From assembly GCA_016215605.1 (NCBI GenBank), contig JACRJB010000062.1:1-64000 (forward strand): DNA of 64,000 nucleotides. Direction: 5' to 3'. The notes beneath the pieces were generated by a model. It ran no database searches, had not been told where the DNA came from, and worked only from the letters and a program-made list of their open reading frames with translations. Source of the DNA: Rhodopseudomonas palustris. Its GTDB lineage: Bacteria; Pseudomonadota; Alphaproteobacteria; Rhizobiales; Xanthobacteraceae. Position numbers and translations under genes: made by a program. This document shows, piece by piece, positions 1-64,000 of this stretch. The first letter of the stretch is position 1, and every line of letters starts with the position of its first letter.

Positions 1-358
1 CCTTGGTCAGGTTGGTGTCGCAACCCGATCCTACCGAGGAAATCGTCGATGACCGCCGCTCGCTCGCTACGGCGCCATGGGGAGCGCGCTCGCGAGCGGC
101 TCCTCTACCGCCAAGCTACACCACTTGGGGGGACACGATCCTTGCGGACAAGTGGCGTCCACATCGCGGGCGGCGCCAAGCTCTATCGAGAGTACAAGCA
201 GTTCGAGAAGGCCAAGCCGGCCATCTGTAAGGGTCTCAATCTCAATTCCCGGAAGATGACCTTCAAAGATTTGACCTACGTAATGGCGACGTGGGCTTCG
301 AGTAGTTGATCGCCAACGCTGGTTGCTCGGAACTTTCTACCGCTGCCGTTCTCCAGTG
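1..358. other. Left-edge stretch with no assignable gene
   Basis: The plus frame starting at base 1 is open to a TAG near 307-309. Its last 50 or so codons use less GC-rich codons than the surroundings and contain a lysine-rich stretch (KLYREYKQFEKAK, then MTFKDLTYVMATW). I recognise no family. It could be the end or relic of a gene entering from the left, or chance. Nothing else is visible before the carboxypeptidase stop at 359. Confidence 0.25.
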
Positions 359-2098
359 TCAGTTCTTGATGGTGAAGCAGGAGATGTCCGAGCGCTTCAG
401 CTTGCGGCACACCGCTTCGGCTTCTTCGCGGTCGAGGCCGGCGAAGCGGGCGCGATACAGCTTGCGGTCGCCCTTGGAGACTACGGCTTCGGTGAACGGA
501 TCGGCCTTGCCGAGCATGCCGCGGGCCTGATCGCGCGCCGCTTCCAGCCGCGCCTTGGCTTCGCTCTCGCTTTCCAGCGCTCCGACCTGAATGATCCAGC
601 CGGTGTGGGTGACCGTCTTGATCGCGCCGTTCTGCTGAACCGTGCTCGACGTCGGCGTCGGGGCGGGTTCGGCCGACGCCATCGCCTGCGCGTTCGCCGG
701 GCTGACGCGGCTGGCGGGCAGCACGCCGAGGATGCCGTTGCCGGTGCCGTGATTGGCGGGCTGCGGAATCAGCTCGGCCTTGGCGACGGCAGCGTTTGAG
801 GTTTCGGCGACGTCGCGGCGCGGCGACGGGATGGTGTTGGTGACGGGCGGGGCGGCAACCGCGGAGGCGAGCTTGATCGGCGCCGACTTGACCTGAACCG
901 TCTTGACCCGGACCGGCTTCATCGGCTCCGACGAGCCTGGAACCAGCGCCAGCGGCTTGGTGTCGATGGTGCCGCTGTTGAACGGGCCGGGCTCCGGTTT
1001 CTCGGGCCTGGCGGCGATCGCGCGGGTGGCCACCGGGGCCGGCGGGGCGGGGCGGCTCACGGTCTCGATCGGCTCGGGCGCGGCCGAGGCGACCTGGACG
1101 GCGCCCTGGATCTGCACCGTCGGCGACGGGCGGGACTCCGGCTTGTCCTCGGCGACCTCGGTTTCGATCTGCGACGGCGCGCGTTCGACGATCGCCGCGA
1201 CAGTACGGCGCGACGACGCCTTCTCGAGGTTCTCGGCGAGCAAATTGCGCATGATGGCGTCGCGCGATCCGCCGCTGCGACCGCCCAGCACCACGCCGAC
1301 CAGGAAGCGGTTGCCGCGATGCATCGAGGTGACGAGGTTGAAGCCGGAGGCGCGGGTGTAGCCGGTCTTGATGCCGTCGACGCCTTCGACGTTGCCGAGC
1401 AGCCGATTGTGGTTGCGGATCGAGGCGCCACGGTAGTTGAACGAGGCGGTGGCGAAATAGCGATAATAGCGCGGGAAGCGGTCCTGGATCGCGCGGCCGA
1501 GGATCGACTGGTCGCGCGCCGTGGTGACCTGGTCGTCGTTCGGCAGGCCGGAGGCGTTGCGATAGACGGTGCGGGACATGCCGAGCGCGCGCGCCTTGCG
1601 CGTCATCATCTTGGCGAAGTCGTTCTCGCTGCCGCCGACCGTCTCGGCGATCACCACCGCGGCGTCATTGGCGGAGCGCGTCACCAGGCCCTTGATCGCG
1701 TCCTCGACGCGCAGCGTCTGGCCGGGGCGCAGGCCGAGCTTGGTCGGCGCCTGCGAGGAAGCGTGTTCCGAGACTTCCATCTCGCTGTCGAGCGACAGCT
1801 TGCCCGCTTCCAGGCGCTCGAACAGCAGATACAGCGTCATGATCTTGGTCAGCGACGCGGGATGGCGCAGCGCGTCGGGGTTGGTCGCGGTCAGCGTCGC
1901 GCCGGTGTTGGCATCGACGATGATCGAGGCGAAGGCCGGATTGTAGCTGTTGCGCTCGACGTGATGCCGGGCGTGGTGGCGATGCTTGCGCCGGGCGTCC
2001 GCCGTATCGGTGGTGGCAATGACCGCAGCCGTGATGGTGGCCAGGCCGAGAACGCAAACTCGCAAGGCCCGCGAGCTGACATAGGTGTTGCGGTGCAT
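359..2098 (-). CDS. D-alanyl-D-alanine carboxypeptidase (penicillin-binding protein 5/6 type, peptidase S11) with C-terminal SPOR domain
   Basis: It should remove the terminal D-alanine from peptidoglycan stem peptides in the periplasm. The 579-residue protein has an N-terminal hydrophobic segment (about residues 11-30), then a His/Arg-rich stretch. The serine-peptidase motifs are in order: SLTK (82-85, nucleophile Ser82), SAN (142-144) and KTG (244-246). A long Pro/Ala-rich linker leads to a SPOR domain in the last 80 residues (GWIIQVGALESESEAKARL), which in other proteins binds denuded septal glycan. I chose the ATG at 2098 because GGGGA precedes it. An in-frame ATG at 2122 and a TTG at 2125 would add up to 9 residues. 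The SPOR fusion is common in Hyphomicrobiales S11 proteins and suggests septal localisation (inference). Confidence 0.9.
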   Translation of the reverse strand: MHRNTYVSSRALRVCVLGLATITAAVIATTDTADARRKHRHHARHHVERNSYNPAFASIIVDANTGATLTATNPDALRHPASLTKIMTLYLLFERLEAGKLSLDSEMEVSEHASSQAPTKLGLRPGQTLRVEDAIKGLVTRSANDAAVVIAETVGGSENDFAKMMTRKARALGMSRTVYRNASGLPNDDQVTTARDQSILGRAIQDRFPRYYRYFATASFNYRGASIRNHNRLLGNVEGVDGIKTGYTRASGFNLVTSMHRGNRFLVGVVLGGRSGGSRDAIMRNLLAENLEKASSRRTVAAIVERAPSQIETEVAEDKPESRPSPTVQIQGAVQVASAAPEPIETVSRPAPPAPVATRAIAARPEKPEPGPFNSGTIDTKPLALVPGSSEPMKPVRVKTVQVKSAPIKLASAVAAPPVTNTIPSPRRDVAETSNAAVAKAELIPQPANHGTGNGILGVLPASRVSPANAQAMASAEPAPTPTSSTVQQNGAIKTVTHTGWIIQVGALESESEAKARLEAARDQARGMLGKADPFTEAVVSKGDRKLYRARFAGLDREEAEAVCRKLKRSDISCFTIKN

Positions 2099-2459
2099 GA
2101 ACGTCCCCGTCCGATCTTTCATCAATCACCGGACCGTGAGGCAAAATTATGCTCAGCACGGCGGCAACGCTTCCCGGTTCGGCCTCGAGTTCAGCCGCGG
2201 AAGCTCGACCGATAGTGTCGAGGACGAACGGTCGAGACTAAGCGGCTGTGTTTACGCGGCTTTTTTCCCAAGGCGCGAACAATCAGAAGCAGAGGTTAGG
2301 GGAGGCGCGTTTCCAAAAGGTTAAGCATCCGTTGCGGCAATCCCCAGGATTTCGGTCGATTGCGACGGGTGGCGCGCGCGGACACGGGAGTTCGGGGTGC
2401 AATGCAGCAATCGATTCGCCGGCTGTGGCTGAAGCGGGCTGGTCGAACTGCAAAATAAT
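2099..2459. other. Intergenic region upstream of the carboxypeptidase
   Basis: About 360 bases separate the carboxypeptidase start from the terminator of the tadG-like gene. The region should hold the minus-strand carboxypeptidase promoter. I see no convincing -35/-10 pair, RNA gene or ORF with coding character. Confidence 0.4.
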
Positions 2460-2484
2460 ACCGCTCCGCCAAGGGCGGAGCGGT
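2460..2484 (-). terminator. Intrinsic terminator of the tadG-like gene
   Basis: A perfect 11-bp inverted repeat (ACCGCTCCGCC / GGCGGAGCGGT) with a 3-base loop lies 44 bases past the minus-strand stop at 2528. On the minus strand it is followed by TATTATTTTG, a U-rich tract. Stem, tight loop and T-rich tail in the right orientation make this a convincing rho-independent terminator. Confidence 0.85.
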
Positions 2485-2527
2485 TGGTCGGAGGTCTGAG
2501 CCGGGCCGGGGCGGGACGGCGCGGCGG

Positions 2528-3898
2528 CTATTTCGCTATGCGCAGCTTGGACAGCGAGGCGCCGATCTGGGCGAAGGCGGTGCTGATGCCCGACGCGGTG
2601 GTGGTGGCGAAGAAATTGCCGCTGTCGGCGCAGTATTTCAGAACCGCGGATTCCGGATCGCCGTCGGTATTGACCTGGATGGTGTAGATCACGGTCTTGG
2701 TGGTGCTCGCCGCCGAGGCGGTGCGGATGTTGTCGCACAGCAGCCGCTGCCGGTTGTCGACCTCCTGCGACCAGGTGGATCCGTTGCCGTACCAGCGGTC
2801 GATGGTGTTCATGCCGTCCGACAGCAGGATGATCGCGTCGGTGTATTTGTAGTTCGAGTCCTTCGCCGGGGTGTTGAGCGGATCGCCGTTCTGCAGCGAC
2901 ATCCAGGCCCAGGCCATGCCGATCGCCTGGTTGGTACCGCCGTTCGGCGACAGGTCGTCGATCTTGTTCTTGATCGTGGTCGCGTTGGCCGACGAATACG
3001 CCGAGGTCATCGGCAGGATCTGCTCCGGGCAGGCGTTGTAGTCCGCCGCTGGGAAGCGCGTTGCCGCCGTCGTCGGCGCATCCTTGGTGGTGTCGGCCGG
3101 CTGATCGCGGTCAGTGACGCAGCCTCCCCATTGACCGCGGCCGGCCGCACTCCAGTTCCGGCCGGCGTTCTCGCAACTGGACTTGGTGGTGAGCCACCAC
3201 CAGTTGCAACTGCCGTTGGTCTCTTCCCAATAGTCCCATTTGAGCCAGCTGGCGTTCTTGTTGCTCGTGCCGACGTTGACCATCTGCGCGAACGGCACCA
3301 CGGAAATGTACAATTCATCGGCGCTCTGCGCGCTGGCGCGAAGCGTGTCGACCAGGTTCTTGGCGGCGGTTTGCATCGCCGGCATCTTGCCTGCCGAGGC
3401 CATCGAGCCGGTGACGTCGAGCGCCATCGCGACGCGCAGGCGGGTACCGCCCCAGGTGGCGGTCGAGGCGCTGCCGATCGTCAGGCTCGGGAAGCCGAAC
3501 ATCTTCATGAATTCGGTGCCGATGCTGCCGGAGCCGTTGAGAACGACCGTCGAGGAGCCGTTGCTGTCCTTCGCCGTGTAGGTGGCGCTGACGGCGATGC
3601 TCGGCGCTTCGGTGTTGGTGTAGAGGCTGGTGAAATAGCTCTGCGCCTTCGCCGACACCTGGCCCGCGGTGATGACCCCGGAGGACAGATCCTTGGACAC
3701 CATCAAGGCGGCCGAATCGAGCGCCGCCTGCAGGGCGCTGCGGGCCTTGTTGGCACGGGAATAGTCGATCGCCGCGCCGATGAAGCCGAGCAACGGCAGC
3801 AGGGCGATGGCAAAGATGACGGCGACGTTGCCGCGCTCGGCTGCGACGAAGCGCTGCGAAACGTCCCTCGACCGGCTGGCTATGGACGTACGCGACAT
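2528..3898 (-). CDS. TadG-like pilus/adhesion protein with TadE-type N-terminus and von Willebrand factor A domain
   Basis: The 456-residue protein starts with a short basic region and one hydrophobic helix (about 25-46, GNVAVIFAIALLPLLGF). This is typical of TadE/TadG pseudopilin-like proteins of the Flp/Tad system. A vWA domain follows, with a MIDAS-like DVTGS (161-165) and DAIILLSDG further on. The middle of the domain is Trp/Cys/Asn-rich (around 220-270), probably an inserted loop. TadG proteins are thought to act at the envelope in pilus assembly or anchoring. No other tad genes are next to it, so it is an orphan copy, as is common in this group. It has its own terminator and is divergent from clpS. 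Confidence 0.82.
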   Translation of the reverse strand: MSRTSIASRSRDVSQRFVAAERGNVAVIFAIALLPLLGFIGAAIDYSRANKARSALQAALDSAALMVSKDLSSGVITAGQVSAKAQSYFTSLYTNTEAPSIAVSATYTAKDSNGSSTVVLNGSGSIGTEFMKMFGFPSLTIGSASTATWGGTRLRVAMALDVTGSMASAGKMPAMQTAAKNLVDTLRASAQSADELYISVVPFAQMVNVGTSNKNASWLKWDYWEETNGSCNWWWLTTKSSCENAGRNWSAAGRGQWGGCVTDRDQPADTTKDAPTTAATRFPAADYNACPEQILPMTSAYSSANATTIKNKIDDLSPNGGTNQAIGMAWAWMSLQNGDPLNTPAKDSNYKYTDAIILLSDGMNTIDRWYGNGSTWSQEVDNRQRLLCDNIRTASAASTTKTVIYTIQVNTDGDPESAVLKYCADSGNFFATTTASGISTAFAQIGASLSKLRIAK

Positions 3899-4314
3899 TT
3901 GCGGAATCCCATCTCGAACAAGATCGACGGGATGTTCCGGTCTGACCGCTGAACGGCGAGTAAAGCCGATCTCCGAAAGTCGCTAAACTGCGTGACAAAT
4001 GCCATTTGAAACGGGGCAAGGGTAAAGATCGGACCAACGATCGGGATGGAACCGTGCGCCTTCGGGTAACATCGCGTTAACTTTTGCCGGGGCGGTCACC
4101 GGTGGCAGTTTGGACAACCTCCGGAATTTCCGCGCTTGCGGCGCAACGCCACTCGACCCATATTTGCGGTACCCGGTCCTGCGTCGGACCGGCCCGCCGG
4201 GGGTGGCGGACAGCCGGAGCTGAATCGTCGATCACAATTTGTGCGCGTTGCGGTTCCGGTGATGATGAGTTCCCTGGGGATTCGAATACCTGAGCCATGC
4301 TGCAACGAATTTTA
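3899..4314. other. Divergent promoter region between tadG-like gene and clpS
   Basis: About 400 bases lie between the two divergent starts. It must contain promoters for both genes, but I could not pick out reliable hexamers. No RNA gene or repeat is visible. The 60-70 codon ORFs here lack consistent coding character. Confidence 0.4.
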
Positions 4315-4695
4315 ATGTCCGACTCCGTTCCCGCGTTCGCCGGGCCGACCGATCCTGCGACCCGGATGGCGGGCGAGGGAGGGCGGTCCGGGTCCGGCAG
4401 CCCGACGACGTCCGTCATCACCAAGGTCAAGCCGAAGACCAAGCGTCCCAATCTGTATCGCGTGCTGATTCTGAACGACGACTACACACCGATGGAATTC
4501 GTCGTCCACGTGCTGGAGAAATTCTTCCAGATGGATGTCGAGGCCGCGACCAAGGTGATGTTGCACGTCCACCATCACGGCATCGGCGAGTGCGGCGTTT
4601 TCACCTACGAGATCGCCGAGACCAAAGTGACGCAGGTGATGGACTTCGCGCGCAAGCACCAGCATCCTTTGCAGTGCGTGATGGAAAAGAAATAG
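4315..4695 (+). CDS. clpS: ClpS, ATP-dependent Clp protease adaptor
   Basis: ClpS delivers N-degron substrates to ClpAP. The 126-residue protein has a disordered 45-residue N-terminus, then the conserved core [20 protein letters not shown]. The NDD (54-56) and the histidine-rich HVHHHG (84-89) belong to the substrate pocket and ClpA-binding face. An upstream in-frame ATG at 4297 would add six residues. Neither start has a strong ribosome binding site. I chose 4315 because ClpS proteins of this group commonly begin MSDS (recall). clpA follows 197 bases downstream on the same strand, the usual arrangement. Confidence 0.95.
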
Positions 4696-4892
4696 GTGGG
4701 ACGACGTCGCTGAACTCGGAACGGCTCTTGCATTGGTTCTGTTAGCAGGTTTTCCCGGACTTGCTTGGTGTGCTGCCCGACGCGGAAAGGAACGGGGCTT
4801 TCGTCAGCGGGTTGTGACACTATATGTCGAAAGGTTGTTGTTGCGCGACACGGCAGCGGCGATCATGATCAGCGGGGGACACAGAGGACGAG

Positions 4893-7295
<2,403 letters not shown>

Positions 7296-7318
7296 GCGCC
7301 TTACGCGAATTGAACGAA

Positions 7319-7345
7319 GGCCGGCGAGCGATCGCCGGCCTTTTT
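7319..7345 (+). terminator. Rho-independent terminator after clpA
   Basis: A 9-bp perfect stem (GGCCGGCGA / TCGCCGGCC) with loop GCGA is followed directly by TTTTT, 24 bases after the clpA stop. Confidence 0.93.
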
Positions 7346-7396
7346 CGTTTGGGATGACGTGAAAGCTGTGGCGAGGGGCCGGACGAAGATATTCGA

Positions 7397-8920
7397 TTAC
7401 TTGGCAGCAGGCGGTGCCGGCGGCTGCACCGTTTCGCCGTCCGGCGCGATCATCGCCCAGCCATAGGCTTTCAGTTTGCCGCGGCCGAGCGGCAGCACCA
7501 TCGTGCCGAACACCGGCGTGCCGCCGCCGAGCGCGCTGCGATACGGCGCCGGAACTTCGTCGGTGCGGGCGAATTCGTCGGTGGACCACACCACCAGCGT
7601 GCCCGACTGCTTCAGCCGCTGCGGTGTGATCCACGGGCTCTTGGCGAGATCCGCGTCGATGAACACCGAAGGCCGCGGCGAGGCGTAATACGCGACGAAG
7701 CCGGCCTGCCGGGCGCTGCCGGTGACGATGTCGAGCGGCCGCGTGGTGCGGCTCTTCCACACCGCCTGCAGCGCGTTCGACAGCGCGCGGGCCGGATACA
7801 GCTCGGTCGGCAGCGGGCCGTCGCCATAGGCCCTGGCGTAGATCGACGCGGTGGCGGCGAACGGCACGCCGATCAGCACCAGCAGCCACACCACCACGGC
7901 GAGACGCGGCGCGCGCAGCACCAGCCGCGGCGGCAGCAGCAGGATCAGCGCCATCCCCGACAACGCCACCAGCGCGCTGCCGGTGTAGGCGCCGATCGTG
8001 AACCAGCCGGCCACGCTGCCGACCGCCACCAGCAGCGACGGCGCCACCGCGGCGGCGACGATCAACGAGCGATCGAACGGCGTCGGTGCGCCGAGGTCGA
8101 GCGTGGCGGGCTCGCCCTGCAGCGGTACGCGCGGCAGCATCGCCAGCACCGCGACGAGAATCAGCCCGGCATTCAGGCCGGCCTGACCGAACACGAAGGC
8201 GAAGGCGGTGCCGATCCGCGCCCACAGGCCGGCCGATGCCTCGGCGGGGACCGGCATGGCCGCATTGGCCTGGCCGAGCCAGATCAGATGCGGCAGCAGC
8301 ACCACGAAGCAGACCACCGCGGCGATCGCGGGGCCGAGGCTGCCCAGCTGACGGCGGCCCGCCCGGGTCAGCAGCAGGTGGCCGACCAGCACCACGATCA
8401 GGGCGAAGCCGGCGTGATTGGCGGTGCCGAGCAGCCCGCACACGACGCCGAGCGATATCCAGCTCGACCGCGCCTGGCTGAGCACGGCCTGCCGATACAG
8501 CGCCACCGCCGCGACGGTGAGCGGCAGGCTGGCGATCGCCGGATCGTAGCCGGCGACCTGCGGGCCGAAGCAGCCGACCAGAATCGTCAGCGCGACCGCG
8601 AGCGTCGCACCGGTGTTGCCGACGATGCCGGAGCCGAGCCGCCACACCAGCAGCAGCGTGACAATGGCCGAGCCGATCGACAGCACCAGTTGCGATCCGC
8701 TCCAGCCGCCGCTGAGCAGCGCGGCGATCTCGGTCAGCCACGGCGCCAGCGGCGGATATTTCCAGTAGCCCGACTGCAGCTCGTTGCCGAACAGCGCCAT
8801 CTCGTAGCCGACCGCCGGCAGGCTCGGGAAGCTGAAGGCGGCGACGAACCACAGCCCGCCATAGATGCCGAGAATCCACAGCAGCAGCCGCCGCGGCTCG
8901 CCGCGCAGAATTTGCAGCAC
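7397..8920 (-). CDS. Glycosyltransferase family 39 (ArnT/PMT-like) integral membrane protein; N-terminus probably longer
   Basis: The 507-residue product from the GTG at 8920 has about a dozen hydrophobic segments. Its N-terminal loop (ALFGNELQSGYWKYPPLAPWL) matches the acidic, aromatic periplasmic loop of GT39 lipid-linked sugar transferases. ArnT and PMT enzymes transfer sugars from polyprenyl-phosphate donors; the acceptor cannot be told from sequence. The same frame stays open and coding-like (high GC3, Pro/Ala/Lys-rich, including PKKKHHGGKSHA) upstream to a TAA at 9347-9349, yet contains no ATG, GTG or TTG. The true start is therefore uncertain and may be non-canonical, or a sequence error may hide it. 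Confidence 0.8.
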   Translation of the reverse strand: MLQILRGEPRRLLLWILGIYGGLWFVAAFSFPSLPAVGYEMALFGNELQSGYWKYPPLAPWLTEIAALLSGGWSGSQLVLSIGSAIVTLLLVWRLGSGIVGNTGATLAVALTILVGCFGPQVAGYDPAIASLPLTVAAVALYRQAVLSQARSSWISLGVVCGLLGTANHAGFALIVVLVGHLLLTRAGRRQLGSLGPAIAAVVCFVVLLPHLIWLGQANAAMPVPAEASAGLWARIGTAFAFVFGQAGLNAGLILVAVLAMLPRVPLQGEPATLDLGAPTPFDRSLIVAAAVAPSLLVAVGSVAGWFTIGAYTGSALVALSGMALILLLPPRLVLRAPRLAVVVWLLVLIGVPFAATASIYARAYGDGPLPTELYPARALSNALQAVWKSRTTRPLDIVTGSARQAGFVAYYASPRPSVFIDADLAKSPWITPQRLKQSGTLVVWSTDEFARTDEVPAPYRSALGGGTPVFGTMVLPLGRGKLKAYGWAMIAPDGETVQPPAPPAAK

Positions 8921-9423
8921 GGCATCGCAGGCGCCGAGCAGCAGCCCCGCGCGCGCGGCGGCAGGCCTGGCGACAGGCGGAGCGCTGGGTGGCGGCGGTG
9001 CCGGCGGCTTGCTGGTGCCGCGCGGCGCGGCCTTGGAGGGCTGCGGCTTTGGCGGCGGCGGACGTTTGGCGGGAGCAGGGCGGCTCGGCGCCTGCGCGGT
9101 TGCGCTGGTCGCTACGGGTAGCGCTAGCGCAGCGGCCGGCCCGGGGGTGGCGTCGGCCGCGACGGTCTCGGGCGTGGTTTCGGGCGCGGTCGCGATGGCA
9201 GCCGGGCTCGCATGGCTCTTGCCGCCGTGATGCTTCTTCTTCGGCCGACGATTCTTGGGCTGTTTGCGTTTGATGGTGCGTCGTCCTGTGCAGATCGGCG
9301 ACGCGAGCCACAGCCGCGGGCCGGATCGTGTTTCAAGACCGACGTTTTAGTCCATCCGGCTGCCGAGGCAATTGCCGGAAAGGTGACTTGCGAAGAACAG
9401 AGTACTGCGGCGGCGCGCGCCGC

Positions 9424-9768
9424 TCAGCCTTCGCCGAGCAGAACCTTGATCTTGCGCTGCAGCTCGCGCTTCTTCTTCTCGCTCTTGCGCAGGCGCTCGT
9501 TCAGCTCGGACGCATCGGCGGACTCGCTGAACGCCAGTCCGACGGTGTTGCCGCGGCGCCAGACGATCTTCGACGGATAGGTCCGTGCCTTCCGGGGGAC
9601 GGTCAGCGCGATCTGTTCGGGAACACCGGCCGCGCTGCCGAACTCGACGCTCGCGCCATGGTCGGAGATGTTGCGGACGACGCAGTCGCGGGTCGAGCCG
9701 CGCTCGTTGACCGCGGCGATGCCGCCATAAACCACCTTGTCCCGCCGGGATTTCCGCCGATCGTCCAT
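9424..9768 (-). CDS. PilZ-domain protein (candidate c-di-GMP receptor)
   Basis: This is a single-domain PilZ protein of 114 residues. An Arg-rich N-terminus (MDDRRKSRRDKV) supplies an RxxxR motif and NISDHGASVEF supplies the (D/N)xSxxG motif; together these bind cyclic di-GMP. The C-terminal 30 residues are a charged probable coiled coil (ELNERLRKSEKKKRELQRK). I chose the ATG at 9768 because GGAGGA sits just upstream; a GTG at 9780 would add four residues. It closely resembles the PilZ protein at 14358-14717 in length and design. PleD, a diguanylate cyclase, is encoded 17 kb away. Confidence 0.88.
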   Translation of the reverse strand: MDDRRKSRRDKVVYGGIAAVNERGSTRDCVVRNISDHGASVEFGSAAGVPEQIALTVPRKARTYPSKIVWRRGNTVGLAFSESADASELNERLRKSEKKKRELQRKIKVLLGEG

Positions 9769-9928
9769 CGAGTCCTCCACGCGTGCGCGGCCCGATTGTA
9801 GGCGGGTTCGGTTACCGCGGAAGCATGCAGGCGAGCGGATCGCCGGTTAACCTGAATCGATCGTGTGCGCGATGCGCGGATTGTCGTTACGCAGAGCGCG
9901 CCGACGACAGTGCGTCGCCGGACAGCGG

Positions 9929-10891
9929 CTACGACCGGCGCGGCAACTGGCTCGCCCGACACTCGCGCGGCGAGACGTCGTAGCGCGCGCGGAACACCCG
10001 GGCGAAATGCGACAGGTCGTTGAAGCCCCAGGCGAACGCGATCTCGCTGACCTGCCGGGGCGCGTGCGCCGGCGAGGCGAGGTCGCGCCGGCATCTCTCC
10101 AGCCGCTGTTCCAGCAGATAGCGCTGGAACGAGGTGTGCTCGTCGGCGAGCAGATTGTTGACGTAGCGCGGCGAAATCCCGAACGCCGCGGCGACGTCCG
10201 ACGGCGACAGGTCGGGCTCGGCGAGGTGGCTCTGGATGTGCGCCTTCAGCCGATACAGCAGCGCCGCGCGATGGGTGGAGGGCGACGCCGTCGCGGCGCC
10301 CTGCAATTCGCTGATCGCCATGGCGACGAGGTCGAGCGCCTGATCGGTGACGCGGTCGGCATTGTCCGGCTTGATGTCGCCCGCGATCCGCGACAGCGAC
10401 GCGATGAAATCGAACGCGAGCCGCTCGATCGGCGAGCGCATCGCGAAACTGACCGCGGTGAAATTCTCCCAGCCGCCGATCCGGCGATGCAGCATCGCCC
10501 GCGGCACCTGCAGGATGGTCTGCTCGAAGGCGTCGTCGAATTGCAGCTCGTAGGGCCGGGTGGTGTCGTACAGCGCGTACTCGCCGGCATTGATCACCGC
10601 CTCGCGTCCGTCCTGCAGCACCGCGCCGCGGCCGTGGCGGCCGAGCGCGATCAGCACGAAATCCTCCTGCGCGTGCGCGATGCGCGACGGTGTGCGCAAC
10701 ACCCGCTGCCGGTCGGAGCTGACCGTCGAGCACGCCGCCGATCCGAGCGGCACCCGGGTGATCGCGCCGCGGAAGGCGCTGCCGAGGTCGGATTTGCAGT
10801 CGAGCTGCACGTAGACGTCGCAGACGATGTCCTGCCATTGGGCAAGACGCTGCGCGGGGGCGACGGCATCGGTCGAGAACTGGACGGCCAT
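9929..10891 (-). CDS. AraC-family regulator, likely controlling the divergent nitrilase gene
   Basis: The 320-residue protein has an N-terminal ligand-sensing region of the AraC_binding_2 kind (about 1-190; contains IALGRHGRGAVLQDGREAVI) and a C-terminal pair of helix-turn-helix motifs (about 215-315; DLSPSDVAAAFGISPRYVNNL, then VSEIAFAWGFNDLSHFARVF). NitR and FeaR share this layout. AGGAG eight bases upstream supports the ATG at 10891; the same frame stays open 34 codons further upstream. It is divergent from the nitrilase at 11135, with 243 bases between, which suggests that it senses a nitrile or product and activates that gene (inference). Confidence 0.87.
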   Translation of the reverse strand: MAVQFSTDAVAPAQRLAQWQDIVCDVYVQLDCKSDLGSAFRGAITRVPLGSAACSTVSSDRQRVLRTPSRIAHAQEDFVLIALGRHGRGAVLQDGREAVINAGEYALYDTTRPYELQFDDAFEQTILQVPRAMLHRRIGGWENFTAVSFAMRSPIERLAFDFIASLSRIAGDIKPDNADRVTDQALDLVAMAISELQGAATASPSTHRAALLYRLKAHIQSHLAEPDLSPSDVAAAFGISPRYVNNLLADEHTSFQRYLLEQRLERCRRDLASPAHAPRQVSEIAFAWGFNDLSHFARVFRARYDVSPRECRASQLPRRS

Positions 10892-11134
10892 TTCCAAGGT
10901 CTCCTGTTCGATCTGCCGGGTCGGCGGCGCCCGCGCGCTCTCGCGCAAGGCCTGCCGAGCGTATTTGCGTGCAAGGACCGTTCCACCGGGCACGGGATGC
11001 TATCCGCGGATCGGCGGCGCAGTCCAATCTTTCTTCCGTCCCGGACAAGTACGACCCGCCGGTTGTTCCTACCATGCGATGCAGGCCCGCGGATCAGCCG
11101 GGATCAGCATCGATCGTGTGAGGAGAACGCCGCC

Positions 11135-12154
11135 ATGGGACTTCGCCATCCGAACTACAAAGTCGCCGTCGTGCAGGCCGCGCCGGCCTGGCTCGATCTC
11201 GACGCCAGCATCGACAAGACCATCGCGCTGATCGAGGAGGCGGCGCGCGCCGGCGCCAGACTGATCGCGTTTCCCGAAGCTTTCATTCCCGGCTATCCGT
11301 GGCACATCTGGCTGGACTCGCCGGCCTGGGCGATCGGACGCGGCTTCGTGCAGCGCTACTTCGACAACTCGCTGTCCTACGACAGCCCGCAGGCCGAGAA
11401 GCTGCGCGCTGCGGTGCAGAAGGCCGGCATCACCGCCGTGATCGGATTGTCCGAACGCGACGGCGGCAGCCTGTATCTGGCGCAGTGGACGATCGGCGCC
11501 GACGGCAAGACGATCGCGAAGCGGCGGAAGCTGCGCCCGACGCATTGCGAGCGCACCGTCTATGGCGACGGCGACGGCAGTGATTTGTCGGTGCACGACG
11601 TGCCCGAGCTCGGCCGGATCGGCGCGCTGTGCTGCTGGGAGCACCTGCAGCCGCTGTCGAAATACGCGATGTACGCACAGAACGAGCAGGTCCACATCGC
11701 GGCCTGGCCGAGCTTCTCGCTCTACGTGCCGTTCGCCACCGCGCTCGGCGCCGAGGTCAACAATGCCGCGTCGCGGGTTTATGCGGTGGAGGGCTCCTGC
11801 TTCGTGCTGGCGCCGTGCGCGACGGTGTCTCCGGCGATGATCGACGAGCTGTGCGATCAGCCCAACAAGCACGCGCTGCTACAGGCGGGCGGCGGCCACG
11901 CCATGATCCTGGGGCCGGACGGCAGTTCGCTGGCCGACAAGCTGCCGCCCGAGGCCGAAGGGATTCTCTACGCCGACATCGATCTCGGCATGATCGGCGT
12001 CGCCAAGAACGCCGCCGATCCGGCCGGGCACTATTCGCGGCCGGACGTCACGCGGTTGCTGTTCAACAACAAGCGGTCATCCCGCGTCGAGCATTTCGCG
12101 CTGCCGGTCGACAGCGAGGCGGTCGCGACAGCCGAGCCCGCGGCGCTGTCGTGA
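11135..12154 (+). CDS. Nitrilase (aliphatic/aryl-acetonitrilase type)
   Basis: Nitrilases hydrolyse a nitrile to the carboxylic acid and ammonia. The 339-residue protein is of usual family length and shows the triad in order: Glu48 (AFPEAF), Lys132 (KRRKLRPTH) and Cys167 in the signature CCWEH (166-170). GYPWHIW after the glutamate and the C-terminal region (GHYSRPDVTRL) fit nitrilase branch 1 rather than amidases or carbamoylases. Exact substrate preference cannot be read. AGGAG at 11121 supports the start. It lies divergent from an AraC regulator and convergent with the GrdB-like gene at 12289, with an inverted repeat between. Confidence 0.93.
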   Translation: MGLRHPNYKVAVVQAAPAWLDLDASIDKTIALIEEAARAGARLIAFPEAFIPGYPWHIWLDSPAWAIGRGFVQRYFDNSLSYDSPQAEKLRAAVQKAGITAVIGLSERDGGSLYLAQWTIGADGKTIAKRRKLRPTHCERTVYGDGDGSDLSVHDVPELGRIGALCCWEHLQPLSKYAMYAQNEQVHIAAWPSFSLYVPFATALGAEVNNAASRVYAVEGSCFVLAPCATVSPAMIDELCDQPNKHALLQAGGGHAMILGPDGSSLADKLPPEAEGILYADIDLGMIGVAKNAADPAGHYSRPDVTRLLFNNKRSSRVEHFALPVDSEAVATAEPAALS

Positions 12155-12195
12155 CGCCGCCGGTGTGAGCGGCGAATAGCCACGCTGATAACGCC

Positions 12196-12280
12196 CCGTC
12201 ATTGCGAGCGAAGCGAAGCAATCCAGCGTCGTGCACTGAGCTTCTGGATTGCTTCGTCGCTGCGCTCCTCGCAATGACGA
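12196..12280. repeat. Interspersed inverted repeat, copy 1
   Basis: Ends CCGTCATTGCGAG and CTCGCAATGACG enclose inner arms GAAGCAATCCAG and CTGGATTGCTTCG, so nearly the whole 85 bases fold into one hairpin. The same element occurs at 16497, 43279 and 44023. This copy lies between the convergent nitrilase and GrdB-like genes. Confidence 0.92.
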
Positions 12281-12288
12281 GGACAGTG

Positions 12289-13218
12289 CTATGACCCGCT
12301 TTCGCGCACCGCGCGGGCGCGCTCCTTCTGGGCGTCGAAATCGGCGCGGCGACGCGCCAGTTCGTCGGCGCTCATCTGGGCGACGTTGTTGTAGTCGCGC
12401 TTCCACGACGGATCGTCGCTCCAGCGCAGCGGCGATTGCACCGTGGTCTGCGGCCCCGGCGCGCTCTCCAGCACGCGTAGCGCCAGCTCCAGCGTGAACG
12501 CTTGCGAGCCTTCGTCGTGCGGCTTGCCGGCGGAATTGCCGAGCGGAAAGTCGCTGAACAGGAACCGCGGCACCGCGGCGTGCTCGACGATGTCCTTGGC
12601 GCAGCCCATCACCACGGTCGCGATCCCGTTCGCTTCGAGATGCCGCGCCACCAGCGACACCGTCTGGTGACACACCGGGCAGTTCGGCACCAGCACGGCG
12701 GCATCGACCTTGTCGGCCTTGCAGCGCGCCAGGATCTCCGGCGCATCGGTGTCGAGCGTGACGCGGTGGCTGCGGTTGGTCGGCGCGCCGAAGAAGCGCG
12801 GCGCGAGCTCGCCGATCCGTCCCTCGCGCGCCAGCCGCCGCAATTGCGGCAGCGGAAACCAGCTGCCGCTGTCGGTCGCGGTAGTGTGGACGCGGTCGTA
12901 GGCAATATGGGAGATGCGCAGGTCGTGATCCTGCGCGGTGTCGCCGTCATAGACCTGATAGAACTTGGCGCCGCCATTATACGGTGCGCCGGGGCCCTGA
13001 TCGCCCTTGTTGGGATCGAACGGCGCCGCGGTGGTGATCAGCGCGACGCGCGCCTGCGCCAGCGGTTTCTGCAGCGGCTGGAACGGCGCTGCGACGTGAT
13101 GCGCCCAGCGATACGGAACATCGTAGCCGATCGCTTGATAATAGGCGCGGGTCCGCGCCATGTAGGGGATCGGAACGTCGTCGTCCGACGCGGCGTTGGG
13201 CAGGGAAGGCTCGGCCAT
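12289..13218 (-). CDS. GrdB/PrdB-family (glycine/sarcosine/betaine/proline reductase selenoprotein B-like) protein, cysteine form
   Basis: The 309-residue protein resembles the GrdB family of substrate-binding reductase subunits, especially in NCPVCHQTVSLVARHLE and in the later FLFSDFPLGNSAGKPHD, where GrdB proteins have a conserved Pro-Leu-Gly segment. The selenocysteine of clostridial enzymes would correspond to a cysteine in NCPVC. It is shorter than clostridial GrdB (about 430 residues, recall). Its function in aerobic proteobacteria is not established, so I do not assign a reaction. Other conserved-looking elements are the N-terminal PYMARTRAYYQAIGYDVPYRWAHH and Cys in VMGCAKDIVEH. The start at 13218 has only a weak ribosome binding site (GGGACC). 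Confidence 0.65.
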   Translation of the reverse strand: MAEPSLPNAASDDDVPIPYMARTRAYYQAIGYDVPYRWAHHVAAPFQPLQKPLAQARVALITTAAPFDPNKGDQGPGAPYNGGAKFYQVYDGDTAQDHDLRISHIAYDRVHTTATDSGSWFPLPQLRRLAREGRIGELAPRFFGAPTNRSHRVTLDTDAPEILARCKADKVDAAVLVPNCPVCHQTVSLVARHLEANGIATVVMGCAKDIVEHAAVPRFLFSDFPLGNSAGKPHDEGSQAFTLELALRVLESAPGPQTTVQSPLRWSDDPSWKRDYNNVAQMSADELARRRADFDAQKERARAVRESGS

Positions 13219-13320
13219 ATTGCGGTCCCGGTAGAAAGCAGAATGCGGATTGCTAGCCGGTCGGCGGTGCGAGTCAACGATTTCGGCCAAGGCGGCCAGG
13301 AACGCGGCGTGAGGATGGTG

Positions 13321-14343
13321 ATGCTCGGCAGCAGGCTTTGCGCGGCGCTCGTCGCGATCTTGCTGATCGCACCGGCTGTCGTGCGGGCCGAGGATGCCGC
13401 GCCGGCCAAGCCGGATGCCGCACCGAGCCGATCCGAACCGCAAGCGAAGCCGGACCTCGCGCCGCCGAATATGGTCGCGCCTGCGCCTGCGGAGAATCCG
13501 GCCGACAAACCGGCGGAGCCGGCCGCCGAGAAGCCGGCCGATCGCGACACCCGCGAGTCGATCTGCCTGATGATCGAGTCGGCGGCGAAGGCGCACGATC
13601 TGCCGCTCGAATTCTTCGCCCGGGTGATCTGGCAGGAGAGCCGGTTTCAGCCGGACGCGGTCGGGCCGGTGACGCGCAGCGGCCAGCGCGCGCAGGGCAT
13701 CGCGCAATTCATGCCGGGCACGGCGAGCGAACGCAGCCTGCTCGATCCGTTCGATCCGGTGCAGGCGCTGCCGAAATCCGCCGAGTTTCTCCGCGAGCTG
13801 CGCGGCCAGTTCGGCAATCTCGGGCTGGCCGCTGCGGCCTACAATGCCGGGCCGCGCCGGGTGCAGGAATGGCTCGCCGGCACCGGGCCGATGCCGCAGC
13901 AGACCCGCGCCTATGTGTATGCGATCACCGGCACCTCGGTCGACGATTGGGCCGCCGCGGGTCGCAGTGCCAAGCCGCCGGACACCAAGGCGGATACCGA
14001 TTGCCGAACGCTGATGGCGCTGCTGCGGCGCGCGCCGAATCCGTTCGTGACCCAGCTCGAAGCGCGGGTGAAGCTCGGCGCCGATCGGCCGTGGGGCGTG
14101 CAGCTCGCCGCCGGCTTCAATCGCGATCGCGCTCTGGCGATGTACGCCCGCGCGATGTCGCGGCTGAGCGCGGTGATCGGCGATCAGGATCCGAGCCTGT
14201 CGAGTTCGGTGTTCCGCAGCCGCGGCACGCGGCCGTTCTATCAGGTGCGGATCGGAGCCGAGACGCGGCCGGAGGCGAATACGTTGTGCGACAAGATCCG
14301 CCGCGCCGGCAGCGCCTGTCTGGTGCTGCGCAATCGTGGCTGA
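13321..14343 (+). CDS. Lytic murein transglycosylase (SLT family) with SPOR-like C-terminus
   Basis: It is predicted to cleave the MurNAc-GlcNAc bond of peptidoglycan in the periplasm. The 340-residue protein has a signal peptide (1-24, ends VVRAEDA) and a Pro/Ala/Lys-rich linker to about 75. The SLT domain carries catalytic Glu106 (WQESRFQ), GIAQFMP (126-132) and AAYNAG (172-177). The last 40 residues (FYQVRIGAETRPEANTLCDKI) look like a SPOR domain. Starts at GTG 13309, ATG 13315, GTG 13318 and ATG 13321 are in frame; I took 13321 because GAGG lies six bases upstream. It is divergent from the GrdB-like gene. Confidence 0.9.
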   Translation: MLGSRLCAALVAILLIAPAVVRAEDAAPAKPDAAPSRSEPQAKPDLAPPNMVAPAPAENPADKPAEPAAEKPADRDTRESICLMIESAAKAHDLPLEFFARVIWQESRFQPDAVGPVTRSGQRAQGIAQFMPGTASERSLLDPFDPVQALPKSAEFLRELRGQFGNLGLAAAAYNAGPRRVQEWLAGTGPMPQQTRAYVYAITGTSVDDWAAAGRSAKPPDTKADTDCRTLMALLRRAPNPFVTQLEARVKLGADRPWGVQLAAGFNRDRALAMYARAMSRLSAVIGDQDPSLSSSVFRSRGTRPFYQVRIGAETRPEANTLCDKIRRAGSACLVLRNRG

Positions 14344-14357
14344 GCCGTCGCGGCGGA

Positions 14358-14717
14358 TCAGAATTCGGACTGGAGTTGCGCCAGCCGGGCGCGCAATTGC
14401 ACGTTCACGCGCTCGATCGCGCGGATGCGCAGGGCGACGTCGAGCGGCAGGTCGGAGGCCTGCCGCCGCGGCGGGTCGAGCCACAGGCCGGCGTGGTTTT
14501 CACGCCGCCAGACGATGCGGCCGAAATAGGCGATGCCCTGGCGCGGGATGCTCAGATCGACCCGGTCCGGCACGGCGGCCGGATTGTCGAATTCGATCTG
14601 GGCGCCCTGCGGCGACAGATTGCGGACGATGCAATCGCATGTCGCCGTGCGGCCATGGAACGCCAGCCGCCCGCCGTAATAGACCCGCCGTCGTAAACTG
14701 TTGCGCCGTTCGTTCAT
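14358..14717 (-). CDS. Second PilZ-domain protein
   Basis: This 119-residue protein has the same plan as the one at 9424-9768: an Arg-rich start (MNERRNSLRRRVYYGG), NLSPQGAQIEF for the (N)xSxxG motif, IVWRRENHAGLW, and a charged C-terminal helix (LRIRAIERVNVQLRARLAQL). Shared residues include VYYGG/VVYGG, RN(L/I)S, IVWRR and VPxR. Both should bind cyclic di-GMP; outputs are unknown. It is convergent with the lytic transglycosylase gene, whose stop is 14 bases away. Confidence 0.88.
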   Translation of the reverse strand: MNERRNSLRRRVYYGGRLAFHGRTATCDCIVRNLSPQGAQIEFDNPAAVPDRVDLSIPRQGIAYFGRIVWRRENHAGLWLDPPRRQASDLPLDVALRIRAIERVNVQLRARLAQLQSEF

Positions 14718-14873
14718 TGTCAGCCCCCTCGCGATGGTTGTGGAATGCTATCAGAGGTAGTGCGGGGGCCGAAATTCGACTGACAGTCAACCGATTGTTA
14801 AGGTAAACGGGCTGCGCGACGCGTCGGGATTCGCCGCGCGAATGGCCAAGAACAAGAAGGTCCTGCAGTCCGA

Positions 14874-15614
14874 ATGGCGCTTCCTCCCCATGATTCCCCG
14901 CACTGGCAGAGCCCGATGCGCGCCTTCCTGCAGGGGGTGAGGGCGGTCGCGACTTCGGTGCTGTCGATGGTGCTGTTCGCCACCTTCATCGGCATCGGCG
15001 CGCTGGCGCACGACAGCGGATTCAGCCTCGGCTGGGTGCTGCTCGGCACCGTGCTGGTGTGGGCCGGTCCAGCGCAGATCATCCTGATCTCGACGCTCGG
15101 TTCTGGCGCCACCGTTGCGCAAGCAGCGATCGCGGTGACCGTCAGCGCCATCCGGCTGTTTCCGATGGTGGTTTCGGTGTTGCCGATGCTGCGGACGCCG
15201 ACCACCAAGCTGCGCCATCTGGTGATGCCGGCGCATTTCATTGCGGTGACGATGTGGGTCGAGTGCTTCCGGCTGCTGCCGCAGGTGCCGCGCGAGCGGC
15301 GGATCGCCTTCGCCAACGGGCTCGGCACCGGACTGATCTCGGTGTGCTTGATCGCCAATGTGATCGGCTACGTGCTGGCCGCCAATCTGCCGCAACTCTT
15401 CGGCGCCGCGGTGCTGCTGCTGACGCCGCTGGCGTTTCTGCTGTCGACCGCGCGCAACTGCCGCGAACTCGCCGACATCGTCGCGCTGGCGCTCGGGCTG
15501 GCGCTGTATCCGCTGGTGGCGCTGTTCCAGACCGGCGTCGACGTGCTGATCAGCGGCGTCGCGGCCGGCACCATCGCCTATGGCGTGCACCGCTTTCGGC
15601 GGAGGCCGGCGTGA
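14874..15614 (+). CDS. azlC: AzlC-family branched-chain amino acid exporter, large subunit
   Basis: The 246-residue protein has 6-8 hydrophobic segments. The conserved AzlC region is clear: VWAGPAQIILIS in the first third, then AVTVSAIRLFPMVVSVLPML. AzlC works with the small AzlD subunit to export branched-chain amino acids or analogues such as azaleucine. The next gene overlaps it by GTGA, so the pair is translationally coupled. The start at 14874 lacks a strong ribosome binding site. Confidence 0.88.
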   Translation: MALPPHDSPHWQSPMRAFLQGVRAVATSVLSMVLFATFIGIGALAHDSGFSLGWVLLGTVLVWAGPAQIILISTLGSGATVAQAAIAVTVSAIRLFPMVVSVLPMLRTPTTKLRHLVMPAHFIAVTMWVECFRLLPQVPRERRIAFANGLGTGLISVCLIANVIGYVLAANLPQLFGAAVLLLTPLAFLLSTARNCRELADIVALALGLALYPLVALFQTGVDVLISGVAAGTIAYGVHRFRRRPA

Positions 15615-15955
15615 GCGACTTCATCGGCGATTGGCAGGCGCTGCTGGTGCTGGTGCTCGCCGGCTTCCTGCCGAACGAGATCTGGCGGATGCTCGGGCTG
15701 TGGCTCGGCGGCGGCATCGACGAAGGCTCCGAACTGCTGATCTGGGTGCGCGCGGTCGCGACCGCGATCCTCGCCGGCGTGATCGCGCAGATTCTGGTGC
15801 ATCCGCCGGGAGCGCTGGCCAGCGTGCCGTGGGGGCTGCGCTACGGCGCAGTGGCGGTCGGGCTGCTGGTGTTCATCGCGACCAAACGCTCGATCCTGAT
15901 CGGCGTGGTCGCCGGCGAGGCGGTGCTGATCGCCGGGCAGTGGCTGTTCGGCTGA
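15611..15955 (+). CDS. azlD: AzlD-family small subunit of the branched-chain amino acid exporter
   Basis: It starts with GTG inside the azlC stop (GTGA overlap) and encodes 114 residues with four hydrophobic segments. Position, size and the N-terminal LVLVLAGFLPNEIWRML fit AzlD, which almost always follows AzlC. The preceding ORF in this frame is a shadow of azlC. Confidence 0.87.
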   Translation: MSDFIGDWQALLVLVLAGFLPNEIWRMLGLWLGGGIDEGSELLIWVRAVATAILAGVIAQILVHPPGALASVPWGLRYGAVAVGLLVFIATKRSILIGVVAGEAVLIAGQWLFG

Positions 15956-16031
15956 TCGTCTTTCGCCGCGGTTGCTTGCGCGCCACAGGCGACTACGCTG
16001 CACGGAACGTGTTCGCATGGGAAAGCCGAGA

Positions 16032-16487
16032 ATGGCCTCCGACGATATCCGTGAGGGCGAGATCGCCGTCACGCCGCCGCCGCCGACCGACGCCGGACTG
16101 GTCTTCATCGGCCGGATTCGCACGCCCTGGACCCCGCGCGGCGAGACGCCGCGACAGGGCAGCCTGGACGGCCCGATCTGCCGGCTCGAGATCTTCGAGC
16201 CGTGGGGGCAGGCGCTCGCCGGGCTCGACAAGTTCGACAGGGTGCAGGTGGTGTACTGGCTGCATCAGGCGCGGCGCGATCTGGTGCTGCAGCGCGGCCA
16301 CGGCCAGGACGGCCCGCGCGGCACCTTTGCGCTGCGTTCCCCGGTGCGGCCGAATCCGATCGGCATCTCGGCCGCCGCTCTGGTGGGCATCGAAGGTGGG
16401 GTCGTCCTGGTCCGCGGCCTCGACTGCCTCGACGGCACCCCGTTGATCGACCTCAAGCCGGATCGCTGCGTGCACTCGATGAAGTAA
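16032..16487 (+). CDS. trmO: TrmO/TsaA family tRNA (t6A37) N6-methyltransferase
   Basis: TrmO methylates threonylcarbamoyladenosine 37 in certain tRNAs using S-adenosylmethionine. The 151-residue protein contains the family signature RSPVRPNPIGIS and the preceding GPRGTFALR, with GRIRTPW and LDGPICRLEIF nearer the N-terminus. It is close to the minimal TsaA domain and lacks the C-terminal extension of the E. coli protein. ATG codons at 16017 and 16032 are both possible; AAAGCCGAG before 16032 is only a modest ribosome binding site. An inverted repeat begins about 10 bases after the stop. Confidence 0.88.
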   Translation: MASDDIREGEIAVTPPPPTDAGLVFIGRIRTPWTPRGETPRQGSLDGPICRLEIFEPWGQALAGLDKFDRVQVVYWLHQARRDLVLQRGHGQDGPRGTFALRSPVRPNPIGISAAALVGIEGGVVLVRGLDCLDGTPLIDLKPDRCVHSMK

Positions 16488-16496
16488 CGAACCTCT

Positions 16497-16578
16497 CGGT
16501 CATTGCGAGGAGCGAAGCGACGAAGCAATCCAGTGAAGCGCACGGCGCTGGATTGCTTCGCTTCGCTCGCAATGACGG
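16497..16578. repeat. Interspersed inverted repeat, copy 2
   Basis: Same element as at 12196: starts CGGTCATTGCGAGGAGCGAAGC and ends GCTCGCAATGACGG, with internal AAGCAATCCAG and CTGGATTGCTTCG. It sits directly downstream of trmO and may act as a terminator hairpin. Confidence 0.92.
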
Positions 16579-16596
16579 AGAGGGCGGGCAGTTCGA

Positions 16597-16692
16597 TCAG
16601 CTCGCCTGCAGCGCCGCCTTCAGCTTTGCGGCGTTCGCTTCCAAAACCGCCGTCTCTTCCTTCCGGCTCGCGGGTGGCAGCAGCGCGAATCC
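16597..16692 (-). pseudogene. Decayed 3' end of a HIT-family gene
   Basis: On the minus strand the last 32 codons read TGFALLPPASRKEETAVLEA, then NAAKLKAALQAS and a TGA. The intact HIT protein encoded at 19981-20412 ends VPLLPPASRREDTGVLDD, then HAVKLKAALQAAS and stop. The two are clearly homologous, but the left copy has no HIT domain upstream: the frame runs into the 3' end of a Crp-family gene. The two 3' ends are direct repeats, diverged at the base level, flanking the 16.7-19.9 kb segment. This looks like a remnant left by insertion or tandem duplication. Confidence 0.85.
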
Positions 16693-16713
16693 CGTCGGGA
16701 ACGGTTCCGGTGA

Positions 16714-17436
16714 TCAAAATGGTTGGTCGCCAGCCAGCGACTGGAGCCGACCGAGGTCCGGAATGACGAATTGCGAGTAGCTGGTCTTGATCAGCCCTTC
16801 GTTCTCGAGACTGCGGAGCTCCCTGTTGACGCTTTGCCGTGAGCGCCCGAGCATCTCTGCGAATTCTTCCTGTGACAGCTTCAACATGATGATGCAGCCT
16901 TCCGGTCCCTCGACCCCGTGCGACTCGACGAGGGTGAGCAACAGGCGAACGCAGCGCGCCCGAAGCGGAAGAAGAGTATGTTCGGCGATGTAGTCGTAGA
17001 GGCCGCGTAACCGAAAGCAAAACAGCTTCAGCAGGGCGCGCGAGAGCTGCGGATCGCGGTCGAGCGCGCGAAGTACGCTTACCTTCGGGATCAATAGCGC
17101 GACGGTTTCTTCGTGAGCGACAGCGTCGTGAATCCCCGCACCATCATCCAATATGCCGATCATGTTGAACAGCTGACCGCCTTCCGCATATCTCAGCACA
17201 TGGCGTCGTCCGCCTTCGGTCGTCATGCTGATCTCGATGCTGCCGTTGACGATGACGCACAACGTCGTAATTCGTCCGCCCCGTGAGCTGACCGACTCGC
17301 CGCGTTTGAAGATTCGAAACGATCCGTCCGCCGCGAACCGATCCAGCGTTTCCTCGGAGCACGCCTCGAGGTCCGCGATCTTCGCGAGTGCAGCTCGCGC
17401 ATGCTCCTGCTGAGATGATCTTGGTGGGGCTATCAT
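16714..17436 (-). CDS. Crp/Fnr-family transcriptional regulator
   Basis: The 240-residue protein has a cyclic-nucleotide-binding-like beta barrel (about 25-145; FRIFKRGESVSSRGGRITTLCVIVNGSIE), a long dimer helix, and a Crp-type winged helix (about 165-235; LSQEEFAEMLGRSRQSVNRELRSLENEGLI). The four-cysteine set of Fnr is absent, so an oxygen sensor is unlikely. The effector is not deducible. It lies downstream of the MFS and hydrolase genes in the same direction and probably regulates them. A TGTAA-N6-CGACA dyad at 19849-19864 is a possible target. Confidence 0.88.
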   Translation of the reverse strand: MIAPPRSSQQEHARAALAKIADLEACSEETLDRFAADGSFRIFKRGESVSSRGGRITTLCVIVNGSIEISMTTEGGRRHVLRYAEGGQLFNMIGILDDGAGIHDAVAHEETVALLIPKVSVLRALDRDPQLSRALLKLFCFRLRGLYDYIAEHTLLPLRARCVRLLLTLVESHGVEGPEGCIIMLKLSQEEFAEMLGRSRQSVNRELRSLENEGLIKTSYSQFVIPDLGRLQSLAGDQPF

Positions 17437-17607
17437 GTCGTCCCGAGCCGGCCGGATTGGAGCTGCTGCACTCAGATCGATATAGCCCGTCGAAAACGCG
17501 ATGGCGAGATCGGCCGCGAGAGGGGACTGACAAAGCAGAGAAGGGCCGTGATGCCAGCTCCCGCTGGGGTGTTCGAGTCGTCAGGGCGTCAATGCGAGCT
17601 CGCTCCC

Positions 17608-18462
17608 TCACATCGCATAGGCTCGCACGAACCCCAACAGATCGTGGTGAAAGCGGGCATCGTAGCTCATTGTGCGGTGCGGCCCGTGCCCACAGCCCTC
17701 ATAGTAAAGTACTGTCACGTCGGGGTTGGTATGCCGCATCCTGGCTTCGTGCTCGTGCAGGAAAGCCGCGCCGCAGTTCGGGTCGGAGCGTAGAATGGTC
17801 GCCGGCCGCGCAAATGGCCGGTCGACGTCGATTGCGGCGAGGACAGTCCCGCCCGTGACACTGGCCCAGCAATGGTTGTCCTGACGCTGCAGTGCGGAGG
17901 CATGACTATAGAGTTGCCGGAAACTGAAATGATCGCTGTTTTGGCCTCCCATAGGGCTGGGGGCGTTTGAGATGAATTCCAGATAGTCTGCGATCGGCGC
18001 GTTGCGCCGCTGTAATTCCGCCTGCTTTGCTGCGCTCGCCGGGAAGATCGTGGCGAAGGCAGTTCGATCCCATTCGGTCCTGCTGCCGAGATACCAAGGC
18101 GGGTCTTCGAGAAAGACACTCTGCACCAGCTGGTGTCGATCCTGAGCCAGGCGACCGGCGACGCACGCACCGAGAGAATGCCCCACCACAATGGCGGGAC
18201 GCCCGATCGCGGCCAGGGCCGCTTCGGCGTCGGCGACATAGCCCGCCAGGTCGTAGCTCGCCGCGTGCTCGGAATCGCCGTGGCCCCGGAAATCGATGGC
18301 CCACACTTCGAATGCGATCCCGAGCTTTGCGACCAACTCTTCCCAGGTGTCACGGCTGTTCGAATGGCCGTGCAGCAGCAAGATGGCATTACGATTGTGC
18401 TGTCCGAACGTCGATCCGGCGAGCTTGAGCCCGCCGGACGAAATCACCCTGACGTCGGTCAT
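17608..18462 (-). CDS. Alpha/beta hydrolase
   Basis: The 284-residue protein has the alpha/beta-hydrolase pattern: oxyanion loop LLLHGHSNSRDTW (HG at 31-32), IDFRGHGDSE, and nucleophile elbow GHSLG (94-98, Ser96). A late His in YYEGCGHGPHRTM is the likely catalytic base. I chose the ATG at 18462, which overlaps the MFS stop as ATGA; the frame stays open 28 codons further upstream. Coupling to an anion-type MFS transporter suggests it acts on an imported ester, lactone or C-C-cleavage substrate. The actual substrate is unknown. Confidence 0.82.
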   Translation of the reverse strand: MTDVRVISSGGLKLAGSTFGQHNRNAILLLHGHSNSRDTWEELVAKLGIAFEVWAIDFRGHGDSEHAASYDLAGYVADAEAALAAIGRPAIVVGHSLGACVAGRLAQDRHQLVQSVFLEDPPWYLGSRTEWDRTAFATIFPASAAKQAELQRRNAPIADYLEFISNAPSPMGGQNSDHFSFRQLYSHASALQRQDNHCWASVTGGTVLAAIDVDRPFARPATILRSDPNCGAAFLHEHEARMRHTNPDVTVLYYEGCGHGPHRTMSYDARFHHDLLGFVRAYAM

Positions 18463-19745
18463 CCGCCGATCACTCGGGTCTGCGGCAAGGCAGCGCCGGC
18501 CTGAATCCGCCGCGAAGACTTCAGCGGATGCAGGAAAGCGAAGCACGCCGCGCTCGCGACGGCGAACAGCGCGCCCGTCATTGCGAAGGCCGCTTCATAG
18601 CCGGCCGCTGGATCAATTCCGGAGTACTGAACGAGATAGCCGGTCGCGATCGGCGCGATGATCCCTGCCAGTGAAGCCAGCGAATTGTCGACGGCCAGGA
18701 TGGAGGCGCGCTGCGGTGCCGGGGCGATTTCGCCAACGATCGCGGGACCAGTGTAGAGGATCGTCTGTGCGAATCCGCCGCCCAATCCGATCAGCACGAC
18801 GCGGACGAAAGCCGGAATCTCGGAAATCATCATGCTGGCAAAACAACATGCGGCCAGCACCGCCGCGATCGCTGTGACCAGACCACGCGAGATTCTGCTC
18901 GGCACATTGCGTTGCATCAGACGCTGAGACAACCAGGTGATGGCCAAGCTGAGCATCATGCTCAAAGCGACGTTCAGCGAGAACATCCGCCCGGCCGTCA
19001 GCGCGTCGTAGCCCAGGCCTTTCTGCAGGTAGACCGTCGTCCAGGTCACCGTCAGCGCAATCGACCAGTAACACGCAAAGTGCGTGAAGATGCAGGACCA
19101 CAGCGTCGGGTCGGTAAAGATCAGGCGGTGAGGCTTGCGCTCGGCGCTGCCAACCTCTCGCGAGCTATCGATCGGCCCCTCTTTGCCCAGCGGCAACCAG
19201 AACAGCAACCACGCCATGCCGATCATGCCGAGCAACACGAAGTTGGCACGCCATCCCCATGTTGCGGTGACCAGCGGTATGATGATTCCCGCGGTCATCA
19301 AGCCGATCGATCCGCCGAGACCCAGGGCGAACACCGGCAACGATCGCATGCGATCCGGAAACCACTTGTAGAGGGCGTGGATCGAGACCGGCCAATTCGG
19401 CCCCTCGGTAACTCCCAGCAGAAAGCGGCAGGCAATCACGGCGCCGATCGAGGACGTATAGGCGATCGGAATCTGCAGAACGGCCCAGCAGAGAGCCATT
19501 GCGGCGATCATCCATTTCGCCTTGACGCGGTCCGCGACAAAGCCTCCGACGATGCCTGCAACCGCGAAGCCCCAGAAGAAGCATCCGCCTATGATGCCGA
19601 ACTGGGCGGGTGCAATCTTCAGTTCGTCCATCATCGGTACGGCGACAAGGCCGATCACGACCTTGTCGAGAAAATTCACCAGGTTCAGGAACGCGAGGAG
19701 GGCGACGATCCTCCATGCGGTCCATCCTTGAGGCTGCGTCGTCAT
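18459..19745 (-). CDS. MFS transporter, anion:cation symporter (ACS) type
   Basis: The 428-residue protein has 12 predicted membrane segments. Features of the ACS branch (phthalate, tartrate, galactonate carriers) include NFLDKVVIG in helix 1, the GGCFFWGFAVAGIVGGFVADR loop, and FLLGVTEGPNWPVSIHALYKWFP between helices 4 and 5. It most likely imports an organic anion with protons. Its stop overlaps the start of the hydrolase gene (ATGA). The 235 bases upstream hold a possible Crp-type dyad. Confidence 0.88.
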   Translation of the reverse strand: MTTQPQGWTAWRIVALLAFLNLVNFLDKVVIGLVAVPMMDELKIAPAQFGIIGGCFFWGFAVAGIVGGFVADRVKAKWMIAAMALCWAVLQIPIAYTSSIGAVIACRFLLGVTEGPNWPVSIHALYKWFPDRMRSLPVFALGLGGSIGLMTAGIIIPLVTATWGWRANFVLLGMIGMAWLLFWLPLGKEGPIDSSREVGSAERKPHRLIFTDPTLWSCIFTHFACYWSIALTVTWTTVYLQKGLGYDALTAGRMFSLNVALSMMLSLAITWLSQRLMQRNVPSRISRGLVTAIAAVLAACCFASMMISEIPAFVRVVLIGLGGGFAQTILYTGPAIVGEIAPAPQRASILAVDNSLASLAGIIAPIATGYLVQYSGIDPAAGYEAAFAMTGALFAVASAACFAFLHPLKSSRRIQAGAALPQTRVIGG

Positions 19746-19848
19746 TCGTTTCCCCGCGTGATTTTTTATGCTGGTTTGGCGTTCCGCGATGAAACCATCG
19801 GCCGACGCCAGACTCGGCGGGAGCGTAAAAAGGACGCAGCAGGGAATC

Positions 19849-19864
19849 TGTAAGATTTACGACA
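19849..19864. promoter_or_regulatory. Candidate Crp-family binding site upstream of the MFS gene
   Basis: TGTAA-N6-CGACA has the spacing of a Crp/Fnr half-site pair and keeps the outer TGT/ACA. The inner GTAAGATTTAC is a perfect 11-base dyad. It lies about 105 bases before the MFS start, in the segment that encodes a Crp-family regulator. Assignment is tentative. Confidence 0.35.
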
Positions 19865-19980
19865 ATGTTGGAGAGACCGCGGGCTCGAGGCGGCTTTCTG
19901 GCCTCGTGTGGCTTACCCGCGGGAGCAAATAGTCAGTGCGCTATACGCACCTTGTCGGGACGACGGCGCGAACGTCGTTG

Positions 19981-20412
19981 CTATGACGCCGCCTGCAGCG
20001 CCGCTTTCAGTTTCACCGCATGGTCGTCGAGCACGCCGGTGTCTTCGCGGCGGCTCGCCGGCGGCAGCAGCGGCACGCCGTCGTGGCGCGGCATCACGTG
20101 CATGTGCAGATGATAGACGACCTGGCCGGCGGCCGGTTCGCTGAATTGCTGCACCACGATGCCGTCGGCCTTGAAGGCCTTCATGGCGGCGTGGGCGATC
20201 TTGTGTGCGCCGCGGGCGACGTGGGCGAAGTCCTCAGCGGTAATATCGAGGATGTTGCGCGCCGGCGCCTTCGGGATCACCAGCGTGTGGCCGGGCGAGC
20301 GCGGCATGATGTCGAGGAAGGCGAAGACGTGGTCGTCCTCGTAGACCTTGTGGCAGGGGATTTCGCCGCGCAGGATCTTGGCGAAAATGTTCTCGGGATC
20401 GTAGGCGGTCAT
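19981..20412 (-). CDS. HIT-family (histidine triad) nucleotide-binding protein
   Basis: HIT proteins of this kind hydrolyse nucleoside phosphoramidates or AMP-lysine-type bonds. The 143-residue protein has the triad HLHMHV (101-106) and the N-terminal IFAKILRGEIPCHKVYED typical of HinT-like bacterial proteins. GGAG five bases before the ATG at 20412 decides the start; an in-frame ATG at 20439 would add nine residues. It follows the GNAT gene after a short gap. A decayed copy of its last 32 codons lies at 16597-16692. Confidence 0.92.
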   Translation of the reverse strand: MTAYDPENIFAKILRGEIPCHKVYEDDHVFAFLDIMPRSPGHTLVIPKAPARNILDITAEDFAHVARGAHKIAHAAMKAFKADGIVVQQFSEPAAGQVVYHLHMHVMPRHDGVPLLPPASRREDTGVLDDHAVKLKAALQAAS

Positions 20413-20463
20413 GGGGGCTCCGGCATTGTCCGCGGCCATCTTTCGCCGCCGAGGCGGAGCCGG

Positions 20464-21699
20464 TCAAGCCGGATCGGCAGCGTCGCTCTTGCGGAACGGG
20501 CCGGCCTCGGTCAGTTCGCGGCCCATCTCGTCGACATACATGCGTTCGCGCTTGAGATAGTCGGCGATGGCGCGGCGCAGCGCCGGGTCGGCGATGTAAT
20601 GCGCCGAGTAGGTGGTCTGCGGCAGGTAGCCGCGGGCGATCTTGTGCTCGCCCTGCGCGCCGGCTTCGACGACCTTGAGCCCGCGTGCGATCGCAAATTC
20701 GATCGCCTGGTAGTAGCAAACCTCGAAATGCAGGAACGGGTGGTGCTCGATCGCGCCCCAGTGCCGGCCGAACAGCGTGTCGCCGCCGATGAAATTGATC
20801 GCGCCGGCGATCCAGCGACCGCCGCGCTTCGCCATCACCAGCAGCACGTCCTGCGCCATGCTCTGTCCGATCAGCGAATAGAACGCGCGGGTGAGATACG
20901 GCCGGCCCCATTTGCGCGAGCCGGTCTCCATGTAGAATTCGAAGAACGCGTCCCAGGCGTCCTCGGTGATGTCGCTGCCGGTCAGGCAATGGATGCTGAT
21001 GCCGTTGGCGACGGCGTCGCGGCGCTCGCGCTTGATCGCCTTGCGATGCCGCGAGGCGAGGGTGGCGAGAAAATCGTCGAAGCCGGTGTAGCCGGCATTG
21101 TGCCAGTGGAACTGCTGGTCGGTGCGCTGCAGGAAGCCCTGTGCGGCGAGGAACTGCCATTCGCTTTCGCGGGCGAAGGTGACGTGGGCCGATGACGCCT
21201 TGCTCAATCCGCACAGCGCCACCAGCCCGCCGGCCAGGGCGGTCGCGACCTGCGCGGTGTCGCCGCCGTCGCGGATCAACAGCCGCGGCCCGGTCGCCGG
21301 GGTGAACGGCACCGACACCTGCAGCTTCGGATAATAGCTGCCGCCGGCGCGCTCATAGGCGTCGGCCCAGCCTCGGTCGAACACGTATTCGCCCTGCGAA
21401 TGCGATTTCAGATAGCATGGCACCACGCCGACGATCCGGCCGTCCTGCTTGGCGACGAGATGCCTGGGTCCCCAGCCGGTTCGCGCGCTGGCCGAACCTG
21501 AAGTCTCGAGCGCGGCGAAAAACGCGTGCGACAGGAAGGGATTGTAGGCGGTTGTCGAAGTCGCGCAGGAGCTGCCTGCGAGACCGGTCGAGGAGGCCGG
21601 CGGCGCAACAGCGGCGCGCGCGCAGGCATCCCAGTCGGCGGCGGCGATAGCATCGACCGAGGGGACGGCTTCGAGAACGATGTCGGATGAACTCGTCAA
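20464..21699 (-). CDS. GNAT-superfamily N-acyltransferase, DUF482 (COG3146)
   Basis: The 411-residue protein belongs to the DUF482 family with a FemAB-like double GNAT fold. Recognisable parts are NPFLSHAFFAALE near the N-terminus, GWGPRHLVAKQDGRIVGVVPCYLK, and in the C-terminal half FEFYMETGSRKWGRPYLTR, GRHWGAIEHHPFLHFEVCYYQ and GAQGEHKIARGYLP. The substrate is unknown. The start at 21699 is a TTG with no clear ribosome binding site and no better in-frame start nearby, so the N-terminus is uncertain. It is followed by the HIT gene 51 bases downstream. Confidence 0.85.
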   Translation of the reverse strand: MTSSSDIVLEAVPSVDAIAAADWDACARAAVAPPASSTGLAGSSCATSTTAYNPFLSHAFFAALETSGSASARTGWGPRHLVAKQDGRIVGVVPCYLKSHSQGEYVFDRGWADAYERAGGSYYPKLQVSVPFTPATGPRLLIRDGGDTAQVATALAGGLVALCGLSKASSAHVTFARESEWQFLAAQGFLQRTDQQFHWHNAGYTGFDDFLATLASRHRKAIKRERRDAVANGISIHCLTGSDITEDAWDAFFEFYMETGSRKWGRPYLTRAFYSLIGQSMAQDVLLVMAKRGGRWIAGAINFIGGDTLFGRHWGAIEHHPFLHFEVCYYQAIEFAIARGLKVVEAGAQGEHKIARGYLPQTTYSAHYIADPALRRAIADYLKRERMYVDEMGRELTEAGPFRKSDAADPA

Positions 21700-21830
21700 T
21701 CAGCAGACCGGTCGCTGGGGCTCGGGATTGTCATTCGGGCGCGGCGTCTTCGCGCGAACCGGTGTCCAATTCGCTTGAAAGCGCTTTCGGCAGGTGAGCG
21801 TCATTCGCAGAGATTGGGCATTTCCGGCGC

Positions 21831-21848
21831 AGGCCGCAAGAGCGGCCT
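21831..21848 (-). terminator. Candidate terminator hairpin after the GDPD gene
   Basis: A 7-bp stem (AGGCCGC / GCGGCCT) with loop AAGA lies just past the minus-strand stop at 21852. It has no T-run, so it may only stabilise the mRNA end. Confidence 0.4.
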
Positions 21849-21851
21849 GGA

Positions 21852-22604
21852 TCACGGTTCCGGAACGAAGCCTTCGAAGATCATCTGGTCGGCATGGCGC
21901 GCGGCGCGGCTGCGCTGCTCCGGCGTCCGCACCGTCCAGGCGAGCAGGGCGCAGCCGAACACGTTACGGGAGATCCACGGCGCGGGGGCGGGGAGATCGT
22001 CGACCCGATAGGCGACGAAATGCGGCCGGGTGCGCAGGCCGTGGCGCAGCGCCACCATCGGGGTGCGCTTGGCCTCCGGCAGCTTGTCCCAATAGGCGTC
22101 GTCGTAGCGGCGCTCGGCGGTGATGCCGCGCGGCAGCGTCGGGGCGAGCTGGCGCAGCGCCAGCACCTGGTCGGGGTCGAACGACATCGCCGCGACCGGG
22201 CCGCGATAGGCCGCGAGCACTTGTGTCAAACGTGTGGCAAGCTTGCGATCGCCGTCGAAATGGCTCTTCAGCTCGATCACCAGCGGCACCCGGCCGCCGA
22301 CCAGGTCGCAGAGGTCGCCGAGCGTCATCATCCGCTCGGCGGTGTCGTGGAAGCGGACCTGCTTCAGCTCGGCCGCGGTCAGCGCGAGCAGCGCTTCGCT
22401 GCCGTCATTGAGCCGGCCGAGCGTGTCGTCGTGGTGCACCATCGCCTCGCCATCCGCGGTGAGCTGGATGTCGACCTCGATGGCGAAGTTGCCGGCGACC
22501 GCGGCGCTGATCGCCGCCGGCATGTTTTCGAGCACGCCGCGCGAGCGGTCGTGCAGTCCGCGATGCGCGACCGGACGCGCCGTCAGCCAGTCGGGAGCGC
22601 GCAT
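21852..22604 (-). CDS. Glycerophosphodiester phosphodiesterase family protein
   Basis: GDPD enzymes release sn-glycerol 3-phosphate from deacylated phospholipids. The 250-residue protein shows the catalytic and metal motifs of the family: AHRGLHDRS near the N-terminus, FAIEVDIQLTADGEAMVHHDDTL written as EVDIQ and HHDD, then VIELKSH. There is no signal peptide, so a cytoplasmic role is likely. It lies 15 bases after the RidA gene and is probably co-transcribed with it. Confidence 0.9.
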   Translation of the reverse strand: MRAPDWLTARPVAHRGLHDRSRGVLENMPAAISAAVAGNFAIEVDIQLTADGEAMVHHDDTLGRLNDGSEALLALTAAELKQVRFHDTAERMMTLGDLCDLVGGRVPLVIELKSHFDGDRKLATRLTQVLAAYRGPVAAMSFDPDQVLALRQLAPTLPRGITAERRYDDAYWDKLPEAKRTPMVALRHGLRTRPHFVAYRVDDLPAPAPWISRNVFGCALLAWTVRTPEQRSRAARHADQMIFEGFVPEP

Positions 22605-22619
22605 CGCATCGAGTCCGGG

Positions 22620-23087
22620 TCAGGCGACTTCGAACAGCCCCTCGACCTCGACCGCGGCGTCGGCCGGCAGCGAGGCGACGCCGATCGTGGTGCGGGCGTG
22701 GCGGCCCTTGTCACCGAACACCGCGACCATCAGGTCGGAGGCGCCGTTCATCACCTTCGGGCCGTCGGTGAAATCCGGCGCCGAGTTGATGAAGCCGCCG
22801 AGCCGCACCACGCGCACCACCTTGTCGAGATCGCCGAGCGCGGCCTTGAGCTGCGCCAGCAGATTGATCGCGCAGGCGCGCGCCGCGGCGTTGCCGTCTT
22901 CGATGCTGACATTGGCGCCGAGCTTGCCTTTGGCGACGAGCTTGCCTTCGCCGTCGAAGCAGATCTGGCCGGACACCACCAGCAGGTTGCCGGTGCGGAC
23001 GAAGCCGACGTAATTCGCGACCGGGCTGGCGGGTTCGGGCAGGACGATGCCCTGCGCAGTCAGCTTCTGTTCGATCACTCCGGTCAT
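22620..23087 (-). CDS. RidA (YjgF/YER057c/UK114) family protein
   Basis: RidA proteins deaminate reactive enamine/imine intermediates. The 155-residue protein ends with the family signature region HARTTIGVASLPADAAVEVEG, whose Arg corresponds to the substrate carboxylate-binding Arg of RidA. VVSGQICFDGEGKL and the central VRVVRLGGFINSAPDF are also typical. It is longer than the 128-residue E. coli RidA and fits the roughly 150-residue subfamily. The start is the ATG at 23087. Confidence 0.88.
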   Translation of the reverse strand: MTGVIEQKLTAQGIVLPEPASPVANYVGFVRTGNLLVVSGQICFDGEGKLVAKGKLGANVSIEDGNAAARACAINLLAQLKAALGDLDKVVRVVRLGGFINSAPDFTDGPKVMNGASDLMVAVFGDKGRHARTTIGVASLPADAAVEVEGLFEVA

Positions 23088-23370
23088 GGCAGTCCCCAAT
23101 GTCTGTTCGTCAGGCTTCGTGTGGTCGGATCCCGGCCGGCAGTGCGTCCGGGCCGGACCTGTTTGGCCGATTGCGCCCGGTCTTGCAAGCAAGCCGGACC
23201 GACGCGGCCGGACCCGGCGCAAGCGGCGGGAATCGGCGCGCCGGGCGAGGGATCAGGCAGGTTTGATGGGGGTGTTCCGCTATTTCACCGTAATCGGGTG
23301 TTCCACCGGCCGGCGGCGTTGCGGCGCGACCGGCCGCTTACTATCCTGATGGCCTGCTTCAAGGAGATCC

Positions 23371-24237
23371 ATGCGCATGTCACGACAGACGAGCCCCCGC
23401 CTGAGCGCGCTGGCGATGACGATGATCGGCGCGGCCGCGCTGTGCGGGACGCCCGCCGCCGCAGCGCCCAACGTCTCGTTCCTGCCGCATCAGGCGCTGT
23501 ACGATCTCAGCCTGCTGAAGACGCGCAACAACGCCTCGGTCAACACCGTGCGCGGCCGCATCCTGTACAACTTCTCCGGCAACGCCTGCGAGGGCTACAC
23601 GTCGGACTTCCGCCAGGTCTCGGAGATCGAGAGCGGCGAGGGCAAGAACACGCTGAGCGATCTGCGCTCGTCGAGCTGGGAAGACGCCGCCGGCAAGAGC
23701 TATCGCTTCAAGATCGACACCAAGATGAACGATGCCGATCCGACCGACGTCGACGGCATCGCGGAGCGCACCGGCGACACCATCACGGTGAAGCTGAAGC
23801 AGCCGGTGCAGAAGACCTTCACGCTCGACGGCAAGACGGTGTTCCCGACCGAGCAGATCGAGCGCATCATCGCCGCGGCGCGCGAGGGCAAGACGCTGCT
23901 CGAGCTGCAGGTCTACGACGGCTCCGACAATGGCGAGAAGGTCTACAACACGCTGACGGTGATCGGCAAGCCGATCACCGGCGACCGCGCGGCGGCCGCG
24001 CCGGATCCGTCGACCACCGACGACGCCATGAAGTCGCTGAAGCGATGGCCGGTGACGGTGAGTTACTACGACCACGAGGCCAAGGCGAATTCCGGCGAGC
24101 AGACGCCGGTTTACGCGATGTCGTTCGAGCTCTACGAGAACGGCGTGTCGCGCTCGCTGGTGCTCGACTACAACGACTTCGTCCTCGCCGGCGCGATGGG
24201 CAAGTTCGACGTCAAGGCCAACAAGCCGTGTAATTAG
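23371..24237 (+). CDS. eipB: EipB-family cell envelope integrity protein (DUF1849)
   Basis: EipB of Brucella is a periplasmic beta-spiral protein needed for envelope integrity. The 288-residue product has a signal peptide (to about residue 32, ending AAAAP), the DUF1849 body beginning SFLPHQALYDLSLL, and DLRSSSWEDAAGKSYRF. Cys73 (NACEGY) and Cys287 (NKPCN) match in placement the disulfide pair known in Brucella EipB. AAGGAG upstream of the ATG at 23371 is a strong ribosome binding site. It is divergent from the RidA gene. Confidence 0.88.
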   Translation: MRMSRQTSPRLSALAMTMIGAAALCGTPAAAAPNVSFLPHQALYDLSLLKTRNNASVNTVRGRILYNFSGNACEGYTSDFRQVSEIESGEGKNTLSDLRSSSWEDAAGKSYRFKIDTKMNDADPTDVDGIAERTGDTITVKLKQPVQKTFTLDGKTVFPTEQIERIIAAAREGKTLLELQVYDGSDNGEKVYNTLTVIGKPITGDRAAAAPDPSTTDDAMKSLKRWPVTVSYYDHEAKANSGEQTPVYAMSFELYENGVSRSLVLDYNDFVLAGAMGKFDVKANKPCN

Positions 24238-24270
24238 TCGGCTGGTTCAATTCTCCCGCCAAGACTTTCA

Positions 24271-24415
24271 CCGTGTCCCGGACAAGGTGCCGCGCAAAGC
24301 GCGGCGCCGCAGATCCGGGACCCCGGTCGCTACGCGCGGCAAGCAGAACCGGGGCCCCGGATCTGCAGCGCATCACGCCGCAACAGCGGCGCGCTGCGCC
24401 GCGTCCGGGGCACGG
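24271..24415. repeat. Long imperfect inverted repeat, second repeat family
   Basis: CCGTGTCCCGGAC at the left end pairs with GTCCGGGGCACGG at the right end, and inner segments GCAGATCCGGGACCCCGGT and ACCGGGGCCCCGGATCTGC also pair. The 145-base element fills the gap between the convergent eipB and dinB genes. It differs from the CCGTCATTGCGAG family. Confidence 0.8.
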
Positions 24416-24436
24416 CCTCCAGGGCTTGCAGCACGA

Positions 24437-25726
24437 CTACTCCCGCGGCTTCTCCGGCCCGTCGTAGGCCAGGCCCCGGATCACCGCGGCGTTGCCGAAT
24501 TTCTTGCGCAGGTCGTCGATCGCGCGTTCGGCGGTCGCGGCCCGGGCGTCGAGCATGTCGGTCTCGGCGGCCTCGGCCTGTTCGGTGAGGGCGCTGACGC
24601 CGGTGCCGATCAGGCGGAAGGCGGTGCCGTCGATTTCCTTGGTCAGCATGTCGCGCGAGATCGCGTAGATCCGGCCGGCGAGCTGGGTCGGGGCGTGAAT
24701 CGTCTGCGACCGGGTGCGCTGGCGGAAGTCGCCGGTTTTCAGCTTCAAGGTGATGGTCGAGCCGGCGAGCGCCGAGCCCTTCAGCCGCGCCGACACCTTT
24801 TCCGACAGTCGCCACAGAATCCGTTCCAGCGTCTCCAGATCGCGGATGTCGGTCTCGAAGGTGGTTTCGTTGGAGATCGACTTGGCGCCGCGATCCGGCA
24901 CCACCTTGCGATCGTCGAGGCCGCGCGCCAGCCGCGCCAGCCGCCGGCCCTCGTCGCCGAACTGCCGCATCAGCTCGATCTCGTCGGCGCGCTGCAGATC
25001 GGCGATGGTGCGGAAGCCGCGCTGGCCGAGGCGGGCTTCCGTGGCCGGGCCGACGCCGAAGATGAAGCCGACCGGGCGCGGGGCCAGCATCTCCTTCGCC
25101 TCGTCCTGATCCAGCGCCGCGAAGCCGCGCGGCTTGTCGAGATCGGAGGCGATCTTGGCGAGGAACTTGTTGCAGGACAGCCCGACCGAGACGCTGATGC
25201 CGATGTCGCGCTCGACGTCGCGGGCGAACCGCGCCAGCACCTTGGCGGCGATGCTGCCGTGCATCCGCTCGGTGCCCGACAGGTCGAGAAACGCCTCGTC
25301 GATCGACAGCGGCTCGACCAGCGGCGTCAGCTGCAGCATCGCCTGCCGGACTTCGCGGCCGACGCGAACGTATTTGGCCATGTCCGGCCGGACCACGGCG
25401 GCCGAGGGGCACAGCGCCAGCGCCTTGAACATCGGCATCGCCGAGCGCACCCCATAGGTCCGCGCGATATAGCAGGCGGCCGAAACCACGCCGCGCTTGC
25501 CGCCGCCGACGATCACCGGGCGGTCGGCCAGCTCCGGATTGTCGCGCTTTTCGACGGTGGCGTAGAACGCGTCACAGTCGATATGCGCCAGGGTCAGCGC
25601 CGGCAGCGCCCGATGCCGGACCAGCCGCGGGGAACCGCAAGCGGCGCAGCGCCGCGCCGCCGCCGCGTTGTCGGCGAGGCAGTCGCGACAGAAGCACAGC
25701 GGTCCCGGCGGCGCGGCGGAATTCAC
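24437..25726 (-). CDS. dinB: DNA polymerase IV (Y-family) with N-terminal zinc-ribbon-like extension
   Basis: Error-prone translesion polymerase of about 429 residues. The Y-family core begins LAHIDCDAFYATVEKRDNPEL with catalytic Asp residues. It includes SIDEAFLDLSG with the second acidic pair and GLSCNKFLAKIASDLDKPRG. A preceding region holds CFCRDC and CAAC, a four-cysteine zinc-ribbon-like motif absent from E. coli Pol IV. The C-terminus (YDGPEKPRE) has no obvious QLxLF clamp-binding peptide. The GTG at 25726 overlaps the stop of the DUF3572 gene (GTGA), so the two are coupled; a GTG at 25744 is also possible. Confidence 0.92.
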   Translation of the reverse strand: MNSAAPPGPLCFCRDCLADNAAAARRCAACGSPRLVRHRALPALTLAHIDCDAFYATVEKRDNPELADRPVIVGGGKRGVVSAACYIARTYGVRSAMPMFKALALCPSAAVVRPDMAKYVRVGREVRQAMLQLTPLVEPLSIDEAFLDLSGTERMHGSIAAKVLARFARDVERDIGISVSVGLSCNKFLAKIASDLDKPRGFAALDQDEAKEMLAPRPVGFIFGVGPATEARLGQRGFRTIADLQRADEIELMRQFGDEGRRLARLARGLDDRKVVPDRGAKSISNETTFETDIRDLETLERILWRLSEKVSARLKGSALAGSTITLKLKTGDFRQRTRSQTIHAPTQLAGRIYAISRDMLTKEIDGTAFRLIGTGVSALTEQAEAAETDMLDARAATAERAIDDLRKKFGNAAVIRGLAYDGPEKPRE

Positions 25727-26022
25727 GGGGTGTCGCGCTCCCACGGCGTGTCTTCGAGCACCTGCAGGGCCGCGGCGACATTGGTCGGGTCGAGATCGGC
25801 CGAGGCCGCGAACGCCTTCACGGTCGCGTCATCGCGCATGATGAAGGTCAGGACGCTGATCAGGAACTGCGGATCGGCGGCCGACTGTCGCAGCGTCTCC
25901 GGGCCGATTCCGGTCTCGGCCAGGAACAGGCCGAGCTGGTCGGGGTTGGACGCGATGAAGGACAGCGCCTGAATCGCCACGATTTCAGAAACTTGCCGGG
26001 CATTGTGAACGCGCTTTGCCAT
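25723..26022 (-). CDS. DUF3572 family protein
   Basis: This is a 99-residue helical protein with no signal peptide ([19 protein letters not shown], then [24 protein letters not shown]). Its size and its position just upstream of dinB match DUF3572 proteins of Hyphomicrobiales. Function is unknown. The stop overlaps the dinB start. It is divergent from divK with 139 bases between. Confidence 0.82.
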
Positions 26023-26161
26023 CGGTTGTGTTTGCCTTTCCGTAACTTCTCGTCTCTATTTTATTCAATCATGCCCGAGTCTTGCACGAATAAGTCTTGC
26101 GGCTGTCGATGCATCCCTCGTCGCCGGCGCGGGCATTCTCGTATCAGGATTGGAGGGCGGG

Positions 26162-26527
26162 ATGGCCAAAACCGTCCTGATCGTCGAGGACAACGAGCTC
26201 AACATGAAGCTCTTTCGCGATTTGCTGGAAGCCCATGGCTACCAGACCGCGGGAACGAGCAACGGTTATGAAGCGCTCGACCTCGTTCGCAAACTGCACC
26301 CGGACCTCATCCTGATGGACATTCAGTTGCCTCAGGTCTCTGGTCTGGATGTCACCCGCTGGATCAAGGACGATCCCGAGCTGCGCCACATTCCGGTGGT
26401 CGCAGTGACGGCGTTCGCGATGAAGGGCGACGAGGAACGCATCCGCGAAGGCGGTTGCGAAGCCTATCTGTCGAAGCCGATTTCGGTGGGCAAGTTCATC
26501 GAAACCGTGCGCCGTTTCATCGGATAG
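26162..26527 (+). CDS. divK: DivK, single-domain response regulator
   Basis: DivK relays phosphorylation in the DivJ/PleC-DivL-CckA cell-cycle pathway. The 121-residue receiver has the acidic pair ED (9-10), phospho-acceptor Asp53 (LILMDIQLP), the conserved Thr in [12 protein letters not shown], and Lys in LSKPI. GGAGGGCGGG before the ATG at 26162 fixes the start. pleD follows after 9 bases, the arrangement known from Caulobacter. Confidence 0.96.
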
Positions 26528-26536
26528 GAGAACGCG

Positions 26537-27910
26537 ATGTCCGCACGCATCCTGGTGGTCGACGACATTCCGGCCAACGTCAAGCTGCTCGAAGCGCGGC
26601 TGTCGGCCGAGTATTTCGACGTCGTCACCGCGTCGAACGGCGCGCAGGCGCTGGAAATCTGCGAGCGCGCCGAATGCGACATCGTGCTGCTCGACGTGAT
26701 GATGCCGGACATGGACGGCTTCGAGGTCTGCCGCCGGCTCAAGGCCAATCCGAAGACGCATTTCATTCCGGTGGTGATGGTGACGGCGCTCGACAGCCCG
26801 GCCGACCGGGTGCGCGGGCTCGAAGCCGGCGCCGACGATTTCCTCACCAAGCCGGTGTCCGACGTTGTGCTGATCGCGCGGGTGCGCTCGCTGACGCGCC
26901 TGAAGATGATGACCGACGAATTGCGGATGCGCGCGATCACCTCGCTCGAGATCGGCGTGCAGGCGCCGGAGCGCGAGGCGGTCAACGATCTCGGCAAGGG
27001 CGGGCGCATCCTGCTGGTCGACGACCGGCCGTCGTCCTACGAGCGGCTGGCGCCGCTGCTCGCCGCCGAGCACGACATTGATGTCGAGGCCAATCCGTCG
27101 GAGGCGCTGTTCCACGCCGCCGAGGGCAATTACGACCTGCTGATCGTGTCGCTCGGCCTGGAGAATTTCGACGGACTGCGGCTGTGCAGCCAGGCGCGCT
27201 CGCTGGAGCGGACGCGGCACGTGCCGATCCTCGCCATCGCCGACGCCGACAACAACGCGCGGCTGCTGCGCGGCCTGGAAATCGGGGTCAACGACTATCT
27301 GCTGCGGCCGGTCGACAAGAACGAACTGCTGGCGCGCGCCCGCACCCAGATCCGCCGCCGGCGCTACACCGATCATTTGCGCGACAACGTCCAGCACTCG
27401 ATCGAGATGGCGATCACCGACGGCCTGACCGGGCTGCACAATCGCCGCTACATGGAGAGCCATCTCGCCACGCTGGCCGAGCAGGCCGGCACCCGCGGCA
27501 AGCCGCTGGCGCTGATGATCCTCGACATCGATTTCTTCAAGGCGATCAACGATACCTACGGTCACGACGCCGGCGACGACGTGCTGCGCGAATTCGCGGT
27601 GCGGATCAAGAAATCGATCCGCGGCATCGATCTCGCCTGCCGCTACGGCGGCGAGGAGTTCGTCATCGTGATGCCGGAGACCGATCTGCAGGTCGCGCAG
27701 ATGGTGGCCGAGCGGCTGCGCCGCGCCATCGCCGGCGAGCCGTTCGCGATCGAGAAGGGCACCAAGCGGATCGGGGTCACGATCTCGATCGGGCTGTCGA
27801 CGCTGGAGCGCAAGAGCGAGCCGGTCCGCGACCTGCTGAAGCGTGCCGACACCGCGCTGTATCGCGCCAAGCACGACGGACGAAACCGGGTCGTGGCGGC
27901 GGCGGCGTAG
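26537..27910 (+). CDS. pleD: PleD, diguanylate cyclase response regulator
   Basis: PleD makes cyclic di-GMP when phosphorylated. The 457-residue protein has receiver 1 (1-120, Asp53 in LLDVMMPDMDG), a receiver-like adaptor (about 155-275), and a GGDEF domain (about 290-455) with active-site GGEEF near 370-374. The inhibitory I-site RxxD is present as RGID just before ACRYGGEEF. Receiver 2 has Ser in place of the phospho-acceptor Asp (LLIVSLGLENFDG), as expected for the dimerisation adaptor. It forms an operon with divK. Confidence 0.96.
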   Translation: MSARILVVDDIPANVKLLEARLSAEYFDVVTASNGAQALEICERAECDIVLLDVMMPDMDGFEVCRRLKANPKTHFIPVVMVTALDSPADRVRGLEAGADDFLTKPVSDVVLIARVRSLTRLKMMTDELRMRAITSLEIGVQAPEREAVNDLGKGGRILLVDDRPSSYERLAPLLAAEHDIDVEANPSEALFHAAEGNYDLLIVSLGLENFDGLRLCSQARSLERTRHVPILAIADADNNARLLRGLEIGVNDYLLRPVDKNELLARARTQIRRRRYTDHLRDNVQHSIEMAITDGLTGLHNRRYMESHLATLAEQAGTRGKPLALMILDIDFFKAINDTYGHDAGDDVLREFAVRIKKSIRGIDLACRYGGEEFVIVMPETDLQVAQMVAERLRRAIAGEPFAIEKGTKRIGVTISIGLSTLERKSEPVRDLLKRADTALYRAKHDGRNRVVAAAA

Positions 27911-27931
27911 AGCTTCAGCGTATCTTTGCGA

Positions 27932-27960
27932 TTGTTCCCGAAATGGGAACGTGCTATACG
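27932..27960 (+). promoter_or_regulatory. higBA promoter with palindromic operator
   Basis: TTGTTC (27932-27937) and TATACG (27955-27960) are separated by 17 bases, just before the ATG at 27966. A perfect dyad GTTCCC-N5-GGGAAC (27934-27950) fills the spacer and overlaps the -35 box. This is a natural site for autorepression by the HigA antitoxin. Confidence 0.65.
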
Positions 27961-27965
27961 CGCTG

Positions 27966-28268
27966 ATGCGCGTAATTGCTCGCAATGTCTTGGTCGAATT
28001 CTGGAGCAAGCATCCGGAAGCCAAGATGTCGCTTGAGCGTTGGTACGCGTTGACCAAAGCCGCAATGTGGGCCTCGACGGACGAGGTCCAAAAGGCCGTT
28101 CCGAAAGCCAAGGTGCTGAATCGCGAACGCGTCAGGTTCGAGATTGCCGGGGGCAATTTTCGGCTGATCGTGGCTTTCGATTTTAGGCGTCAGGTCGCCT
28201 TCGTGAAATTCGTCGGGACTCATGCTGAGTACGACCGCATCGATGCACTCACCGTGTCGCAGTTCTGA
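27966..28268 (+). CDS. higB: HigB-type mRNA interferase toxin
   Basis: The 100-residue protein matches the HigB toxin family (RelE fold): WYALTKAAMWASTDEV, the central RVRFEIAGGNFRLIVAF and the C-terminal VAFVKFVGTHAEYDRIDA. HigB enzymes cleave ribosome-bound mRNA. The ATG at 27966 lies only about 6 bases past the -10 box, so the transcript may be nearly leaderless. The antitoxin gene follows after 10 bases, in the toxin-first order typical of higBA. Confidence 0.92.
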   Translation: MRVIARNVLVEFWSKHPEAKMSLERWYALTKAAMWASTDEVQKAVPKAKVLNRERVRFEIAGGNFRLIVAFDFRRQVAFVKFVGTHAEYDRIDALTVSQF

Positions 28269-28278
28269 GGAGACAGCC

Positions 28279-28662
28279 GTGGACATTCGCCCGATCCGAA
28301 CTGACGAGGACCATCGCGCTGCGCTTGGCGCGATCGAGGCTTGCTGGGGTGCCCCGGAGGGGTCGGAGCAGGGCGACAAGCTCGACGTGTTGCTGGCGCT
28401 CGTCGACCTGTATGAAGCGAAGCGATGGCCAATCGCGATCGATCGTACGTTCGATCCTGTCGACGTGCTTCGCTATGCGATCGACGAACTCGGGCATACA
28501 CAAACCGAGTTGGCCGAGCTGCTCGGATCTCGCTCGCGTGCGTCGGAGGTCCTGTCCCGGCGACGCGCGCTGACGGTCGAGATGATTCACAAGATCGCGG
28601 AAGCCTGGAAAATCCCGGCGGAGCTTTTGGTTCGCCCCTATCGAAGCGAGCGCGCGGCCTGA
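28279..28662 (+). CDS. higA: HigA-type antitoxin, XRE-family DNA-binding protein
   Basis: The 127-residue protein has an acidic N-terminal half (VDIRPIRTDEDHRAALGAIE, QGDKLDVLLALVDLYE) and a C-terminal helix-turn-helix (GHTQTELAELLGSRSRASEVLSRR). It should neutralise HigB and repress the operon through the GTTCCC dyad. GAGGAG at 28267-28272 followed by a GTG at 28279 sets the start; the frame stays open 19 codons further upstream inside higB. Confidence 0.9.
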   Translation: MDIRPIRTDEDHRAALGAIEACWGAPEGSEQGDKLDVLLALVDLYEAKRWPIAIDRTFDPVDVLRYAIDELGHTQTELAELLGSRSRASEVLSRRRALTVEMIHKIAEAWKIPAELLVRPYRSERAA

Positions 28663-29061
28663 CGTGCGACCGCCGATTGCCTGATACAACTTCGGTGCTC
28701 GAACGTCGCCCGGGCACACGCAAGTCCCCGTTCGCTTCACGCCGTCTGTCGGCGTTTGATTTGCCGCGACGCGGCAGAGCACCTGCGGTTTCGTCTTCGC
28801 AGTGCAAAGTCATCTGACGGATAGTTAGATGGACCAGATACTTCGCCCGCTAATTGCGCTGCACAATCACGGTCGTGCTGATTGAGCGGCGTCGCCGACA
28901 CCTCATCAATTTCCTTTTCATTAGTCTAATTCGCATTGCCTCTCCGCCGGAACCGGATCATCCTACCCGCAAGGTCGGCATCGGTCCGGTGGGTGTCAGA
29001 CCAGCAAGCCAGAAGTGAGCGCCGCCGTAAGCGGCATCATGCACCGGCATTGGGGAGAGAT
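28663..29061. other. Intergenic region between higA and the iorA-like gene
   Basis: About 400 bases without a supported gene. Its composition is more AT-rich toward 28810-28940 (TTAGTCTAATTCGCATTG) than elsewhere nearby, which may mark the promoter of the downstream oxidoreductase genes. No repeat, RNA gene or recognisable gene remnant was found. Confidence 0.4.
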
Positions 29062-29550
29062 ATGCTCAAGCTCACGATCAACGGGCGGAGTCTGTCCGTC
29101 GACGCCGACAATGATACGCCGTTGCTCTGGGTCATCCGCGAACAGCTGCAGATGACCGGCACCAAGTTCGGCTGCGGCGCCGGGCAGTGCGGTGCCTGCA
29201 CCGTGCACGTCAACGGCGAGGCGGTGCGGTCGTGCCAGACCATGGCCGGCGACGTCGTCAACAAGAAGATCACCACCATCGAGGGCCTCAGCGCCAAGGG
29301 CGACCATCCGCTGCAGAAGGCGTGGATCGCCGAGCAGGTGCCGCAATGCGGCTACTGCCAGTCGGGCCAGATCATGCAGGCCGCGTCGCTGCTCGCCGCC
29401 AATCCGAATCCGAGCAAGGAGGAGGTGGTGGCGCATATGGACGGCAATCTGTGCCGCTGCATGACCTATTCGCGAATCCAGAAGGCGATCATGCGCGCCG
29501 CATCCGAGATGCGGACCGCCAGCACCGGCAACGAGCGGAGCGCGACATGA
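29062..29550 (+). CDS. (2Fe-2S) subunit of a molybdenum hydroxylase, isoquinoline 1-oxidoreductase alpha-like
   Basis: This is a 162-residue small subunit with two [2Fe-2S] clusters. The plant-ferredoxin motif is [15 protein letters not shown] with a later Cys, and the second cluster motif is [12 protein letters not shown] followed by CRCMTY. It passes electrons from the molybdenum centre to an external acceptor. GGAGAGA before the ATG at 29062 supports the start. The large subunit overlaps by ATGA. No FAD subunit is present, as in IorAB-type enzymes. Confidence 0.9.
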
Positions 29551-31847
29551 ACCAGCATGTGAAAGTCACTTCGGCGGAAGGCGCCGATCTCAGCCGTCGT
29601 TCGTTTCTGGTCGGCACCGCTGCCGCCGGCCTCGTGCTCGGCTACAGCAGCGTGCCCGGTCTGCTCGGCGCCGATCAGGCGCTCGCCGCGCCCTCGACGT
29701 TCGAGCCCAGCGTGTGGTACGCGATCGCGCCGGACGGCCTCGTCACCGTCACCTGCGGCAAGGCCGACATGGGCCAGCACATCGCCTCGACCATGGCGCA
29801 GATCATCTGCGAAGAGCTCGGCGCCAGCTGGAAGGACATGCGGGTGCAACTCGCGTCCAACGATCCGAAGTTCAATGATCCCGTGCTCGGCGCGCAGATC
29901 ACCGGCGGCAGCTGGAGCACGATGATGAACTTCGACGCGATGAGCCGCGCCGGCGCCGCAGGACGGATGGCGCTGGTCGATGCGGCGGTCGCCGCGATGG
30001 GCGTGCCGCCGTACTTCAAGGACGAACTGATCGTGCGCGACTCCCGGGTCACGCATCCGAAGTCGAAGAAGTCGATGAGCTTCGCCGAGATCGTCAAGAG
30101 CGGCAAGCTGACCAAGACCTTCACGCCGGACGAGCTGAAGGCGATCAAACTGAAGACGCCCGATCAGTACACCATGATCGGCGTGTCGGTGCCGCAGCTC
30201 GACATCCCGTCGAAGACCAACGGCAGCGCCAAATACGGCATCGACACCATGCTGCCCGGCATGGTGTACGGCAAGATCGTGATGCCGCCGGTGCGTTACG
30301 GCGCCTCGGTGAAATCGATCGACGACAGCGACGCCAAGAAGGTGCCGGGCTTCATCAAGGCGGTGGTGCTCGACGACAAGACCGCGACGACCACCGGCTG
30401 GGTGGTGGCGGTCGCCAACACCTACGCCAACGCCCGCAAGGCCGCGGCCGCGCTGAAGGTGACTTACAATCCCGGCCCGAACGCCGAGGTCTCCAGTGAC
30501 TCTCTGCTCGCGGAAGCCAAGCGGCTGCAGGCGGCGGGCGACTCCGGGCTGTTCTTCGTCAAGGACGGCGATACGTCCGCGGCGCTCGGCAGCGCCGCCA
30601 AGGTGCTGGAGGCGGAGTATACCACCAGCATCAACATCCACGCGCCGCTGGAGCCGATGAACGCCACCGCGCAGCTGCAGGGCGACATCTGGCACCTCTA
30701 TTCCGGCAATCAGTTCGCGACCCGCTCCGGCGCGATCGCGGCCGGCGCCGCCGGGGTCGATCCGAAATACGTGGTGATGCATCAGGCCTGGCTCGGCGGC
30801 GGCTTCGGCCGCAGGCTCGACGCCGACATGATGGTGCCGGCCGTGCAGGCCGCCAAGGCGGTCGGCAAGCCGGTGAAGGTGATCTACTCGCGCGAAGACG
30901 ACATGACGATGGACTTCTCGCGGCCGCTCACCTTCCAGAAGGTCAAGGCGGGACTCGACGGCGACGGTAAGCTGATTGCGCTAGAGCACGACGTGGTCAG
31001 CGCTTGGCCGACCAAGCGCTGGGGCATTCCGGACTTCCTGTCGCCGTCGGTCGACAAGAAGGGCGCGCTCGACGCCTTCACGGTCAACGGTGCGGACTTC
31101 TTCTACTCGGTGCCTAACCACAATGTCCGCGCCATCCTCAACGAGATGGCGCAGAACGCGACGCCGTCCGGGCAGCTCCGCTCGGTCGCGCCGGGTTGGA
31201 CGTTCTGGGCGGTCGAAAGCATGATCGACGAACTCGCCCATGCGGCGGGGCAGGATCCGGCGCAATTCCGCATCGGCCTGCTCGACGGCAAGGGCAAGAA
31301 CGACGGCGGCGCGCAGCGGCTGCGCAACACGTTGCTCGCCGCGATGGGCATGGCCGGCTACGGCGCCAAGCAACTGCCGAAAGGCGAGGGCATGGGCGTC
31401 GCCTGCGTGTCGTCGCAGGAGCGCGCCTCGGCGAGCTGGACGGCGTGCGTCGCCCATGTCGCGGTGGCGCCGAGCGGCGCGGTGACGGTGAAGAAGCTCA
31501 CCGTCGCGACCGACGTCGGCACCCAGGTCCATCCAGACAACATCCGCGCCCAGGTCGAGGGCGCGGCGCTGTGGGGGCTGTCGCTGGCGATGGTCGAGAA
31601 GGCCACGCTGAAGCACGGCGCGATCGAGCAAAGCAACTTCGACAGTTACCACGTGCTGCGGATGAGTCAGGTGCCGGAGGTCGCGGTCAGCGTCATCGCC
31701 AATGGCGACAAGGCGACCGGCGTCGGCGAGCCGGCGGTGACCGTGGTCGCCCCCGCGCTCGGCAACGCCATCTTCAACGCCTGCGGCGCCCGCATCCGCT
31801 CGTTGCCGATCACCGCGGAGGCGGTGAAGGCCAACATGAAGGCGTAG
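29547..31847 (+). CDS. Molybdopterin-binding subunit of a periplasmic molybdenum hydroxylase, isoquinoline 1-oxidoreductase beta-like
   Basis: The 766-residue protein begins with a twin-arginine signal ([17 protein letters not shown]), so the enzyme is probably exported folded, with the small subunit carried along. The cofactor-binding region shows [16 protein letters not shown], and the C-terminal [18 protein letters not shown] contains the catalytic Glu expected in xanthine-oxidase-family enzymes. The architecture (single chain, no FAD subunit) is IorB-like; substrates in this family include N-heterocycles and aldehydes, and the real one is unknown. A repeat follows the stop. Confidence 0.9.
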
Positions 31848-31879
31848 CGCGCGCTTCGTCAGCTCGTCGTATCCTCACC

Positions 31880-32038
31880 ACGTCATGGCCGGGCTCGTCC
31901 CGGCCATTCTCGTCTTTGCCACGCACTGCGTCCTCATCCTGAGGAGCCCGGCGAAGCCGGGCGTCTCGAAGGATGGGCCACGCGGTGCTTGCGGCGCATG
32001 GTTCGAGACGGCGCTCCGCGCCTCCTCACCATGAGGCT
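31880..32038. repeat. Composite intergenic repeat, third repeat family
   Basis: An 8-bp stem hairpin TGGCCGGG-CTCGT-CCCGGCCA (31886-31906) is followed by a larger imperfect inverted repeat whose parts are CCTCATCCTGAGGAGCCCGG, GTCTCGAAGGATG, GTTCGAGACGGCGC and CCTCCTCACCATGAGG. From memory, such modules are widespread in Bradyrhizobium-type genomes. It occupies the gap between convergent iorB-like and rpmG genes. Confidence 0.75.
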
Positions 32039-32108
32039 GTGCTTGGTGAGATCGCCAGGTCTGATTCATCGGCCCGCAGTCGATCGAAAAGGCCGCCGCC
32101 AACGAAAA

Positions 32109-32127
32109 CGGGGCCCGTGAGGGCCCC
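32109..32127 (-). terminator. Terminator of rpmG
   Basis: GGGGCCC-GTGA-GGGCCCC forms a 7-bp stem about 30 bases past the minus-strand rpmG stop. On the minus strand it is followed by GTTTTCG. Confidence 0.75.
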
Positions 32128-32155
32128 GCGAAATGCCGTCAGTGAGCCGTGAGGC

Positions 32156-32323
32156 TTACTTGATCTTGGCTTCCTTGAACTCGACGTGCTTGCGCGCGAC
32201 CGGGTCGTACTTCTTCTTGGTCATCTTGTCGGTCATGGTGCGCGAATTCTTCTTCGCCACGTAATAGAAGCCGGTGTCGGCCGTGGAGACGAGCTTGATC
32301 TTGATGGTGACCGCTTTGGCCAT
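32156..32323 (-). CDS. rpmG: Ribosomal protein bL33
   Basis: The 55-residue protein [20 protein letters not shown] with [17 protein letters not shown] at its end is bL33. It lacks the zinc-binding CxxC pairs, so it is the zinc-free form. In related genomes rpmG commonly sits directly downstream of divK-pleD (recall); here higBA and the iorAB-like genes intervene. Confidence 0.97.
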
Positions 32324-32612
32324 GGTCGGAACCTCGAATTTCGGGAATCGGCAGCGAGGTCGAACGTCAGGACCCGCGTTTGGCGCGCAAACTAGCCGCG
32401 AATGACCGAAAGTCAAGGTTTTCGGCCGAGATCGCGGCACGCTGAGCGAGGAAACCGGTTTCGGGGCGATTTTTGACCCGGTGCCCGCAAAAAGCGGGCG
32501 ATTCCGACAAGACGGCCGCGATTGCATCCCAGATCCTCGCCGAGCCGCCCTCGACACGGGGGGCGCGGGCCCCATCTTCGCAGCCGCCGCGAATCTCAAC
32601 GAAAGTCGAGCC

Positions 32613-33872
32613 ATGACCGTCACCGAGACGACCCTCCGGAGCGCAGACCAGCAGCGCCCCGAGCCGCCCCGTAAAGCCGGCCCGATGCCGGGCGGGGCGT
32701 CGGGCCCGGGCATCAGCTTCGGCCTGACGATGGCGATGGCCGCGGCGTCGGGCATCGCGGTGGCCAACATCTATTACAACCAACCGATGCTCGGCGTGAT
32801 CGAGCGCGACCTCGGCACGCCGTCGCTGACCGGGCTGATTCCGACCGCGACCCAGTTCGGCTATGCGGTCGGGCTGTTTCTGCTGGTGCCGCTCGGCGAT
32901 CTCACCGACCGCCGCCGGCTGATCGCGTGGCAGTTCGTGCTGCTCGCGGCGGCGCTGGTGCTGGTGGCGCTGGCGCCGTCGGCCGCCCTGATGATCGTGG
33001 CGTCGCTGGCGCTCGGCGCCTGCGCCACGGTGGCCCAGCAGGTGGTGCCGTTCGCCGCGGCGCTGGCCGAGCCGGCGCGGCGCGGCAAGGTGATCGGCCT
33101 GGTGATGGCGGGGCTGCTGTGCGGCATTCTGTTGAGCCGCACCGTGGCCGGTTTCGTCGCCAGCCACACCGGATGGCGCGAGATGTTCTGGCTGGCGGCG
33201 CCGTTCGCGCTCGCCGCCGCGGCGCTGATGGCCTGGCTGCTGCCGCGCAACCATCCGCATCTGACGATCGGCTACGGCGCCGCGCTGGCGTCGCTGCTCG
33301 CGCTGTGGCGCGGCCAGCCCAGCCTGCGCCGGGCCACGCTGGTGCAGGCGGCGATGTTCGGATCGTTCAGCGTGTTCTGGACGGTGCTGGCGCTGCATCT
33401 GCAGGAGCCGCGATTCGGGCTCGGCCCCGGCGCCGCCGGGCTGTTCGGTCTTGTCGGGGTGGTGGGCATTCTCGCCGCGCCGATCGCCGGACGGATCGCC
33501 GACCGCAGCGGCCCGGGGCCGGTGATCGCGGTCGGCGCGGTGCTGTCGCTCGCCTCTTGGGCGCTGTTTGGGCTGTGGGACACCGTGGCGGGGCTGGTGC
33601 TCGGGGTGATCGCGCTGGATTTCGGGCTGCAGAGCGCGCTGATCTCGAACCAGCACATCGTCTACGCGCTGGTGCCCGACGCCCGCAGCCGGATCAACAC
33701 GGTGTTCATGACCGGGATGTTCATCGGCGGCGCGGTCGGATCGGCCGGCGCGTCGTTCGCCTGGGCGCATGGCGGCTGGCCGGCGGTGTGCGCGTTCGGC
33801 GCCGCGTTGGCCGCGGTCGCCTTGGCTCTCGACCTGACGGCCCGCTGGGCGGGCCGCCAGCCGGGGAACTGA
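32613..33872 (+). CDS. MFS transporter (drug-efflux type)
   Basis: The 419-residue protein has 12 predicted membrane segments. After a 35-residue polar start it reads [22 protein letters not shown], typical of the YnfM/arabinose-efflux-like MFS group, followed by the [10 protein letters not shown] loop A motif. The substrate cannot be inferred. The start ATG at 32613 follows GAAAGTCGAG. It is convergent with the NUDIX gene. Confidence 0.85.
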
Positions 33873-33880
33873 CCGGACGC

Positions 33881-34636
33881 TCAGCCCGGCAGCAGGTCCT
33901 TCTGCATTTTGCCGCCGTAGAAATGGAAGAACGGCACCGGCGCGTCGTGGCGCAGCGGACCGGTGGCGAGGCGGCGCTGCAATTCGCCGAGCACGTTCTT
34001 GGTCATCGCGTGCAGATCGGCGAGCGGGCTGGAGCCGAGTTCGACCCAGACCAGTTCGACCAGTTCGGCGTCCGGATGGATCACGCCGTCGACCCGGTGG
34101 GCGATGGCGGAGGCGTCGGCGGTGAAGAACCGCGTGTCGAACCGCCGGACCCGGCCGGGCGGGGTGATGGCGCGGGCGATCAGGAACAGGCCGGAGGGAT
34201 CCGGCAGCAGCCCGGCTTCGGCGAACGGCTGCCAAGGGCCGTCGAGGTTGGCCTTTGTGTTGTCCGCCTTGCAGCCGAGGCAGAGGCCGGTCTCCTCGCA
34301 GGCTTCACGGATCGCCGCGACGGCGAGCGCACGGGCGCGGGAGGGCGTGATCTTCGGGCTGCCCTTGAGCAGATTGGCTTCCAGCTCCGGCGGGATCGGC
34401 GCCGCAACCGGCACACGGTTGTCGAACTTGTCGACACGGCCGCCGGGGAACACGAATTTGCCGGGCATGAACACCACCTTGTCGTGGCGCCGGCCGACCA
34501 GAACCTTGGGAATGCTGCCGCTGCGATCGACCAGGATCAGCGTCGCGGCGTCCTTGGGACGGAAATACGGATGGTGATCGGCTTCCTTCTCGCCCTGTTC
34601 GACCGTGTGCGCAGCCTGCGTGACCGTCTCGCTCAT
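33881..34636 (-). CDS. NUDIX hydrolase
   Basis: The 251-residue protein has a NUDIX domain with FVFPGGRVD and, after an inserted loop, the REACEETGL part of the Nudix box. The insertion between G and the REUxEE part is characteristic of the longer NUDT19/CoA-pyrophosphatase-like group; the substrate is unproven. GGGGAGCGAG directly before the ATG at 34636 decides the start. A GTG at 34681 overlapping the DUF983 stop is in frame but has less support. Confidence 0.87.
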   Translation of the reverse strand: MSETVTQAAHTVEQGEKEADHHPYFRPKDAATLILVDRSGSIPKVLVGRRHDKVVFMPGKFVFPGGRVDKFDNRVPVAAPIPPELEANLLKGSPKITPSRARALAVAAIREACEETGLCLGCKADNTKANLDGPWQPFAEAGLLPDPSGLFLIARAITPPGRVRRFDTRFFTADASAIAHRVDGVIHPDAELVELVWVELGSSPLADLHAMTKNVLGELQRRLATGPLRHDAPVPFFHFYGGKMQKDLLPG

Positions 34637-34677
34637 CTCGCTCCCCAGTTTCTTGTTTTGATGCGGCGTGATCGCCG

Positions 34678-35109
34678 TCACTTCTCAGGATTATTCTCGT
34701 CGAAGCCGTGCATCCGGAACGCCCATTGCAGGCCGACCACCGCGCCCTTGACGGGCTGCAGCAGCGCCAGCGATGCGAACAGCGTGATAGGCAGATAAAT
34801 CGCGAGCTGCAACATCACCGGCGGCGAGAAATTGGTCTCGATCGACAGCGCGATCGGCACCACGATGTGGCCGACGATGACGATCACCAGATACGCCGGC
34901 AGATCGTCGGCGCGATGACCGGTGAAGTCCTGGCCGCATTGCGTGCAGCAATCCGCGGTCTTCAGGAAGGCGCGGAACATCTTGCCTTCGCCGCAGCGCG
35001 GGCAGCGGCCGCGGAAGCCGCGCCACATCGCCTGCCAGACGTTGCGATCCTCGGTCGGGGCATTGTCCGAGGGCCACACGATCGGCGCACGATTCACAAC
35101 GGTTTTCAT
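34678..35109 (-). CDS. DUF983 membrane protein with zinc-ribbon motifs
   Basis: The 143-residue protein has two Cys pairs (RCPRCGEGKMFR and CCTQCGQDF) followed by two membrane helices (about 75-95 and 100-125). This is the DUF983 layout; the function is unknown. It starts inside the rnr stop (ATGA overlap), so it belongs to the topA-rnr-DUF983-nudix operon, an arrangement I remember as common in this order. Confidence 0.88.
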   Translation of the reverse strand: MKTVVNRAPIVWPSDNAPTEDRNVWQAMWRGFRGRCPRCGEGKMFRAFLKTADCCTQCGQDFTGHRADDLPAYLVIVIVGHIVVPIALSIETNFSPPVMLQLAIYLPITLFASLALLQPVKGAVVGLQWAFRMHGFDENNPEK

Positions 35110-37448
35110 CGCTTTCCCTTTCCGGGCTTGCTCGGCTTGCGCTTCGATGGTTTCGCGGCCCTGGTCTTGTGGCCCTTGCTTCGGGAACCGTCGTCGCCGG
35201 TGGATGTCGCTTTGGCCTGTTCCTTCGCCCTGGTCTTGTGCGGCCCTTTGCGCTGCCCGCGCACGACGCTGCGCGACTGACTTAATAGCTCGAAACGCAA
35301 TGCACCAGCCACCGGCGCAGCTTCGACCAGACGGACGTCGACCACATCCCCCAGCCGATGCATGGCACCGCTGCGCGAGCCGATCAGCGCGTGGCGGACC
35401 TCGTCGTAGTTGAAGTACTCGTCGCCGATCGTGCGGATCGGGATCAGCCCGTCGGCGCCGGTGTCGCTGAGTTTGACGAACAGGCCGGCCTTGGTGACGC
35501 CGGAGACGCGGCCCTGGAAGGTCGCGCCGATCCGGTCGGCGAGGTGATGCGCGATCAGCCGGTCGACGGTCTCGCGCTCGGCCTTCATCGCGCGGCGCTC
35601 GGTCAGCGAGATCTGCGCCGCGACTTCGGCGAGGGTTTCCACCGTCTCGGTGTCGGGCAGCGCGCCGTCGCCGAGATTGAGCGCGCGGATCAGCGCGCGA
35701 TGCACCACGAGATCGGCGTAGCGGCGGATCGGCGAGGTGAAATGCGCGTAACGGCGCAGGTTCAGGCCGAAATGGCCGTAGTTTTCGGAGGCGTATTCGG
35801 CCTGCGCCTGCGAGCGCAGCACCACCTCGTTGACCAGCGGCTCGGCGTCCTCGCCCTTGACCATCGCCAGGATGCGGTTGAACTGCGCCGGCTTCAGCGC
35901 GCCGCCCTTGGCGAACGACAGATCGAGCGTCTTCAGGAAGTCGACGAGGTTGTGGACCTTCTCCACGCTCGGCTCGTCGTGCACCCGATAGATCAGCGGC
36001 AGCGCCTTCTTCTCCAGCATCTCCGCGGCGGCGACGTTGGCGAGGATCATGAATTCTTCGATCAGTCTGTGCGCATCGAGCCGTTCCGGAACGATGACGC
36101 GGTCGACGGTGCCGTCCGGCTTCAGCACGATCTTACGCTCGGGCAGGTCGAGATCGAGCGGGGCGCGCTCGTTGCGGCCGCGCTTGACCACGGCGTAGGC
36201 GTCGTACAGCGGCTTGAGGATCGTCTCCAGCAGCGGGCCGGTGGTGTCGTCGGGGTGGCCGTCGATCGCGGCCTGGGCCTGCGCGTAGTTCAGCTTCGCG
36301 GCCGAGCGCATCAGCACGCGATGGAACGAATGCGAGCGCTTGCGTCCGTCGGCGCCGATCACCATGCGGACGGCGAGGGCGCCGCGCGCTTCACCCGGCT
36401 TCAGCGAGCACAGATCGTTGGAGATCCGCTCCGGCAGCATCGGCACGACGCGGTCGGGGAAGTACACCGAATTGCCGCGCCGCAGCGCGTCGCGATCGAG
36501 CGCCGAATTCGGTCGCACGTAGTAGGCGACGTCGGCGATCGCGACGTGCAGGATCACGCCGCCCTTGTTGTTCGGGTCGCGGTCCGGCTCGGCGTGGACG
36601 GCGTCGTCGTGGTCCTTGGCGTCGGGCGGATCGATCGTGACCAGCGGCAGGTCGCGCCAGTCCTCGCGGCCCTTCAGCGTCGCCGGCTCGGCGGCTTCGG
36701 ATTCGCGCAGCGCCGCCGACGAAAATTCCTGCGGGATGTCGTGGGAGTGGATCGCGATCAGGCTGACGGCTTTTTCGGTCGCGAGCGAGCCGAGCCGTTC
36801 CTTGACGCGGCCCGACGACAAGCCGAAGCCGCGGCTGCGGATCAGGTCGACGCTGACCAGGTCGCCGTCCTGCGCGCCGCCCGCATCGTGCGGCGCGATG
36901 GCGAGTTCGCGTCCGGCCTGCTTCTTGTCGACCGGCACCAGACGGCCGCCGCCCTGCGGCGTGGCGCGGAAAATGCCGAGAATGCGCGGCTTGCCGCGGT
37001 CGAGCACACGGATGACGCGGCCGATATAAGGCGGGCCTTCATCTGCACCCGACGGTTCGACATGCAGCAGCGCGCGGTCGCCGAGGCCGGCGGCGGAGCC
37101 GGGCTTGGCGCGGCGCGGGGTGTGGATGCGGATCTTCGGCGGCTCGCCGTCCTGCTCGTCCCATTCGGACGGCGTCGCGATCAGCTCGCCGTCGCTGTCG
37201 CGCGCGGTGATATCGGCGAGCAGCGTCGGGGGCAGGGTGGCCGGCTCGGCGACCTTGCGGCGGCCGGTCTTGCGGATCGTGCCATCGTCGGACAGTTCCT
37301 TGAGACGGCGCTTGAGTTCGGCGCGGTCGGCGTTCTTCAGGCCGAACTCCCGCGCGATCTCGCGGGTGCCGACCTTGCCTGGATGCGCGCGGATGAAGGC
37401 GAGGAGCGTGGCCTTGTCCGGGAAATCTGCGTCGCGCGTCTTGCTCAC
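35106..37448 (-). CDS. rnr: Ribonuclease R
   Basis: RNase R is a processive 3'-5' exoribonuclease that degrades structured RNA. The 780-residue protein has an N-terminal winged-helix region (VGTREIAREFGLKNADRAEL), cold-shock domains, and the RNB catalytic domain. That domain includes DPPDAKDHDDAVH with the catalytic acidic residues and HFTSPIRRYADLVVHR. An S1 domain follows (GATFQGRVSGVTKAGLFVKL), then a Lys/Arg/Gly-rich tail. The GTG at 37448 lies two bases after the topA stop, so translation is probably coupled. Confidence 0.95.
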   Translation of the reverse strand: MSKTRDADFPDKATLLAFIRAHPGKVGTREIAREFGLKNADRAELKRRLKELSDDGTIRKTGRRKVAEPATLPPTLLADITARDSDGELIATPSEWDEQDGEPPKIRIHTPRRAKPGSAAGLGDRALLHVEPSGADEGPPYIGRVIRVLDRGKPRILGIFRATPQGGGRLVPVDKKQAGRELAIAPHDAGGAQDGDLVSVDLIRSRGFGLSSGRVKERLGSLATEKAVSLIAIHSHDIPQEFSSAALRESEAAEPATLKGREDWRDLPLVTIDPPDAKDHDDAVHAEPDRDPNNKGGVILHVAIADVAYYVRPNSALDRDALRRGNSVYFPDRVVPMLPERISNDLCSLKPGEARGALAVRMVIGADGRKRSHSFHRVLMRSAAKLNYAQAQAAIDGHPDDTTGPLLETILKPLYDAYAVVKRGRNERAPLDLDLPERKIVLKPDGTVDRVIVPERLDAHRLIEEFMILANVAAAEMLEKKALPLIYRVHDEPSVEKVHNLVDFLKTLDLSFAKGGALKPAQFNRILAMVKGEDAEPLVNEVVLRSQAQAEYASENYGHFGLNLRRYAHFTSPIRRYADLVVHRALIRALNLGDGALPDTETVETLAEVAAQISLTERRAMKAERETVDRLIAHHLADRIGATFQGRVSGVTKAGLFVKLSDTGADGLIPIRTIGDEYFNYDEVRHALIGSRSGAMHRLGDVVDVRLVEAAPVAGALRFELLSQSRSVVRGQRKGPHKTRAKEQAKATSTGDDGSRSKGHKTRAAKPSKRKPSKPGKGKR

Positions 37449-37450
37449 AT

Positions 37451-40186
37451 CTATCGGTTCTTGGCCGCGCTCTTCTTGGCGGGTGACTTGGGCTTCGCGG
37501 CTGCGGCTTTGGCCGTGGAGGTCTTGGCCGTCACCGGGGCGCGCGCCTTGCTGGCGGCGGCGGTTTCGGCCTTCGGCTTGGCCTTCTTGGCCGCGGCCTT
37601 CTTCGCCGGCTTGGCGTCGCCGGAGGCTGCGGCCTTCTTGGCCGGCGCCTTCTTCTTGGCCTTGCCGCCACCGCCCTTGGCGGCGCGCTCGTCGATCAGC
37701 GCGATCGCTTCGGGCAGCGTGATGGTGTCCTGGGTCTTGTCGTTCGGGATCGTGGCGTTGACGCCGCCGGCCGTGACATAGGCACCGTAGCGGCCGGCCT
37801 TGACGGCGACCGGGCCGAGCGACGGATGATCGCCGAGCGGCTTGCCCGGATCCGAACCAAAGCGCCGCTTGCTCGGACCCTTGGCGATCTTCTCGGCGAT
37901 CAGCGTCACCGCGCGATTGAGCCCGATGTTGTGCACGTCGTCGCCGGCCTCGAGGCTGGCATAGGTCTTCTCGTGCTGCACGTAGGGGCCGAACCGGCCG
38001 ATGCCGGCCTTGATCGGCTCGCCGGTCTCCGGATGCTTGCCGACTTCGCGCGGCAGCGCGAGCAGTCGCAGCGCGACGTCGAGTTCGACGTCGGACGGCG
38101 AGGTGCCCTTCGGGATGCCGGCGCGCTTCGGCTTCTCGCCCTCGGCGTAGTCCTTGGCGTCGCCGAGCTGGATGTAGGGGCCGAACCGGCCAGACTTCAC
38201 CGCGACTTCGAAGCCGGTGTCGGGATCGATGCCGAGCACGCGGTCGGCGTCGGCGCCGCCGCCGTCCGCCGCGAGCGGGCGGGTGTGGCGGCATTCCGGA
38301 TAGTTCGAGCAGCCGACGAAGGCGCCGAACTTGCCGGCCTTCAGATTCAGCCGGCCGGTGCCGCAGCTCGGGCACTGCCGCGGATCGCCGCCGTCCTCGC
38401 GCGGCGCGTAAATGTGCGGGCCGAGCAGATCGTCGAGCACGTCGAGCACCTGCGCGACGCGCAGTTCCTTGATGTCGTCGACCGCGCCGATGAAGTCGGT
38501 CCAGAAATCGCGCAGCACCTGCTGCCAGGAGATTTCATTGTTGGAGATGCGGTCGAGCTTCTCTTCCAGCGCCGCAGTGAAGTCGTATTCGACGTAGCGG
38601 GCGAAGAAGCTCTCCAGGAACGCGATCACGACGCGGCCCTTGTCCTCGCCGTGCAGCCGCTTCTTCTCCAGCTTCACATAGCCGCGATCCTTCAGCACCT
38701 GCAGGATCGAGGCGTAGGTCGAGGGCCGGCCGATGCCGAGCTCTTCCATCCGCTTCACCAGCGAGGCTTCCGAGAAGCGCGGCGGCGGTTCGGTGAAATG
38801 CTGGGTGACGGCGAGCGCCTCGCGCTTCAGCGCTTCGTTCTCGCTCATCGCCGGCAGCCGGCGCGAATCCTCGTCCTCGCTGTCGTCGTCGCGGCCTTCC
38901 TGATAGGCGGCGAGGAAGCCGTCGAACTTGACCACCTGGCCGGTGGCGCGCAGCTCCAGCACCCGGGATCCGGCTTTCGCCTCGATGTCGACGGTGGTGC
39001 GCTCCATCTCGGCCGATTCCATCTGGCTGGCGACGGTGCGGACCCAGATCAGCTCGTACAGACGGGCCTGGTCGGAATCGAGCCGCTTGTTGACCTCGGA
39101 CGGGCGGCGCGACAGGTCGGTCGGGCGGATCGCTTCGTGGGCTTCCTGGGCGTTCTTGGCCTTGGCCTGATATTGTCGCGGCGCGCCGGGCACATAGGCG
39201 CTGCCGTAATCCTCGGCGATCACCTTGCGGGCCTGGGTGATGGCGGACGGGTCGATCTGGACGCCGTCGGTCCGCATATAAGTAATGAGACCGGTGGTCT
39301 CGCCGCCGATGTCGATGCCCTCATACAGCCGCTGCGCGATCCGCATGGTGTGGGCGGGCGCGAAGCCGAGCTTGCGGCTGGCTTCCTGCTGCAGCGTCGA
39401 GGTGGTGAACGGCGCATAGGGGTTGCGGCGGGCCGGCTTGGCCTCGACGCTCGACACCTTGAAATTGGCCTGTTCGATCGCCTGCTTGAAGTCGTCGGCC
39501 TCGGCGCCGGTGCCGATGTCGAGCCGCTGGATCTTCTTGCCGTCGGCGCCGACCAGACGGGCCTCGAAGGCCTCGCCGCGCGGCGTCGTCAAAGTGGCGA
39601 TCAGCGACCAGTATTCGCGTGCGACGAACTTCTCGATCTCCATCTCGCGGTCGCACACCAGCCGCAGCGCGACCGATTGCACGCGGCCGGCGGAGCGGGC
39701 GCCGGGCAGCTTGCGCCACAGCACCGGGGAGAGGGTGAAGCCGACCAGATAGTCCAGCGCGCGGCGCGCCATATAGGCGTCGACCAGCGCACCGTCGATC
39801 TCGCGCGGATGCTGCATCGCCTCGGTGACGGACTGCTTGGTGATGGCGTTGAACACTACGCGCTCGACCTTCTGGTCCTTCAGCGCGCGCTTCTGCTTCA
39901 GCACCTCCAGCACGTGCCAGGAGATCGCCTCGCCCTCGCGATCAGGGTCGGTGGCGAGGATCAGCTTGTCGGCACCCTTGAGCGCCTTGGCGATGTCGTT
40001 GAGGCGGCCGGCGGCCTTCGGATCGATCTCCCAAATCATCTGGAAATTGGCGTCGGGATCGACCGAGCCATTCTTGGCCGGCAGGTCGCGCACATGCCCG
40101 AACGAGGCCAGAACCTCGTAGGACGAGCCCAGATATTTGTTGATCGTCTTGGCCTTCGCAGGCGACTCGACAATGACGAGATTCAT
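37451..40186 (-). CDS. topA: DNA topoisomerase I
   Basis: Type IA topoisomerase relaxing negative supercoils. The 911-residue protein begins with the Toprim domain (MNLVIVESPAKAKTINKYLG). It contains the active-site tyrosine in GLITYMRTDG, a zinc-ribbon CPSCGTGRLNL with CSNYPEC, and several topo C-terminal repeats (GRFGPYIQLGD, GRFGPYVQHE, GRYGAYVTAGG). The end is a low-complexity Lys/Ala-rich tail, usual in alphaproteobacterial TopA. It heads the topA-rnr-DUF983-nudix operon. Confidence 0.97.
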   Translation of the reverse strand: MNLVIVESPAKAKTINKYLGSSYEVLASFGHVRDLPAKNGSVDPDANFQMIWEIDPKAAGRLNDIAKALKGADKLILATDPDREGEAISWHVLEVLKQKRALKDQKVERVVFNAITKQSVTEAMQHPREIDGALVDAYMARRALDYLVGFTLSPVLWRKLPGARSAGRVQSVALRLVCDREMEIEKFVAREYWSLIATLTTPRGEAFEARLVGADGKKIQRLDIGTGAEADDFKQAIEQANFKVSSVEAKPARRNPYAPFTTSTLQQEASRKLGFAPAHTMRIAQRLYEGIDIGGETTGLITYMRTDGVQIDPSAITQARKVIAEDYGSAYVPGAPRQYQAKAKNAQEAHEAIRPTDLSRRPSEVNKRLDSDQARLYELIWVRTVASQMESAEMERTTVDIEAKAGSRVLELRATGQVVKFDGFLAAYQEGRDDDSEDEDSRRLPAMSENEALKREALAVTQHFTEPPPRFSEASLVKRMEELGIGRPSTYASILQVLKDRGYVKLEKKRLHGEDKGRVVIAFLESFFARYVEYDFTAALEEKLDRISNNEISWQQVLRDFWTDFIGAVDDIKELRVAQVLDVLDDLLGPHIYAPREDGGDPRQCPSCGTGRLNLKAGKFGAFVGCSNYPECRHTRPLAADGGGADADRVLGIDPDTGFEVAVKSGRFGPYIQLGDAKDYAEGEKPKRAGIPKGTSPSDVELDVALRLLALPREVGKHPETGEPIKAGIGRFGPYVQHEKTYASLEAGDDVHNIGLNRAVTLIAEKIAKGPSKRRFGSDPGKPLGDHPSLGPVAVKAGRYGAYVTAGGVNATIPNDKTQDTITLPEAIALIDERAAKGGGGKAKKKAPAKKAAASGDAKPAKKAAAKKAKPKAETAAASKARAPVTAKTSTAKAAAAKPKSPAKKSAAKNR

Positions 40187-40355
40187 CGGATTCCAATGAC
40201 TTAGCTAAGAGAAATGGGCCGGATTCGCGAGACTCGCGCCGGCCGCATTGCCCGGAACATGGGTGGTGAGGCGGTGTCTGTCAAATCAGGCCAGCGATGC
40301 CGGGGTGGCGTGGGCACCGAATTTTCAGCCGGCGCGCACCAAATTTAAACCTAGA

Positions 40356-40365
40356 GTTGTACAAC
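40356..40365. promoter_or_regulatory. Small palindrome GTTGTACAAC upstream of a short gene
   Basis: A perfect 10-base palindrome lies in a locally AT-rich stretch (40340-40385) between divergent topA and the small ORF at 40435. It may be an operator or part of a promoter; no clear -10 partner could be fixed. Confidence 0.3.
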
Positions 40366-40434
40366 CTATAGTAGTAATTGAGTCGGACCGCGATCATTCG
40401 GCGCGTCGTTCGTCGCGGGAAAGGGACTGGCAAC

Positions 40435-40644
40435 ATGGCGTCATCAGGGGGCAGCGGCGGTGCAAGGCAACGCGATGGCGGTCCCGTCGAGGCTGCCGGA
40501 TACCTCGTCGAGGCGATCGGCGAGCTGATCCAGATCGCCGATGTCCATCGCCTGGAAATGCTGTGCTACCTGCTGGATATGGCACGCCTGGAAGCCCGCG
40601 ACATCGTGCGGCGGCGCGCCCGCCGTCGTTCGACCGGTGAATGA
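40435..40644 (+). CDS. Small hypothetical protein
   Basis: A 69-residue protein with a Gly/Ser-rich start and a helical body (AAGYLVEAIGELIQIADVHR, LLDMARLEARDIVRRRARRR). It has no signal peptide. Length, helix pattern and an AT-rich promoter-like region upstream suggest a real gene; I recognise no family. A longer start at 40378 seems less likely. Confidence 0.5.
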   Translation: MASSGGSGGARQRDGGPVEAAGYLVEAIGELIQIADVHRLEMLCYLLDMARLEARDIVRRRARRRSTGE

Positions 40645-40928
40645 ACGACTTCGCGGCCCGTCTCAGCGAATCCGGCTAACGCCGCCAGCCGGTTCGACTT
40701 TGAGAGGTCGGGCAGGGCGCCGGGCGCGAGCGACCCGGTATCCGGAACCGGATATGCGTTTACGAGTTGTTAACCGAACTGGTTCACGATTCGAATAAGC
40801 GGGAAGCGGGCCGGATGTACGTCCGCCTCCAAGATGGCTCGAAGTGTCACCACTTCGGGCCGTTGCTTTTTTGGGCCCCGCGCGCCGGTGGCGACGGCGT
40901 TCCGGCGCGCGAGCAGGGATGAGGCGGC

Positions 40929-41537
40929 TCAAGCCGCCTGCAGGCTGGACGCGGCGGACAGGGCGGAGGCGATCGCCTTCTCGCGGTGATCCGGGCCGAG
41001 CTGGATGCCGTCCGCCGGGATGAATTCCGGATTGGCGATGCCGATGAAGCCGAACACGAAGCGCAGATAACTTTCGAGGTGCTCGCCGCCCGCCATCGGT
41101 GTGTCGGCGCCATAGAAGCCGCCGCGCGACACCGCGATGATCACGCGCTTGCCGGCGGCCAGCCCTTCGACGCCGTTGGGGCCGTATTTGAAGGTCTTGC
41201 CGGCCACCAGGATGCGGTCGATCCAGGCCTTGAGCTGGCTCGGAATGGTGAAATTGTACATCGGTGCGCCGATCACCACGACGTCGGCTGCGAGGAATTC
41301 CTCCAGCATGGCCTGACCGGCGGCGAGATCGGATTGCAGCGACGCCTCCGTCGAAGCGCCCTGCGCCGCCGCGAGATGGGATCCGGACAGATGCTGCAGC
41401 GGCTCGGCGGTGAGATCGCGATAGGTGACGGTCATGGCCGGGTTGGCTTGGCGCAGCCGGTCCACCACCGCGGCGGAGACCTGGCGGCTGACCGAGTGGG
41501 GACCGAGCACGCTGGAGTCGATGTGAAGCAGTTTCAT
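40929..41537 (-). CDS. azoR: FMN-dependent NADH-azoreductase
   Basis: AzoR is an FMN quinone/azo reductase with a flavodoxin-like fold. The 202-residue protein has [19 protein letters not shown] at the start (FMN phosphate site), [18 protein letters not shown] and [17 protein letters not shown], all typical of AzoR. It is divergent from a HxlR regulator with 42 bases between; this pairing is common and suggests control of azoR by the HxlR protein in response to quinones or electrophiles (inference). Confidence 0.93.
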
Positions 41538-41579
41538 TGGCGTCATCCTTGGTATAGATTTGTAACTGACGCACCATGA

Positions 41580-42047
41580 GTGACTGTCGAAACCGCACAA
41601 GAAGGCACTATTTTGAAACCCGAGCACAGCGATTTGCCTGCGCACAGCGATGTACCCGGGCACACAGATGTGCCTCTCGGGCCGGGCAGCCACGAGCGCA
41701 GCGATTGCCAAGGCGTCAACTCGGTGCTGTCGCGCGTCGGCGACAAATGGACCGTGCTGGTGATCATGCTGCTGCGCGACCGGCCGCGCCGCTTCAACGA
41801 GCTGAAGCGGATGGTCGGCGGGATCTCGCAGCGGATGCTGACGCTGACGTTGCGCGGGCTGGAGCGCGACGGCCTGGTCACCCGCACGGTGTTTCCGACC
41901 GTGCCGCCGCGCGTCGATTACGAGCTGACGCCGCTCGGCCACGGCCTCAGCCAGCCGGTGCAGGCGCTCGGCACCTGGGCGCGCGAGCATTTGCCGGAGA
42001 TCGAGACCGCGCGCCAAGCGTTCGACGCGCGCGACGCGGGGACCTGA
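41580..42047 (+). CDS. HxlR-family transcriptional regulator
   Basis: The 155-residue protein has the HxlR winged helix: [20 protein letters not shown] with the conserved Cys and WTxLxI, then [30 protein letters not shown]. Cys in this position is the redox sensor in related QorR/YodB proteins. The N-terminus carries three imperfect five- or six-residue repeats ([17 protein letters not shown]) not usual in the family. The start is a GTG at 41580 without a clear ribosome binding site; a downstream in-frame TTG is possible. Confidence 0.88.
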
Positions 42048-42051
42048 CGCC

Positions 42052-43188
42052 TCAGCTCAGCGACACCAGCCCGCCGCCGTGGCGCTCCAGCCGTCCGGCG
42101 AGTTCGAGCTCCAGCAGCACGGTGCGCACCACCGGCGGCGCGATGCCGGAGAGCCGGATCAGGTCGTCGATCCCGACCGGGCTCGGTCCGAGCAGATTGA
42201 GGATGCGGCTGCGGTCGCCGGCGTCCGGTTCGCTTGCCGGCGGCGGGTGGTCGGGTTCGCGACCCGGCAGCTCGATCGGTCGGTCGAGGATCGGCGCCAC
42301 CGCCTGGATGATGTCGGCGGCCGACGTGATCAGGGTCGCGCCCTGCTTGATCAGATCGTTGGTGCCGGCGGCGCGCGGATCGAGCGGCGAGCCTGGGACC
42401 GCGAATACTTCGCGGCCCTGATCGGCGGCGCGGCGCGCGGTGATCAGCGAACCGGAGCGATACGCCGCCTCGATCACCACCACCCCGACCGACGCGCCGG
42501 AGATCAGCCGGTTGCGGCGAGGGAAGTCCTTGGCGCGCGGGATGTGACCGAGCGGCATTTCCGAAATCGCCGCGCCGCGCGCCGCGACGATGTCGAGCAG
42601 CAAATCCTCGTGCTCGGACGGATAGATCTTGTCGTGGCCGCCGGCCAGCACCGCGACGGTGCCGCTGGCGAGGCTGGCGCGATGCGCGGCCTGGTCGATG
42701 CCGCGGGCGAGGCCGGAGATCACCACGAAGCCGGCGGCGCCGAGATCGCCGGCGAGCAGCCCGGCGAATTTCAGCCCGGCGCCGGAGGCGTTGCGCGAGC
42801 CGACGATCGCGATCATCGGCCGTTGCATCAGCGCCAGCGCGCCGGGCAGCGCATGGACACCGAGCAGCGGTGGCGCGTCGTCGATCGTGGCGAGGCGAGG
42901 CGGGTAGCCGGCTTCGCCCGGCGCCACCAGCTCGACGCCGATCCGGCGCGAGCCCTCGATCTCGCTGCGCGCCTCGTGCTCGCTGGGAATCCGCCCCGCC
43001 CGGGTCGCACCGCCGCGCCGCGCCAGATCCGGCAGCCGCTCCAGCGCCGCGCGCGCCGAGCCGAAATGATTGATCAGCGAGCGGAAGGTGCGGGGGCCGA
43101 CATTGTCGGCGCGGATCAGCCGCAGCCAGTCGATGCGCTGGGCGTCGGTGAGAAGACTCGTTCCCTGGTCGCTGGTACTTTCGGCCAC
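42052..43188 (-). CDS. dprA: DprA (Smf), DNA-processing protein
   Basis: DprA loads RecA on incoming single-stranded DNA during transformation and is widely kept in non-competent bacteria. The 378-residue protein has an N-terminal helical part and the Rossmann DprA core ([47 protein letters not shown]). A C-terminal winged-helix DprA_WH region follows ([20 protein letters not shown]). I took the GTG at 43188, preceded by GGGGGTGG; a TTG at 43218 is in frame. Confidence 0.93.
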
Positions 43189-43278
43189 GCACCACCCCCA
43201 TCGCGAAGTGTTGCGCAACTTATGCGGGTGGACAAGTTCGACGAAGGCGGAAGGAGCGTGGTGGTAATTGGCGTCCGC

Positions 43279-43361
43279 CCGTCATTGCGAGGAGCGAAGC
43301 GACGAAGCAATCCAGCTCAGTGTACCGGGCTGGATTGCTTCGCTACGCTCGCAATGACGGA
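43279..43361. repeat. Interspersed inverted repeat, copy 3
   Basis: Begins CCGTCATTGCGAGGAGCGAAGC and ends GCTCGCAATGACGG; inner arms GAAGCAATCCAG and CTGGATTGCTTCG. It lies between dprA and plsY, both on the minus strand. Confidence 0.92.
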
Positions 43362-43382
43362 AGGGTTACGGCGTGACGTCGC

Positions 43383-43973
43383 TTACTTCTTCTCGCCGAT
43401 CTTGCTTTCGGTGCCGGCCTGCAGCCGCTTGATGTTTTCGCGGTGCATGTAGAACAGCAGCAGCGTCAGCACGGCGAACAGCGAGGCCAGTGCCGGGTGG
43501 CCGAACCACCACAGGAAGATCGGGGTGATGAAGGCGGCGACCAGGGCGGACAGCGACGAGTAGCGGGCGGTGACGGCAGTGGCGAGCCACAGCAGGCAGA
43601 ACACGATCGCCGCCGGCCAGAACAGCCCGATCAGCACGCCGATATAGACCGCGACGCCCTTGCCGCCCTTGAACTTCAGCCAGACCGGAAACAGGTGGCC
43701 GAGAAACGCGCCGAGCGCCGCGAGCATCGCCGCTTCGGCGCCGCCGAAGCTCGCCGCGATCAGCACCGCGGCAGTGCCCTTCAGCGCGTCGAGCAGCAGC
43801 GTCGCGGCAGCGAGGCCCTTGCGGCCGGTGCGCAGCACGTTGGTCGCGCCGATATTGCCGGAGCCGATCGAGCGCAGATCTTCGGTGCCGGCGATCTTGG
43901 TCAGGATCAGCCCGAACGGGATCGAGCCGAGCAGATAGCCCAGCAGCACGGCGGCGATGTAGATCCCGATCAT
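43383..43973 (-). CDS. plsY: Glycerol-3-phosphate acyltransferase PlsY
   Basis: PlsY acylates glycerol 3-phosphate from acyl-phosphate at the inner membrane. The 196-residue protein has six hydrophobic segments and the conserved cytosolic motifs: [22 protein letters not shown] (motif 1), [17 protein letters not shown] (motif 2) and the terminal HRENIKRL (motif 3). GGAG seven bases before the ATG at 43973 supports the start. Confidence 0.95.
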
Positions 43974-44022
43974 CCCAATTCTCCAAACATCCTGGCGCAG
44001 CGGCAATCAAGTCAGACTTTCC

Positions 44023-44107
44023 CCGTCATTGCGAGGAGCGAAGCGACGAAGCAATCCAGGGGCGTGATGCACGGCGCTGGATTGCTTCGCTTCGCTCGCA
44101 ATGACGG
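44023..44107. repeat. Interspersed inverted repeat, copy 4
   Basis: Same family as at 12196, 16497 and 43279: CCGTCATTGCGAGGAGCGAAGC to GCTCGCAATGACGG. It separates pyrC and plsY. Confidence 0.92.
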
Positions 44108-44155
44108 AGCAAGAGCGTTGTCCGTGGGCTGATGTAGTCAGCCGTTCAAATCCAT

Positions 44156-45457
44156 TCACACGTGTTCGTAGACGGTGCGGCCGCCGACGATGGTGCGTGC
44201 GACGCGGCCGGAGACCCGGGCCTCGTCGAACGGGGTGTTCTTGCACATCGATTTCAGTTCGTTCGGATCGACGATCCACGGCGTGTCGATGTCGATCACG
44301 ATCAGGTCGGCCGGCGCTCCGGCGCGCAGCGTGCCGCCGGGCAGGCCGAGCAGTTCGGCCGGGCGGGTCGACATCGCGCGGATCAGGCTGAGCAGATCGA
44401 GTTCGCCATTGTGCACCAGCCGCAGGCCGGCGGGCAGCATCGTCTCCAGCCCGATCGCGCCGGCGGCGGCTTCGGCGAACGGCAGCCGCTTGACCTCGAC
44501 GTCCTGCGGATTGTGATCGGACATGATCACGTCGATCAGCCCGGAAGCGACCGCAGCGATCAGCGCCTTGCGGTCGTCCTCGGTGCGCAGCGGCGGCGAC
44601 AGCTTGAGGAAGGTGCGGTACGGGCCGATGTCGTTCTCGTTCAGCGAGACGTGGTTGATCGACGCCGACGCCGAGACGCTGATGCCGGCGTCGCGGGCGC
44701 GCTGCAGGATCTCCAGCGACTCGATGCAGGTCAGCGACGCGGCGTGATAGCGGCCGCCGGTCAGCGCGGCGAGGCGGACGTCGCGCTCCAGCACCACGGC
44801 TTCGGCGGCGTTCGGCACGCCCGAGAGACCGAGGCGGGTGGCGAATTCGCCCTCGTTCATCACGCCTTCGGCGACGAGGTCGGGATCTTCGGTGTGGTGC
44901 ACGATCAGCGCGTCGAAATCGCGCGCATAGGTCAGCGCGCTGCGCATCACCCGCGCATTCATCACGCTGCGGTCGCCGTCGCTGAACGCCACCGCGCCGG
45001 CGGCCTTGAGCAGGCCGATCTCGGTCATCTCGGCGCCGGCGAGACCCTTTGTCAGCGCCGCCATCGGATGGATGTTGACGATCGCGGTGTCGCGCGCGCG
45101 GCGCATTACGAAGTCGACCGTCGCCGAATTGTCGATCACCGGCGAGGTGTTGGGCTGGCAGATGATGGTGGTGATGCCGCCGGCCGCGGCGGCCTGGCTG
45201 GCCGAGGCGAAGGTCTCGCGGTGGCTGGCGCCGGGTTCGCCGACGAAGGCGCGCATGTCGACCAGGCCGGGGGCGACCACCTTGCCGGCGCAATTGACGA
45301 TGTCGGTGCCTTCCGGCACGCCGGCGGCGCCGATGCCGCGCCGGGCGTCGCGGATCACGCCATCGGCGATCAGCACGTCGCCGATGCCGTCGAAATCGCG
45401 CGCCGGGTCGATCAGGCGGGCATTGGCGAGCAGGATCGGGCGGCGGTCGGTCAGCAT
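44156..45457 (-). CDS. Dihydroorotase-like protein (PyrC paralogue, probably non-catalytic)
   Basis: The 433-residue protein has the class I dihydroorotase/amidohydrolase fold (VVAPGLVDM near the N-terminus, MSDHNPQD near 310, ending AGAPADLIVIDIDTPWIV). The metal-binding HxH after GLVDM is replaced: the sequence reads DMRAFVGEPG instead of DMHxHxREPG. The later metal histidine region reads LTCIESLEIL where active enzymes have a His. HHTED is kept. This fits the inactive PyrC' proteins that form a structural complex with aspartate transcarbamoylase. It lies 19 bases after pyrB. An active dihydroorotase should be elsewhere in the genome. Confidence 0.85.
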   Translation of the reverse strand: MLTDRRPILLANARLIDPARDFDGIGDVLIADGVIRDARRGIGAAGVPEGTDIVNCAGKVVAPGLVDMRAFVGEPGASHRETFASASQAAAAGGITTIICQPNTSPVIDNSATVDFVMRRARDTAIVNIHPMAALTKGLAGAEMTEIGLLKAAGAVAFSDGDRSVMNARVMRSALTYARDFDALIVHHTEDPDLVAEGVMNEGEFATRLGLSGVPNAAEAVVLERDVRLAALTGGRYHAASLTCIESLEILQRARDAGISVSASASINHVSLNENDIGPYRTFLKLSPPLRTEDDRKALIAAVASGLIDVIMSDHNPQDVEVKRLPFAEAAAGAIGLETMLPAGLRLVHNGELDLLSLIRAMSTRPAELLGLPGGTLRAGAPADLIVIDIDTPWIVDPNELKSMCKNTPFDEARVSGRVARTIVGGRTVYEHV

Positions 45458-45476
45458 TGTCAGTCCAGTTCCAGCT

Positions 45477-46430
45477 TCAGGCGTTGGGCAGGTTGCGGGC
45501 CAGCGCTTCGAGCACCGCCATCCGCACCGCCACGCCCATTTCGACCTGTTCGCGGATCACCGACTGCGCGCCGTCGGCGACGATCGAGTCGATCTCGACG
45601 CCGCGATTCATCGGCCCCGGATGCATTACCAGCGCGTCGGGCTTTGCGTAGGCGAGCTTCTTCTGGTCGAGCCCGAAATAGTGAAAGTACTCGCCGCTCG
45701 ACGGCACGAACGAGCCGTTCATCCGCTCGCGCTGCAGCCGCAGCATCATCACGATGTCCGCGCCGTCGAGTCCCTCGCGCATGTCGCGCGCGACCTCGAC
45801 GCCCATCCGCTCGATGCCGCGCGGCAGCAGGGTGGAGGGCGCGACCACGCGGACGCGGGCGCCCATGGTGTTGAGCAGCAGGATGTTGGAGCGCGCCACG
45901 CGCGAATGCATCACGTCACCGCAGATCGCGACCACCAGGCCTTCGAGCCGGCCCTTGTTGCGGCGGATCGTCAGCGCGTCGAGCAGCGCCTGGGTCGGGT
46001 GCTCGTGCGCGCCGTCGCCGGCGTTGATCACCGAGCCGTCGACCTTTCGCGCCAGCAGTTCGACCGCACCGGAGGCGTGGTGGCGGACGACCAGGATGTC
46101 CGGGTGCATCGCGTTCAGCGTCACCGCGGTGTCCATCAGCGTCTCGCCCTTGCGCATCGACGACGACGACACCGACATGTTCATGACGTCGGCGCCGAGC
46201 CGCTTGCCGGCGATCTCGAACGAGGACTGCGTCCGCGTCGAGGCCTCGAAGAACAGGTTGACCTGGGTGCGGCCGCGCAAGCTCGCGCGCTTCTTGTCGA
46301 CCTGCCGGTTGAGCTCGACATATTCCTCGGAAAGGTCGAGCAGGCCGGTGATGTCGGCGGCGGAAAGCCCTTCGATCCCCAGCAGATGCCGGTGAGCGAG
46401 GACAAAGGTCGATTTCAATGCGGGGGTCAT
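45477..46430 (-). CDS. pyrB: Aspartate carbamoyltransferase catalytic subunit
   Basis: PyrB makes N-carbamoylaspartate in pyrimidine synthesis. The 317-residue protein has the carbamoyl-phosphate motif [15 protein letters not shown], then [14 protein letters not shown] and [12 protein letters not shown]. The start is the ATG at 46430; upstream codons in the same frame are probably not translated. No pyrI regulatory gene follows; instead the pyrC-like gene is downstream, as in bacteria with PyrB-PyrC' complexes. Confidence 0.95.
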
Positions 46431-46612
46431 TAAAGCAAGAGCTATAGGGAGAGTTGCCGGAGCGGGCAAGCGCGTTCGGCGCCGCGGCACAGAATATCCC
46501 CGGCGCTGTGGAACAGTCCGCCGTGCGGCTCGCGACCGGCTCGCGTGTTGGTCGGATCCGGCGGCTCTGGTAAAGCGGTGCGGTCTGTTTCGCGCGACGC
46601 CCAGGAGCCCCC

Positions 46613-48247
46613 ATGCCGACGCTTGCGACCGCTTTGCTCGACGCTCTCAAGGATCATGGCGCAACGGAGATCTTCGGGATTCCCGGCGATTTCGTGCTGC
46701 CGTTCTTCAAGGTGATCGAGGAGAGCGGGAGCCTGCCTTATTTCACCCTGAGCCACGAGCCGGCGGTCGGCTTCGCGGCGGACGCGGCATCGCGCTATCA
46801 CGGCGGCATCGGCGTCGCGGTGGTGACCTACGGCGCCGGTGCGTTCAATCTGGTGAATTCGATCGCCGGCGCCTATGCCGAGCGCTCGCCGGTGGTGGTG
46901 ATCGCCGGTGCACCGGGCGCGCGCGAGCGCACCAGCGGCTATCTGCTGCATCACCAGGTCCGCACCGTCGACAGCCAGCTCGCGGTGTTCAAGGAAGTCA
47001 CCTGCGCGCAGGCGGTGCTCGACGATCCGGCGACCGCGTCGGCCGAGATCGCCCGGGTGCTGCGGACCGCGCTGGAACTGTCGCTGCCGGTCTACATCGA
47101 ATTCCCGCGCGATATGGTCGACGCCAAGGTCGAGCCGGTCAGGAAGCTGCCGCAGCGGGCGGCCGATCCCGGCGCGCTGGCCGAATGTTCCGAGGAAATT
47201 CTCGACCGGATCGCGCGGGCGACATCGCCGGTGGTGGTGGTCGACGTCGAGATTCGCCGCTACGGCGTCGAGAAGCAGGTCGGGGCGCTGGCGCGAAAAC
47301 TCGGGCTGCCGGTGGTGACGACGTTCATGGGCCGCGGCCTGCTCGAAGGCGACGACGACGTCGTCGCCGGCACCTATCTCGGCGCCGCAGGCGATCCCGG
47401 CCTGTCGGCGCTGGTGGAGGAGTCCGATCTGGTGCTGATGTTCGGGGTGATCCTGTCCGACACCAATTTCGCGCTGTCGACCAACATGACCGATCCGCGC
47501 CGCACCGTGCTCGCCACCGGGCGCGAAGTGCAGATCGGCCATCACGTCTATCGCGACCTGCCGCTGGCGGATCTGATCGCCGGGCTCGACGCCCACGCCA
47601 CCGCGCATCCGCCGCGGCCGCGCAATGCCGGGCAGGGCATGGTGTATCCGCGCAAGCTGGTCGCCGATGCCGGCGCGATCGCGCCGTCCGACATCGCCAC
47701 GGCGATCAACGATCTGTTCGACAAGCACGGCCGGATGCCGATGACCGCCGACATCGGCGATTGCCTGTTCACCGCGATGGAGATCGACAACACCCATCTC
47801 GCCGCGCCCGGCTACTACGCCGGCATGGGGTTCGGCGTGCCGGCCGGGGTCGGCGTCGCCGCCACCGGATTGCGGCCGCTGATCCTGGTCGGCGACGGCG
47901 CGTTCCAGATGACCGGCTGGGAGCTCGGCAATTGCAGGCGCTACGGGCTCGATCCGATCGTGGTGCTGTTCAACAATTGCAGCTGGGAGATGCTGCGGGT
48001 GTTCCAGCCGGAATCGAAGTTCAACGATCTCGACGACTGGCACTTCGCCGACATCGCCAAATCGATCGGCGGCTACGGTGAGCGCGTCACCACGCGCGCC
48101 GAACTCGCCGCCGCGCTCGATGCCGCGGTGGCGCGGCGCGGGCAGTTCTCGCTGATCGAAGTGATGCTGCCGCGCGGCGTCACCTCGCACACGCTGGCGC
48201 GCTTCGTCACCGGCTTCAAGGCGGTGCGCGAGCGGATGGCGAAGTAG
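46613..48247 (+). CDS. ipdC: Indolepyruvate/phenylpyruvate decarboxylase (thiamine diphosphate enzyme)
   Basis: The 544-residue protein resembles Azospirillum phenylpyruvate/indolepyruvate decarboxylase along its length. [17 protein letters not shown] and [16 protein letters not shown] hold the catalytic Glu, and [15 protein letters not shown] is shared. The ThDP motif runs from [17 protein letters not shown] (Gly427) to NNCSWE (Asn454-455). It would convert indole-3-pyruvate to indole-3-acetaldehyde (auxin route) or phenylpyruvate to phenylacetaldehyde (Ehrlich route). AGGAG before the ATG supports the start. The gene stands alone, divergent from pyrB. Confidence 0.88.
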
Positions 48248-48272
48248 CTGGCCGATCTGGCTGTCGTCTCGC

Positions 48273-48291
48273 GCGTCCTGAGACAGGACGC
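48273..48291. terminator. Hairpin between convergent ipdC and EF-hand genes
   Basis: GCGTCCTG-AGA-CAGGACGC is a perfect 8-bp stem placed between the two convergent stops. It lacks a T-run but could work in both directions. Confidence 0.5.
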
Positions 48292-48300
48292 GGAAACGGC

Positions 48301-50004
48301 TCAGGGCTTGCCGATCGGTTGGCCGGTCTCTTCGGAAATCACCCTGGAGTGGGCTGGATCGCCGTCGGGCTGAGGTACACCTTTCAGCAGCAGAAATCTC
48401 ACCGAATGCGCGCCTGCGAGCCCTGCCGGATAGCGGATCTTGCGCTGGATGAGGAATTCGCCGCTTTGGTTCCGGGTCAGCGCGCCGCTGCGCATCAGCT
48501 GCAGCAGGCCGGCCTGCTGCGGGAGCACGTCGTAGGGCATTGCGGGCAACAGGCTGACCACTTTGGAGGCGTCGACCTCCATCACGCCGCCTGGACTGAA
48601 CCGCCGCAGTTCGGCTTCGACGCTGCGCATCGACGGCGTCTGCACCACGATGTTCGATGCATCGCCTTCGATGGTGATCGAGCCGCCGGATTTCTGGATC
48701 ACCATCACTTGCGGTTTGCGCGGGTCGGTCTGGCGCTGCACGGCGCCGGACGGCACCGAAAAGCCGCCGACCTCATAGCGCGCAACGACGAGATCGGGCG
48801 CCCGTCCGGCGTCCTCCGCCACCCGGCCGGAGGCCTTTGCGGTTTCGCCGGATTGCAGCTCGGTGAAATAGGGCAGGCAATTGCTCCCAGCCAGTTGCGT
48901 CAGGCGCTCGGCGGGCAGGCCGGTGGCGCCGGTGGCCTGCAGGCTCGCCAGCACCACGCGCTCGATCCGGTCGACCGCGCCGCTGAAATGCCAGATCGCC
49001 GCGGCATAGCTGGTGATCACCAGATACAGCGGTTCGGCGCCGGGCTCGACCGTGATGGTGCCGGCGTGCGTCACCTTGTCCATCGATCCCAGCGCGACGC
49101 TGGACAGCGCTTCGGTCTCGTAGAGGCCGAGCATCACGATCTTCGCCGCATTCGAGGCTTTCGGCATTGCGCATTTGGCGTGGGCTTCGTCCTCCTTGCG
49201 CTTGCGCTCGGCGGCCTCCGCCTCGGCGCGTTGCGCGCGCTCGGCATTGAAACGCTGGCGCTCGGCCTGCCGTCGTTCGGCGGCCGCGGCGGCCTCGCGG
49301 CGCAGTGCGGCGTTGGGTTCATCAAGGCGCGCCCGATAGGCGGCAAGCTCCTCCGCGCTGACGGTGCCGTTGCCGTCGGCATCCACGGTGCGGAACAGCA
49401 CGTCATACGCTGCTTCGAGTTCGGGCAGTGTCAGCGCGCCGTCGCCATCGACGTCGAACGCCAGCAGCGTCTGCAACTCGGTCGGTGGCGCGCGATATCC
49501 CGGCACCCTGAAGGTCGGCGCCGATTGAAACGCGGCGGCAGCTTCCGCAAGGGTGACCCGGCCGTCGCCGTCGGCATCAGGCTTCATCATGTCAGCGACG
49601 ACCCTGTCGATCCTCTCGGCGTAGGCAGCCTCCGTGACGCCCAGCTGGCTGGCGCGCTGCTCATAGCGCATCAAGGCGCGTAGTTCGTCGGCTGTCACCG
49701 CGCCGTCATTGTTCAGGTCGGCTCGGATCAATTGGGATATCGCGCTGGCGCGATATTGCGCGGCCATCATGGTGGCCCGGATCTCGTCATCGGCGCCGGT
49801 GAGCCGGCCGTCGCTGTTGACGTCGAGCTGGCCGAAGCTGGCGCGAGCCAACTGCAGATAGCGCTCGAGCGTCGTGCCGGCGGTCAGGCGTGCGAGCAAA
49901 TAGGTCGTCGATGGTGGCGGTGTGACCGGCGCCTGTGCCGAAGCCGGAACCGCCCAGGTCAACGCCAGTAGCGACAACGTCGCAAGTCGAGATAGATTGC
50001 GCAT
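48301..50004 (-). CDS. Secreted protein with five EF-hand calcium-binding motifs
   Basis: The 567-residue protein has a signal peptide (1-24, ends ASAQA) and five canonical EF-hand loops: 61-72 (DVNSDGRL), 96-107 (DLNNDGAV), 143-154 (DADGDGRV), 184-195 (DVDGDGAL) and 208-219 (DADGNGTV). A charged Ala/Glu/Arg helix follows (about 230-275), then a C-terminal half of about 290 residues with no family I recognise and a few Cys. The spacing of loops suggests two EF pairs plus one. GAGGGGG before the ATG at 50004 fixes the start; the frame stays open further upstream. A periplasmic calcium-responsive role is inference. Confidence 0.82.
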   Translation of the reverse strand: MRNLSRLATLSLLALTWAVPASAQAPVTPPPSTTYLLARLTAGTTLERYLQLARASFGQLDVNSDGRLTGADDEIRATMMAAQYRASAISQLIRADLNNDGAVTADELRALMRYEQRASQLGVTEAAYAERIDRVVADMMKPDADGDGRVTLAEAAAAFQSAPTFRVPGYRAPPTELQTLLAFDVDGDGALTLPELEAAYDVLFRTVDADGNGTVSAEELAAYRARLDEPNAALRREAAAAAERRQAERQRFNAERAQRAEAEAAERKRKEDEAHAKCAMPKASNAAKIVMLGLYETEALSSVALGSMDKVTHAGTITVEPGAEPLYLVITSYAAAIWHFSGAVDRIERVVLASLQATGATGLPAERLTQLAGSNCLPYFTELQSGETAKASGRVAEDAGRAPDLVVARYEVGGFSVPSGAVQRQTDPRKPQVMVIQKSGGSITIEGDASNIVVQTPSMRSVEAELRRFSPGGVMEVDASKVVSLLPAMPYDVLPQQAGLLQLMRSGALTRNQSGEFLIQRKIRYPAGLAGAHSVRFLLLKGVPQPDGDPAHSRVISEETGQPIGKP

Positions 50005-50171
50005 GTCGTATCCCCCTCGAGCCGCCAAGATCGCCGGCGAGTGTTTCGGAATGATCATCGCCGATGAAACTCGGCAGAATCGGTTAACGAAGGCGGTCAC
50101 GGGATCACGACATCTCCGCCGATATGGCGGATATCGCGGCGGCGATGTCGGGTGATTGGTATCGGAGCAAG

Positions 50172-50942
50172 ATGCAGCGGATGCACATACCGACAATGAC
50201 GACCATCGTGGTCGCGCTCGTCGTTCTCGCGGCCGGTTCGGCGCAGGCGCAGCCGCTGCCCGACGATTTCGTCTATCTGCGCGATCTCGATGCCAGCATC
50301 CAGCAGGACATCCGCTATGCCGGCGTGAACAACTTTGTCGGCCGCAGGCTGGCCGGCTACGACGCGAACGAATGCATCGTCAAGCGCTCGGTCGGGCTCG
50401 CGTTGCAGAAGGTGCAGCGTGAGCTGGCGCCGCAGAACGTCTCGCTGAAGATGCTCGACTGCTACCGGCCGGCGCGGGCGTCGCGCGACATGGTGGCGTG
50501 GGCGCAGGACGGCCATGAGACGCCGGCGCAGAAGCGCTACAATCCGGGCTTCAGCAAAGCCGATCTGTTCCGGCTCGGCTACATCGCCGCCGTGTCCGGC
50601 CATTCGACCGGCGCGGCGGTCGATCTCACGCTGGTCGATCTGCGCGCGCCGAAGGGGCCGGTGTTCGATCCGAATCGGGCCTATGCGGATTGCACCGCGC
50701 CGGAACGGCAGCGCGCGCCGGAGGACAGCGTCGACATGGGCACCGGCTACGACTGCTCCGACGCCAGGGCGCATACCGCTGCGAAACAGATTACCGCGGA
50801 GCAGCGCCGCTGGCGCCGACTGCTGGGATCGGCCATGGCGCGCCAGGGCTTCGTCAATTTCAGCAAGGAATGGTGGCACTTCTCGCTGCCGGGCGTCGGC
50901 AAGCAGCCGTACGATTTTCCGATCGCGCGCCGCGTGCGATAA
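50172..50942 (+). CDS. D-alanyl-D-alanine dipeptidase, VanX/DdpX-like (peptidase M15D)
   Basis: It should hydrolyse D-Ala-D-Ala, zinc-dependent. The 256-residue protein has an N-terminal hydrophobic segment ending AGSAQAQ, so it is exported. The M15 motifs are SGHSTGAAVD (His144 and Asp151, zinc ligands), EWWHF (Glu233 catalytic, His236 ligand) and the substrate-binding Arg in CYRPARAS. Periplasmic forms are thought to recycle or scavenge cell-wall dipeptide rather than give vancomycin resistance. GGAG before the ATG at 50172 supports the start; other in-frame ATGs lie at 50181 and 50196. It is divergent from the EF-hand gene. Confidence 0.9.
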   Translation: MQRMHIPTMTTIVVALVVLAAGSAQAQPLPDDFVYLRDLDASIQQDIRYAGVNNFVGRRLAGYDANECIVKRSVGLALQKVQRELAPQNVSLKMLDCYRPARASRDMVAWAQDGHETPAQKRYNPGFSKADLFRLGYIAAVSGHSTGAAVDLTLVDLRAPKGPVFDPNRAYADCTAPERQRAPEDSVDMGTGYDCSDARAHTAAKQITAEQRRWRRLLGSAMARQGFVNFSKEWWHFSLPGVGKQPYDFPIARRVR

Positions 50943-51059
50943 GCCGGCGCGAGCGCGGAGTCGTATTTCGACGAGGTGCCGCAGCCCGCGAACCGGCGTG
51001 ATCTTGCACGCAATTCTGCGTAACATGCCGCCGAATCTTGTCCCCAGCCTGGAACAGCC

Positions 51060-52709
51060 ATGACCGAGAGCGCCTTTGCGACCCACGAAGTCTTCAATCA
51101 GTCGCCGGTGTTCGAGGAGGTCGATCTGTTCGGCGCCGACCGGCCGCTGGTCGAGGCGGTGACGTTCAACAATGCCGGCCATGCCCATGTCGAGCTCGAA
51201 GCCTTCGGCCGAACTTGGGGATCGGCCCATATGGCCGAGCGCGGCCGGCTCGCCAACGAGCATACGCCGCGACTGAAGACCTTCGACGCCAAGGGCCTGC
51301 GCCGCGATCAGGTCGAGTTTCATCCCGCCTATCACGAGCTGATGTCGGAGAGCTTCCATGCCGGCATCCACAACTCGACCTGGGACGGCCACGGACATTC
51401 GGCCGGCGGTTCGTCCGAAGTGGTGCGCGCCGCCAAGTTCTACATGGCCGCGCAGGTCGAGACCGGGCACCTCTGCCCGGTGACGATGACGCGCGCCTCG
51501 GTGGCGGCGCTCGCGGCGCAGCCGGATCTGTTGGCGCAGGTGATGCCGGTGCTCGGCAGCAAGCGCTACGACGCCGACTTCGCGCCGTGGCAGAACAAGC
51601 GCGGCATGAGCATCGGCATGGGGATGACCGAGAAGCAGGGCGGCACCGACGTCCGCTCCAACGCGACGCGCGCGATCCGCGACGGCGACGCCTATCGGAT
51701 CATCGGCCACAAATGGTTCATGTCGGCGCCGATGTGCGATGCGTTCCTGGTGCTGGCGCAGGCCGACGAGGGGCTGAGCTGTTTCTTCATGCCGCGCTTC
51801 AAGCCCGACGGCTCGGTCAACGATATTCAGTTCCAGCGTCTCAAGGACAAGCTCGGCAATCGCTCCAATGCCTCGTCCGAAGTCGAGTTCACCGGCGCCT
51901 ATGCGCTGCCGGTCGGCGAGCCGGGGCGGGGCATCCGCACCATCATCCAGATGGTGCAACTGACGCGGCAGGATTGCGCGATCGCGTCCGCCGGATTGAT
52001 GCGCTCCGGGCTCGCGCACGCGCTGCATCACGCCCGGCATCGCAGCGTGTTCCAGAAGCATCTGATCGATCACTCGCTGATGCAGTCGGTGCTCGCCGAC
52101 ATGGCGCTGCAGGTCGAGGCCTCGGTGGCGCTGGTGATGCGGCTGTGCCGCGCCTTCGACCAGGCGCCGCACGATCACCTCGAGGCCGCCTACATGCGGC
52201 TGATGACACCGGCGGTGAAATACTGGGTGTGCAAATCGGCGCCGCCGTTCGTCTACGAGGCGATGGAGTGCCTCGGCGGCAACGGCTATGTCGAGGACGG
52301 CATTCTGGCGCGACACTATCGCGAGGCGCCGGTCAATGCGATCTGGGAAGGCTCGGGCAACGTGATGTGCCTCGACGTGCTGCGCGCGATGTCACGCGAG
52401 AGTGACGCCGGCACCGAGGTTCTGCAGAGCCTGATCCAGGACACCGCCGGACTGACCGGCGGCCCCGCCGCCGCCAGTCTCGTCGCCCGCGCGTTCCTGC
52501 AGGCCGACAACGAACGCACCGCGCGGCTCGCGGTCGAGACGCTGGCGAAACTCGCCGCCGCCGCGGCGCTGAACGAAATCCATCCGCCGCACGCCGAGCT
52601 GTTCGCGCGGACGCGGCTCACGCCGGAGCCGGCGACGATGTACGGCGCCGCCGACCTGTCGGCCGAACAGTCCCGCAGCCTGCTCGACCGCGCGCTGCCG
52701 GAGATGTGA
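51060..52709 (+). CDS. aidB: AidB-like acyl-CoA dehydrogenase family flavoprotein
   Basis: The 549-residue protein has the AidB length and signatures: GMGMTEKQGGTDVRSN in the FAD/substrate region and EAMECLGGNGYVEDG with the acidic residue of the active site. EAPVNAIWEGSGNVMCLDVLRAM near the C-terminal third is nearly diagnostic for AidB over ordinary acyl-CoA dehydrogenases. In E. coli AidB is induced by alkylation stress and binds DNA; whether this copy does so is unknown, and no Ada gene is nearby. Confidence 0.88.
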   Translation: MTESAFATHEVFNQSPVFEEVDLFGADRPLVEAVTFNNAGHAHVELEAFGRTWGSAHMAERGRLANEHTPRLKTFDAKGLRRDQVEFHPAYHELMSESFHAGIHNSTWDGHGHSAGGSSEVVRAAKFYMAAQVETGHLCPVTMTRASVAALAAQPDLLAQVMPVLGSKRYDADFAPWQNKRGMSIGMGMTEKQGGTDVRSNATRAIRDGDAYRIIGHKWFMSAPMCDAFLVLAQADEGLSCFFMPRFKPDGSVNDIQFQRLKDKLGNRSNASSEVEFTGAYALPVGEPGRGIRTIIQMVQLTRQDCAIASAGLMRSGLAHALHHARHRSVFQKHLIDHSLMQSVLADMALQVEASVALVMRLCRAFDQAPHDHLEAAYMRLMTPAVKYWVCKSAPPFVYEAMECLGGNGYVEDGILARHYREAPVNAIWEGSGNVMCLDVLRAMSRESDAGTEVLQSLIQDTAGLTGGPAAASLVARAFLQADNERTARLAVETLAKLAAAAALNEIHPPHAELFARTRLTPEPATMYGAADLSAEQSRSLLDRALPEM

Positions 52710-52735
52710 GGAGCAGACAGGTTCGCTTGCACTAC

Positions 52736-53734
52736 TCAAGAATGCGCGCTCGCATCGAACGCGCTGCGGATCTCGTCGGACGTCGCTTCGGCGCCGAGCA
52801 GGAGCGCGAGCAGGATGCGCGCCTTCGCACTGCCCAAGGAGCCTCCGGAAATCAGTCCACGCTCCAACAGGTCCATTTCCGAACCGGCAAAGCTGTAAGT
52901 TTGCGTCAGCGTCGGCCCCAATTGGACGCGTGACGTCAAGACGACCGGGATGGAGCTGGCGAGGTCGCCGAGCAACGGCGCGAGGTTCGCCGGAACGTGA
53001 CCTGCACCCAGCCCTTCGACGACGGCCCCTTTGTAACCGGCTTCACGGTGGGCGCCGATCATCCGCCCATCGTCGCCCAAAGCGATTGATAGTAAGGCGA
53101 CCGGAGCAAACCGGCCCTTGGATTCCCGGCGGGGGCCGGGTGCCGTGCTCGCCGGGAACGCAAACCGCGCCTGTCCCTCGACAACGAATCCGACTGGGCC
53201 ATGCGACGAGCGGAAGGACGAGGGCAGGGTGGTGTGGCCCTTCCTGACGAAGCGTGCTGCATGGATTTCATCGTTGAGCACGACAAGTGCACCGCGGCTC
53301 CGCGACGCAGCGTCTGCAGCGACGATCACCGAGCTCAGCAGATTGGCCGGGCCGTCGCAGCCCGCGGCTTGGGGAGGGCGCATCGCCCCGGTCACGACGA
53401 CAGGCTTGCCACTTTGCACCAAGATATCCAGCGCAAACGCCGTCTCCTCGATCGTGTCGGTGCCTTGAACGACGACTGCGCCATTCAAGTCTGTGTCGGC
53501 CAGACGTTCGACCAGCAGAGCAGCCAACATACCGAGGTCGTCGAAAGAGAGCGATGCGCCCGGCTTCCGCATGAGGGTCAGCGACTCGACGTCTGCGACG
53601 GCCGAGAGATGCGGAAGGTCTTGCAGGAGGTCAGCTGCGCCCAAAGTTGGCGAGACGCCGCCTCGTGCCGCGCCGGTCATGGTGATCGTGCCGCCGAGCG
53701 ATACGACCAGGACACGCGAGCGGAGCTTGCTCAA
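52736..53734 (-). CDS. Asparaginase/glutaminase-family amidohydrolase
   Basis: The 332-residue protein has the two asparaginase signatures: VLVVSLGGTITMT (nucleophile Thr in GGTIT) and VVVQGTDTIEETAF. The gene context argues for a pathway-specific amide rather than bulk asparagine. The TTG at 53734 overlaps the deacetylase stop (TTGA) and yields the usual family N-terminus; a GTG at 53782 would add 16 residues. It is the last gene of the four-gene operon. Codon use is less GC-biased than in aidB next door. Confidence 0.85.
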   Translation of the reverse strand: MSKLRSRVLVVSLGGTITMTGAARGGVSPTLGAADLLQDLPHLSAVADVESLTLMRKPGASLSFDDLGMLAALLVERLADTDLNGAVVVQGTDTIEETAFALDILVQSGKPVVVTGAMRPPQAAGCDGPANLLSSVIVAADAASRSRGALVVLNDEIHAARFVRKGHTTLPSSFRSSHGPVGFVVEGQARFAFPASTAPGPRRESKGRFAPVALLSIALGDDGRMIGAHREAGYKGAVVEGLGAGHVPANLAPLLGDLASSIPVVLTSRVQLGPTLTQTYSFAGSEMDLLERGLISGGSLGSAKARILLALLLGAEATSDEIRSAFDASAHS

Positions 53735-54621
53735 GCCGCAACCTGACTTTTGTGCCAATCCAGGATTTCGGCTCCGGTCCACATCACGACGCCGTCATGT
53801 CCTAGGATGTGATCGTACAGCATCTCCAGGTACTTGATCCTGTGCGGGACTCCCGTCAGGTAGGGGTGGATTGAGATCGCCATCACGCGCGGGATGTCGG
53901 CGCCCTCCAAATACAGCCGGTCGAACTGATCTTTGCCGCGGAGATAGATCTCGTCGGAGCGGTGCTGTTGAACGGCGCTAATGACGACGTCGTTGATCTC
54001 CACTGTGTACGGCACCGACACAATGCCGCCGAACCGTGTGTTGAGCGACACCGGCTGATCGTCCAACACCCAGTCGGCAACGTACTCGATGCCCGCCTCG
54101 GCGAGCAGATCGAGCGTGTCGTCGGTTTCAGTCAGGCCGGGACTTTCCCAGCCACGAGGGGCATAGCCGCAAAAATCTTTGATTGCCTTGATCGTGTCGT
54201 GAACGGCGCTGCGCTGATCCTCGAGCGTGTGCATCGGGCGCTGAACATAGCCGTGTCCGATGAACTCCCACCCGGCATTCAGGGCGGCCCGGCAAATTTC
54301 CGAATAGAGCGAACAGACCGAGCCGTTGACGGCAAACGACGCACGCAACCCGCGCGAGGACAAAACCTCGAGGAAGCGCCAGAAGCCGACCCGCATTCCG
54401 TATTCATGCCAAGCCCAATTCGGAAGATCGGGCAGCAGCGATCGCCCCATCGGCGGAGGCAGTACGGCCCGCGGCATCGGTGCGGACGGCTCCCAATTTT
54501 CGGCGTTGACGATCGTCCAGACAGCGACGCGGGCGTTGCCTGGCAGCGTCGTTTTCGGTCGTCCGTTGATCGAAGCGTAGGGCAGGCGCGCACGCAGATT
54601 GCTTCCCGGATCCCCTGTCAC
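53731..54621 (-). CDS. NodB-homology polysaccharide deacetylase-fold protein, PuuE-like
   Basis: The 296-residue protein has the CE4/NodB fold of the PuuE (allantoinase-like) group: RVAVWTIVNAENWEP near the N-terminus, LPNWAWHEYGMRVGFWRFLE, WEFIGHGYVQRPM with a metal His, GWESPGLTETDDTLDLL and VMAISIHPYLTGVPHRI. This group includes enzymes acting on cyclic ureides and imides, not only sugars. The GTG at 54621 overlaps the MFS stop as GTGA and sets the start. The substrate is unknown. Confidence 0.82.
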   Translation of the reverse strand: MTGDPGSNLRARLPYASINGRPKTTLPGNARVAVWTIVNAENWEPSAPMPRAVLPPPMGRSLLPDLPNWAWHEYGMRVGFWRFLEVLSSRGLRASFAVNGSVCSLYSEICRAALNAGWEFIGHGYVQRPMHTLEDQRSAVHDTIKAIKDFCGYAPRGWESPGLTETDDTLDLLAEAGIEYVADWVLDDQPVSLNTRFGGIVSVPYTVEINDVVISAVQQHRSDEIYLRGKDQFDRLYLEGADIPRVMAISIHPYLTGVPHRIKYLEMLYDHILGHDGVVMWTGAEILDWHKSQVAA

Positions 54622-55922
54622 TTCAAGCCCTCCATTTTCTCGGAGATGCCGGAAGGCGTCCGGGGCCGATCGTTTGCGACGGCTGGACGCGGTCTCAGTT
54701 GTTTGGTGTCGAAGAACAGCATCGAGACGATGGCGAACAGCGGGACGGCGCAAAGCTGAAGACTGGCCGCATCTCCCCAGCCGAATTTCGCCTGAAGGCT
54801 CGCGAACAGATAGCCGGCCAGACTCGCCGGCAGGTAGAGGCAGGTCACCATGATGCCCGAGGCTCTGCCGATGAACTCGGGACGTACGCACCGCTGGATC
54901 AACGAGTACGTGTTGACGAACAGAACGCCGCTGCCGACCGCACCAAAGCCGAAGGCCAGGACATTTTGAGCGGCAGGCGAATGCGCGACGTTGAACATGA
55001 GATAGGAATTGACCAACATCACGGCCATTGCGGTGATCCCGATCCATCGTTGATCGGCACGATCGGCAACCCATCCGGCCGGAATTCCGAACAACGCGCC
55101 AAGGCCGAACAGGCTGGCCGCAAATCCAGCCTGAGTTACGGAAAAGCCGAGTTCGGTGCGGAGAAACGTCGGGTAAAGTCCGATGAACCCGTATCCCGCC
55201 ACACCCAGCGTCATCGCGCTGATGCCGCAGATCACAACATTGCGGTTCAACAGGCCGGCGCCGACGGGAGACGCGTCCGCGCTACCTTGGGCGGCAACCT
55301 GATGGCCGATTTCGGTGAAACGAGGCGACACGAACCAATAGGCCAGAACCATGACGACAAAGCCCAAGCATCCGTAGACGATCAGAGGGGCCCGCCAGTC
55401 GCCGGTCCAGAGCAGGATGTACGCTGCGAGCGTCGGTCCGATGAAAGATCCCATACCGTAGGCGAAATTCATCGCGCCGACGGCCATCGCGCGCTGAGCG
55501 GCGAAATACGCACCGACCGCCGTAAACAGCGCGGCATTCTGCATCCCTTCACCGATCCCCGACAGCGCGCGATATGCGGCCATATCCCAGAAACCGAGCG
55601 AGAGCGCGGAGAGGATCGTGAGAAGGGAGTAGATCGCGATGCCGATGAGCATCACGTTGAGGCGCGAGACCCGATCGAGCAGATATCCGGTCGGCAGTCC
55701 CGAGAGACCGATACCGAGTGTGAAAATGGTCGCCAGGAAGCCCCCCTGGCCAAGCGAAAAGCCGTATTCCTTGTTCACGTTTGGCAACAGCACGGAAAAG
55801 ACGATCCGGTCCATCGCATTGACTGCGTATGTCACGCCCAAGACGATCAGCATGGCAATCGCTGCCTGCCGAGTCAGTTGGCCATCTACGAGATTTGCGG
55901 GTTTCATGTTAAGAACATCCAT
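54618..55922 (-). CDS. MFS transporter of the catabolic operon
   Basis: The 434-residue protein has 12 predicted membrane segments (AVNAMDRIVFSVLLPNVNKEYG, GYLLDRVSRLNVMLIG, GEGMQNAALFTAVGAYF). It resembles organic-acid MFS permeases. It lies 33 bases after the hydrolase gene and overlaps the deacetylase gene, so it most likely imports the substrate of this operon. The ATG at 55922 or 55907 could be the start. Confidence 0.87.
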   Translation of the reverse strand: MDVLNMKPANLVDGQLTRQAAIAMLIVLGVTYAVNAMDRIVFSVLLPNVNKEYGFSLGQGGFLATIFTLGIGLSGLPTGYLLDRVSRLNVMLIGIAIYSLLTILSALSLGFWDMAAYRALSGIGEGMQNAALFTAVGAYFAAQRAMAVGAMNFAYGMGSFIGPTLAAYILLWTGDWRAPLIVYGCLGFVVMVLAYWFVSPRFTEIGHQVAAQGSADASPVGAGLLNRNVVICGISAMTLGVAGYGFIGLYPTFLRTELGFSVTQAGFAASLFGLGALFGIPAGWVADRADQRWIGITAMAVMLVNSYLMFNVAHSPAAQNVLAFGFGAVGSGVLFVNTYSLIQRCVRPEFIGRASGIMVTCLYLPASLAGYLFASLQAKFGWGDAASLQLCAVPLFAIVSMLFFDTKQLRPRPAVANDRPRTPSGISEKMEGLK

Positions 55923-55955
55923 CGATGGACGATACGGTGATCGGGAACGAAGCGA

Positions 55956-57185
55956 TTAGATCTGTGGGATCGAACGTCCTTGCCGAAGAGCGCGCTCGTC
56001 GATGCCGAACTTCTCGGCCAGCCAGTCACCGATGATCTCCTGAGCGATGGTCGGGTTGTCGTGCTGACAATGATCCGCGCCGGTTTGCTCTTCGCCGACC
56101 AGATGAAACGTCACATCGACGCCATTCGCCGCGGCGTAGTCGGCCACGATCCGTGCCTGCGCCACGCCGAGGACGTCGTATCCGCCGTGAACGATCAGGT
56201 ACGGACAGGTCATCCGGTTCAGAACGCCTTCAAGTCGAAAGTTGGCGATCTTCTCGCGTACGCCCTGCATCGACTGGGCGCCCATCACCCATTTGAAATG
56301 CTTGGCGAGTCCCCAGTCTTCGTCGCGATCGACGAGTTGGGAGGGAAGATCCCAGATCGCCCCGTGAGAGATGCAGGCAGCCAATCGCGGATCGCAACTC
56401 CCCGCACGGGCGGCGTAGTAGCCGCCAAGGCTGGAGCCACAGACCGCGATCCTGCCCATGTCGACATCGTTGCGGGTCGCCAGATAGTCGATGCAGCGGC
56501 CGACCGGCACTTCATAGTCAAACCGGCTGAAGACCTGGTGACGGCGCAGTGTGCCGCCCTGTCCCGGACCATCGATCATCAGGACCGATATGCCACGCTG
56601 CAGAGCTCCACGAGCCTGCATGAACCACATTTCGTCCTTGATGGAGTCGAGCCCGCCCATCGAGATCAAGACGGGTTGCTTGCCATCGCCATACGCGGAT
56701 CTGACGAAGTAGGCACAGAGCGAAACCCCGTTCTCGTAAGGGACTTCGACCGCCTCTCCGGCAGGGGACAGATACGCAATGAATTTCTTCGAGCAGCTTT
56801 CCATCAGCTCGAAGGTTTTCAATCGACGGCGATCGTCGCCGTCGAGCCAGAATTCGGCCTGACGATAATAATTGGCGGCGCGAAGCCAGCTGTTCTGCGC
56901 GGTCTGAATGTGGCCGGCGGCCTCGGCCTCGTCGGCGTGGCGATGCAGCGCCTGCGCTGTCCTGGTCCATTCGCGAAACCAGCTCTCGTCGTCGCCCGGA
57001 GTCATCCGCGCGGCAGCGAGGAATGCTTCGCTGACAGCGCCGCCGCCCTCCTGTGTTTCACCAAGGCCGCGGCGGAACTGATACGACCACCAAGGGTGAT
57101 CCGGCCAATGCTGCCACCCATAGGGCTCATAGTGAGGGATCGAATTTGTAGTCTGCTCGTCGATCAGCGCGCGTTCGATGGCCAT
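55956..57185 (-). CDS. FrsA/DUF1100-like alpha/beta hydrolase, resembling 2,6-dihydropseudooxynicotine hydrolase
   Basis: The 409-residue protein has a helical N-terminal cap domain of about 130 residues (WWSYQFRRGLGETQEGGG, WLRAANYYRQAEFWL) and an alpha/beta-hydrolase core. Core elements are MIDGPGQGGTLRRH, the elbow CGSSLGGYYAAR (Ser252), Asp in VHGGYDVLG, and a late His in GADHCQHDNP. This cap-plus-core layout occurs in C-C-bond hydrolases such as the Arthrobacter nicotine-pathway enzyme (recall). It is first in the operon, with AGAGG before the ATG at 57185. Confidence 0.83.
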   Translation of the reverse strand: MAIERALIDEQTTNSIPHYEPYGWQHWPDHPWWSYQFRRGLGETQEGGGAVSEAFLAAARMTPGDDESWFREWTRTAQALHRHADEAEAAGHIQTAQNSWLRAANYYRQAEFWLDGDDRRRLKTFELMESCSKKFIAYLSPAGEAVEVPYENGVSLCAYFVRSAYGDGKQPVLISMGGLDSIKDEMWFMQARGALQRGISVLMIDGPGQGGTLRRHQVFSRFDYEVPVGRCIDYLATRNDVDMGRIAVCGSSLGGYYAARAGSCDPRLAACISHGAIWDLPSQLVDRDEDWGLAKHFKWVMGAQSMQGVREKIANFRLEGVLNRMTCPYLIVHGGYDVLGVAQARIVADYAAANGVDVTFHLVGEEQTGADHCQHDNPTIAQEIIGDWLAEKFGIDERALRQGRSIPQI

Positions 57186-57215
57186 GCGTGTACCTCTGAA
57201 ACCAACCTTCGAGCA

Positions 57216-57261
57216 TGATTACGGCAAGCAGGAATGATATTCAAGTAGCTTGAATATCATT
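57216..57261 (-). promoter_or_regulatory. Operon promoter overlapped by a perfect 29-base palindrome
   Basis: AATGATATTCAAG-TAG-CTTGAATATCATT (57233-57261) is a perfect inverted repeat with 13-base arms between the divergent hydrolase and regulator genes. On the minus strand TTGAAT (57244-57239) and TAATCA (57221-57216) are 17 bases apart, giving a plausible promoter whose -35 lies inside the palindrome. It is the likely operator of the adjacent XRE-cupin protein. Confidence 0.75.
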
Positions 57262-57311
57262 GTCGGTCTATATCGCTAAGATCGTCCGCGGCTGCCAGCG
57301 AAGGCTCGGAA

Positions 57312-57929
57312 ATGTCTACGAAAAAAGCTGCCAAAGCATCGGGTCGGGCGGTGGCAAAGCCGCCGGTGACGTCCGAAACGCAGATCGGCCTACGGCTCCG
57401 CCACCAGCGCATTGCCAAGCGAATGACGTTGAACGACCTCGCCAGGCAGGCGGATTGCTCGGAAAGCATGCTTTCCAAGGTTGAGAACGGCCGCGCGACG
57501 CCCTCGCTCAGAACCGTTCAGCGGCTGTGTGATGTGCTCGGGATCACGGTCGGTCAGCTGTTCGGACGAGCTAGCGAACGGCGTACGGTGTCCCGCGCCG
57601 GCGAACGGCCGATTTTGTCCATGCACCCGCTGCGGCCGGCGAATGAAGGAGTGCAGATGGAGCAACTCGTCCCCGCGGACCCGGGAAGTCTGTTGGAGGG
57701 CAGCATCCACGTCATCGCGCCGGGCGCGAAGATGGATCTAGTATCCCACGTTGGCGAAGAGGTCGCCTACGTGATCGAAGGGACGCTCGAGATCACGATT
57801 GGGGCGGAACGGTCGGTCGTTAGTGCTGGCGACTCCTATTACTTTCGTTCGGAGCTACCACACGGCTACCGTAACCCGGGGCCCGGCACGGCCAGAGTCA
57901 TCGTCATCAACACTCCGGCCACGTTCTGA
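57312..57929 (+). CDS. XRE-family regulator with C-terminal cupin domain
   Basis: The 205-residue protein has a helix-turn-helix (about 26-80; LRLRHQRIAKRMTLNDLARQADCSESMLSKVENGR) and a cupin sensor (about 110-200; HVGEEVAYVIEGTLEITIG, then DSYYFRSELPHGYRNPG). PuuR and other catabolic repressors share this design and bind small metabolites in the cupin. It is divergent from the operon and should control it through the 29-base palindrome. An unusual basic N-terminus (MSTKKAAKASGRAVAK) precedes the HTH. Confidence 0.9.
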   Translation: MSTKKAAKASGRAVAKPPVTSETQIGLRLRHQRIAKRMTLNDLARQADCSESMLSKVENGRATPSLRTVQRLCDVLGITVGQLFGRASERRTVSRAGERPILSMHPLRPANEGVQMEQLVPADPGSLLEGSIHVIAPGAKMDLVSHVGEEVAYVIEGTLEITIGAERSVVSAGDSYYFRSELPHGYRNPGPGTARVIVINTPATF

Positions 57930-57980
57930 CCAAGGCCTCACGTCGTGTTGCACGACCGCGATGGCCGCATGATCATTCCA

Positions 57981-58361
57981 CTAGACCGTCTCGCCCTCCG
58001 AGAAGTACCAGCGGCCTTTGTGTTTGCGGAATTGCGAACGCTCGTGGTGGGTCTGGTCGGCGCCGCCGCGGCTGAAGCGGGCGACGAATTCGACGGTGCC
58101 GCGGCTGCCTTTCTCGCTGCTGGCGAGGACGAGGAGATCGACGAAGGTCGATTCCTCCATCCAGGCGCGATTGGCGTCGTGGTCGAACAGGTCGCGGGTG
58201 TCGGGATCGGTGGTCTCGACGATGTAGTCGAAATCCTTCAGCACATAGGCGGCGTAGCGCGAGCGCATCAGCGCTTCCGGCGTCGCGGCGGGGCGGGCGC
58301 GGGCGAGCAGCGGTCCGCAGCACTCGTCATAGGGCTTGCCCGATCCGCAGACGCATTTCAT
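57981..58361 (-). CDS. YchJ-family protein with SEC-C zinc motif
   Basis: The 126-residue protein begins [17 protein letters not shown], the SEC-C motif (CxCxnCC zinc site), followed by the YchJ middle domain (NTF2-like; [21 protein letters not shown]). YchJ proteins are uncharacterised. The gene continues the minus-strand direction after ruvX, 40 bases downstream of it. Confidence 0.88.
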
Positions 58362-58401
58362 CGCACCGCCACCGTCGTTCGCTCACGCCGTCGCGGCCCG
58401 A

Positions 58402-58884
58402 TCAGCCGGCGCGATTCAGCGCCACCAGCCGGTCGAGCGCGCCCTGCAGAATGTAGATCGCGGCGTGTTCGTCAATGATCTTGGCCCGCTTGGCGCGGCT
58501 GACGTCGTTGGCGATCAGCTCGCGCTCGACCGCGGCGGTCGACAGCCGCTCGTCCCACAGCCCGATCGGCAGCTCGGTCAGCCGTGCGAAATTGCGCGCG
58601 AAGGCGCGGGTCGATTGCGCGCGCGGCCCCTCGCTGCCGTCCATGTTCAGCGGCAGCCCGAGCACGAAGCCGCAGGCGTTGCGTTCGGCGGCCAGCGCCA
58701 GCAGGCGCTTGGCGTCGGCCGTGAAGGCGGTGCGCGCGACGGTCTCGATCCCGGTCGCGAGTTTGCGATCCGGATCGGAGACGGCGACGCCGATCGTCTT
58801 GGTGCCGAGATCGAGGCCGACCAGCGAGCCGCGCACCGGCCACAGCGCAGCGCACTCGATCAAAGGAAGAATGGGGGCAGGCAT
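58402..58884 (-). CDS. ruvX: RuvX/YqgF, pre-16S rRNA nuclease (Holliday-junction-resolvase-like)
   Basis: The 160-residue protein shows the YqgF fold: [15 protein letters not shown] with the first catalytic Asp, [15 protein letters not shown], and [14 protein letters not shown], then [13 protein letters not shown] with the last Asp. YqgF acts in 16S rRNA 5' end maturation. The ATG at 58884 fits family length. It is divergent from oleate hydratase. Confidence 0.93.
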
Positions 58885-59026
58885 CGCTGCCGCATAGCAG
58901 CCCACGGACGCCGGCGCAAAGCTGATCCCGTCGCTGTCGAGGCTGGAGTTTGGAGCGGCACGGCCAGGATGGTGTCTGGATACCTTGCAATCGTTGCGGT
59001 TTTCCGCCTGCAGCCCCGATTTGAAC

Positions 59027-59059
59027 AATATCGAACGATATTCAGATATCAGTTGATAT
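59027..59059 (+). promoter_or_regulatory. Two tandem palindromes upstream of oleate hydratase
   Basis: AATATCG-AA-CGATATT (59027-59042) and ATATCA-GT-TGATAT (59046-59059) are perfect dyads whose centres are 18 bases apart, about 55-85 bases before the oleate hydratase start. GATATTCAG also occurs twice, 18 bases apart. Such spacing suits two regulator dimers on one face of the helix, for example the TetR protein encoded downstream. Confidence 0.6.
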
Positions 59060-59112
59060 TCAGCTTGAGGTCGATCGCCATCCCCGGATGCGATCGACGG
59101 AAGGGAAAGACC

Positions 59113-61092
59113 ATGACCGACCGAGCCCATCGTGCGGGCGACCCGATGTCCGCCAAGCTTCTGGTCGAAGCCAATGTCGGCGCAGGTTTCTGGCGCAAAG
59201 GCCCCAGCGATACGCTGCCGCCGCCCGACATGATGGGCCCGTACATGCGCAACCGGCCGGCTCCGGTCGAGCCGGTGGTCGGGCGCAAGGCCTGGATCAT
59301 CGGCAGCGGCATCGCCGGACTGGCCGCCGCCTTCTATCTGATCCGCGACGGCGGCATGAAAGGCGAGGACATCACCATCCTCGATACGATGGAGATCACC
59401 GGCGGCTCGCTCGACGGCGCCGGCAATGCCGACGACGGCTACATCATCCGCGGCGGCCGCGAGATGAACTTCAACTACGACAATTTTTGGGACCTGTTTC
59501 AGGACGTGCCGGCGCTGGAAATGCCGGCCGGCTACAGCGTGCTCGACGAATACCGGCTGGTGAACGACAACGACCCGAACTGGTCGAAGGCGCGGCTGAT
59601 GCACAAGCAGGGCGAGATCCGTGACTTCTCGACGCTGGGCCTGAGCAAGCTGCACCAATGGGAGCTCCTCAAACTGCTGCTCAAGCGCAAGGAGGATCTC
59701 GACGACGTCACCATCGAGCAATATTTCAGCAAGAGCTTCTTCGAAACGAACTTCTGGTATCTCTGGCGCTCGATGTTCGCGTTCGAGAACTGGCAGAGCC
59801 TTCTGGAAATGAAGCTCTACATGCATCGCTTCCTCGATGCGATCGACGGCCTGACCGACATGTCGGCCCTGGTGTTCCCGAAATACAATCAGTACGACAG
59901 CTTCGTGGTGCCGCTGACCCGCCTGCTCAAAGACAAGGGCGTCAAGGTGCAGTTCGGCACCCGAGCCTACGACCTCGACATGACCGAGGAGGCCGGCCGC
60001 CGCACCGTGACGGCGATCCGCTGCAAGACAGCGGGTAGGGACGACGCGATCGCGATCGGTCCCAACGACGTGGTGTTCGCGCTCACCGGCTCGATGACCG
60101 AAGGGACCGCCTACGGCGACATGGATACGGCTCCGATGCTGGCGCGCGGCAATGCCGAACCGGGCGAGGGCAGCGACTGGATGCTGTGGCAGAACCTGGC
60201 GACTAAGTCGCCGGTGTTCGGCAAGCCGGAAAAATTCTACGGCAATGTCGCCGGCTCGATGTGGGAGTCGGCGACGCTGACCTGCAGGCCGTCCCCTCTG
60301 GTCGACAGGCTGAAGCAATTGTCGGTCAACGATCCGTATTCCGGCAAGACCGTCACCGGCGGCATCATCACCTTCACCGACTCGAACTGGGTGCTCAGCT
60401 TCACCTGCAACCGCCAGCCGCATTTTCCGACCCAGCCCGACGACGTGCTGGTGCTCTGGGTCTATGCGCTGCTGATGGACAAGGACGGCAACTTCATCAA
60501 GAAGCCGATGCCGGCGTGCACCGGCCGGGAGATCCTGGCGGAGCTCTGCTACCATCTCGGGATCGTCGATCAGCTCGATGCGGTCGCGGCCAACACCAAA
60601 GTCCGGCTGGCGCTGATGCCCTACATCACCGCGCAGTTCATGCCGCGGGCGGCGGGCGACCGCCCGCGCGTGGTGCCCGAGGGCTGCACCAATCTGGCGC
60701 TGATGGGGCAATTCGTCGAGACCAGCAACGACATCATCTTCACGATGGAAGCCTCGGTGCGTACGGCGCGGATCGGCGTCTACACGCTGCTGGGTCTGCC
60801 CAAACAGGTCGCCGACATCAGCCCGACCCAATACGACATCCGCAATCTGCTGAAGGGCGCGCGCGCGCTGAACAACAACGAGCCGTTCCCCGGCGAGCGG
60901 CTGCTGCATCGCCTGCTCGACAACACTTACTACGCCCATATCCTGCCGCCGCTGCCGGAGCAGGACGACACGCTGCGCGAGCGCGCCGAAGCCGAGTTGT
61001 CGGCGTTGCTCGGCAAGGGAAGCCAGGCGCTCGGCGCGGTGGTCGGCTGGCTCGACCGGATGCGCGACGGACTGCGCGACACCGCGAAATAA
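59113..61092 (+). CDS. ohyA: Oleate hydratase (67 kDa myosin-cross-reactive antigen family)
   Basis: Oleate hydratases add water to cis-9 double bonds of fatty acids using FAD as a structural cofactor. The 659-residue protein has the FAD motif [15 protein letters not shown] (GxGxxG 64-69), [12 protein letters not shown], and RGGREM (Glu117, matching the catalytic Glu after Arg). Downstream is [18 protein letters not shown], a highly conserved family block. The segment after GGREM reads [11 protein letters not shown] rather than the usual ENHFECLWDLF, so it belongs to a divergent subgroup. AAGGGA supports the ATG at 59113. Confidence 0.92.
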
Positions 61093-61096
61093 CGAA

Positions 61097-61136
61097 ACGG
61101 TGGACGAGCAGCGCGCGCCGCTGCTTCCGTCCACCG
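61097..61136 (+). terminator. Long hairpin between oleate hydratase and tetR
   Basis: ACGGTGGACGAGCAGCG pairs with CGCTGCTTCCGTCCACCGT around a CGCGC loop with a two-base bulge. No T-run follows. It may reduce read-through into tetR or protect the upstream mRNA. Confidence 0.5.
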
Positions 61137-61161
61137 TTGCCCCTGAGACGAGACCGACTGC

Positions 61162-61770
61162 ATGCGCAAGACACGGGAACAAAGCCGGCTGGAGACCCGG
61201 GAACGCCTGATCGCGTCGGCCCATGCGGCGATCAGGCGTGACGGCATCGGCGGCCTGTCGCTCCGCCGGCTGTGCGAGGACGCCGGTTACTCGCAAGGTG
61301 CGTTCTATTCGAACTTCGCCAGCCGCGACGATCTGTTGCTGGCGTTGATGGAGCGACACGTGTTCGGCGAAGTGGAAACGCTTCGGCGCCTGGTGCAGGG
61401 GATGGACGGCAAGGCGCTCGGCGATGTGTCGGTGACGGTGGCCTCGCGCCTCGCCGATCTGGCGCAGCAGACCGAATGGTCGCTGCTGTCGATCGAACTG
61501 CAGCTCCACGCTCAGCGCGATGCCCGCTTCGCCGACGCCTACAACGCGGCCAAGACCAGTTTCCACGCCGAGTTCGCGCGGCTGGTCGAGGACATCCTGC
61601 AACGCCATCAGCTCCAACCGGCGTTGCCGCCGATGCAGATCGCCATCGGCCTCTACGCGTTGTGGTCGGGGCTGGCCGTGCAGGGCACCGTTCCCGGCGC
61701 CGCGCCGCGCGATGAAATCTTCCTGGCGTTTCTGCGGGCGATGATCGGCCAACCGCCGGCGCGCGGTTGA
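61162..61770 (+). CDS. TetR-family transcriptional regulator
   Basis: The 202-residue protein has the TetR N-terminal HTH (about 10-57; TRERLIASAHAAIRRDGIGG, LRRLCEDAGYSQGAFYSNFASRDDLL) and a helical ligand domain. It follows oleate hydratase by 70 bases in the same direction, which suggests that it represses that gene in response to a fatty acid (inference). The tandem palindromes at 59027-59059 are candidate targets. Confidence 0.9.
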   Translation: MRKTREQSRLETRERLIASAHAAIRRDGIGGLSLRRLCEDAGYSQGAFYSNFASRDDLLLALMERHVFGEVETLRRLVQGMDGKALGDVSVTVASRLADLAQQTEWSLLSIELQLHAQRDARFADAYNAAKTSFHAEFARLVEDILQRHQLQPALPPMQIAIGLYALWSGLAVQGTVPGAAPRDEIFLAFLRAMIGQPPARG

Positions 61771-61989
61771 CCTGACGCCGTTGCCCGCCGATCAGTCGCG
61801 ATGGTGCGCCGTCCGGCTCGGCGGATCGCCGAAGGGTCGACCCTGCCGTGCACCGCGCTCCTGGGATCGGCCGGCCGAGCACGACCATCGACCCATCGGT
61901 CTTGCCGCCGGCGCGGTCCGCGCTATTCATGTTGGCGAGGAGTCCGCGCCGTTGATCGGCGGACGGATGTCGGCGGTGGCTTGGGTGAG

Positions 61990-62232
61990 ATGACGATGGA
62001 CGTGCTCAGTCTGTTCGGGCTCGTCGCGGTGGCGGTGATGGTGGTGAGCTACGCGCTGGAAGATCACAGCGTCTGGTTCATTTTCGTGTTCGCGATCGCC
62101 TGCGGCTTGGGCTCGATCTACGGTTTTCTGCAGGGCGCGTGGCCGTTCGGGATCGCCGCGGCGATCTGGGCCGGGATCGCGCTGCGGCGCTTCCTGCTGA
62201 AATTGCGGGCGGCCCCGTCGGCACACGGATAG
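61990..62232 (+). CDS. Small two-helix membrane protein
   Basis: An 80-residue protein with hydrophobic segments about 4-20 and 27-60 (SLFGLVAVAVMVVSYALED, WFIFVFAIACGLGSIYGFL) and a basic C-terminus (LRRFLLKLR). No family recognised; similar short inner-membrane proteins are common in the group. GGGTGAG precedes the ATG at 61990; an ATG at 61996 is also possible. The same frame is open further upstream but lacks coding character there. Confidence 0.7.
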   Translation: MTMDVLSLFGLVAVAVMVVSYALEDHSVWFIFVFAIACGLGSIYGFLQGAWPFGIAAAIWAGIALRRFLLKLRAAPSAHG

Positions 62233-62315
62233 CCGGACCGCAGTCGCGTGTGCTAGAGCCGACTGCGGCAAGCAACGACGCGCGCCGTCTTCCTTCACCA
62301 TCGCGAGCGTACAGC

Positions 62316-63392
62316 ATGTGGCCGGATCGCCGTCTCATCGACCTGTTCGATATCGAATTTCCGTTCGTGCTGGCGCCGATGGCCGGCGCGATGGACGCCG
62401 AACTGGCGATCGCCGTAGCGCGGGGAGGCGGCCTGGCGTCGCTGCCCTGCGCGATGCTGACCGCCGACAAGGCGCGCGAGCAGGTCGGGATTTTCCGGCA
62501 GCAGGTGTCGGCGCCGATCAATCTGAACTTCTTCTGCCATACGCCGGTCGCCGCCGATCCGGCACGCGAGGCGGTGTGGAAGCAGCGGCTCGGCGGCTAT
62601 TATCAGGAATTCGGCATCGACCCGGCTGCGCCGGTGGCGGGCGCCAATCGCGCGCCGTTCGATGCGGCGATGTGCGAACTGGTCGAGGAGCTGAAGCCGG
62701 CGGCGGTGAGCTTTCACTTCGGCCTGCCGGAAGAGCCGTTGCTGCGGCGGGTGAAGGATGCCGGCTGCATCGTGCTGGCGTCGGCGACGATCGTGCGCGA
62801 GGCGATCTGGCTCGAGGAGCGCGGCGCCGATCTGATCATCGCGCAGGGCGCGGAAGCCGGCGGTCATCGCGGCATGTTCCTGACCGACAGCATCGCCGAG
62901 CAGCCCGGCCTGTTCGCGCTGCTGCCGCAGGTGGTCGACGCGGTGCGGGTGCCGGTGATCGCGGCGGGCGGCATCGCCGATGGCCGGGGTATCGCCGCGG
63001 CGATGGCGCTCGGCGCCTCCGGGGTCCAGATCGGCACTGCCTATCTGCGCTGTCCGGAATCGCGGATCAGCGCGCCGGCGCGCGCCGCGCTGGCGCAGGC
63101 GACCGACGCCTCGACCGTGATCACCAACGGCATGACCGGCCGGCCGGCGCGCGGCGTCGCCAATCGGGTGATGCGCGAGATCGGGCCGGTGTCGGCGGAT
63201 GCGCCGGCGTTTCCGCATGCGGCCACTGCGCTCGGGCCGTTGAAGGCTGCCGCGGAGCAGCAGGGCCGGACCGATTTCACCAATCTGTGGGCCGGGCAGG
63301 CGGTGCGGCTCGGCCGCGACATGCCGGCGGCGGAACTGACGCGGGCGCTGGCCGGCGCGGCGCTGGCGCGGCTCAGCCGGCTCGCCGGCTGA
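62316..63392 (+). CDS. Nitronate monooxygenase (2-nitropropane dioxygenase family)
   Basis: A flavin enzyme oxidising alkyl nitronates such as propionate 3-nitronate. The 358-residue TIM-barrel protein has FVLAPMAGAMDAELAIAVARGGG at the N-terminus, INLNFFCHTP, the conserved AQGAEAGGHRG with active-site His, and AAGGIADGRGIAAAMALGASGVQIGTAYLR for FMN phosphate. This is class I NMO. The start is the ATG at 62316. Confidence 0.92.
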   Translation: MWPDRRLIDLFDIEFPFVLAPMAGAMDAELAIAVARGGGLASLPCAMLTADKAREQVGIFRQQVSAPINLNFFCHTPVAADPAREAVWKQRLGGYYQEFGIDPAAPVAGANRAPFDAAMCELVEELKPAAVSFHFGLPEEPLLRRVKDAGCIVLASATIVREAIWLEERGADLIIAQGAEAGGHRGMFLTDSIAEQPGLFALLPQVVDAVRVPVIAAGGIADGRGIAAAMALGASGVQIGTAYLRCPESRISAPARAALAQATDASTVITNGMTGRPARGVANRVMREIGPVSADAPAFPHAATALGPLKAAAEQQGRTDFTNLWAGQAVRLGRDMPAAELTRALAGAALARLSRLAG

Positions 63393-63419
63393 TCCGACGG
63401 GAGGCGAGGGGCTTGCGGA

Positions 63420-63761
63420 TCAGTCCCAGCTGAACCCCTTGTCTTTCATGTAGATGTTGTTGACGCCCTTGCACCAGTCGATCTTGAAGTCCTCGGAGCC
63501 GTAATCGGCCCAGCGAACCCGGAACGGCACCACGCAATTTCCTTCGTTGCTGTTCCAATCCATCCGCACCGACTGGCCGGCCTCGACCTTGCCGTCCAGC
63601 CAGTTCGAACTCCACGCGCCGTCCTGATATGTGTAGAAGCCGCTGATGGTCCAGCCATCGGAGCGATTGTGCAGCTTGAAGGCATAGTCGCTGGCGAGCG
63701 CAGGCGCGGTGGCGAAAGCGGATGTCGCGAGCAGCAGGGCGGCGGCGGTGATGTGGCGCAT
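63420..63761 (-). CDS. Small secreted protein of unknown function
   Basis: The 113-residue protein has a clear signal peptide (1-23, ends APALAS). The mature part is rich in Trp, Asn and Asp (DYAFKLHNRSDGWTISGFYT, WSSNWLDG) with two cysteines (NCVVPF and DWCKGV) likely forming a disulfide. The pattern suggests a small beta-sandwich. I do not recognise a family. Its 3' end is convergent with the nitronate monooxygenase gene. Confidence 0.8.
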   Translation of the reverse strand: MRHITAAALLLATSAFATAPALASDYAFKLHNRSDGWTISGFYTYQDGAWSSNWLDGKVEAGQSVRMDWNSNEGNCVVPFRVRWADYGSEDFKIDWCKGVNNIYMKDKGFSWD

Positions 63762-63839
63762 TCTTCCTCTCGATCATGAACGGCCTCTGACTTGGGCCCA
63801 TGCCCTTATAATCTCGCCCGGTTCCATGCGCCATTTCCT

Positions 63840-63857
63840 TGTTCCATATAGGGAACA
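63840..63857. promoter_or_regulatory. Palindrome TGTTCC-N6-GGAACA upstream of gatC
   Basis: Perfect 6-base arms with a 6-base spacer, between divergent secreted-protein and gatC genes. A TATAAT sits at 63807-63812, though without a well-spaced -35. The core resembles the GTTCCC-N5-GGGAAC dyad of higBA, which may be coincidence. Confidence 0.4.
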
Positions 63858-63943
63858 GGATGGACCCGGCCTGGTTGCAGCGGCTGCGGCGGGTCTGCTA
63901 TAGGCCTGATCTCCGCCATGATTTCCCGAAGAAAGCCCGACTG

Positions 63944-64000
63944 ATGTCCGTCGATGCCACCACCGTCCGCCGCATCGCGCATCTGGCGCGCATCGCCGTC
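63944..64000 (+). CDS. gatC: GatC, Asp/Glu-tRNA amidotransferase subunit C (5' end only)
   Basis: The 19 codons before the window ends read MSVDATTVRRIAHLARIAV, the typical GatC N-terminus. GatCAB converts misacylated Glu-tRNA-Gln and Asp-tRNA-Asn. gatA and gatB would be expected to follow outside the window. Confidence 0.88.
   Translation, partial: MSVDATTVRRIAHLARIAV

Follow-up and report, generated by a model that had tools for sequence, protein, structure and literature searches.

In Rhodopseudomonas palustris (contig JACRJB010000062.1; the window is the whole 64,000-nucleotide stretch analysed in this work), aidB and ychJ, two convergent genes, are separated by a horizontally acquired island of five genes, which encode an alpha/beta hydrolase, an MFS transporter, a PuuE-like deacetylase, an asparaginase-fold amidase, and an XRE-cupin regulator (Table 1). 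We give about an even chance to the reading in which they form a self-regulated hydrolytic catabolic cassette, by which a cyclic imide or ureide would be opened, a C-C bond cut, and ammonia freed. The island belongs with a recurrent and apparently undescribed catabolic neighbourhood, found in Alpha- and Betaproteobacteria, that is marked by a hydrolase family and a palindromic site, both defined here, and by a small range of partners.

Table 1. Features of the island, with positions counted from the first letter of the window
Feature	Positions	Strand	Basis
Acquired island between convergent aidB and ychJ	52711..57983	.	Break in homology to congeners, G+C
Asparaginase-fold amidase, 332 aa, TTG start, proposed half-amidase	52736..53734	-	Pfam, NCBIfam, alignment
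PuuE-like ring hydrolase (small-molecule branch of the CE4 fold), 296 aa, GTG start	53731..54621	-	Pfam, NCBIfam, alignment, fold
MFS transporter, proposed importer	54618..55922	-	Pfam/NCBIfam; relatives immediately 3' of the hydrolase gene in L099, L100, L101, L103
FrsA/DHPON-hydrolase-type alpha/beta hydrolase, 409 aa, proposed C-C hydrolase	55956..57185	-	Pfam, sequence and fold matches
Palindromic operator candidate, 29 nt, core TTCAAGNNNCTTGAA	57233..57261	.	Intergenic; recurrence upstream of homologues
XRE-cupin transcriptional regulator, 205 aa, PuuR-like architecture	57312..57929	+	Pfam, NCBIfam; divergent from hydrolase

The boundaries of the island are seen by comparison with congeners. 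Nucleotide homology to those with adjacent aidB and ychJ (n = 13) stops at about 52711 and restarts at about 57984; the two genes adjoin, with the island absent, in 13 of 15 congeners, and the deacetylase was found at E <= 1e-30 in none of the 15 searched. The G+C content of the island is 61.4%, against 66.7% outside, and at 0.614 it lies below every overlapping same-sized outside window (n = 193; minimum 0.630). GC3 is 0.73-0.75 in all five genes, compared with 0.885 in aidB, 0.866 in ychJ, and 0.879 in ruvX (a name taken from the earlier note and not from a family-library match), as expected from that note's remark that codon G+C is lower here than in aidB and ruvX. Terminator-like and sigma-70-like sites across the region are present in a number at chance level.

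The gene order, strands, 33-base gap, and GTGA and TTGA overlaps described in the earlier note are read directly from the sequence at 52736-57929. The hydrolase, MFS, deacetylase, and amidase genes follow one another on the minus strand, with 33 nt between the first two (55923-55955) and 4-nt overlaps between MFS and deacetylase (GTGA, 54618-54621) and between deacetylase and amidase (TTGA, 53731-53734), while the XRE-cupin gene is divergent. Their Pfam families, namely FrsA-like, MFS_1, Polysacc_deac_1, Asparaginase with Asparaginase_C, and HTH with Cupin_2, are all assigned above curated cut-offs. For the asparaginase-like gene, the most likely start is the TTG at 53734 and not the GTG at 53782 of the ORF list, and the alignment of relatives agrees with this shorter form, as it does with the GTG start of the deacetylase. 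No ring dioxygenase or hydroxylase, deformylase, or maleate isomerase is found among the five genes. The neighbourhood counts given below cover 80 named hydrolase loci, with neighbour families assigned by Pfam. The genome scan gave 192 relatives in all.

The hydrolase resembles 2,6-dihydroxypseudooxynicotine (DHPON) hydrolase, an enzyme of nicotine breakdown in Arthrobacter (2jbw), in having, by both alignment and model, the two-domain alpha/beta hydrolase fold with a Ser-Asp-His triad; its Ser252, Asp337, and His372 are aligned to the triad residues as named in the available part of PMC6122326. This enzyme is also its best sequence match (E 8e-34), with further matches to AntI and to the Yg1 proteins. 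Among the fold matches of the model, SMU_737, annotated as an acylaminoacyl peptidase, ranks first and DHPON hydrolase second, followed by Wdyg1p, Ayg1p, and AntI, whose structure entry titles mention polyketide shortening; 2jbw occupies ranks 2 and 4-6, with TM 0.67-0.69. The link of FrsA-like proteins to C-C hydrolases, put forward in the earlier note, is thus upheld, DHPON hydrolase being among the nearest solved relatives. As for Glu248, the catalytic residue proposed for DHPON hydrolase in the literature, the offset that fits the triad puts the published number on no Glu, in an alignment read by hand and with gaps nearby. The two proteins differ in that they share 25% identity in the fold alignment and the island has other partners, without a Mo-hydroxylase; the DHPON hydrolase gene adjoins a Mo-hydroxylase large-subunit gene, according to the accessible portion of PMC6122326, and Mo-hydroxylase subunit genes are present in 10 of the 80 hydrolase loci. 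Members of the island hydrolase's family, which is distinct, share 60-77% identity, and a conserved N-terminal segment, EPYGWHHWP...LGETQEGGG, sets them apart from DHPON hydrolase.

It is rather doubtful that the hydrolase is instead an esterase, lactonase, or amidase, in a cassette that degrades an N-acyl or ester conjugate (e.g., a plant conjugate or an agrochemical) deacylated by the PuuE-like protein. Such a role would suit a fold group that includes the top match SMU_737 and FrsA, which, like AbyA5 of the same group, are not known to be C-C hydrolases, and some hydrolase homologues do occur in loci where imide-type enzymes were not found; however, the sequence matches to DHPON hydrolase, AntI, and the Yg1 proteins argue for C-C cleavage, and the CE4 metal site of the PuuE-like partner is without its second His.

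In place of the HxxxH metal site of CE4 polysaccharide deacetylases, this partner has H123-x-x-x-Q127, with the second His changed to Gln, and both His123 and Gln127 are invariant in 20/20 aligned deacetylase sequences. Its model groups with 3s6o, 1z7a, PuuE, 3rxz, and HP0310, with TM (query) of 0.68-0.78, and among the 50 matches listed the other CE4 entries score TM < 0.6, the fold being nearer, within that list, to PuuE/HP0310 than to polysaccharide deacetylases. The missing second His, together with the fold, leads us to reject polysaccharide or peptidoglycan deacetylation. The PuuE-like label already given to the protein holds, with PuuE among its nearest solved relatives and the PuuE allantoinase (3cl6) in the same small-molecule CE4 branch. 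The island deacetylase differs from that allantoinase in scoring below the cut-off of the NCBIfam PuuE equivalog TIGR03212 (114.7 bits vs 424.6), on which ground we reject allantoin degradation by a true PuuE for this gene. The cyclic imide hydrolase of P. putida and the fungal HxnM are likened to the island enzyme by description, the direct comparison being with HP0310 only. HxnM, which its authors compared with HP0310, opens an imide ring, after which HxnN takes off the amide (available part of PMC9304392).

These relationships also bear on a ureide or hydantoin version of the pathway, which we consider unlikely and in which the PuuE-like enzyme would open a hydantoin-type ring (allantoin-like or N-substituted), the amidase and the hydrolase would act on the ureido acid, and the nitrogen would be purine- or hydantoin-derived. 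PuuE is the nearest NCBIfam family of the deacetylase and among the nearest by fold; the organism's own genome holds no other match to the deacetylase protein at E <= 0.001; a ureidoglycolate-lyase-like gene (Pfam) precedes a deacetylase/asparaginase pair in L033, with a homologue in the same place in L035; and biuret amidohydrolase and RutB are the best-scoring families for the isochorismatase-fold partner in L096, which falls below both cut-offs. Against this version stand the equivalog score, the occurrence of the ureidoglycolate-lyase-like gene in 0/80 hydrolase loci at the cut-off used, and the course of allantoin breakdown, which to our knowledge includes no C-C hydrolase step and so offers no place for such an enzyme.

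The third enzyme shares with L-asparaginase type II (EcA2, 3eca) the fold family, the nucleophilic Thr, the Thr-Asp pair, and the Lys, since residues aligned, in a reading by hand, to the catalytic Thr12, Thr89, Asp90, and Lys162 of EcA2 are all retained. It differs in the residues that bind the substrate, namely Tyr25 and the Ser58/Gln59 pair: the loop that holds Tyr25 has no Tyr (a gap vs 3eca and 6wyw, Pro vs 5mq5), and Ser58, Gln59, and Asn248 are replaced, with Ala/Ser at 58/59 (vs 3eca). The score for the NCBIfam type II family TIGR00520 is likewise below the cut-off (184.1 bits vs 314.3). Glu283 of EcA2, which binds the amino group of the substrate, is aligned to a Glu, and for this reason an amino-acid amide is still a possible substrate. 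The names drawn from general annotation (Pfam) would fit a true polysaccharide deacetylase and a true asparaginase merely travelling together, with no common pathway; this reading, already disfavoured, becomes very improbable given the active-site departures in both proteins, the 4-nt overlaps, and the adjacent PuuE-like and asparaginase-fold genes in four other loci (L033, L035, L041, and L161).

The XRE-cupin gene is divergent from the hydrolase gene also in L099, L100, L101, L102, L108, L115, L116, and L086, and the palindrome between the two genes has perfect 13-nt arms around a 3-nt centre. Its core occurs upstream of 20/85 homologous hydrolase genes vs 7/1114 other genes, and is present in 14/16 loci with an XRE gene vs 1/28 with a GntR gene.

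A PuuE-like gene accompanies the hydrolase in 45/80 loci (28/37 of those longer than 20 kb), lying no more than 3 kb away in 42 of these 45 and on the same strand in 44; it was not found in 35/80 within the available sequence. Among the 45, an isochorismatase-fold amidase and an ABC transporter are each present in 32. Across all 80, the other neighbours include isochorismatase-fold proteins (36), branched-chain-type ABC transporters (32), FAH (29), and Amidohydro_2 (14), whereas 23 loci, with many short contigs, show no XRE, GntR, PuuE-like, isochorismatase-fold, or asparaginase-fold gene and no palindrome. An MFS relative (51-73%) directly follows the hydrolase in only four loci, and an asparaginase-fold gene is present in only two, so that we reject the four genes as a fixed unit. 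Rare co-occurrence of the homologues, which the earlier note had named as a finding against its proposal, does not hold for the hydrolase and the PuuE-like gene.

The two nearest relatives, L099 and L100, keep the regulator-hydrolase-MFS-deacetylase order. At E <= 1e-20 the L100 genome has neither amidase type, and the L099 genome has no isochorismatase-fold amidase and an asparaginase-fold match of only 37%, and thus the amidase step is not bound to the cassette everywhere. The organism's own genome is without an isochorismatase orthologue (best matches 30-40%). The Alpha- and Betaproteobacteria clusters of hydrolase, isochorismatase, PuuE-like, FAH, and ABC-transporter genes found here resemble the island in the hydrolase (60-66%), in the partly shared palindrome, and in PuuE-like A and B genes (L096, L088) that are 48-50% identical to the island deacetylase. 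They differ from it by a second PuuE-like enzyme, FAH, and often a GntR regulator, and by an ABC importer and isochorismatase-fold amidase where the island has MFS and asparaginase-fold proteins. Some hydrolases have PHA synthase, Rieske oxygenase, or gamma-glutamyltranspeptidase genes as neighbours, which indicates that the hydrolase is not confined to imide chemistry. A Variovorax plasmid homologue (47%) lies with tripartite-tricarboxylate transporter and hydantoinase/oxoprolinase genes, which do not settle the substrate.

The hydrolase is present at E <= 1e-150 in 30/295 other genomes of the family sample. In samples even over class and order, no relative was found of the hydrolase (E <= 1e-120, 384 other genomes) or of the MFS protein (E <= 1e-100, 396 other genomes), which means only that these genes are patchy.

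The gene families, the aligned active-site residues, the island, its conserved neighbourhood, and the palindrome are observed; which kind of substrate is used, in what order the enzymes act, which way the transporter works, and whether the genes are repressed are inferred, as follows. Both divergent promoters are probably repressed by the XRE-cupin protein, bound at the palindrome, until its cupin domain receives a ligand, and the MFS protein would bring in a small compound with an N-containing ring. That ring would then be opened by the PuuE-like enzyme at a C-N bond of imide or ureide type, the FrsA/DHPON-hydrolase-like enzyme would cut a C-C bond beside a carbonyl, and the asparaginase-fold enzyme would free ammonia from the half-amide formed, a deamidation that in many relatives may fall to the isochorismatase-fold amidase. 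This would leave ordinary (di)carboxylic acids and ammonia, and, because the three steps would all be hydrolyses, neither oxygen nor a redox cofactor would be needed within the operon. The island enzymes show low identity, about 20-30%, to any enzyme whose activity is known. The earlier proposal of a ring that is opened, cleaved, and deamidated is partly supported by the family assignments and by the pairing of hydrolase and PuuE-like genes, but not as the work of a constant four-gene set.

In Pseudomonas and Arthrobacter, nicotinate and nicotine are degraded by a like logic of ring activation, opening, and deamidation, from which the island differs by having no oxygenase, deformylase, or maleate isomerase. 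Literature searches found no published pathway that matches the gene set, in line with the earlier note, which knew of none. A more specific and quite improbable proposal is that the three hydrolases degrade 2,6-dihydroxypyridine-type rings, as their imide (glutaconimide) tautomer, by a route that needs neither oxygen nor redox chemistry, in which the C-C hydrolase would remove an acyl side chain, the PuuE-like imidase would open the ring, and the half-amidase would yield a C5 dicarboxylate with release of ammonia. In that case, the relatives described above would share a single hydrolytic pathway for N-heterocycles, so far unrecognised and in part controlled through a conserved XRE-cupin operator, with the asparaginase-fold amidase able to replace the isochorismatase-fold one. 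The Arthrobacter nicotine pathway first hydroxylates the ring that the imidase would open in this route. A citrazinate/aconitamide route is known in bacteria; a search for citrazinate degradation as a precedent gave none among the papers listed, which were on carbon dots, materials, or synthetic chemistry.

With the hydrolase family, the palindromic site, and the partner set defined, the pathway becomes testable. The regulator and palindrome are a potential reporter for the inducer, and cyclic imides and dihydroxypyridines are suitable test substrates for the three hydrolases. If the cassette reading is right, the operon would degrade such rings with no oxygenase of its own, and amidases of two unrelated folds would serve in equivalent places.

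The block between aidB and ychJ contains four successive minus-strand genes, coding for an alpha/beta hydrolase (hyd), an MFS transporter, a PuuE-like deacetylase (deac), and an asparaginase-fold amidase (asn), together with a divergent XRE-cupin gene, all with clear Pfam domain calls. This is the layout that the earlier note had described, and the order, gap, and overlaps read from the sequence bear it out: 33 nt separate hyd from the MFS gene, followed by a GTGA overlap (MFS/deac) and a TTGA overlap (deac/asn). The starts of deac (GTG at 54621) and asn (TTG at 53734) agree with alignments to relatives.

Genes of the block and the palindrome, with positions in the window
Feature	Position	Strand	Place	Remark
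hyd, alpha/beta hydrolase	57185-55956	-	first in transcription order	Pfam
MFS transporter	55922-54618	-	second in transcription order	Pfam
deac, PuuE-like deacetylase	54621-53731	-	third in transcription order	Pfam
asn, asparaginase-fold amidase	53734-52736	-	fourth in transcription order	Pfam
XRE-cupin gene	57312-57929	+	divergent from hyd	Pfam
Palindrome AATGATATTCAAG-TAG-CTTGAATATCATT	57233-57261		between hyd and regulator gene	perfect 13-nt arms

The block is an acquired island. All 15 same-genus genomes carry ychJ, and in 13 of them aidB lies beside it, ∼100-270 nt apart, with the nucleotide match to the window ending at ∼52711 and picking up again at ∼57984; in the remaining two, aidB is outside the 1.5-kb flank of ychJ. 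At E ≤ 1e-30, deac is found in none of the 15, and hyd has only a distant match in two (E 1.7e-44 and 3.9e-45); in the family sample (296 genomes including the host's own), by contrast, 30 others, counted by hand, give hits to hyd at E 1e-151 or better. The host genome (5.79 Mb, 78 contigs) gives a single match to deac (E ≤ 0.001). The G+C content is 0.614 in the island versus 0.667 outside, below all 193 overlapping same-sized windows outside it (minimum 0.630), and GC3 is 0.73-0.75 versus 0.85-0.89 in the M15, aidB, ychJ, and ruvX genes. No integrase is present among the island's five genes. One of the 13 genomes, G067, has a partial second ychJ copy between aidB and ychJ (L192, L195; G067:C11, ∼286456-287187). 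Near the island, the window also encodes an MCRA family protein, of the oleate hydratase type (58336-61092, plus strand; the listed ORF begins well ahead of the domain). Elsewhere it has an M15 (D-Ala-D-Ala dipeptidase family) gene (50124-50942) and, next to it, a gene for a large protein with several EF-hand motifs (48301-50196, minus strand).

A genome scan with the hyd alignment returned 192 relatives (tblastn, E ≤ 1e-3), and the best 80, which are 60-77% identical to the window protein, were examined; they include metagenome-assembled contigs and close relatives, and their counts are not independent. Many contigs are short, with 37 of the 80 loci longer than 20 kb. Our simple gene-calling script sometimes took antisense frames in relatives, so tblastn was used for the key counts, with identities from Pfam. 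Among these best 80 of 192 loci, a PuuE-like gene occurs in 45 (28 of the 37 above 20 kb), at ≤3 kb from hyd in 42 of the 45 (median 968 nt) and on the same strand in 44. The other families, out of 80, are isochorismatase-fold (36), branched-chain-type ABC transporter (32), FAH (29), GntR (29), XRE-cupin (16), AtzE-like amidase (16), Amidohydro_2 (14), Mo-hydroxylase (10), MFS (7), and asparaginase-fold (2). Within the 45 PuuE-like loci, 32 have an isochorismatase-fold gene, 32 the ABC transporter, and 23 both. A large cluster recurs in the order hyd - isochorismatase - PuuE-like A - FAH - PuuE-like B - ABC transporter - amidase, accompanied by the palindrome or by a divergently oriented GntR gene; Limnohabitans, Azorhizobium, Aquabacter, Pseudolabrys, Tardiphaga, and Ramlibacter are among those that carry all or most of it. 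In 23 of the 80 loci, a set in which many contigs are short, no XRE, GntR, palindrome, PuuE-like, isochorismatase, or asparaginase was found.

Other hyd neighbourhoods exist. One is common to L160, L126, L146, L148, and L177, and in the first two it contains, among others, a Rieske oxygenase, a luciferase-like monooxygenase, a patatin, a DAO-type oxidoreductase, and a TctC receptor. In L079, whose layout L105 shares, and in L120, hyd adjoins a zinc alcohol dehydrogenase, a 2-hydroxyacid dehydrogenase, and a PHA synthase (Pfam on L079, homologues in L120); L105 and L120 carry the palindrome upstream of hyd, and a search around hyd found neither PuuE-like nor amidase genes in any of the three.

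When the intergenic region between hyd and the regulator was shuffled 2000 times by single bases, such a palindrome never arose. In the 80 loci, whose relatedness is uncorrected, the core TTCAAGNNNCTTGAA (≤1 mismatch, ≤200 nt upstream) precedes 20 of 85 hyd genes (without any mismatch in 14) and 7 of 1114 other genes, five of which, judging from positions, are divergent neighbours sharing the site of hyd. The palindrome is found in 14 of 16 loci with an XRE gene versus 1 of 28 with a GntR gene, and five loci combine it with PuuE-like and isochorismatase-fold genes and have no XRE gene in the available DNA. In the host genome, the window site is the sole perfect match; eight places match at ≤1 mismatch, the same total as for a reversed control pattern. 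We infer that the XRE-cupin protein binds the palindrome and represses here.

In the tree, the window hyd groups (support 0.998) with those of Bradyrhizobium sp. WSM3983 (L099) and Chelatococcus reniformis (L100), joined next by L103 (0.892) and then L101 (0.994). L099 and L100 share the order regulator - palindrome - hyd - MFS - deac, and L099 additionally has Mo-hydroxylase and luciferase-like monooxygenase genes. In L101, hyd - MFS is kept, and its other flank carries the regulator, an isochorismatase-fold gene, and deac; L103 also keeps hyd - MFS, and both the regulator and the PuuE-like gene are absent from its available DNA. At E ≤ 1e-20, an isochorismatase orthologue is present in the genome of L101 and absent from those of L099, L100, and L103, and the host's own genome has none (best matches 30-40%); asn is missing in the L100, L101, and L103 genomes, and that of L099 has a 37% match. 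Because of this pattern, it is plausible that asn stands in place of the isochorismatase-fold enzyme in this host, but such a swap is not a general rule. Elsewhere, deac and asn adjoin each other in L033, L035, L041, and L161, the last also holding hyd and isochorismatase, and L176 has hyd, deac, and both amidase types, with asn beyond the regulator on the opposite strand. In L202 (Mesorhizobium sp. B2-1-1 plasmid), four genes lie between an asparaginase gene and a 59% identical deac; the run (4364-9900, one direction: asparaginase, tartrate dehydrogenase, mandelate racemase-type, hypothetical, SDR, deac) is possibly another imide/amide operon.

Read by hand against asparaginase 2, asn keeps the fold family, the Thr, Thr-Asp, and Lys residues, and a Glu aligned to Glu283; its loop lacks the Tyr (a gap versus 3eca and 6wyw, Pro versus 5mq5), Ser58/Gln59 become Ala/Ser, and Asn248 becomes His. 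The motifs GGTITM, GTDTI[ED]ET, G-[AV]-GH, and KPGASL or LPGPSL are common to asn and its copies in L033, L035, L041, L161, and L176, and are lacking in the more distant L202 copy. Given the replaced active-site residues and the motifs of its own set of copies, asn is probably not an ordinary L-asparaginase.

For hyd, the best solved relative by sequence is 2,6-dihydroxypseudooxynicotine (DHPON) hydrolase (2jbw, E 8e-34), with SMU_737, Yg1-type proteins, AntI, FrsA, and AbyA5 further off; its AlphaFold model (shallow alignment of 15 sequences, mean pLDDT 74) has SMU_737 as top match, with 2jbw and the others of this group behind it. Ser252/Asp337/His372 align by hand with Ser217/Asp300/His329, the DHPON hydrolase triad according to PMC6122326. 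The N-terminal signature Y-P-GW-HWP--PW--YQ-RR-LGE-QEGGG is invariant across 15 family members. For deac, 3s6o, PuuE, and 1z7a are nearest both by sequence and by model (shallow alignment of 17 sequences, mean pLDDT 84). It retains Asn39, Glu41, His123, and His252, and Gln127 replaces the second metal His of CE4 enzymes; all five are invariant in 20 sequences. According to PMC3084791, HP0310, a solved relative, binds metal through His86 and His90, whereas PuuE binds none, and the active sites of both are small and obstructed.

The operon has three hydrolases, one transporter, and no redox enzyme, and therefore its substrate and products would differ by water only. The enzyme families suggest that a cyclic imide or ureide ring would be opened at C-N, a C-C bond beside a carbonyl cut, and ammonia released; the MFS protein would probably import the substrate. 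2,6-Dihydroxypyridine tautomerises to an imide. Since this compound is the product of DHPON hydrolase (PMC6122326), a redox-free hydrolytic route for 2,6-dihydroxypyridine-type rings in the imide tautomer may be proposed as a bold reading, which we consider rather improbable. As a precedent, fungal nicotinate breakdown (PMC9304392) opens an imide with an enzyme likened to HP0310 and then uses an amidase of another fold. The gene set was not found described in the open-access literature searched, which is weak evidence of absence, as subscription papers lie mostly outside that scope. The enzyme families are of known kinds, and their combination and the conserved site appear new to us.
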